From contig DVGA01000036.1 of NCBI GenBank assembly GCA_018712985.1, positions 1 to 32,189 on the forward strand: DNA of 32,189 nucleotides. Direction: 5' to 3'. Numbering within the stretch: the first letter of the stretch is position 1; every line of letters starts with the position of its first letter. The stretch comes from Candidatus Scatomorpha intestinavium. Lineage in GTDB: Bacteria > Bacillota > Clostridia > Oscillospirales > Oscillospiraceae. Both the position numbers and the translations under genes were made by a program. A model generated the notes under the pieces. The model saw only the letters and a program-made list of their open reading frames with translations. It searched no databases and was not told where the DNA came from. Shown here piece by piece: positions 1 through 32,189 of this stretch.

Positions 1-21
1 AATTGAAAAACGCGCGCAAAA

Positions 22-55
22 GCCGCAGCTTAAAAAGCTGCGGCTTTTTGCATTT
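22..55 (+). terminator. Rho-independent terminator of a gene left of the window
   Basis: Stem aagccgcagctt/aagctgcggctt followed by T-run. Confidence 0.75.
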
Positions 56-515
56 TGCAGGGGCGAAAGCCCCTGCATTTCTTTTCTGAGAGATTTCTTT
101 TTGTCTTGTCAAAAAGAAACCCCTCAGACTCCAAAGAAAAGACGCTTTGGTGCTCGTCGGAGGCTAAATCCGGCTATCACCAAACTTTGCGGCACCGAAA
201 AGTTCCAATCCCTAATGGTGAATGAGTTGCCGCATCGCCGACCGTGCGTTTGCTTCGCTTCGCTCGCGGCACTGACGGGCAATCGACGAGGGCGTCCCGA
301 CAACTACCCGTTAGTGCCGCGACCGAAGGGAGCAATGCACGGTTTTGGTGGCTGACGCTATTCACACTACGGGATGACCACGTTGCATATATTTTGTACT
401 TGAGAAAAAACGTGCTCCGCCTCCGGCCTCCGGCCGGCGTTTTTCTTTGGGGCGCCACTCCCGTTTCTTTGGGCAAGACCAAAGAAATGGGGTGGCAAAA
501 GGTTTCGCCCCTGCA
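56..515. repeat. ~460-bp MITE-like imperfect palindromic element with 13-bp perfect terminal inverted repeats
   Basis: TGCAGGGGCGAAA at 56-68 and TTTCGCCCCTGCA at 503-515; inner arms 93-120 vs 463-488 and 131-145 vs 436-450 are inverted copies; central inverted repeat accgtgc(241-247)/gcacggt(337-343); no transposase ORF. Confidence 0.7.
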
Positions 516-516
516 A

Positions 517-1800
517 TCACCCGACGGCGGCCTGCAGCAGGGCATTCGCAACCGGCCCGGCGTTCGTCAGCCCGCCGCCCGCGTGCTCAACGAGTACCAC
601 GAAGGCGTATGGGTGCTCCGGATCGTTCAAAAACCCGGTCATCCAGGCGTGCGAGGTCCCGTCGCCCACCTCGGCAGTGCCGGTCTTGGCCGCCACGTCG
701 AGGCCCGGGAAGGTCCACTCCCCGCCGTATGCCGTCTCCACGTTGTAGTCCATCATGGACGCGATCTGCCTCGCGGTGTCCGCGCTGAGCAGGCTCGTCT
801 CGCGGTCGAGCTCCCCGTGCCCGAGCAGCGTCGGCTCATATACGCTCCCGCCGTTTGCGATAGCCGCCACATAGCGCACCATCGCGTAGGGGCAGACAAG
901 GTCGTTGTGCTGGCCTATGCCCGTCCAGGCGAGGCCGATGCGCGCGTCCTCCTGCTCCCAGTCGATGCTGCCCCGGGTGACGTCCATGCCGTCGAGAGTC
1001 AGCGAAGCGGTGAACCCGAGCTTTTCGGCGTACTCCACCAGAGTGTCGTAGCCCAACTCGAGCGCGATCTCGCCGAAGGCGCAGTTGCAGGAGTTCGCCA
1101 GCGCCTGCTCGATCGTCTGGCTACCGTGCGTGCCTGTGCAGTTGAGCTTTATCCCGTCGAGGTCGCTGCTCCCGGCGCAGTAAAAGCTCCGCTCGAAGAG
1201 GTCGGGTATGTTGTCGATCGCCGCGGCGAGAGTAACCAGCTTGTATACGGAGCCGGGGACGAAGCTCGCCCCGATGGTCTTGTTTATATACGTCCCGTCC
1301 GCCGGGGAATCGGAGGGGTTCGCCGGGTCGTCCGCCGGGGTGGAGACCATGCAGAGTATCTCTCCCGTAGTGTAGTCCATCAGCAGCACGGCCCCGTTCC
1401 GGCCCGCGAGGGCGTTGTACGCCGCGGCGTTCAGGGCGGAATCCACCGTCAGCTGCAGCGTTTTCCCGCTGGAGGTGCCGTTCACAAAGCTGTAGCCCGT
1501 CAGCCGGTCGCGGAACTGCCTGAGAGCCCCGGTGGCAACGTTCCCGCGCGTGTCCCCCGTCAGGTGATAGGCCGCGCGGCGCACGGTCTCGTCCGCCGCG
1601 AAGGAATACGTCTCCCCGTCCGAGGTGTAGAGCACCACCCCGTTGCGGTCCAGGAGCTGCCCCGCCGGCGAGCCGCCGGAAAAATACGTGGCCCAGGCCC
1701 CGCCGCCGTCCGCCAGCCTCACGAGGTACACCGCGAGCCCAACGACGAGGGCAAGGGCTATCAGCAGCGCGGCGGCTGCGCGGCGCTGTACTTTTTTCAT
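517..1800 (-). CDS. Class B penicillin-binding protein (transpeptidase)
   Basis: N-terminal TM; 'GSVYKLVTLAAAI' (SxxK), 'ANSCNCAF' (SxN), 'AAKTGTAE' (KTG) motifs; ATGA overlap with the upstream FtsW-like gene. Confidence 0.92.
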   Translation of the reverse strand: MKKVQRRAAAALLIALALVVGLAVYLVRLADGGGAWATYFSGGSPAGQLLDRNGVVLYTSDGETYSFAADETVRRAAYHLTGDTRGNVATGALRQFRDRLTGYSFVNGTSSGKTLQLTVDSALNAAAYNALAGRNGAVLLMDYTTGEILCMVSTPADDPANPSDSPADGTYINKTIGASFVPGSVYKLVTLAAAIDNIPDLFERSFYCAGSSDLDGIKLNCTGTHGSQTIEQALANSCNCAFGEIALELGYDTLVEYAEKLGFTASLTLDGMDVTRGSIDWEQEDARIGLAWTGIGQHNDLVCPYAMVRYVAAIANGGSVYEPTLLGHGELDRETSLLSADTARQIASMMDYNVETAYGGEWTFPGLDVAAKTGTAEVGDGTSHAWMTGFLNDPEHPYAFVVLVEHAGGGLTNAGPVANALLQAAVG

Positions 1801-3572
1801 GAGCGCTCCTCCTCGCCGTCATAATATTCCCCGCCGTCCTCATCGTCCTCATACTCGGGATACGCCTCCCGCGGACCGCCGCGCGGGAGGGCGCTCTTCT
1901 CCCGCCGCACGACGAAGCTCGCGTTCCTGCGCGTGTCCGTGGCCTTGACAAAGGCGAGCAGCATCCAGCAGGAGAGCAGCGAGGTGCCGCCCTTGGACAC
2001 GAAGGGGAAGGTGACGCCGGTAAACGGCAGTATGTCCAGCGAGCCGAACACGTTCAGCCCCATCTGCACCATCATCAGGCTCACCGCGGCGCAGCCTGCG
2101 ATAACATAGAAGGTGCTCCGCCCCTGCGAGGCGTTGCGCACCGCAAAGAGCGCGAGGGCGATAACGGCGAGCATGGCAGTCACCGCGATTATCAGCCCCA
2201 GCTCCTCGCTGAGCACGGCGAACACCATGTCCGTATTGGCCGCAACGATGTCCTTCAGCCAGCCCTCGCCGGCGCCCTGGCCGAAGAGCCCGCCGGAGGC
2301 TGCGGCGCTCATGGCGCGCGTCTGCTGGAAGCCGGCGTCCCACACGTCCTCCCAGGCGTGGCCCCAGGTGGCGAAGCGCTGGGCGATATAGGGCTTCACG
2401 CTCAGCACAAGGAAGCCGGCCAGGCCCGCGCCGGAAACGGCGAGCAGCACCGTGGCAAAGCTGCCCGAGCGCATGAAAGACACCACGAGGAAGGTTGCAA
2501 AAAAGATGACCGCCGTGCCGAAGTCACCCATCAGCGCGAGCGCGCAGACGCATACGGCGGAAAACACGATGTAGCCGAACAGGTTCCGCCGCGCGAACAG
2601 CCGGTCGAGCGTGGCCGCCCCGGCGTAGATATAGCAGACTTTGACGAGTTCGGAGGGCTGTATGGTAAAGCCGCCTATCTCCAGCCAGTTCATCGAGCCG
2701 CCGCGCACCTCGCCCATCACAAGGTTCAGCGCGAGCAGCCCGAGGGCCGCGGCCGCGGCCAGCCATCGGGTCTTTTTCACGCGGTCCAGGTCGCGCAGCC
2801 ACCAGCCGAGGAAGAAATAGAGCGCCACCCCGGCGATTATCAGTATCACTTCCTTGAGCATGTCGTCCGGCGTGCTCGTGGCGCAGACCTCCACGCCGAG
2901 CGTGGTCAGGAAAAAGGCCAGCGTCTCGGTCTCGAAGCCAGTGCGCCCGAGGGTGCGCATAAACAGGTAGCAGAACCACTCCGCCGCCATCAGCGCAAGG
3001 AAGGACAGGCAGATGATATATACGTGCTCGTCCGCCGCCGTCACCGTGAACTCCAGCGCCAGAAAGGCCTGGAACAGCGAGAGTATGAACAGCGTCACCC
3101 CCGGGCCGACATAGCGCCCCGGTGCGGTGCGGCAGCGCTCAAGCCGCTCCCGCTCGGCCTCGGAGATGCCGCGGAAGGCGGTGGCGCAGCCGGCGAAGTC
3201 GATCTCGTCCCCGTCGCCCACTTCCTCCCAGCTCCCGGCCTCCTCGCCGTTCACGAACGTGCCGCCCTTGCTGCGCAGGTCCGTCAGGGTCCAGTCACCG
3301 TCCCCGTCGCGCTGCAGCGAGGCGTGCATCCTCGAAACCGTCGGGTCCTCGAGCACAATGTCCGCCGAGCGGGCCCTGCCCACGATGCACTCCCAGTGGT
3401 TCACCGGGTGCTCCGTGCCGTTCAGGTCCACGATGTAGGCCCAGGTCTCCGGCTCATAGCGCTCGCGCAGCATGGAGCGCACGCAGCGGAGCAGTATCCA
3501 CAGCGCGAGCACCGGCAGTATGTACTTCGTCCCCTGCATGATGTATCCGGTCATGTCCGGCAGGTTTTCCAT
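1797..3572 (-). CDS. FHA domain-containing FtsW/RodA/SpoVE family protein
   Basis: N-terminal TM then FHA signature 'VGRARSADIVLEDPTVSRMHASLQ', then multi-TM SEDS domain ('GAGEGWLKDIVAANTDMVFAVLSEELG', 'FPFVSKGGTSLLS'). Confidence 0.93.
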   Translation of the reverse strand: MENLPDMTGYIMQGTKYILPVLALWILLRCVRSMLRERYEPETWAYIVDLNGTEHPVNHWECIVGRARSADIVLEDPTVSRMHASLQRDGDGDWTLTDLRSKGGTFVNGEEAGSWEEVGDGDEIDFAGCATAFRGISEAERERLERCRTAPGRYVGPGVTLFILSLFQAFLALEFTVTAADEHVYIICLSFLALMAAEWFCYLFMRTLGRTGFETETLAFFLTTLGVEVCATSTPDDMLKEVILIIAGVALYFFLGWWLRDLDRVKKTRWLAAAAALGLLALNLVMGEVRGGSMNWLEIGGFTIQPSELVKVCYIYAGAATLDRLFARRNLFGYIVFSAVCVCALALMGDFGTAVIFFATFLVVSFMRSGSFATVLLAVSGAGLAGFLVLSVKPYIAQRFATWGHAWEDVWDAGFQQTRAMSAAASGGLFGQGAGEGWLKDIVAANTDMVFAVLSEELGLIIAVTAMLAVIALALFAVRNASQGRSTFYVIAGCAAVSLMMVQMGLNVFGSLDILPFTGVTFPFVSKGGTSLLSCWMLLAFVKATDTRRNASFVVRREKSALPRGGPREAYPEYEDDEDGGEYYDGEEERS

Positions 3573-3678
3573 CTGAATCCTCCTGTGTTTTCGCGGTAAA
3601 CGCCCCTGCCCGTCTCGGCGAAGGGCGGAAAGTGTTTTTTATCGCCTTTCGGCCTTGCGCGGCCTCTCCTCCGCGCCG

Positions 3679-3707
3679 ATTATATCATTTTAAGCCCCCG
3701 TTGACAA
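3679..3707 (-). promoter_or_regulatory. Sigma-A-like promoter for the ftsW-like/PBP operon
   Basis: On minus strand TTGTCA-N17-TATAAT (-35 at 3702-3707, -10 at 3679-3684). Confidence 0.65.
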
Positions 3708-3729
3708 CCGGCGCGCCGTGCAATAGAAT
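3701..3729 (+). promoter_or_regulatory. Sigma-A-like promoter for the lipoprotein/ZIP/SGNH operon
   Basis: TTGACA-N17-TAGAAT (3701-3706, 3724-3729). Confidence 0.7.
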
Positions 3730-3735
3730 AATGCT

Positions 3736-3876
3736 GTCGGGCGCCTGTATCGGACGGCGCGTCCATATGACGAATTTTCGCGGTTTATGTTCTTTAGCCG
3801 CGAAGGGGGAGGCGGCGCGGAAAACGCCGCGCTGCGTCCGATATCCGCCGCTCACGCGGCCGAATGGGGGATCTGT
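3736..3876 (+). ncRNA. Structured 5' leader (candidate cis-regulatory RNA)
   Basis: Long-range helix 3748-3761/3828-3843 (14 bp with 2-nt bulge), local hairpins ttcgcgg/ccgcgaa (3777-3783/3798-3804), gcggcg/cgccgc (3812-3817/3825-3830), gccgc/gcggc before the RBS. Confidence 0.35.
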
Positions 3877-4536
3877 ATGAAAAAACTTGCCTTGGCTCCG
3901 CTGCTGCTGGCTCTCGCGCTTCTGCTCACGGCCTGCGGCGTGGGCGGCGCCGTGGCCTCGCGCCTCGTCCAGGGGAATCTGGACGCCATCTACTTCGGCG
4001 AGCCCGGGGAGGACTACTTCGAGCTCGTGAACGCCACACCGGAGGACATCGAGGAAACCTATCAGCAGGGCATGGAGGTGGAGGCGCAGACCTTCGCCTA
4101 CTACTACTCCGTCGACTACCTGCCGGACGATCTCCTCGCGGAAATAGCTGACATGTACAAGCAGATCTATCAGAGCGCGAAGTACGAAGTCGGCACGGCG
4201 AGCGAGCTCTCGGACGGCAGCTACGCCGTTCCCGTAACCGTCTACCCGCTGAACATCCTCGAGCTCGTGAACGAGCGCGGCGCGGAGTACACCGAGGCGT
4301 ATAACGCCCAGTTCACCGACGGGCAGATAGCCTCGATGACCGAGGAGGAGTACATGGAGTACGACGCCGGCTGGGCGCGGACCATCGTGCAGTGCTGCCT
4401 CGACTGCATCCCGGACATGGACTACATGGAGCCGGAGTCCCTCGTGATCCAGGTCGCGCAGGATTCGGACGGCTACTGGCGCATGAACGAGGACGACTTC
4501 GCGGCCTTTGACGCCGCGGTCATATACTATCCCTGA
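3877..4536 (+). CDS. Putative lipoprotein of unknown function
   Basis: 'MKKLALAPLLLALALLLTACG' lipobox signal peptide; RBS-like ggggga; no recognised catalytic motif. Confidence 0.85.
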   Translation: MKKLALAPLLLALALLLTACGVGGAVASRLVQGNLDAIYFGEPGEDYFELVNATPEDIEETYQQGMEVEAQTFAYYYSVDYLPDDLLAEIADMYKQIYQSAKYEVGTASELSDGSYAVPVTVYPLNILELVNERGAEYTEAYNAQFTDGQIASMTEEEYMEYDAGWARTIVQCCLDCIPDMDYMEPESLVIQVAQDSDGYWRMNEDDFAAFDAAVIYYP

Positions 4537-4557
4537 TCCGGAGGCGCGATACATAAG

Positions 4558-5427
4558 ATGCTTGGCATGATAATCCTCGTGACCGCAATCGCCGGAGTAG
4601 GCGGCACGGGCCTCGGCGGCGTGATTGCCGCGCTCTTCCGGCGCGATTCAAGCCGGCTCGTCAGCCTGCTCCTGGCCTTCGCCGGCGGTATAATGACCGG
4701 CGTGGTCTGCTTCGATATGATAGAGTCCGCACTCAACCCGGAGGGCTCCTCCGAACCGGTGAGTGTGTTCTTCGTAATGTTCGGCGTAATGCTCGGCTAT
4801 GTCGTCATCTGGCTGCTCAATCTCTGGATAGACTCCAAGACCAACCACGAGATAGAGCACATCGACGAAAACCACCCCAAAACCGCCGACGACCTCGACG
4901 AGCTCATCCACTCCGACCACTACGCCCGCCACGAGCAGGTGAGCGAGGACGGCGGCCCCGCCTCGGCGTACCAGCTTTTCATCGCCGGCGTGGTAATGGC
5001 CTGCGCCATCGCGCTGCACAACATGCCCGAGGGCATGGTGATAGGCGCGAGCTACGCCAGCGACACCGCCGCGGGCATAGCCGGCGGCATGGGCGTCGTG
5101 ATGGCCGTGGTCATCGGGCTGCACAACATCCCGGAGGGCATGGCCGTGGCCGTGCCGCTGATAACCGGCGGCATGAAGCGCGGCAAGGCGATACTGATAA
5201 CCGCCCTCTCCGGCGCGCCCACGATAATCGGCGCCGTCATCGGCTTCGCATTGGGCACGCTCTCGCCCTTCTGGCTCTCGCTCTCGCTCAGCTTCGCCTC
5301 GGGCGCGATGCTGTACGTCGTTTTCGGCGAGCTTCTGCCGGAGGCCATACTGATGTGGCGCTCCAAGATGCCCGCCCTCGCCTCCGTCATCGGCATACTC
5401 ATCGGCCTTATGATAATCTACATATGA
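4558..5427 (+). CDS. ZIP family divalent metal transporter
   Basis: Multi-TM with paired 'ALHNMPEGMVIG' and 'GLHNIPEGMAVA' motifs and a His-rich cytoplasmic loop. Confidence 0.93.
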   Translation: MLGMIILVTAIAGVGGTGLGGVIAALFRRDSSRLVSLLLAFAGGIMTGVVCFDMIESALNPEGSSEPVSVFFVMFGVMLGYVVIWLLNLWIDSKTNHEIEHIDENHPKTADDLDELIHSDHYARHEQVSEDGGPASAYQLFIAGVVMACAIALHNMPEGMVIGASYASDTAAGIAGGMGVVMAVVIGLHNIPEGMAVAVPLITGGMKRGKAILITALSGAPTIIGAVIGFALGTLSPFWLSLSLSFASGAMLYVVFGELLPEAILMWRSKMPALASVIGILIGLMIIYI

Positions 5428-6002
5428 GGTTCATCTGCTTCGGCGACTCCAACACCTACGGCTATGACAACCGCTCGTTTTTCGGCGGCCGCTACGATGA
5501 AAACACCCGCTGGCCGCGCCTGCTCGCCAAAATGTCCGGCGGCGAGGCCGTCGAGCTGGGCGAAAACGGCCGGCGCATCCCGCGCACGGAAGCGGAAATA
5601 CAAAACGCCCTCGGCTCTCTCCGCCGCGCCGGGCCGGCGGACTTCCTCATCGTCCTGCTCGGCGGGAACGATTTGCTTTCAGACGGCGCGGAGGCCTCGG
5701 CGGAGACGGCCGCGGCGCGGATGGAGCGCTTCCTCCGCCGGACGGATGAGCTGCCGGAGCTGCGCTCCGCAAAAAAAGTGCTCGCCGCCCCTCCGCCGTT
5801 CACCCGCGGCGCCTGGGTGAGCTCCGAGCGCCTTATATCGGAGTCCCGCCGCCTCGCGAAAAGCTATGAACGGCTCGCCGGCCGGCTCGGCTGCGCCTTT
5901 TTGAACAGCGGCGAGCTGCCGCTTCAGTCCGACGGGGTGCACTTCACCGAAGAGGCCCACCGCCTCCTGTCGGAGAAGCTCCTGCCCCTTCTCAAACGCT
6001 AA
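5424..6002 (+). CDS. SGNH/GDSL hydrolase family protein
   Basis: 'ICFGDSNTYGYD' block I, 'VLLGGNDLL' (GxND), 'SDGVHFTEEAH' (DxxH); ATGA overlap with ZIP gene. Confidence 0.9.
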   Translation: MRFICFGDSNTYGYDNRSFFGGRYDENTRWPRLLAKMSGGEAVELGENGRRIPRTEAEIQNALGSLRRAGPADFLIVLLGGNDLLSDGAEASAETAAARMERFLRRTDELPELRSAKKVLAAPPPFTRGAWVSSERLISESRRLAKSYERLAGRLGCAFLNSGELPLQSDGVHFTEEAHRLLSEKLLPLLKR

Positions 6003-6009
6003 CAGAGCA

Positions 6010-6046
6010 AAAAGCCCGCGCATTTCAAGCTGCGCGGGCTTTTTTG
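6010..6046 (+). terminator. Rho-independent terminator of the ZIP/SGNH operon
   Basis: agcccgcgca...tgcgcgggct followed by tttttt. Confidence 0.85.
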
Positions 6047-6264
6047 TCGAAAAGCTTCGCTCATATTTCGCAGAACGCCGCGCAAGCGGCTTCAACACAT
6101 TTTCGGCGGCGTGTACGTCGCCGAAAACACTTTACGCGAAGCGAGCGTCGAATTGTCCGCCTTTGGCGGACAACCGAGGCGCCAGCCTGCGACCGGAGGC
6201 ATAGCGCGGCCCGGAGGGCAGCGAGGAGCAGCCACGGAGCGGCTCGGCGGCCGGGGACCTTCCT

Positions 6265-6297
6265 GTCTAAAAAGGACCTTTGGTCCTTTTTAGACAG
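6265..6297 (-). terminator. Strong hairpin, probable terminator of the GH3 operon
   Basis: ctgtctaaaaaggacc ttt ggtcctttttagacag near-perfect inverted repeat just downstream of the GH3 stop. Confidence 0.6.
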
Positions 6298-6312
6298 TTT
6301 CGCGGGCTCTTT

Positions 6313-8724
6313 TCATATCTCCCCGAAGGCGAAGCGCAGCACCCGCCGCGCTGCGGCCTCCGCCGCAAGGCGCGAGACGCGCCCCGAGCGCAGCGCGAAG
6401 TACACGTCCCTTACCGCCGCGGGCGTTCCTGGCATGATCAGGTCATTCCCCGCCGCGCAGCAGAGCTCGTGCCGGCTGCCGTCGTGGCCCGTGGCGAACC
6501 AGTCCGTCATGACCAGCCCGCCGAAGCCCCACTCGCAGCGGAGGATGCCCGTCAGCAGCTCCCGGTTGTTCGGCGCGTAGACCCCGTTCACAAGGTTGTA
6601 GCTGCTCATCACAGCCTTTGCCCCGCCTTTCTCCACGGCTATGCGGAAGCCCTTCAGATAGAGCTCGCGCAGCGCCCTCTCGCCCACGCGGCTGTCCGAG
6701 CGCGTGCGCTCCGTCTCCGTGTTGTTGCAGGCGAAGTGCTTGATGACGGCGTACCTCCCCTGCCGGGACTGCACCCCGCGGCAGACGGCCGCGGCCATCT
6801 CCCCGCTGAGCAGCGGGTCCTCGGAAAAATACTCGAAGTTCCGCCCGCAGAGCGGCTGCCGGTGCAGGTTCATCGCCGGCGCGAGGTAGAAATTGACGCC
6901 GTACTCCTCCATCTCCGCGGCGACGGCCTCGCCCTGCCGCCGGAGCAGCTCCGTGTCCCAGCTCTGGGCCATCGCGGTCGCGCAGGGCCAGGAGGTAGTG
7001 AACTGGTAATACGTCCTCTTCGGGCTCAGCGCGCGCAGGGCACCCCGCAGCAGCTTCACGGCGCGCGAGCCGTCCAGCGCGGAGGGGATCGCCGGCAGGG
7101 TGTAGGGCTCAAGGCGCGACTCGCGCTTGAGGTTCAGCCCCTGCGGCCCGTCCGCCATTATCAGGTCGCGCGCGCCCTTTTTCAGCAGTATGGCGCTCGT
7201 CCTGCCGCAGGAGCCGAAAACCGTGGCGTGGAAGGGCGGCGTATAGGTCGAGCCCGTTATGATCTCGGCGAGGGCGGCGTCCGAAAGCTGCGCCGCGGCG
7301 GCGTCCACCCTCGCGGAGCGGTACATTTCCGGTTCGGCGTAGCTGTGGCGCAGCGGCTTTATGTCCGCGGCGCTCACGTCCAATATGTCGAGGCCCTCGG
7401 GCAGGACCTCCGCCTCCCGCGCCGGGGGCGCGAGCTGCTCTATGGGCCGCTCTGGCGCGCAGAGCCGCCTGCACCGCTCCGTGACGGCCGGGGCGTCCAG
7501 CTCTATCACCGCCGCGGGGGCGGTGTCGCGCGAATTCCGCCCGAGGCGGAGCACATATCTGCCCTGCTCGAGCACATAGCGGCTGTCGGCGTCGTCATAT
7601 GCGGCGAAATCCCGCAGGTCGAAGCCCAGCTCCACCGAGCAGACGCCGCCGGCGGGCAGCACCGGGGTCTTAGCGAAGGCGGCGAGGGACTGGTACTCCC
7701 GGCCCAGACCGCCCTGCGGCGCACTGAGATAGAGCTGTACCACCTCGCGCCCGGCGCGCCCGCCCGTGTTCTCCGCCAGCGCGCGGACCTTCACGCGCGT
7801 CCCTTCGATCTCCGCCCCGGCGTATTTTATGGCGAAGGACGTGTAGCCCAGCCCGTAGCCGAAGGGGTAGCGCGGCGCTATGCCAACGCTGTCGAACCAG
7901 CGGTAGCCCACGTAAATGCCCTCGCGGTACTCCTCAAACCGCTCGCCGCCGTGCCGCGGCGGGAAATCGCCGAGGCTCTCGGCCCAGGTGTCCGTCAGCC
8001 GCCCGCCTGGCTCCGCCGCGCCGGTGAGCACGTCGAACACCGCGCTGCCCATCTCCATCCCGCCCTGGGAGGCGTAGAGTATCGCGTCGAGGTCCAGCTC
8101 GCCGTCAAAGCCGAGGTCCACCGGCGCACCGGAGTTTATCACGAGCACCACATGCCTGTACATGGACTTCAGGGCCCTCAGGTGCCCCTCCTCGGCGTCC
8201 GTTATGTAGTACCCGCCCTTTTCCGGCAAACGGTCCGCGCTCTCCCCGGCCTGGCGCATCAGGACGTACACGGCCGTGTCCGTCCCCGCGGCGTCCTCCG
8301 CCGTTATCTCCCCGCCCTCGGGCGGGACGAACGGGTGCTGCCAGGCCACGTCGGACTGCTTTGTCAGCGGCACGCCCTTTATCAGCTCGGCTATCTCGCC
8401 GCTCCAGGCCGCGCGCGCGGCGAGGTAGAGCTCGTCGTAGCCGTCCAGCCACATGCCGGTGCTCACGATCCAGCCGCCGTCCAGGAAGCCACGCTCGATG
8501 TTTACGCTGCGCCGCGGGTGCGTGTCCCCGCTGCCCGTGCCGCCGAAGCTCGTGTGCCGCACCCCGGCGCCATAGAGCGCCGCGCGCTCGCCGGACAGGG
8601 GCAGCGCGCCGTTATTCTTCAGCAGCACCATGCCCTCCGCCGCGCACCGGCGGGCGAGGGCCCGGTTGGCCCTCTCAAGCTCCGTCTCTTCCGGGCTTGT
8701 CCGCGCGAATATCTTTTTCCTCAT
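6313..8724 (-). CDS. Glycoside hydrolase family 3 (beta-glucosidase-like), domain-swapped order
   Basis: C-domain motif 'CAAEGMVLLKNNGALPL' is N-terminal; FnIII-like 'REVVQLYLSAP'; TIM-barrel motifs 'NFYLAPAMNLHRQPLCGRNFEYFSEDP', 'AVIKHFACNNTETERTRSDS', 'GLVMTDW' are C-terminal. Confidence 0.93.
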   Translation of the reverse strand: MRKKIFARTSPEETELERANRALARRCAAEGMVLLKNNGALPLSGERAALYGAGVRHTSFGGTGSGDTHPRRSVNIERGFLDGGWIVSTGMWLDGYDELYLAARAAWSGEIAELIKGVPLTKQSDVAWQHPFVPPEGGEITAEDAAGTDTAVYVLMRQAGESADRLPEKGGYYITDAEEGHLRALKSMYRHVVLVINSGAPVDLGFDGELDLDAILYASQGGMEMGSAVFDVLTGAAEPGGRLTDTWAESLGDFPPRHGGERFEEYREGIYVGYRWFDSVGIAPRYPFGYGLGYTSFAIKYAGAEIEGTRVKVRALAENTGGRAGREVVQLYLSAPQGGLGREYQSLAAFAKTPVLPAGGVCSVELGFDLRDFAAYDDADSRYVLEQGRYVLRLGRNSRDTAPAAVIELDAPAVTERCRRLCAPERPIEQLAPPAREAEVLPEGLDILDVSAADIKPLRHSYAEPEMYRSARVDAAAAQLSDAALAEIITGSTYTPPFHATVFGSCGRTSAILLKKGARDLIMADGPQGLNLKRESRLEPYTLPAIPSALDGSRAVKLLRGALRALSPKRTYYQFTTSWPCATAMAQSWDTELLRRQGEAVAAEMEEYGVNFYLAPAMNLHRQPLCGRNFEYFSEDPLLSGEMAAAVCRGVQSRQGRYAVIKHFACNNTETERTRSDSRVGERALRELYLKGFRIAVEKGGAKAVMSSYNLVNGVYAPNNRELLTGILRCEWGFGGLVMTDWFATGHDGSRHELCCAAGNDLIMPGTPAAVRDVYFALRSGRVSRLAAEAAARRVLRFAFGEI

Positions 8725-8730
8725 ACCAGA

Positions 8731-9138
8731 TTACGTCCCTTCCGTCAGTGCCTGGCGCTCCATTGCGCCAAAATAACTGTCAAACTCCTCTATGCACTCC
8801 GGCGCGGCGGAATACGCCTCCCCGCCGAGGCTGCAAACCGGGAATGTCAGCGTCAGCTCACCTTCCCCGTAAAACGTGACGGACACCGATGCCGCGCCGG
8901 GCTCGGAGACGTCGGCCTCGCCGTCCCGCCGGAGCTCGATCCCCGCCGCGGTGCCGATGAGGGCGGCGATTTCGCCGGCGTCCTCTATTATGACCGTCTC
9001 CCCATGGCCCCGGAGCTCCGCGCGCGTCACGTTTTCCGGCACGAGCGGGGCGATGTCGATTTCCCCCTCCCCCTGCGCGCCGCAGGCGGAGAGGAACATC
9101 AGCGCGAGCAGCATCGCGGCAGCCGCCGCTTTCTTCAC
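8731..9138 (-). CDS. Small putative lipoprotein, unknown function
   Basis: 'MKKAAAAAMLLALMFLSACGA' lipobox; 6-nt gap to GH3 and 14-nt gap from mutS-like gene. Confidence 0.75.
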   Translation of the reverse strand: MKKAAAAAMLLALMFLSACGAQGEGEIDIAPLVPENVTRAELRGHGETVIIEDAGEIAALIGTAAGIELRRDGEADVSEPGAASVSVTFYGEGELTLTFPVCSLGGEAYSAAPECIEEFDSYFGAMERQALTEGT

Positions 9139-9152
9139 AGTCTGTGCCTCCT

Positions 9153-10769
9153 TTATTTATCTTTTTCCTTCTCTGTCCAGGCCCCGGTTTCCAGGAACCG
9201 CCTTGCCCTCGCGTCCGCGCGGGCGGTCAGAGCGTCCCCGAGCCCCATGAGCGAGAGCAGCTTTATCGCGTTCCGCGTCTCCGAGCGCCCCGGCCGCGCG
9301 CGGTAGTCGAACGCCATCTCCCCGCCCTCTATGTGCTCCTCAAAGTGCAACAGGGAAAAGCTCCCCGCCAGCAGCGCGCAGAGCTCGGCGTCGTGCGTCG
9401 CGGCAAGGCAGAGGCACCCCCGCCGCTCGATCTCCGCGAGTATCTCGCAGGCGGCCGCTATGCGCTCGGTCGTGTTCGTACCGCGCAGCACCTCGTCGAG
9501 CGCGCAGAATATCCGCGCCCCAGGCCGCTCCGCCGCGTCGAGTATGCGCTTCACGGCGCGGATCTCGGCCATGTAGTAGCTCTCGCCGGAGAGCACGTCG
9601 TCGCTGAGCGCCATGGAGGTGTACAGCCGGAACGGCTCGCCCCTCCAGCTCTCCCCGGGGCAGGTGCATATGCACTGGGAAAACAGCGCGGCTATCATCG
9701 CCGTGCGGAGATAGGTGCTCTTGCCCGAGGCGTTCGAGCCCGTTATCAGCACGCAGCGTCCCCCGTCGAGGCCGTTCGGCACGGCGGAGCGGAGCAGTGG
9801 ATGGACAAGCCCGCGTCCCACCGCACCGCGCACGTCGCCGGAGTAGTCGATTTCCGGGTCGCAGCAGCGCTCCGCCCTCCGCCTGTAGGAGGCGACGGCG
9901 ATGAAGGCGTCCAGCGAGCCGAGGCTTTCAAAAACCGTGAGCAGCTCGCCGCCCAGGCCGCCGAGCCGTGTCTTCAGGTATTCATACATGATCAGGTCGA
10001 GCAGGAAGAGGGAGCTGAGCAAATCCCCCGCGTCGCTGCCCCCGCTGCGGGACACCCCGCCGGTGCGCAGCAGCGGCTTCATCCGCCCGAGGGCCTCATA
10101 CGCCTCGCCAAGCAGGGCGTCGAGGCGCGGGCTGCCCAGTTTTTTCAGCTTTTTTACGGCGAACGCCATGGAGACGCTGAAATTCACGGCGTCGAAGTCC
10201 GCCTGCACCCTCCGGAGCGTTACCTCCCTGAGCATGGCGTTGAAGCTGAACAGCGCTATCGTCAGCAGCAGCGCCCTCGCCCCAAAGAACGCCGCGAGCA
10301 GGGGCGAGAGGGCGAACGCGAGCGCGAGCAGGATATATACGCCGAGCAGCATGCCGCGGTGGACACCCGGGTTGAAAACCCGCTCCACGTCCGCCCGGCG
10401 GAAGCGCCCAAGCCGCGCGAGGATATACTGCGCCTTCAGCCGGCCCTCCTCGTCTTCCTCGGCGAAGGAGATGAAGGCCCTTCTCCGGGCGAATTCCCGC
10501 TCCGTCATTGCCGGAGCGTGCAGGATGTGATAGAGATACTCCTCCCCCGGGGTGGACTGCGTAGAATTCAGCATTTTGAACAGCCTGTCGCCGTCCAAAT
10601 CGTAGTACGTGATCCCGTCGACGTACTCCCCCTTCCGCCGCTCACGGATGTAGCGGTGGAATTCGCCTATCAAATCCATGTCCCCGGGCGAGTAGTTTAC
10701 CTCACTCTCCCTGCCGTATTCCCTCGCAAGCCGCCGGAGCAGCCTGCGCCTGGTCTCATAAATCAGCAT
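9153..10769 (-). CDS. Membrane-associated MutS-family ATPase
   Basis: Walker A 'LITGSNASGKSTYLRT', 'ALSDDVLSGESYYMAEI', 'FCALDEVLRGTNTTER', 'AATHDAEL'; hydrophobic segment 'GVYILLALAFALSPLLAAFFGARALLLTIALFSF'; start chosen at MLIYETRRR. Confidence 0.88.
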   Translation of the reverse strand: MLIYETRRRLLRRLAREYGRESEVNYSPGDMDLIGEFHRYIRERRKGEYVDGITYYDLDGDRLFKMLNSTQSTPGEEYLYHILHAPAMTEREFARRRAFISFAEEDEEGRLKAQYILARLGRFRRADVERVFNPGVHRGMLLGVYILLALAFALSPLLAAFFGARALLLTIALFSFNAMLREVTLRRVQADFDAVNFSVSMAFAVKKLKKLGSPRLDALLGEAYEALGRMKPLLRTGGVSRSGGSDAGDLLSSLFLLDLIMYEYLKTRLGGLGGELLTVFESLGSLDAFIAVASYRRRAERCCDPEIDYSGDVRGAVGRGLVHPLLRSAVPNGLDGGRCVLITGSNASGKSTYLRTAMIAALFSQCICTCPGESWRGEPFRLYTSMALSDDVLSGESYYMAEIRAVKRILDAAERPGARIFCALDEVLRGTNTTERIAAACEILAEIERRGCLCLAATHDAELCALLAGSFSLLHFEEHIEGGEMAFDYRARPGRSETRNAIKLLSLMGLGDALTARADARARRFLETGAWTEKEKDK

Positions 10770-11475
10770 CTTGCCCTCCCGCGGCCAGATATGCGGCGTA
10801 TTCCCTGCGCCGCGAATAGCCAAGCCCCTCCGCCAGGGCGGCGGAGACAGCGGTGTGCGCGTCCCACTCGGGGTACAGCCCCCGCTCGAGGCAGCCGGCG
10901 ATATACCTCGCCGCGCAGCAGCGGGCCAGTCCGCGCCGGCGCATGTCCGGGCGGGTGTCCACCTCTATCTCAACGCCGCCGCGGCTCCTGGCATACGCCG
11001 CCGCACCCGCGCAGAGCTCCCCGCCGCTCAGCAGCACAAAGCCCTCGTAATTTTCGCCCACGTGCCCCGGGGCGAGGTCGCGGCTCCACTCCTCCGCGCG
11101 GCAGAGCGCGGCCATTTCGCCGTCCAGCCGACGCAGCTCAAATCCCGGCGGCGCGGCGCCAAGTTTCCTGAGCCGCGGCAGCTCCTCCGGCCCCGGCGCG
11201 GCTCCGAAGGCATAGCGCGTGAAGCGCCTCGCGCCGGGCGCGGTGCGCTCTATGGCCGCGGCCCACGCCGCCGTCTGCGGCACGAGTATCGCGGCGGCGC
11301 AGCCTGAGAGCAGATCTCCGTCCGCCTCCCCGGCGAAAAAGGCGAAGTCGCCTATCTCCGCCGCCGCGGAGCGGCCCGACGCGGAAGCGCGCACCCGGCC
11401 CATCGTCCCCTCGAGGCAGGCCGCGGCAATCACTCCGCCGAAGCCTCCGAAGAGCCCCTTCAGTTCATTTCCCAA
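10756..11475 (-). CDS. GNAT family N-acetyltransferase
   Basis: 'GGVEIEVDTRPDMRRRGLARCCAARYIAGCLERGLYPEWDAHT' acetyl-CoA binding region; TTG start at 11475 overlapping the mnmE stop is my choice (ORF opens to 11508). Confidence 0.75.
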   Translation of the reverse strand: MGNELKGLFGGFGGVIAAACLEGTMGRVRASASGRSAAAEIGDFAFFAGEADGDLLSGCAAAILVPQTAAWAAAIERTAPGARRFTRYAFGAAPGPEELPRLRKLGAAPPGFELRRLDGEMAALCRAEEWSRDLAPGHVGENYEGFVLLSGGELCAGAAAYARSRGGVEIEVDTRPDMRRRGLARCCAARYIAGCLERGLYPEWDAHTAVSAALAEGLGYSRRREYAAYLAAGGQDADL

Positions 11476-12832
11476 CGCAGTACCTCTCAAAAATCCTGTC
11501 CACCACATCCTCGCGGACCGTCCTGCCCGTCAGCTCGCCGAGGGCGGAGAGCGCGTCCTCCGCGCCGGTCAGCACGGCGTCCGGCGTCAGCCCGGAGGTG
11601 AGGGCGTCAAGCGCCGCCTCCACCGAGCCGAGCGCGCGCCGCGCCGCCTCCGCCTGACGGGCGTTTGTGAGTATCTCGCCCGCCGGGGCCGCCGGGGAGG
11701 GGAACAATCGCGCTATGGCGGCGCAGAGCCCGTCCACCCCCTCGAGCGTCCTCGAGCTCAGCTCCACCACCGCGTTGAACCCCCCGCCCAAATCCGCGGC
11801 GGAGAGCGCGGCGGGCAGATCCCGCTTGCTGATAACGGCAATGGCCCGCTTAGCAGCGCGGGCGGCGGCGAGCGTCTCTTCATCCTCCTCCGTCAGTGGC
11901 GCCGAGCCGTCGAACACGGCTATAACGAGCTCCGCGCCCTCCGCGGCGGAGCGGGCGCGCTCCACGCCGAGGCGCTCGGCCTCGCCCTCCGCCTCGCGCA
12001 GCCCGGCCGTGTCCGTCAGCCGGACGGTCACGCCGCCGAGGACGGCCTTTTCCTCTATCGTGTCCCGGGTCGTGCCCGGCATATTTGTCACTATCGCGCG
12101 CTCATAGCCGAGCAGCGCGTTCATCAGCGAGCTCTTCCCGGCGTTCGGCCGGCCTATCAGCGCGGCGCGCACGCCCTCGCGCAGTATCCGCCCGCGCTCA
12201 AAGGTGCCGAGGATGCGCCGCAGCTCCTCCGCCGCTGAGGAGAGCGCAATGCGGCACTCCTCAGCCTCAAAGGGCTCTATGTCCTCGTCCGGATAGTCCA
12301 GCACGGCCCCGAAGTGCGCCTCGAGGTCGAGCAGCGAGGAGTAGACCGCGCCGATCCTGCGGCTGAGCGCGCCGCCGAGCTGGCCCACTGCGTTTTCCGC
12401 CCCCGCGGCGGTCTCTGCCTCTATGATGTCTATGACGGCCTCGGCCTGGACAAGGTCCATGCGCCCGTTCAAAAACGCCCGGCGGGTAAACTCCCCAGGC
12501 AGCGCCTGGCGCGCCCCGGCGGCGAAGAGGGCGTCGAGCGCCTCGCGCAGCACGGCCGGCGAGCCGTGGCACTGCAGCTCCGCCGTGTCCTCGCCGGTGT
12601 AGCTGTGCGGCGCACGGCTTATGGTGGCAAGGCAGATGTCGATCGCCGCGCCGCGCCTGCCGCTGAGCGTGCCGTAGACCAGCTTCCTGTCCGCGTGGGC
12701 GGAAAGGCGCTTCCCGTCCGCCGGGGAAAAGACCCGCTCCGCGGCGGCTATGGCCTCCGGCCCCGAAATCCGCACTATCCCTATGGCCGTCACCGCCGTC
12801 CCGGTGGCTATGGCCGCTATCGTGTCGTTCAT
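11465..12832 (-). CDS. mnmE: tRNA uridine-5-carboxymethylaminomethyl(34) synthesis GTPase MnmE
   Basis: 'DTIAAIATG', 'GIVRISG', G1 'GRPNAGKSSLMNAL', 'TNMPGTTRDTIEE', 'DTAGLREA', C-terminal 'YCVGK'. Confidence 0.98.
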   Translation of the reverse strand: MNDTIAAIATGTAVTAIGIVRISGPEAIAAAERVFSPADGKRLSAHADRKLVYGTLSGRRGAAIDICLATISRAPHSYTGEDTAELQCHGSPAVLREALDALFAAGARQALPGEFTRRAFLNGRMDLVQAEAVIDIIEAETAAGAENAVGQLGGALSRRIGAVYSSLLDLEAHFGAVLDYPDEDIEPFEAEECRIALSSAAEELRRILGTFERGRILREGVRAALIGRPNAGKSSLMNALLGYERAIVTNMPGTTRDTIEEKAVLGGVTVRLTDTAGLREAEGEAERLGVERARSAAEGAELVIAVFDGSAPLTEEDEETLAAARAAKRAIAVISKRDLPAALSAADLGGGFNAVVELSSRTLEGVDGLCAAIARLFPSPAAPAGEILTNARQAEAARRALGSVEAALDALTSGLTPDAVLTGAEDALSALGELTGRTVREDVVDRIFERYCVGK

Positions 12833-12871
12833 GCTGCCCTCCCTGATTCAAAAAAGGCCCGATACTGCAAA

Positions 12872-12897
12872 AGGAGCCGGCGCGCGGCCGGCTCCCC
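12872..12897 (-). terminator. Rho-independent terminator of the rex-SLH operon
   Basis: ggagccggc...gccggctcc stem with T-rich tract on the minus strand. Confidence 0.6.
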
Positions 12898-12909
12898 GTT
12901 TTTGTGTGT

Positions 12910-13944
12910 TCAGCCGAGGCTGACGGACACGCGCTCACCGGAATCGAACATCCGGACGGCGATTGCCGCGACCTCGGAGCGCTTTATCCCGCTCTCCGGC
13001 AGGAAATAGCCCTCCGCGTTCGAGCCGTTGAGTATGCCCGCGCGGTAGAAGGCGTAAATCGCCGCCGCGCCCTCGTCACCAGCGGCAACGTCTGGTATAG
13101 CGCCGTCGGCCACGGAATTTATTGCGGCGTATTCCGCCGCGGGCAGCGCGTTGTAGAAGAGCGCCACATAGTCCCTGCGGCTTATCGCGGAGTTCAGCTC
13201 CGAGGCGCTCATCTCCGCGTACTCCGCGCCGGCCACGCCGTTTTCAAGCGCGTAGTCGAGGAAGGTGGAGTACCACTCCGGGTCCGCGCCGTTTTCGAGC
13301 GTGACCTCCCCCTCGTAATAGAGCTGGTGCATGCATGCGGCGATCTTTACGGCCTGCGCCACGGTGAAGCTGCCCTCCGGCGAGAAGGTCGTTGCGTTCA
13401 TGCCGTCTATCAGCCCGAGCCGCACCGCGGCGTAGACATAGCCGCTGTACCACTCTCCCGCGGGCACATCGGTGAATTCCGGGACATATTCTATGACCTC
13501 ATACGCCCCGCTCACGGAAAAGGAGCTCGTGCCGGAGGAGGTCACAACGGCGTCGCAGCCCTCGCAGGCTATATAAAGCTGCCCGAGGTTGAACCGCCCG
13601 TTTCCGGCCTCGCCGCCGACGGTGGCGTTCACGAGCGCGCCGGCGTTCAGCGCAACCGCAGCCGAGCCGGAGGTGAGCACTGCCGAGGCCCCCTCGCGCA
13701 GGCGCAGCGCCTCGCCGTTCGAGAGCGTCACGCTGCGGGTGCCGGACACCCCGGCCTGGAGCGCGGATTCATACACCTTCCCGAGCTCGGTTTCCGCGGC
13801 CCCGGCCGCCTCGTCCACAAGGTTTTCCGCCCAGCTCTCCGCGTAGTCCCGGGAGACCAGCGGGTCGCCCGCCCCGCCCGCGGCGGAGGCGGAAACGCCG
13901 AGCAGTGCCGCTGCCAAAAGCAGCGTAAGGATACGTTTGAACAA
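12910..13944 (-). CDS. Exported S-layer homology (SLH) domain protein
   Basis: Signal peptide 'MFKRILTLLLAAALLGVSASA'; SLH repeats 'FTDVPAGEWYSGYVYAAVRLGLIDGMNATTFSPEGSFTVAQAVKIA'; TTG start. Confidence 0.88.
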   Translation of the reverse strand: MFKRILTLLLAAALLGVSASAAGGAGDPLVSRDYAESWAENLVDEAAGAAETELGKVYESALQAGVSGTRSVTLSNGEALRLREGASAVLTSGSAAVALNAGALVNATVGGEAGNGRFNLGQLYIACEGCDAVVTSSGTSSFSVSGAYEVIEYVPEFTDVPAGEWYSGYVYAAVRLGLIDGMNATTFSPEGSFTVAQAVKIAACMHQLYYEGEVTLENGADPEWYSTFLDYALENGVAGAEYAEMSASELNSAISRRDYVALFYNALPAAEYAAINSVADGAIPDVAAGDEGAAAIYAFYRAGILNGSNAEGYFLPESGIKRSEVAAIAVRMFDSGERVSVSLG

Positions 13945-13953
13945 GGGCCTACC

Positions 13954-14619
13954 TCATTTGTCCTTTCCCGCCTCGGCTGCCGCCTTGGCGTCTATGCTCT
14001 CGGACAGGTAGTAGCCAAGGGCAAGCAGGCTGTCCGAAAAATGTATGTTCTCGACTATCACGCCCGGTCCCACGTCGAGCTCCACGTTCGTGAAGTTCCA
14101 GATGGAGCGGACGCCGAGCTCCTGCAGGTCGTGCGCTGCGCGGTTTGCCATCACCTTCGGCACGGAGAGGACCGCCACGTCCACCGGCCCCTGCTCGAAG
14201 GCGCCCGGCAGTTCGGATATGTCGTGGATCATAATGCCGCCGATGCTCGTGCCGACCAGTTCCGGCCTGACATCATAGGCGGAGGCTATGTGGAAGCCGT
14301 ACTGCTCGAAGCAGAAGTTCTCTATGAGCGCGCGGCCTATGTTGCCGACGCCCACGAGCACCGCGGAAAAATGCCTGTTCATGCCAAGGATGGAGGCGAT
14401 CTCGCCCCTCAGCGCGGTGACGTTATAGCCGTAGCCCTGCTGGCCGAACTCGCCGAAGCAGCTGAAGTCCTGGCGTATCTGGGAGGAGGTGAGGCCCATT
14501 TGCCGTCCCAGCTCGCCGGAGGAGATGCGGTCCACTCCCGCGCTGCGGAGCTCGTCGAGCTTGCGCAGATATCTTGGCAGCCGGCGGATAACGTTATTGG
14601 ATACCCTTGCCTGTTTCAT
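13954..14619 (-). CDS. rex: Redox-sensing transcriptional repressor Rex
   Basis: 'RLPRYLRKLDEL', 'SSQIRQDFSCFGEFGQQGYGY', Rossmann 'AVLVGVGNIGRAL'. Confidence 0.96.
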   Translation of the reverse strand: MKQARVSNNVIRRLPRYLRKLDELRSAGVDRISSGELGRQMGLTSSQIRQDFSCFGEFGQQGYGYNVTALRGEIASILGMNRHFSAVLVGVGNIGRALIENFCFEQYGFHIASAYDVRPELVGTSIGGIMIHDISELPGAFEQGPVDVAVLSVPKVMANRAAHDLQELGVRSIWNFTNVELDVGPGVIVENIHFSDSLLALGYYLSESIDAKAAAEAGKDK

Positions 14620-14698
14620 GGATCATCTCACCTGTTCCTGACGCTTATAAATGTCCAAACGTGCGCGGCGGCGCTCGCTGCACACATTGTGGTAGAAT

Positions 14699-14727
14699 AT
14701 TATACCACGGGAAACAGGCGGTTTCAA
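14699..14727 (-). promoter_or_regulatory. Sigma-A-like promoter of rex with an inverted repeat covering the -10
   Basis: Minus strand TTGAAA-N17-TATAAT; inverted repeat gtggtagaatattataccac at 14689-14708. Confidence 0.65.
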
Positions 14728-14756
14728 GCACATTTTCCGGTATGTTGAGCGGTAAA

Positions 14757-14800
14757 AACCCCCTTTTTGCACCGCGGACGGCGCAAAAAGGGGGTTATGA
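14757..14800 (-). terminator. Rho-independent terminator of the trmB...anti-sigma operon
   Basis: aaccccctttttgc / gcaaaaagggggtt stem between the anti-sigma stop (14813) and the rex leader. Confidence 0.75.
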
Positions 14801-14812
14801 TCCATTAGAGCT

Positions 14813-15703
14813 TCAGCCGCCGACCGCGCTTAGGAAGTCGGCCGCGCTGCCCTCGGCCGTATAGGCCTCGCCTTCACAAAGGCAGGCGAGCCCGCCTCCG
14901 ACGATAAAGACCTCGACGACGATCTCGCCCTCGTCCGAGCTGAAATTGACGCTGTATCCGTCCACGTCCGGCTCGGCCCCGCCGTACGGCCCGGCGTACT
15001 TGAGGATCGAAGCGAGCTCCGGCGCTTCTCCGGCGTCCAGAGAGCTCATGAGCTCCCCGTCCTCATATACCTCCGCCGCCGTGACCTCGGAAGCGCGCAG
15101 GCAGGGCCTCGACGTGTTCATCGCATCGGTTTCGCCGCCCCCGGACGCTTCATCACCGGTCTCAAAGAGCGCGCTCTCCGGCCCGACGGCGTCCTCCTCA
15201 GGCAGGGCGTTATTGACCTCCGGCAGCGCGTCGCTGCCGGCCGCCGGGGCATCTTCCGCGGCTTCAGCCTCCCTGTCGGAGATTTCGCCGGAGCCCTCGC
15301 CCGCTTCGCCCATCATTCCGAAGGCCGCAGGGCTGGAGCCCTCCGAAGGCGCGGCGGCCCGCCCGCCCAGGTGAGGGGCCGCCGCCGCGGCGGCTATCAC
15401 GAGCGCGAGACAGGCGGCCAGGGCAATTATGCGCGATGTGCGGAATTTTTTAGGTTTCTGCTGTCCCGCCGTGGGCATCGGGGAGACGTTAAGGTCTTTT
15501 ATGGCGCTCATCACGTCCGCCTTCAGGGAGGCGGGTGCCTCCTCAGCAGAAAGTGAAAGGGAGATGGCGTTGAACGCGTCATAGACTCTGCGGCACTCCC
15601 TGCATTGCCCGATATGGCGGAGCAGCCCGGTCTTCTGAGGCTCCGACAGCTCCCCGTCTATCAGCAGGCTTATCTCGCGCTGGTATTCGCCGCAGTCTTT
15701 CAC
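14813..15703 (-). CDS. Zinc-finger anti-sigma factor, membrane-anchored
   Basis: 'HIGQCREC' HxxxCxxC motif, TM 'RIIALAACLALVIAAAAAA', acidic extracytoplasmic part; GTG start overlaps the sigma-factor stop. Confidence 0.85.
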   Translation of the reverse strand: MKDCGEYQREISLLIDGELSEPQKTGLLRHIGQCRECRRVYDAFNAISLSLSAEEAPASLKADVMSAIKDLNVSPMPTAGQQKPKKFRTSRIIALAACLALVIAAAAAAPHLGGRAAAPSEGSSPAAFGMMGEAGEGSGEISDREAEAAEDAPAAGSDALPEVNNALPEEDAVGPESALFETGDEASGGGETDAMNTSRPCLRASEVTAAEVYEDGELMSSLDAGEAPELASILKYAGPYGGAEPDVDGYSVNFSSDEGEIVVEVFIVGGGLACLCEGEAYTAEGSAADFLSAVGG

Positions 15704-16329
15704 GTGTCCACACCTCCCTTTCGCCCTTGTGACGCAAGCCCGTCGGGAATGTTCCCGTCCCTGACCAAAAATTCCGTGAGCTTTTTTCTGGCACGGAAAA
15801 TTCGGGACTTGACCGTCCCCTCCTCGAGCTGAAGCGCCTCGCCGATTTCGGCGTAGCTCAGCCCGTCTATCTCCCGCAGCAGGAGTATGCTGCGGAATTC
15901 GGGGCTCAGCGCGTCCAGCCCGCGGCGGACGGCGCCGCGCAGCTCCGCGCGGTCGAGCCCTGCCTCGGGCGAAAAGCGGTCGTCGGGGATCTCCATCTCC
16001 CCGCCCTCGGCCTCGTCGCTGTCGTATGTAAGCGAAACCGTCTGCCGCCTTGAGCGGCTGCGGAGGAAGTCTATGCAGATGTTGCTCGTCAGGCGGTAGA
16101 GCCATACGGAGAACTTGCTGTCCCCCCGGAAGCCGGCCAGCGAGGTGTACGCCCGTATAAAGGCCTCCTGCGCGAGGTCGTGTGCGTCCTCCTCGTTGCC
16201 CACCATGCGCAGAGCAAGGCTGAAGACCCGGTTCTGGTGCTCCGCCACAAGCTCGCCGAAGGCGTCCGTGTCCCCGGAGCGGACTTTTTCAATTATTTCA
16301 AGCTCCTCGTCCCTCGTCACAAGCCTCAC
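15700..16329 (-). CDS. RNA polymerase ECF sigma factor
   Basis: Sigma2 'EEDAHDLAQEAFIRAYTSLAGFRGDSKFSVWLYRLTSNICIDFLRSR', sigma4 'LSYAEIGEALQLEEGTVKSRIFRARKKL'. Confidence 0.95.
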   Translation of the reverse strand: MRLVTRDEELEIIEKVRSGDTDAFGELVAEHQNRVFSLALRMVGNEEDAHDLAQEAFIRAYTSLAGFRGDSKFSVWLYRLTSNICIDFLRSRSRRQTVSLTYDSDEAEGGEMEIPDDRFSPEAGLDRAELRGAVRRGLDALSPEFRSILLLREIDGLSYAEIGEALQLEEGTVKSRIFRARKKLTEFLVRDGNIPDGLASQGRKGGVDT

Positions 16330-16347
16330 CGCCGTTCCTGATTCTGT

Positions 16348-17325
16348 CTATCCTGCGAGCTCCCGCTTTATCCTTGAGAGCTCCTTTTCGATCTCCGCGA
16401 GCGTGCTCACCTGCGTCAGCGCGCGCTTATACTCCGCGGAGTGCGGCACGCCGTGCAGGTACCACGGCAGATGCCCCCGCGCCTCTATGCAGGCGAGGCG
16501 CTCGCCCTTGTACTCCGCCGCCTCGCGCACCGTGCGCAGCGCGCTGTCCAGCCGCTCGCCGAGCGCGGGCCGCTCCGGGGGCGTGGCGTGCGCTATCGCC
16601 GCGTTCGCCGCCGCGAAAATCCACGGGGCGCCGAACGCGCCGCGCCCTATCATGCACAGATCCGCGCCCGTGTAGCGCAGTATGTGCTCCGCGCCCTCCC
16701 CGGAGGCCACGTCGCCGTTGGCGATCACGGGTATTGACACGGCCCGCTTCACGTCCCGTATTATGTCCCAGTCCGCGCGCCCGGCGTACATCTGCACGCG
16801 CGTCCGCCCGTGCACGGCCACCGCGGCGGCCCCGCTGCGCTCGCACATTGCCGCGAACTCCACGGCGTTCACCTCGCCGCCGTCCCAGCCCTTGCGGAAT
16901 TTCACCGTCACCGGCACGCCGGCCGCCTCCGCCACGGCGGAGACGATCTCCGCGGCCAGCGAGGGCGAGCGCATCAGCGCGCTGCCATCCCCGCTCCTGA
17001 CTATTTTTCCCACGGGGCAGCCCATGTTTATGTCTATTATGTCCGCGCGGGAGATTTCAACGGCCCTCCTCGCGCCCTCGGCCATCACCTCGGGCTCGTG
17101 CCCGAAAATCTGCGCGGCCACGGGCCGGCCGTCCCGCTCCGGGACGTACAGCAGCGCCGCGGTCTTTTTGTCCTCGTAGCAGAGGGCCTTGGCGCTGACC
17201 ATCTCCGTGTATACGAGCGCCGCGCCCTGCCGCAGGCACTCGGCGCGGAAGGCCGCGTCCGTCACGCCCGCCATCGGCGCGAGCACGGCCCGGCCCGAAA
17301 GGCGGACGCCGCCTATGCTCACCAT
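16348..17325 (-). CDS. tRNA-dihydrouridine synthase (DusB-like)
   Basis: 'LAPMAGVTDAAFR', 'INMGCPVGKIVRSGDGSALM', 'VAVHGRTR', 'PVIANGDV'; start overlaps exonuclease stop. Confidence 0.94.
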   Translation of the reverse strand: MVSIGGVRLSGRAVLAPMAGVTDAAFRAECLRQGAALVYTEMVSAKALCYEDKKTAALLYVPERDGRPVAAQIFGHEPEVMAEGARRAVEISRADIIDINMGCPVGKIVRSGDGSALMRSPSLAAEIVSAVAEAAGVPVTVKFRKGWDGGEVNAVEFAAMCERSGAAAVAVHGRTRVQMYAGRADWDIIRDVKRAVSIPVIANGDVASGEGAEHILRYTGADLCMIGRGAFGAPWIFAAANAAIAHATPPERPALGERLDSALRTVREAAEYKGERLACIEARGHLPWYLHGVPHSAEYKRALTQVSTLAEIEKELSRIKRELAG

Positions 17326-18074
17326 ACTATGTCCAGCCCCACGGGGCAGTGGTCGCTGCCCGTTATCTCCGGGCAGATGAACGCGCGCTGTATGTTCCCC
17401 GCCACGCGGTCGGAACAGAGGAAGTAGTCGATGCGCCAGCCCACGTTCCTCTCCCGCGAGTTTGCGCGGTAGCTCCACCAGGTATAGGCCCCCTCGAGGT
17501 CGGGATAGAGGTAGCGGAACGTGTCCGTGAACCCGGCGGCGAGCAGCTCGGTCATCTTGCCGCGCTCCTCGTCCGTGAAGCCGGGGTTGAAGTGGTTGGT
17601 CTTTGGGTTTTTCAGGTCTATCTCCTCGTGCGCCACATTCATGTCCCCCGTCGCGAGGACGGGCTTCTTCCTGTCCAGCGAGACGAGGTGCTCGCGGAAG
17701 GCGTCCTCCCACTCCATCCGGTAAGCGAGGCGCCTGAGCTCGTCCTGGGAGTTCGGCGTGTATACGCACACAAGGTAGAACTCGTCGAACTCGAGCGTTA
17801 TCACCCTGCCCTCGGAGTCGTGCTCCGGCAGCCCGAGGTTGTAGCTCACGCTTACCGGCTCCCGGCGGGTGAACACCGCCGTGCCGGAATAGCCCTTCCG
17901 CTCGGCGTAGCACCAGTACTGCTCATAGCCCGGCAGGTCCAGCGTGAGCTGCCCGGGCTGGAGCTTCGTCTCCTGAAGGCAGAAAACGTCCGCGTTCAGT
18001 CCCCAGAAGGCGTCCTCAAAGCCCTTTTTCATGGCGGCGCGCAGGCCGTTTACGTTCCAGGATATCAGCCGCAC
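17319..18074 (-). CDS. Exodeoxyribonuclease III family
   Basis: 'MRLISWNVNGLRAAMKKGF', 'FCLQETKLQ', 'ATGDMNVAHEEIDLKNPKTN', 'GSDHCPVGL'; GTG start. Confidence 0.95.
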   Translation of the reverse strand: MRLISWNVNGLRAAMKKGFEDAFWGLNADVFCLQETKLQPGQLTLDLPGYEQYWCYAERKGYSGTAVFTRREPVSVSYNLGLPEHDSEGRVITLEFDEFYLVCVYTPNSQDELRRLAYRMEWEDAFREHLVSLDRKKPVLATGDMNVAHEEIDLKNPKTNHFNPGFTDEERGKMTELLAAGFTDTFRYLYPDLEGAYTWWSYRANSRERNVGWRIDYFLCSDRVAGNIQRAFICPEITGSDHCPVGLDIVW

Positions 18075-18727
18075 AGCGTGTTCTCCCCCTTCACCGCCAC
18101 AAGGCGGTTTATTTTCACGCCCTGGGCGTGGAATTTGGCCTCATAGTCCGTCATCACGCCCACGGGCCCGTTTCCGTGCAGGTCGCGCGTGACCTCGCGC
18201 AGCTCCCATCCCCCGGCGGCAAGCTGCTCCACGCTCCACTCAAAGAGCGGCGAGTTGTCCGTCTTGAACCATATCTCCCCGCCCGGGGCGAGCGCCGCGG
18301 CGCACAGCCGCTGGAAGGAAGGCGCGGTGAGCCGGCGCTTGAACTGCTTTTTCTTCGGCCATGGATCCGGGAAATTTATGTATATGCGCGACACCTCTCC
18401 CGGCGCGAAGAATTCGCCGAGCTGCGCCGCGTCCCTGTCGAGGAAGCGCACGTTGCCGAGAGAGGCGGCGCAGACGCGCTCCATTGCCACGACCATCGCG
18501 TCCGGCACCTTTTCGATCGCAGCGAAGAGGACCGAGGGGTTCGCCTCCGCCATCCCGGCGGTGAAGCGCCCCTTTCCGCAGCCGAGCTCCACATGCAGCT
18601 CGGAAAACCCGGGGAAATCGCCGAGCCAGCGCCCGCGGTGCGCCTCCGGCGCCGTTTCGAGTACGGCGGCACAGCGCTCCATGCGCGGCAGCAGGTTTGG
18701 CTTTTTTCTCATTCTCACATTTTTCAC
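18065..18727 (-). CDS. trmB: tRNA (guanine-N7-)-methyltransferase
   Basis: 'HVELGCGKGRF', 'RIYINFPDPWPKKKQFKRRLTAPSF'; GTG start at 18727 or ATG at 18712. Confidence 0.93.
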   Translation of the reverse strand: MKNVRMRKKPNLLPRMERCAAVLETAPEAHRGRWLGDFPGFSELHVELGCGKGRFTAGMAEANPSVLFAAIEKVPDAMVVAMERVCAASLGNVRFLDRDAAQLGEFFAPGEVSRIYINFPDPWPKKKQFKRRLTAPSFQRLCAAALAPGGEIWFKTDNSPLFEWSVEQLAAGGWELREVTRDLHGNGPVGVMTDYEAKFHAQGVKINRLVAVKGENTLCG

Positions 18728-18780
18728 GCTCCCTCCCGTGATGATAACACATATCGGGAAAAACATCAATGAAGAAAAGC

Positions 18781-18809
18781 TTGCATAATAATTTGCCGTA
18801 TAGTATAAT
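18781..18809 (+). promoter_or_regulatory. Sigma-A-like promoter of tRNA-Pro
   Basis: TTGCAT-N17-TATAAT, 23 bp upstream of tRNA 5' end. Confidence 0.75.
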
Positions 18810-18832
18810 AAATTTCCTCAAATCAGGCAAAT

Positions 18833-18908
18833 CCGGGTGTTGCGCAGTTGGTAGCGCGCCAGCTTTGGGAGCTGGAGGCCGCGAGTTCGAGTCTCGCCAC
18901 TCGGACCA
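18833..18908 (+). tRNA. tRNA-Pro (anticodon TGG), CCA encoded
   Basis: Acceptor ccgggtg/cactcgg, anticodon stem ccagc/gctgg with loop tttggga, T arm gcgag-ttcgagt-ctcgc, terminal acca. Confidence 0.95.
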
Positions 18909-18947
18909 CGTCGGAGCAAAGTTCACTTTGCTCCGACGTTCTTTTTT
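18908..18947 (+). terminator. Rho-independent terminator of tRNA-Pro
   Basis: Perfect 15-bp inverted repeat acgtcggagcaaagt tc actttgctccgacgt, then T-run. Confidence 0.85.
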
Positions 18948-19169
18948 GCGTTCAGCAAAAAAAGAACGCCATCCGCCCGCTCCTTTGCTCCTCCTTTCCA
19001 AACCGAACCCGCGCGGGCTTCGATTCGGTTTTTCTTTCTGAGAGTCCAAAATGCTTTAACAGCACTCCGGCCAAGCCGGAACCGGCCTCCGTCCGGGGAT
19101 TTGACGGCGCGCCTGTGCCGACGGCCAGAAGGCCGGAGTACGCGGCGCCGCGTCAGGCACCCCGCCTCT

Positions 19170-19967
19170 TTACTCAACCGGCAGCGCGAGCCTGGTCACA
19201 TAGTTGTCTTCCGGGATGCTCAGTGAAGTGTAAGGCGCTACGAGTCCGAGCAGGCGCACTGGGCCGGCAGGGCTGAGGCCTATCTCGCGTATTTTCCGTC
19301 CAAAGGCGTTGAACACCTCCGCGCGCCGCTCATAGCTGCCGTGATACAGGCAGGAAAACACTCTGCACGCGGGATATACGGCCGCATCCTCCGGGGCGTG
19401 CGCGGGGTCGAGCGGTATGCAGCAGGTTATGCCGACCTCGGCGTTTGGAACAAACTCACCGCGTATGAAATCGTCCCGTTCATTGACGAGAAACAGAGGT
19501 TCTGAGGCAAGCAGGCGATAGCCCCGTCCAACCGCCTCGTGGTACAGACCGTACATGGCCCGGTAGCTGTCCTCCACAGTGGAGCCCCGGAACCGTCTCG
19601 CAAAGCAGACATACTCGGGCAGGTCCATATACTCAAAGCGCATCGTCTCACCGCCCTTGACCCGCAGCCTTATCTCCTCGCACGCCCGCTGCAGCATTTG
19701 CAGCCGGGCGTCTGTCCTGGCGAGCAGCTCGGCCGATGTGCCGTTCGTGCGGTAATAGAGCAAAATGTCGTCATAGCTGAGCCCCATGCCGAGGAAGAGC
19801 TGCACCTGCATTACCCAGCTGACGTTGTTGTTGTCGTAATAGCGGTAGCCGCTGCTTTCGTCCACATATGCCGGCCTGAGAAGCCCACGGCTCTCAAGCC
19901 TGAGTATGGTTGCGCGCGAGACCCCACAGCTCCGGCTCACTTCGCTTATCGTAAAAAGGTCTTTCAT
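19170..19967 (-). CDS. MerR family regulator with GyrI-like effector-binding domain
   Basis: 'FTISEVSRSCGVSRATILRLESRGLLRPAYVDESSGYRYYDNNNVSWVMQVQLFLGMGLS'; C-terminal effector-binding-like region; RBS aaggagac. Confidence 0.9.
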   Translation of the reverse strand: MKDLFTISEVSRSCGVSRATILRLESRGLLRPAYVDESSGYRYYDNNNVSWVMQVQLFLGMGLSYDDILLYYRTNGTSAELLARTDARLQMLQRACEEIRLRVKGGETMRFEYMDLPEYVCFARRFRGSTVEDSYRAMYGLYHEAVGRGYRLLASEPLFLVNERDDFIRGEFVPNAEVGITCCIPLDPAHAPEDAAVYPACRVFSCLYHGSYERRAEVFNAFGRKIREIGLSPAGPVRLLGLVAPYTSLSIPEDNYVTRLALPVE

Positions 19968-19986
19968 CAATGTCTCCTTGCAGATG

Positions 19987-20017
19987 TTGACTCGTCCACG
20001 GGTGGACATGATAAATT
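19987..20017 (+). promoter_or_regulatory. Candidate MerR-type operator/promoter for the diguanylate cyclase gene
   Basis: TTGACT (19987-19992), inverted repeat gtccac-gg-gtggac (19994-20007), TAAATT (20012-20017): 19-bp spacer with dyad between the hexamers. Confidence 0.55.
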
Positions 20018-20042
20018 ATATGTAGTAAATTTGAAAAGTCAA
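20015..20042 (-). promoter_or_regulatory. Sigma-A-like promoter of the merR-family gene
   Basis: Minus strand TTGACT-N16-TATAAT (-35 at 20037-20042, -10 at 20015-20020). Confidence 0.55.
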
Positions 20043-20135
20043 GCCACGAGAAAATCAGCTCTTCCGGCTTGTAATCATCTGACGGATACTGTAAAATGTT
20101 AAAAATATGCATTATGAAGTTGGGAGGTGCGTACA

Positions 20136-21839
20136 ATGGGCGAAACAGCCGCCGAAGGCCGGCGGAGCCTTTTAGTCTTCGCGGCGCTCGCCGCGGTCAT
20201 ATTCCTGTTTTTCTGCGCCGCCGTGATATACGCGACGCCGCTGCGCGGCCTGGACAGCTCTTCCGCCCAGCGCATGGATACCGGCTGGAGCTATCTGAGC
20301 GGAGGAGAGTATTTGACCGCGCCCTCCCTGCCCTGCACGCTTGAAACCGGGGAGGACACGCTCGTCCTCCGCCACGCGCTCACCGCGCATGAGCTCCGCG
20401 CGGAGTATGTGCTCACTTTCCGCACGAGGTACAGCTCCATCCGCGTCTACGCGGACGGGGAGCTCATTTACGAGGCGGCGGAGGGCGCGGAGCACGCACT
20501 GAGCAGCATGTGGCACCACATCCCCATGTCCCAATGCGCGGGCTGCCGCGAACTCACGGTTGAGCTGCGCTCCTATGACGGCAGCGGCTCATTTGAAATC
20601 GGCAGCGTCCTGCTGGACAGCCCGGGCGCAATACGCTATACTCTGCTCAGGGACAGCGCCGCCCCTATCACGTTCAGCTCCGTCTGCCTGCTGCTCACGG
20701 TCGTGCTGCTCCTGGCCGCGCTGATCTCCGCGCGCTGGGGCAGCAGGACTCACCTGTCGCTCTTCGCCCTCTCGGCGTTCATGCTCCTCTCGGGAACGTG
20801 GATACTGCTCGACTCCAAGATAACAACGCTGAACGGCGGCAATTATGCGCTATCATATTTTCTCAGCTACGCCGCGTTCTATCTGCTCACCGTGCCGTAT
20901 CTCCTGTATGTCCGGCTGCAGCTTAACGACTTCCGCCGCGGCCTTACGGTGCTCATCTGGGCCTTCATAGCCAACGCCGCACTGTGCCTGGCGCTGCACA
21001 GGGCCGGAGTGGTACAGCTGCGGCAGACGGCCGTGGCCGTACATGCGCTCATAATACTCTCCCTGTCCGTCGTCACTCTCGCCTACTGGCGCAGCGTGGT
21101 CCGGCGGAGGGAAAAGCTGCTCCGCTTTTCCTTTGCCGGGGTTCTCGCCGTCTATGCCTGCGGCCTCGGCTCCATTGCGCTCTATCACCTCGGCCTGCTG
21201 CGCACGGCGAAAAGCGCGCCGCTCTATATTCTCGGCCTGTCGCTCCTGATCGCCGGGACGGTGGCCGACTCAGCCGCCTCATTCGGCCGCTTCTGGCGTC
21301 AGAAGGAGTCCTCCGACCGCTACCGCCGCCTCGCCGTGGAGGACAGCATGACCTCCCTCGGCAACAGGAACGCCTTCCAGCTGCACATGGCCGGCCTTCA
21401 GAGCCGCCAGCCGGAGCGGCTCGCCTTCGTGGCGTTCGACGTGGACGACCTCAAGCAGATAAACGACCGGCTCGGCCACCATGTCGGCGACCAGGCGATA
21501 TACACCGCCGCGCAGTGCATCCGCTCGGTGTTCGGCTCGATGGGCAGCTGCTTCCGCATCGGCGGGGATGAATTTGCCGTCATTGTCACGGGCCGGGCCG
21601 TCTCCCGGGTTCCCGATGCGCTGCCGCGCTTTGCTCACATGGTCGCCGCCCAGTGGGGCCCGCTCCCGGCCTCCACCGGCGTCTCCTACGGCTGGGCGTC
21701 GATAGATATAGGCCCCGACACACCGGTAACGGCAGAGCTCCTCTCCCGGCTGCAGGCCGAGGCGGACCAGTCGCTCTACCGCATGAAGCAGGAGCGCAAA
21801 GGCTGTGATGAGGGTGCAGGCAGCGCCGAGCGGGCCTGA
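20136..21839 (+). CDS. Membrane-bound GGDEF domain diguanylate cyclase
   Basis: TM, extracytoplasmic beta-rich domain, several TMs, then 'AFDVDDLKQINDRLGHHVGDQAI' and 'FRIGGDEFAVIV'; RBS gggaggtg. Confidence 0.92.
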   Translation: MGETAAEGRRSLLVFAALAAVIFLFFCAAVIYATPLRGLDSSSAQRMDTGWSYLSGGEYLTAPSLPCTLETGEDTLVLRHALTAHELRAEYVLTFRTRYSSIRVYADGELIYEAAEGAEHALSSMWHHIPMSQCAGCRELTVELRSYDGSGSFEIGSVLLDSPGAIRYTLLRDSAAPITFSSVCLLLTVVLLLAALISARWGSRTHLSLFALSAFMLLSGTWILLDSKITTLNGGNYALSYFLSYAAFYLLTVPYLLYVRLQLNDFRRGLTVLIWAFIANAALCLALHRAGVVQLRQTAVAVHALIILSLSVVTLAYWRSVVRRREKLLRFSFAGVLAVYACGLGSIALYHLGLLRTAKSAPLYILGLSLLIAGTVADSAASFGRFWRQKESSDRYRRLAVEDSMTSLGNRNAFQLHMAGLQSRQPERLAFVAFDVDDLKQINDRLGHHVGDQAIYTAAQCIRSVFGSMGSCFRIGGDEFAVIVTGRAVSRVPDALPRFAHMVAAQWGPLPASTGVSYGWASIDIGPDTPVTAELLSRLQAEADQSLYRMKQERKGCDEGAGSAERA

Positions 21840-21872
21840 GCGCCCCGATCCGGATTTTGGAGGTATACTTAA

Positions 21873-22325
21873 ATGGAAATATGCACGATTCGCTCCCGCG
21901 CGGAGCTCACCGCCCCGGCGGCGGAGTGGTTTGCGTCGAAATGGGGCATCCCTGCCGTGGAATACTCATCGAGCATGGCCGAGTGCGCCCTTTGCCGCTC
22001 CGCGGTGCCGCAGTGGTATCTGGCCATGGACGGCGGGAAAATCGCCGGCGGCTGCGGCGTGATAGAAAACGACTTCCACGACCGCCGCGACCTTGCGCCG
22101 AACCTGTGCGCGCTGTACGTCGAGCCGGAATACCGCGGCCGCGGCCTGGCGGGGGAGCTGCTCTCCTTCGCGGCGCGGGACATGGCCGCTTTGGGGACAG
22201 GCACGCTGTACCTCATCACGGAGCACGACTCCTTCTATGAGCGCTACGGCTGGGAATATCTCTGCACCGCCCGCCCGGAGGACGGAGGCGGGCCGCTCAG
22301 GCTCTATGTCCTGAAAACGCCGTAA
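21873..22325 (+). CDS. GNAT family N-acetyltransferase
   Basis: 'LCALYVEPEYRGRGLAGELLSFAARDMAALG'; 'YERYGWEY'; RBS ggaggt. Confidence 0.9.
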   Translation: MEICTIRSRAELTAPAAEWFASKWGIPAVEYSSSMAECALCRSAVPQWYLAMDGGKIAGGCGVIENDFHDRRDLAPNLCALYVEPEYRGRGLAGELLSFAARDMAALGTGTLYLITEHDSFYERYGWEYLCTARPEDGGGPLRLYVLKTP

Positions 22326-22335
22326 TAAAAATTAA

Positions 22336-22368
22336 ACGTGCCGGATTTACCTCCGGCACGTTTTTTAT
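22336..22368. terminator. Bidirectional rho-independent terminator
   Basis: acgtgccgga tttacc tccggcacgt flanked by T-rich/A-rich tracts, between convergent genes. Confidence 0.8.
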
Positions 22369-22375
22369 TCGCCCC

Positions 22376-22837
22376 TCACTCGACTTCGACTATTATCTCC
22401 ACCTCGATGGGGATGTTGAAGGGGAGCTGCGGCACAGCGACGGCCGTGCGCGCGTGCTTTCCCGCCTCGCCGAACACCTCGACAAGCAGGTCGGACACGC
22501 CGTTCATGACGGCCGGCTGCGCGGTGAAACCGGGCGCGGAGGCCACGAAGGCCTGCACCTTCACGAACTGCTTCACGCGGTCGAGGTCGCCGAGCTCGTT
22601 TTTGAGCTGGGAGATGAGGTTCAGGCCCGTAAGCCTCGCCGCGGCGTAGCCCTCCTCCTGCGTCAGCTCATCGCCGACCCTGCCGAAAACGACGGGCTTG
22701 CCGTCCTCGAACGGGCCGCCGCCGGAGAAAAAGAGCAGGTTTCCCGTCCTCCTCGCGGTTACGTAGTTCGCCATCGGGCCGGGCGCCTTGGGGAGCTTCA
22801 GCCCGAGTTCTTCGATCTTTGACTCAATAACAGACAT
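22376..22837 (-). CDS. RidA family (YjgF/YER057c/UK114) protein
   Basis: 'NLLFFSGGGPFEDGKPVVFGRVGDELTQEEGYAAARLTGLNLISQLKNELGDLDRVKQFVKVQAFV'. Confidence 0.9.
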   Translation of the reverse strand: MSVIESKIEELGLKLPKAPGPMANYVTARRTGNLLFFSGGGPFEDGKPVVFGRVGDELTQEEGYAAARLTGLNLISQLKNELGDLDRVKQFVKVQAFVASAPGFTAQPAVMNGVSDLLVEVFGEAGKHARTAVAVPQLPFNIPIEVEIIVEVE

Positions 22838-22859
22838 TTTTTATCCTCCTGATTTGCGG

Positions 22860-24032
22860 TCAAACCACCATTTTGCCTTTTTTCCAGACCTTTTTGGGCC
22901 GTTTGTACATCACCGACAGGTCCTCCGCCGGGTTCCCGTCAACGAGTACGAGGTCAGCCTGCAGCGAGCTCTTTATCTCGCCCACGCGGCCGGATATCCC
23001 GGCGATTTCCGCGCTGTACTTCGTGGCCTGAAGCAGTATGTCGATGTTCTCCATGTGGCAGTAGTCCTTCCGGTACTGGAACTCCACGCCCTGCTCATAC
23101 TGCTTGCTCATCGGCGCGCTGTCGGTGCCGAAGCCTATCTTCTCCCCGGCCCGGTAGGCCTTTTCGATGGCCGCGGCGCAGCTTTCCAGCATCGGCGTGA
23201 GCCGCGCGAGCCAGAACGCGCGGGCCTTCGGCTCCGTCTGGCTGACGAACATCGCCGCGAAGGTCGGCACGAGATAGGTCTCCGGCGTTTCCCGCAGGAC
23301 CTCGACCGTGCCCTCGCTCAGGTATGTCGCGTGCTCGATCGTGCGCACGCCGGAGCGCACGCAGTCGAGTATCGCGCGGTCCGCGTGGCAGTGCGCCGCC
23401 ACATAGCGCCCGTTGGCCTCCGCCGTCTCAACGGCGGTGCGTATCTCCTCCCGCGTCATGATCGGGTGCTTCGGCACGCCCGTGGGCAGGAACGCGGAGC
23501 CGGAGGCGTAAATCTTGATAAAATCAGCCTGCGCGGCAATCTCCTCGCGCACGCCGCGGCGGAACTCCTCCGCCCCGTCGCAGAAGTGGATGATAGAGGA
23601 AAAATTGCTCAGCTTGCTCTCCACGCTCGGCATGAGCGTGCTGCCGCAGGCGATGATGTCCGGCCCGTCGAACACCCCGGCGTCTATCATCCGCTTCACA
23701 TAGTTGGCGCAGCGGCCGATGCTGCCGCAGTCGCGCACGGTGGTAAAGCCGTAGTCGAGATAGCGCTTTGCCTGGGCCGAGGCCTCTACCATCACCTGCA
23801 TCGGGTCCTGCGCGGCGTCCACGCCCACGCCGCTCATTATCGTGATGTGCGTGTGCAGGTCGATGAGGCCGGGCAGCAGCGTCATGCCGCCGCAGTCGTA
23901 CACGTCCGCGGCACCCTCCGGCGCGGTGGGCAGGACCGCGGCTATCAATCCGTCCTTTATCTCCACGCAGCCGTGTTCGGCGGCCACACCACCGGACAGC
24001 TCCGGGAGCAGGCGGCAGTTTGTAAGGTACAT
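22860..24032 (-). CDS. Metal-dependent amidohydrolase (imidazolonepropionase-like)
   Basis: 'LLPGLIDLHTHI', 'YGFTTVRDCGS', 'YVAAHCHADRAI', 'TIEHATYL', 'IGFGTDSAP', 'GRVGEIKSSLQADLVLVDGNP'. Confidence 0.9.
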   Translation of the reverse strand: MYLTNCRLLPELSGGVAAEHGCVEIKDGLIAAVLPTAPEGAADVYDCGGMTLLPGLIDLHTHITIMSGVGVDAAQDPMQVMVEASAQAKRYLDYGFTTVRDCGSIGRCANYVKRMIDAGVFDGPDIIACGSTLMPSVESKLSNFSSIIHFCDGAEEFRRGVREEIAAQADFIKIYASGSAFLPTGVPKHPIMTREEIRTAVETAEANGRYVAAHCHADRAILDCVRSGVRTIEHATYLSEGTVEVLRETPETYLVPTFAAMFVSQTEPKARAFWLARLTPMLESCAAAIEKAYRAGEKIGFGTDSAPMSKQYEQGVEFQYRKDYCHMENIDILLQATKYSAEIAGISGRVGEIKSSLQADLVLVDGNPAEDLSVMYKRPKKVWKKGKMVV

Positions 24033-24034
24033 TT

Positions 24035-25435
24035 TCAGCTCCCCTTCCCGATAAATTCGCGTATCCGCCCGCTCAGCTCCTGTGCCATGCCCTCGCCCAC
24101 GTAGGAGGCGTGGCCCGAGGGCAGCACGGCGCACTCCGTCCTCCCGGGCGGCAGGCCGTACTGGGCGAGGTAGCAGAGCACGAAGTCAAAGGTGGACATG
24201 AGGTCGTAATACCCGTTCACGAACAGGAACCGCAGCTTTTCGTTCTTTTCCATCAGCTCGCGCGGCAGCTCGAGCGTGTCCTTCCCATAGCCGCGGTAGT
24301 CCCAGCGCCGCGCTATCTCCAGCATATCGGAGCGGTACTCCCGCCCATCCGGCGCGGCGAGAGAGGCGCTTGAATACTCCCTGAGCGCGCGCTCAAAGGC
24401 CGGGCCGGCGCTGTTCATGAAAGCGTCCTTGCCGAGATCGAGGCTCGCTATGGCGCGCTCGCCGAGCTCGGCGCCCTCATAGCCCTCCGCCGCGCCGGGG
24501 CGGTAGGTCAGCCGCGAATCGTAGGCGCTGACCACCTCGCCCGGGCAGAGCCGCAGCAGGAAGTCCACCTCGCCGAAGCGCAGCCGGTTTGCGCTCAAAA
24601 ATCCCCTGTCGAGGCCGCTGAAGCGGCTCAGGGCGTCCAGCGCCGCGTCGCGCTCCGATTCCGGCAGGCGGCTGCCCATCAGCAGCGCCCGGGCGTAGTC
24701 CCCGTACGCAAAAGAGAGGGCCTCCCCCACGAAATCCTCCAGCGGAAGCTCGTCCCTGTGCCGGTGGTACCAGCAGGCTGCGGCGTTCGCGCCGAGGCGG
24801 CGGACGTTCGGCTCCACATACATGGTTCCCCGCGCGCCCACGTTCAGGGAAGTGCCGATGCTCACAATGCCTCTCAGCTTCACCCAGCCGGGCAGCGCGT
24901 CCGCCAGCGCCACGTTCCTTATGGTGCCGTAGCTCTCGCCGAGCAGGTAAATGTCCGCGTCCTCGCGGCCGTTTTCGCGCAGGTAATCGGATATGAACCG
25001 CGCGAAGGCCGCGGCGTCGCCGGCCGTGGAGTAGTATTTCCCGGCCTTTTCCCCGTCCAGCAGCCGCGCGTAGCCCGTGCCTACCGGGTCTATGAGCACG
25101 ATGTCGCAAACGTCCGCGAGGAAGGCCGCGTTCTCCTCCAGCCTGTATCCCCCGCCGGCGCGCAATTCCGGATATCCGGGCAGCGAGACCGTCTGCGGCC
25201 CTAACAGCCCCATGTGCAGCCACCCGCTGGCCGCGCCAGGCCCGCCGTTGTAGCAGAACATTACGGGCCGCGCCGCCCCCGCCGGGTCCCGGAGGTAGGA
25301 GTAGCTGAACATGCTCGCCTCCGGCGCGCCGTCCTCCCCGGTGAGCACATAGTCCTGCAGCCGCACGCGGTAGCTGAGTCCGGAGCCGGCCATTTTCTTT
25401 TCTTTTTCCCAGCAGAACGGCCTGAATTCTTCCAT
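24035..25435 (-). CDS. Peptidase S10 (serine carboxypeptidase)-like alpha/beta hydrolase
   Basis: 'VMFCYNGGPGAASG', 'DPVGTGYAR', 'YLLGESYGTIRN' (nucleophile), 'VNGYYDLMSTF', 'PSGHASYVG'; no signal peptide visible. Confidence 0.85.
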   Translation of the reverse strand: MEEFRPFCWEKEKKMAGSGLSYRVRLQDYVLTGEDGAPEASMFSYSYLRDPAGAARPVMFCYNGGPGAASGWLHMGLLGPQTVSLPGYPELRAGGGYRLEENAAFLADVCDIVLIDPVGTGYARLLDGEKAGKYYSTAGDAAAFARFISDYLRENGREDADIYLLGESYGTIRNVALADALPGWVKLRGIVSIGTSLNVGARGTMYVEPNVRRLGANAAACWYHRHRDELPLEDFVGEALSFAYGDYARALLMGSRLPESERDAALDALSRFSGLDRGFLSANRLRFGEVDFLLRLCPGEVVSAYDSRLTYRPGAAEGYEGAELGERAIASLDLGKDAFMNSAGPAFERALREYSSASLAAPDGREYRSDMLEIARRWDYRGYGKDTLELPRELMEKNEKLRFLFVNGYYDLMSTFDFVLCYLAQYGLPPGRTECAVLPSGHASYVGEGMAQELSGRIREFIGKGS

Positions 25436-25445
25436 GCCGTCCTCC

Positions 25446-26636
25446 TCAGCGGCGCGCAGCCGCGCCGATAACGTCAAAAAAGCGGTCTATGTCCTCGCGA
25501 TTGTTGTAATAGTGGAAGCTCACGCGCATGAACCGCCCGCCATCCGGCCGGACGCCTATGCCGGGGATGAACACTTTAGCCGCCCTGAAATCCTCCTCCG
25601 TCACGGCGAGGGAGGGGTCGAGGTCCACGGACACTATCTGGCTCAGGTTTTTCTCCGGCAGGGCATAGGTCAGGCTCAGGCCCCGCGTCGCGTCCACCCT
25701 CTCGCGGAAATACCCGGCGAGGGACATGACGCAGTTTTCGATCTCCGCGGCGCCGAGGCGGTTGTACTGCTCCGCCGCGAGGCCGAGGCCGTAGGCCCCG
25801 GCGGCGTTCGGATAGCCTATCTCAAAGCGCCCGGCGTCCTCCCGGAGGGTGATATGCGCCTTGCTCGTGTCAAAGCGGTCGGTGTCGGACATCCAGCCCG
25901 CGCCCCAGTGCTTAACGCGCTTCTGCAGCCGCTCGCTGATATAGGCATAGCCCGTGCCGCAGAAGTTCATCATCCACTTGTAGTCGTTCCCGGCAAGGAA
26001 GTCCACGCCGTCGGCCTCGACGTCTATTTTCAGCGCCCCGGCCGCCTGCACCGCGTCGACGTACAGCAGTATGCCCCGCTCGCGGCAGAAGCGCCCGAGC
26101 TCCGCCAGATCGAAGCGGCAGCCCGTGGAGCTCTCCACAAGGTTCACCGTCACCGCTGCCGTTTTCTCGTCGCAGAGCGCCTCGACGCTCCCGGCGGAGA
26201 CCACGCCGCCCTCCGGCAGCACGAAGCGGACCTCGAGGCCGCCGTCCGCGCGGTTCTGCCAGGCGAAGCGGTTGCCTATCCAGCCGCGGTCCACGGCCAC
26301 GACGTTCGAGCCCGGGGCGTACTCCACCGCGTCCGTCACCATGGTGAAGAGCTGCGTGGAGCTCTGGCCGAAGGCGATGCGGTCCGCCCTGCCGCCTATC
26401 ATCGCGGCGAGCGCGGCCTTTGAGCGCTCGAGCATGGCGAGCGTGCCGGTCGTGCCCTCGTCAAAGAGCCAGGTGGAGTCCCCGCCCTTCAGATAGCGCT
26501 CGTCGAGGTAGCGGCGCACGCCGTCATAGACGAAGTCGGGCACGAGCCCGGTGCTCGCGGTTATCAGATAGGCCCATTCGCGCGCCACGGGGACATGGGC
26601 GCGGAAGCCCTCTATGCTGTCGCTGAAATTTATCAT
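25446..26636 (-). CDS. PLP-dependent aminotransferase class V family
   Basis: 'AVTVNLVESSTGCRFDLAELGRFCRERGILLYVDAVQAAGALKIDVEADGVDFLAGNDYKWMMNFCGTGYAYI' with PLP-Lys context. Confidence 0.88.
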   Translation of the reverse strand: MINFSDSIEGFRAHVPVAREWAYLITASTGLVPDFVYDGVRRYLDERYLKGGDSTWLFDEGTTGTLAMLERSKAALAAMIGGRADRIAFGQSSTQLFTMVTDAVEYAPGSNVVAVDRGWIGNRFAWQNRADGGLEVRFVLPEGGVVSAGSVEALCDEKTAAVTVNLVESSTGCRFDLAELGRFCRERGILLYVDAVQAAGALKIDVEADGVDFLAGNDYKWMMNFCGTGYAYISERLQKRVKHWGAGWMSDTDRFDTSKAHITLREDAGRFEIGYPNAAGAYGLGLAAEQYNRLGAAEIENCVMSLAGYFRERVDATRGLSLTYALPEKNLSQIVSVDLDPSLAVTEEDFRAAKVFIPGIGVRPDGGRFMRVSFHYYNNREDIDRFFDVIGAAARR

Positions 26637-26647
26637 TGCGCGCCTCC

Positions 26648-28018
26648 TCAGTTATAGGAGCGCTCCTTCTCCTCCCAGGGCTCATAGGGCGCCTTCATCT
26701 CGGCAATCAGGTCGTGGCCCTTGCCCTTGAGGTACCTTACGCGGAAGAAGAAGTATACAAATCCGAACACGTACACGGCGAGTATGCCGAGGGAGGCGGT
26801 GAGGTCGAGCGTGAGTATCATCTCGTAGCAGAGATACGCGCAGATGAGCCCCGTCACTATCGAGAGCACCACCGCGAGGGGATACGGCATCTTCACGGGG
26901 GAGTTGTCGCAGGTCTTGGGGTATTTCCGGTGCGCGAGTATCGGAGTGATGGTGTTTGGTATCTCGGCCAGGGTGTTCACGAAGGAGAATATGGTCATGA
27001 CCACGCCGAAGGTCGCGCCGGTGGCACAGATGGCTATGGCTATGCCCATCACGAGCACGAGGCTCCAGTAGGCGGTGCCGTGACTGTTGCGCCTGGCAAA
27101 GCAGGAGGGGAACACCTTCATGCGCGCGGAATACTCCACCAGCGCCACGCAGGCGAGCGCGACGGGCACAAGGGAGGTGATTATGCCGCATATGGGCCCG
27201 CCGACTATGAAGAAGGTGAGCAGGGCAGGGCTCATGAAGTGGCTCGCCACGTCCGCGAGGGTGGTCACCTCGGCATAGGGCACCACGCCGATGGTCACGA
27301 CGGCCATGAGGACATATACAATCGCCACAAACAGCGGGCAGAGCGCGAGAGCTATCGGGACGTTGCGCTCCGGGCGCTTTATGTCGTTCGCAAGCTGCGC
27401 CACGCTGGACGCGCCGGAGAGCGAGCTCGTGAGGACGCCCACGGCCGCCGCTATGGTGCTCAATCCGATGCCCGGGCGGATTATCTCGCCGAAGGTCACG
27501 TTTTCAGCGTCTATGTTGGGTATGCCGAGGGCGACGTACAGGAAAATCGCCAGGAGCAGCAGCACGACCATTACGTTGCTCACGGTAACGGAGGTCTTGT
27601 TGCCGAACCAGGCCACTATGGCGAACACGACGAGCAATCCGACCGAGGAGGCGGTGGCGCTGATGTTCAGCCCCGGGATGAGCTGCAGGAAGTAGTCCGC
27701 AAAAAGCACGCCGAAGAGGGAAACCATCGTCGGCATCAGCAGCGAGGATATGGACACAAACGCGCCGAGCACCGGGTGGAAGAGCTTGGACGCCCACATG
27801 AACTGCGCCGCGGTGGTCGGCAGGGCCGAGCTCGTATAGAGCAGGCTCATCGCGCGGAGTATTACGACAAGCGCCGCGCCCAGCAGGGCGTAGACTATCG
27901 CCGGGCCGTACTCGGCGGCGACGGTCGGCATAGTACCGAATATGCCGGAGCCGATTATGCACCCGATGCCCATCAGCAGGGCCCCTATCAGGCCGATTTT
28001 CTTCTTTTCCTTTTCCAT
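26648..28018 (-). CDS. APC family amino acid permease
   Basis: 'KKIGLIGALLMGIGCIIGSGIFGTMPTVAAEYGPA' TM1 signature; ~12 hydrophobic segments. Confidence 0.93.
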   Translation of the reverse strand: MEKEKKKIGLIGALLMGIGCIIGSGIFGTMPTVAAEYGPAIVYALLGAALVVILRAMSLLYTSSALPTTAAQFMWASKLFHPVLGAFVSISSLLMPTMVSLFGVLFADYFLQLIPGLNISATASSVGLLVVFAIVAWFGNKTSVTVSNVMVVLLLLAIFLYVALGIPNIDAENVTFGEIIRPGIGLSTIAAAVGVLTSSLSGASSVAQLANDIKRPERNVPIALALCPLFVAIVYVLMAVVTIGVVPYAEVTTLADVASHFMSPALLTFFIVGGPICGIITSLVPVALACVALVEYSARMKVFPSCFARRNSHGTAYWSLVLVMGIAIAICATGATFGVVMTIFSFVNTLAEIPNTITPILAHRKYPKTCDNSPVKMPYPLAVVLSIVTGLICAYLCYEMILTLDLTASLGILAVYVFGFVYFFFRVRYLKGKGHDLIAEMKAPYEPWEEKERSYN

Positions 28019-28048
28019 TGCGTTTTCAGACCCCTTTCTGTAGGAGTT

Positions 28049-28075
28049 TGTGATGCTATCACTGATATCATCACA
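28049..28075. promoter_or_regulatory. 27-bp near-perfect palindromic operator candidate
   Basis: tgtgatgctatcactgatatcatcaca; 24/27 positions match its reverse complement. Confidence 0.65.
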
Positions 28076-28087
28076 GAACATATTTGC

Positions 28088-28116
28088 ATGATAAGGTAAA
28101 TCGGCGGGTTTGTCAA
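28088..28116 (-). promoter_or_regulatory. Sigma-A-like promoter of the APC/catabolic operon
   Basis: Minus strand TTGACA-N17-TATCAT (-35 at 28111-28116, -10 at 28088-28093). Confidence 0.75.
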
Positions 28117-28150
28117 CACTTTATTGATTTGCACCGGCAGAAAAAGCCGC

Positions 28151-28187
28151 AAAAAACGGCGCGGCGCCGGAATTTTCCGGCGCCGCG
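28151..28187 (-). terminator. Rho-independent terminator of the GntR-family gene
   Basis: cgcggcgccggaa tt ttccggcgccgcg; aaaaaa at 28151-28156 gives a minus-strand U-run. Confidence 0.8.
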
Positions 28188-28204
28188 ATTTGTTCACTAT
28201 GCTG

Positions 28205-28777
28205 TCAAATGTCCCGCACATCCTCTGCGAGCAGGCTCACCGCCAGCTCCGCGTCCCGCGCGAGCATTGCGCGGACGATTTTTTCAAAGTGCTCCGTGTC
28301 CGGTGGCCCCTTTATATAGCTCATCGTGGCCTTGAGCACCAGCGGGCGCAGCGTCTCCGGCAGGAACGGGTTGCCGGAGAGCTCCGCGAGGCGCATGTGG
28401 AAGCGCGTGTTTATCGCGGCGCGGGGGTCGAGCTCGTACTCCTCCAGCCCCTCGTATATGCGCAGTGAGCGTATCTCATCGTCCGTCGCGCGCTCTATTG
28501 CCAGGCGGACGCACAGCGCCTCGAGGCAGCGGCGTATCTCCTGTATCTGGTTCACTTCCTCTATCGAGTAAGTGCACACCATATAGCCCCGGCGCGGGTA
28601 GCTTATGAGATAGCCCTGGTCCGCGAGGATGTGCAGCGCCTGCTTTGCCGGCGCCTTGCTCACAGAGTATTCCTCCGCCACGCGGCTCTCCGTTATGAAC
28701 TCCCTCGGCGCTATCTCGCCCTCTATTATCCTGCGGCGCAGGTCGGTGTATACCTTTTCGGTGAGGCTTATGCCCAC
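28205..28777 (-). CDS. GntR family transcriptional regulator, FCD subfamily
   Basis: 'VYTDLRRRIIEGEIAPREFITESRVAEEYSVSKAPAKQALHILADQGYLISYPRRGYMV' wHTH; FCD-like C-terminus. Confidence 0.9.
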   Translation of the reverse strand: MGISLTEKVYTDLRRRIIEGEIAPREFITESRVAEEYSVSKAPAKQALHILADQGYLISYPRRGYMVCTYSIEEVNQIQEIRRCLEALCVRLAIERATDDEIRSLRIYEGLEEYELDPRAAINTRFHMRLAELSGNPFLPETLRPLVLKATMSYIKGPPDTEHFEKIVRAMLARDAELAVSLLAEDVRDI

Positions 28778-28820
28778 GTGCCGTCGTCCCCTCTCTCGTT
28801 TATCTCAGGAGCGCGATTCG

Positions 28821-28849
28821 ATGATAACACAGTTCCCCATTTTCCGCAA
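28821..28849 (-). promoter_or_regulatory. Sigma-A-like promoter of the GntR-family gene
   Basis: Minus strand TTGCGG-N17-TATCAT. Confidence 0.55.
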
Positions 28850-28887
28850 GCACAGAGCGCAAAAGTCCCGTCAAACGCAAAACCCGC

Positions 28888-28916
28888 TATACAAACGCGC
28901 CCTATCCTGTTATAAT
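28888..28916 (+). promoter_or_regulatory. Sigma-A-like promoter of the pyrophosphatase gene
   Basis: TATACA-N17-TATAAT. Confidence 0.5.
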
Positions 28917-28953
28917 TGGAGCGGCACACAAAATGCTTGTGAGAGGTGATTTC

Positions 28954-30570
28954 ATGGGTGATATTTACGTAACCGGGCACCGCAACCCGGACACCGACTC
29001 CATTGTCGCCGCAATAGCTTACGCCAACCTTCAAAACGCCACGGGCGAGCGCTCGTACAAGGCGGTGCGGCTTGGCAGCGTGAACGACGAGACTGCCAGG
29101 CTGCTCGCCCGCTTCGGCATCGAGGCCCCGCCGCTCGTAAAAAATATGCGCACGCAGGTGCTGGACCTGGACTATGACCACACCCCGGCGCTGGACCGCT
29201 CGGTCCCGCTCGACCTCGCCTGGCGCACGATGCGCGACGGGGAGGTAAGCGCCGTACCCATCGTCGGCGAGGACGGCAAGCTCTGCGGCATGCTCTCCGC
29301 GGGGGACATAGCCTCCTACGACATGCAGACGATAACGCAGAACCGCATCGACGACCTGCCGCTCTTCAACCTGCTCAGCGTCCTCGAGGGGACGCTGGTA
29401 AACGAGCTCAACTGCACGGCGAACGAGGTCTCCGGCGAGCTGTACATAGCCCTGCCGCAGAATTACGAGGACACGGCGCTCACGAACCCGGACTGCATCC
29501 TCATCTGCGGCGACCAGCCGGAAATAATAGGCCGCGCGATAGCCAGCGGCGTCCGCTGCCTGATAATCTGCCGCGCCACCATCCGCCCGGAGTGGGCCCA
29601 GGCCGGCGGCGGGGTCTGCGTCATATCCACGCCGCTCTCCGCCCGACGCGTCTCCCGCATCATATACCAGGCTCTGCCCGTGGAGCGCATAATCGAGCCG
29701 AACAAGGACATAGTCGCCTTCCACCTCACCGACTACCTCGACGACGTGCGGGAGATCATGCTCAAAAGCCGCTTCCGCAGCTATCCGGTGCTGGACGCCA
29801 ACGACCATGTGGTGGGCACCATCGGCCGCTTCCACCTGCTGCGCCCGCGGCGCAAGCAGGTCGTGCTCGTGGACCACAACGAGTCGGCCCAGTCCGTGCC
29901 GGCCCTCGACCAGGTGGAGATACTTGAGATAATCGACCACCACCGCCTTGCCGATATACAGACCACGCAGCCCATCCGCGTCCGCAACGAGCCTGTGGGC
30001 AGCACGAACACCATACTCACCGCTATGTACCAGGAGCGCGGCATCGTGCCCCCGCCCAAGATAGCCGGGCTGATGGCCGGCGCGATACTCTCCGACACGG
30101 TCATGTTCAAGTCCCCCACCTGCACGCGGCGGGACATCGCGATGGCCGAGCGCCTTGCGCGCATCGCGGGCGTGTCGCTCGACGAAATCGGGCGCGAGCT
30201 CTACGCCGCCGGCAGCACCGACGCCAAGAGCGCCGAGGAGCTCTTCCGCGCGGACTACAAGCAGTTCCACATCGCCGAACAGAACATCGGCGTCAGCCAG
30301 ATAACCTGTGTCGACGCGGACCATCTGCTCAAGCGGAAGGACGAGTTCCTGAAGCTGATGTCGAAGCTGAAGGAAAAGCAGGAGTTCGACATGGTGATCC
30401 TCATGATAACGGACGTGCTGCAGGAGGGCTCGCATATCTTCTATGTGGGCAACGACGACACCGTCCGCCAGGCCTTCAATAAGGAGCCGCAGGACAATTA
30501 CCTGTTCCTCGAGGGCGTCATGAGCCGCAAAAAGCAGATAATCCCCATGCTCACCGCCCTTTGGGGCTGA
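28954..30570 (+). CDS. Manganese-dependent inorganic pyrophosphatase (DHH/DHHA2) with regulatory CBS/DRTGG insert
   Basis: 'VTGHRNPDTDSIVAAIAYA', CBS-like 'GEVSAVPIVGEDGKLCGMLSAGDIA' and 'RSYPVLDANDHVVGTIGRFHLL', 'LVDHNE', 'EIIDHHR', 'GAILSDTVMFKSPT'. Confidence 0.95.
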   Translation: MGDIYVTGHRNPDTDSIVAAIAYANLQNATGERSYKAVRLGSVNDETARLLARFGIEAPPLVKNMRTQVLDLDYDHTPALDRSVPLDLAWRTMRDGEVSAVPIVGEDGKLCGMLSAGDIASYDMQTITQNRIDDLPLFNLLSVLEGTLVNELNCTANEVSGELYIALPQNYEDTALTNPDCILICGDQPEIIGRAIASGVRCLIICRATIRPEWAQAGGGVCVISTPLSARRVSRIIYQALPVERIIEPNKDIVAFHLTDYLDDVREIMLKSRFRSYPVLDANDHVVGTIGRFHLLRPRRKQVVLVDHNESAQSVPALDQVEILEIIDHHRLADIQTTQPIRVRNEPVGSTNTILTAMYQERGIVPPPKIAGLMAGAILSDTVMFKSPTCTRRDIAMAERLARIAGVSLDEIGRELYAAGSTDAKSAEELFRADYKQFHIAEQNIGVSQITCVDADHLLKRKDEFLKLMSKLKEKQEFDMVILMITDVLQEGSHIFYVGNDDTVRQAFNKEPQDNYLFLEGVMSRKKQIIPMLTALWG

Positions 30571-30603
30571 ACTGCCGTATCCAGACCAAACGTGAATATA
30601 TTT

Positions 30604-30635
30604 ATGCCGGGAGCGTTTGCTCCCGGCATTTTTTG
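30604..30635 (+). terminator. Rho-independent terminator of the pyrophosphatase gene
   Basis: atgccgggagc gttt gctcccggcat then tttttt. Confidence 0.9.
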
Positions 30636-31005
30636 CGTCCGGGAATTGGGCGCATTTGTTTTTGCAAAACGGCCTGCAAGTCAAAGTGCTTCTGCCATTT
30701 GAGATTGTTGAGCAGCAGTTAAATGTCAATTCAAAATGAATAACGGCTTCTTTCCCGGAAACGCTCCTGCCCCAATAAGCTCGCACGCTCCTGCAGAAAA
30801 TCAGGCAGGTTGACCGCTACGAAGAAAGCAGCCCGTTTTCGCTCAGCTTCTATTAGATAATATACATCACAATATTACCAAAATCCCGTTTTTTGAAGAA
30901 ATAATCGCCGCAAATACTCGTGAAGATTCTTAAAAATGCGGAATTTTAATACGATAAAAAGCTGCCCGTTTTTCACTTTATAATGCCTAAAAAAGTGGCA
31001 GATTA

Positions 31006-31035
31006 TTGACAAAAAGCGAAAACAATAGTTGTATA
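31006..31035 (+). promoter_or_regulatory. Putative promoter of the GntR-LacI-type regulator
   Basis: TTGACA (31006-31011) with TTGTAT/TGTATA 17-18 bp downstream. Confidence 0.45.
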
Positions 31036-31087
31036 TGGAGTATAAAAATTATGAAAATTGCTCCAAACCTTGGAAAGGAAACCTGCT

Positions 31088-32158
31088 GTGCTTCGCTATA
31101 AAGAAATCAAGCTCATGCTACTTCAGAAGATATCTCGAATGAGCCCGCTTGACAAACTTCCGTCGCGGCTGGTGCTCTGCAAAGAACTGGATACTACCCG
31201 GTCAACATTGGATAAAGCTATCAAAGAGCTGGAAAGCGAGGGCATTCTTTTCTGCCGCGACGGCAGCGGCACATACGTGGCCGCGCCTGCGGGATATGAC
31301 AGAAAAAGGCCGGAAAACTGGGGCATCATAGTGCCTGATGTCAATGAAAGTATATACGCAGAACTTGTCCGCGGCGTGGAAGACGTTGCCCAGCAAATGA
31401 ATGCGAATCTTATTCTCTGCAATTTTGATCATGACCCCCTAAAGCAAGAACAGTACATCCGCAGGCTGATCTTAACCGGCGTAACCGGTGTAATTATTGT
31501 CCCGGTGATCCGCAAGGACAGCAATGAGGCTCGGCAGCTTTACTCCATACTTACGGACACTGAGAAGCCAATAGTTTTTTGCAATATGCAGGTCGAGGGT
31601 GTGCAGGCCCCTGTAGTCATGTCCAACGGCTTTTTTGGCGGATATCTCGCTACCAGGCATTTAATCGACCGCGGCTACAGACACATAGCATACCTCGCCA
31701 AATACAGATATCGAACAAGCGAGGAACGCTGTCAGGGCTATTTAACTGCTCTTTTGGAAAACGGGCTGGAGATCAATCGGCACCTGATTGTCCTTGATGA
31801 TGAAAACAGCGATCCGCCAGGGTATTACGGAATGCTGAAGCTGCTCAAAAGCGGAGCTCCGTTGGATGCGGTATTTTGTTTCAATGATTACCTCATTGAA
31901 GGCGTATATAGGGCCCTGGAGGAAAACCAGCTTCGCATCTCCGACGATGTCGGCGTGATAGGCTATGACAACACCGGCATATGTAAGCGCCTGAAGCCGG
32001 AAGCCGCTTCTGTATCTTACCCGAGCGCGGCCATCGGTCAGGCTGCTGCCAGGCTTCTAAAGAAAATTATAAGCGGCGAGCCCATATCTGAGTTCCCATA
32101 TTACCTTTTTCAACCCGCCATTGTGGCGCGGGACAGCTGCCGCGGACCCGTTCTGTAA
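31088..32158 (+). CDS. GntR-type HTH plus LacI-type sugar-binding domain transcriptional regulator
   Basis: N-terminal 'LPSRLVLCKELDTTRSTLDKAIKELESEGILFCRDGSGTYVA'; C-terminal periplasmic-binding-like domain 'WGIIVPDVNESIYAELVRGVEDVAQ...GVIGYDNTGICK'; GTG start preceded by aaagga. Confidence 0.9.
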   Translation: MLRYKEIKLMLLQKISRMSPLDKLPSRLVLCKELDTTRSTLDKAIKELESEGILFCRDGSGTYVAAPAGYDRKRPENWGIIVPDVNESIYAELVRGVEDVAQQMNANLILCNFDHDPLKQEQYIRRLILTGVTGVIIVPVIRKDSNEARQLYSILTDTEKPIVFCNMQVEGVQAPVVMSNGFFGGYLATRHLIDRGYRHIAYLAKYRYRTSEERCQGYLTALLENGLEINRHLIVLDDENSDPPGYYGMLKLLKSGAPLDAVFCFNDYLIEGVYRALEENQLRISDDVGVIGYDNTGICKRLKPEAASVSYPSAAIGQAAARLLKKIISGEPISEFPYYLFQPAIVARDSCRGPVL

Positions 32159-32189
32159 CTTTGCAGCTTGGAGTAAAGCTGCAGAAAAT

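Follow-up and report, generated by a model that had tools for sequence, protein, structure and literature searches.

What is the giant palindrome that lies directly behind the PBP gene of Candidatus Scatomorpha intestinavium, and how did it come to be there? The window, by which we mean the whole 32,189-nt stretch of contig DVGA01000036.1 analysed here, carries this imperfect palindrome at positions 56–515, and both folding and repeat analysis show it to be real. As RNA, the segment has a minimum free energy of −225.3 kcal/mol against −151 (sd 7) for shuffled sequences (z −10.3), and folding it as DNA on the other strand gives z −10.5. An exact outer inverted repeat of 14 bp joins 55–68 to 503–516, and inside it lie inverted repeats at 85–103/110–128 (89% complementary), 131–140/441–450 (100%), 255–288/298–331 (79%) and 460–472/479–491 (92%), with the apex of the palindrome at about 289–297. 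A preliminary description of this DNA had proposed a giant palindrome with the same coordinates, an apex near 288 and exact 13-bp inverted ends; all of this holds, the ends being one base pair longer. It had also placed the element 1 nt from the PBP stop codon and denied it a gene of its own. Indeed, the PBP open reading frame ends one base off the element, and the reading frames that overlap 56–515 do so purely mechanically, with no gene called inside by a gene model. At gathering thresholds Rfam returns no match for the element, a tRNA being the sole match in the window. The features of the locus are as follows.

18–48, no strand assigned: intrinsic-terminator-like hairpin of the flanking gene(s), outside the element.
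56–77, plus: accessory hairpin hpB, TGCAGGGGC-GAAA-GCCCCTGCA followed by TTTCTTTT; terminator-like.
83–499, plus: core repeat, read as a head-to-head inverted dimer with left arm 83–288 and right arm 289–499.
85–128, minus in outward reading: left terminal hairpin, TCTGAG..TTTCTTTTTG-loop-CAAAAAGAAA..CTCAGA.
131–145, plus: left half of the closing stem, CCAAAGAAAAGACGC.
255–331, plus: long apical hairpin, in which 255–288 pairs with 298–331.
414–437, plus: variant of the two-hairpin module linker, GCTCCGCCTCC, with hairpin CCGGCC-TCC-GGCCGG.
436–450, plus: right half of the closing stem, GGCGTTTTTCTTTGG.
454–496, plus: right terminal hairpin, GCCACTCCCG-TTTCTTTGG-loop-CCAAAGAAA-TGGGGTGGC.
503–515, plus: half of an hpB hairpin, TTTCGCCCCTGCA; the right terminal inverted repeat (TIR) of the preliminary description.
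517–1800, minus: PBP, a host gene whose 3′ end adjoins the element; the name is that of the preliminary description.

Alignment of copies reveals that the conserved core, about 83–499, is narrower than the palindrome. It is bounded by the hairpins at 85–128 and 454–496 and closed by the stem 131–145/436–450, while further small hairpins lie outside it in the same order in many copies. The cores of ten copies each fold with z between −7 and −15, with similar stability on both strands. Judged from its sequence, the element consists of two ~200-bp monomers joined head to head in inverted orientation. Within one copy the two arms, as inverted homologues, are 51% identical, whereas between copies left arms are 87% and right arms 77% identical to their counterparts, and the dimer was therefore amplified as a unit. 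The outer right arm is still left-arm-like in copies c12 and c13; in most other copies part of it has been swapped for a two-hairpin module, SL1-GCTATGCNTCC-SL2, a variant of which displaces part of the ancestral right arm here at 414–437. The same module occupies the apex of several copies and also positions outside the core. It is found without the 460-bp core as well, and recurs in the intergenic regions of L201–L219 (for example L215:9016-9112 and L206:9479-9570), where SL2 keeps its C-GCA-G loop and varies its stem in matched pairs (CCACAC/GTGTGG, CCAGGC/GCCTGG, CCAAGC/GCTTGG, CCGGAC/GTCCGG).

Both ends of the element share a common grammar that reads, from the centre outward, TTTCTTTGG-NGN-variable stem-TTTCTTT-loop-AAAGAAA-stem′. 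Across 129 distinct instances from several genera, counted as bacterial and including a few archaeal loci, the eight end-stem positions are paired in 879 of 1032 cells, compared with a mean of 506 (maximum 550) after shuffling, and a G·T pair adjoins TTTCTTT in 81 of the 129. That the stems keep pairing through two-sided changes, as the preliminary description had it, is thus upheld; the selection on structure that it read into them is possible but unproven. Compensating changes alone do not prove selection, because quasipalindrome correction of mutations, which is hairpin-templated and proceeds by template switching, could likewise keep the arms paired.

The element is far from confined to this locus. 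Its own genome (2.06 Mb in 117 contigs) holds 67 matches that resolve into 40 distinct loci on 32 contigs. Across long matches these share ~70–92% identity with the window copy (8–30% divergence), and several of the loci sit at contig ends, as is expected where repeats break an assembly. The pattern CTTTGG-N9-15-TTTCTTT-N4-20-AAAGAAA occurs 45 times in this genome and not once when read backwards. To look for empty sites, we inspected the sequence behind three genes that neighbour copies (valS, PBP and gltX) at their 3′ flanks in congeners. The element is present in none of 11 valS loci and in none of 12 PBP loci, one of which offers only 89 bp of flank and another a partial gene match, and gltX orthologues are without it among the matches listed. 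In the PBP genes of genomes G002 and G009 a short terminator-like hairpin directly follows the stop codon; here, 460 bp of element separate the stop codon from the hairpin at 18–48, which is also terminator-like. The dispersed, multicopy nature and the empty sites that the preliminary description had pointed to are both confirmed.

Beyond this species, the pattern is found in 8 of 61 sampled genomes of the family, spread over several genera, and in none of 290 other genomes drawn class-wide; read backwards, it is absent from the positive genomes. Every positive genome has its own subfamily. Within the genus, two-ended copies measure ~410–432 bp (one 550), keeping their length and ends while the middle diverges. 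Genome G090 contains 26 ends; most are identical letter for letter at separate sites, a sign of recent spread in that genome. Two exact element patterns have no match in IMG/VR, and the literature that we searched contains no named family with the element's motif. Given about 40 loci, empty orthologous sites and this patchy distribution, the element is a dispersed repeat, mobile now or formerly.

Where such a repeat begins and ends is less simply answered. The preliminary description took the 13-bp inverted repeats as the element's termini, and this did not survive comparison of copies: the left repeat is the first 13 bases of the complete hairpin hpB, which is halved on the right here, and where the right end of other copies can be read, it mostly has a complete hairpin, either hpB or another such as ACAAGGGC..GCCCTTGT. 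The repeat thus belongs to an accessory hairpin, of which it forms one arm, and with other copies ending differently it is no family-wide transposon terminus. Many copies continue outward in a recurrent order, hpB, then ATAAGGGC..GCCCTTAT, then the two-hairpin module, which leaves the true outer boundary undefined. No target duplication is visible at the 56/515 boundaries, which need not be the true outer boundary, nor does an autonomous, transposase-bearing or any other gene-bearing longer version lie between two ends, all pairs of which are 300–700 bp apart in the DNA examined. Of the MITE-like label given earlier, dispersal, copy number, empty sites and lack of a gene stand; the shared TIR falls away, and neither a target duplication at these boundaries nor a transposase version in this DNA was seen. 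Genomes G064 and G093 (L320–L335), which represent further genera of this family, also have arrays of small GC hairpins beside their TTTCTTT ends, and one of these hairpins, GCAGGGGCGAAAGCCCCGC, closely matches the accessory hairpin.

The literature links REPINs to RAYT enzymes, whose Y1 domain was included in the search for a mobiliser. None of the six element-rich genomes (the own genome, G009, G060, G064, G090 and G093) has this domain of RAYT and TnpA (PF01797), with positive controls detected, and Y1/RAYT is rejected as the mobiliser. No reverse transcriptase (PF00078) occurs in the own genome, G009 or G093, and it is rejected as a common mobiliser because not all element-rich genomes have it. 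The IS110 domain (PF01548) is matched once in the own genome and not at all in the complete genome of Oscillospiraceae bacterium CE91-St43 (G060), and the examined DNA around four IS110 matches contains no element motifs; IS110 is rejected on both counts. The element is non-autonomous as far as is visible, and since a REPIN-like layout has spread without a detectable RAYT, another mobiliser must exist.

Orientation in CE91-St43 bears on how such a mobiliser might act. This genome has 27 ends, mostly belonging to one-ended elements; for these relatives, homology to the window element outside the end motif was judged by eye. The nine ends within 0–1.12 Mb all point forward, and of the 18 further on, 14 point in reverse, so that 23 of 27 fit a single direction of replication (p 3e-4). 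Three of the four exceptions cluster within 120 kb, and local GC skew is consistent with this direction for 19 of the 23 ends sampled. Relative to tandem flanking genes, 7 ends are co-oriented and 7 opposed. The bias is therefore to replication, not to transcription. Elements that enter the lagging-strand template are oriented by replication (PMC6006769), and the bias in CE91-St43 hints at insertion as single-stranded DNA. The own genome, with weak skew and draft contigs, gives no replication-orientation signal. Another long palindromic repeat, GGCTTCCCCTGGGGGAAGCTG...CTTCCCCCGAGGGGAAGGCTAA, lies upstream of many one-ended copies in CE91-St43 (L173–L199).

Placement relative to genes is biased too. 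Genes were called by our own simple caller in 378 kb of own-genome stretches selected for containing copies. Of the 15 copies whose neighbours could be read on both sides, 11 have convergent genes around them, an arrangement found in 22 of 155 other intergenic regions (Fisher p 2.5e-6), and 9 of 10 one-sided copies face the 3′ end of a gene. REPs are placed similarly (PMC3733652). The accessory hairpins, hpB and others, resemble intrinsic terminators in having a GC-rich hairpin and a T tract, often on both strands, and some flanking genes keep their own terminators outside the element. At PBP, the element is probably transcribed, lying as it does between stop codon and terminator-like hairpin, and termination is plausibly a side effect or an exapted role. 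Hairpin modules also adjoin stop codons: one directly follows that of valS (L218:3538), and in gltX (L215:8419), which exceeds its orthologues by a few codons, one apparently even supplies the stop codon.

We favour, with a probability of roughly 0.65, a non-autonomous mobile repeat, an inverted dimer with hairpin ends in the layout of a REPIN, that is moved by something other than Y1/RAYT. Direct observations cover its dispersal and the empty orthologous sites, the subfamilies particular to each genome, its structure and its position behind gene ends. The ends are hairpins with conserved sequence and a freely varying, still paired stem, which an enzyme supplied in trans would recognise, most likely in single-stranded form where the replication fork exposes them, and it would then insert copies. 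Such copies would persist chiefly in the 3′ untranslated stretches that separate convergent genes, and there their GC-rich hairpins could also stop transcription from both sides or cap mRNAs at the 3′ end. Against this explanation, none of the three enzyme domains sought is common to all the element-rich genomes, and the own genome shows no replication bias; copies there are 8–30% diverged, and activity may be over. The replication bias comes from one genome with one-ended relatives, and outer boundaries and target duplications are undefined. A more specific proposal, which we regard as tentative and rather doubtful, is that hairpin-ended repeats of Oscillospiraceae-type bacteria are copied into the lagging-strand template by a non-Y1 single-strand DNA enzyme, REPIN-like with an undescribed engine.

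Several of these observations could be read otherwise. A classical MITE, that is, an internally deleted DNA transposon with TIRs and target duplications that is moved by a DDE transposase, would also be non-coding, rich in inverted repeats, multicopy, 340–620 bp long and missing from orthologous sites, and one copy in G090 has very long, near-perfect inverted ends. We nevertheless consider it unlikely: the 13-bp ends are not common termini and show no target duplication, no gene-bearing version lies between two ends in the DNA examined, and end hairpins with variable paired stems are atypical of DDE ends. REPIN-like in its doublet layout, intergenic placement and compensatory stems (PMC3116915, PMC3733652), the element could be a true REPIN whose RAYT was lost or missed. 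That reading is very unlikely and largely refuted, in that Y1 is absent from six element-rich genomes, among them a complete one and G090 with its near-identical copies, and the conserved tag is TTTCTTTGG, not GTAG.

Two alternatives remain. As a functional element of the host, a bidirectional terminator or stabiliser of mRNA 3′ ends under selection, it would owe its copy number to usefulness, not to selfish spread, and its position between convergent genes, its terminator-like hairpins, often on both strands, and its probable transcription at PBP would all fit. Yet orthologues in congeners lack it and make do with short ordinary terminators, 460 bp is far above what a terminator needs, its distribution is patchy (8/61), and the same placement results when purifying selection removes insertions from genes and promoters; we judge this reading quite improbable. 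A family of structured non-coding RNA genes would explain the very stable fold and conserved architecture. It is the most remote of the readings, with no Rfam match at gathering thresholds, no promoter-like site in the three regions scanned and similar stability on both strands. Moreover, the A·C mismatches of the left hairpin become G·T on the minus strand only, and hence no single transcript suits both ends.

The preferred reading, a mobile repeat with a non-Y1 mobiliser, can also be placed among known systems. With REPIN/REP elements and their RAYTs (GTAG superfamily; PMC3116915, PMC3733652) the element shares two inverted, imperfectly palindromic ends forming one doublet, intergenic positions behind genes and between convergent genes (11/15), compensatory changes, genome-specific subfamilies and amplification within a genome. 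It differs in its length (~420 bp vs ~100), in its outer-strand tag, conserved in aligned instances as TTTCTTTGG vs GTAG (or CGTC), in a spacer that forms an inverted dimer of its own and contains nested hairpin modules, and in the absence of RAYT from the six element-rich genomes. Like prokaryotic MITEs, including the clustered pneumococcal BOX/RUP/SPRITE (PMC10969869), it is short, non-coding and inverted-repeat, within the 50–500 bp range, with elements nested in one another and terminator-like hairpins; unlike them, it has no shared exact TIR, no target duplication seen and no parental transposase found. Single-strand transposons of the IS200/IS605 type and their non-autonomous derivatives (PMC6006769) likewise have subterminal end hairpins and a replication orientation bias, the latter seen here only in the related CE91-St43, but the six element-rich genomes have no TnpA (Y1) gene. 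Intrinsic terminators resemble it in the GC-rich hairpin with T-rich tail at gene 3′ ends, whereas the element's hairpins belong to a far larger dispersed repeat. As there is no RAYT or GTAG tag and neither a shared TIR nor a target duplication was seen, we set it apart from both REPINs and MITEs as a new form of palindromic mobile repeat, REPIN- or MITE-like in working.

In some gut Clostridia these repeats are so frequent that they fragment draft genomes and place large hairpins behind housekeeping genes; for these two reasons its movement and its effect on mRNA ends are directly testable. The same pattern also matches many DPANN and other archaea (L064, L075, L084, L093, L095, L098, L101, L107, L108, L112, L127 and L129). 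Several of these matches (e.g. L064, L098, L107) resemble insertions or introns inside tRNA genes, with a hairpin TTTCTTTGGGG..CCTTTCTTTT-loop-AAAAGAAAGG that could reflect either homology or convergence with the bacterial ends.
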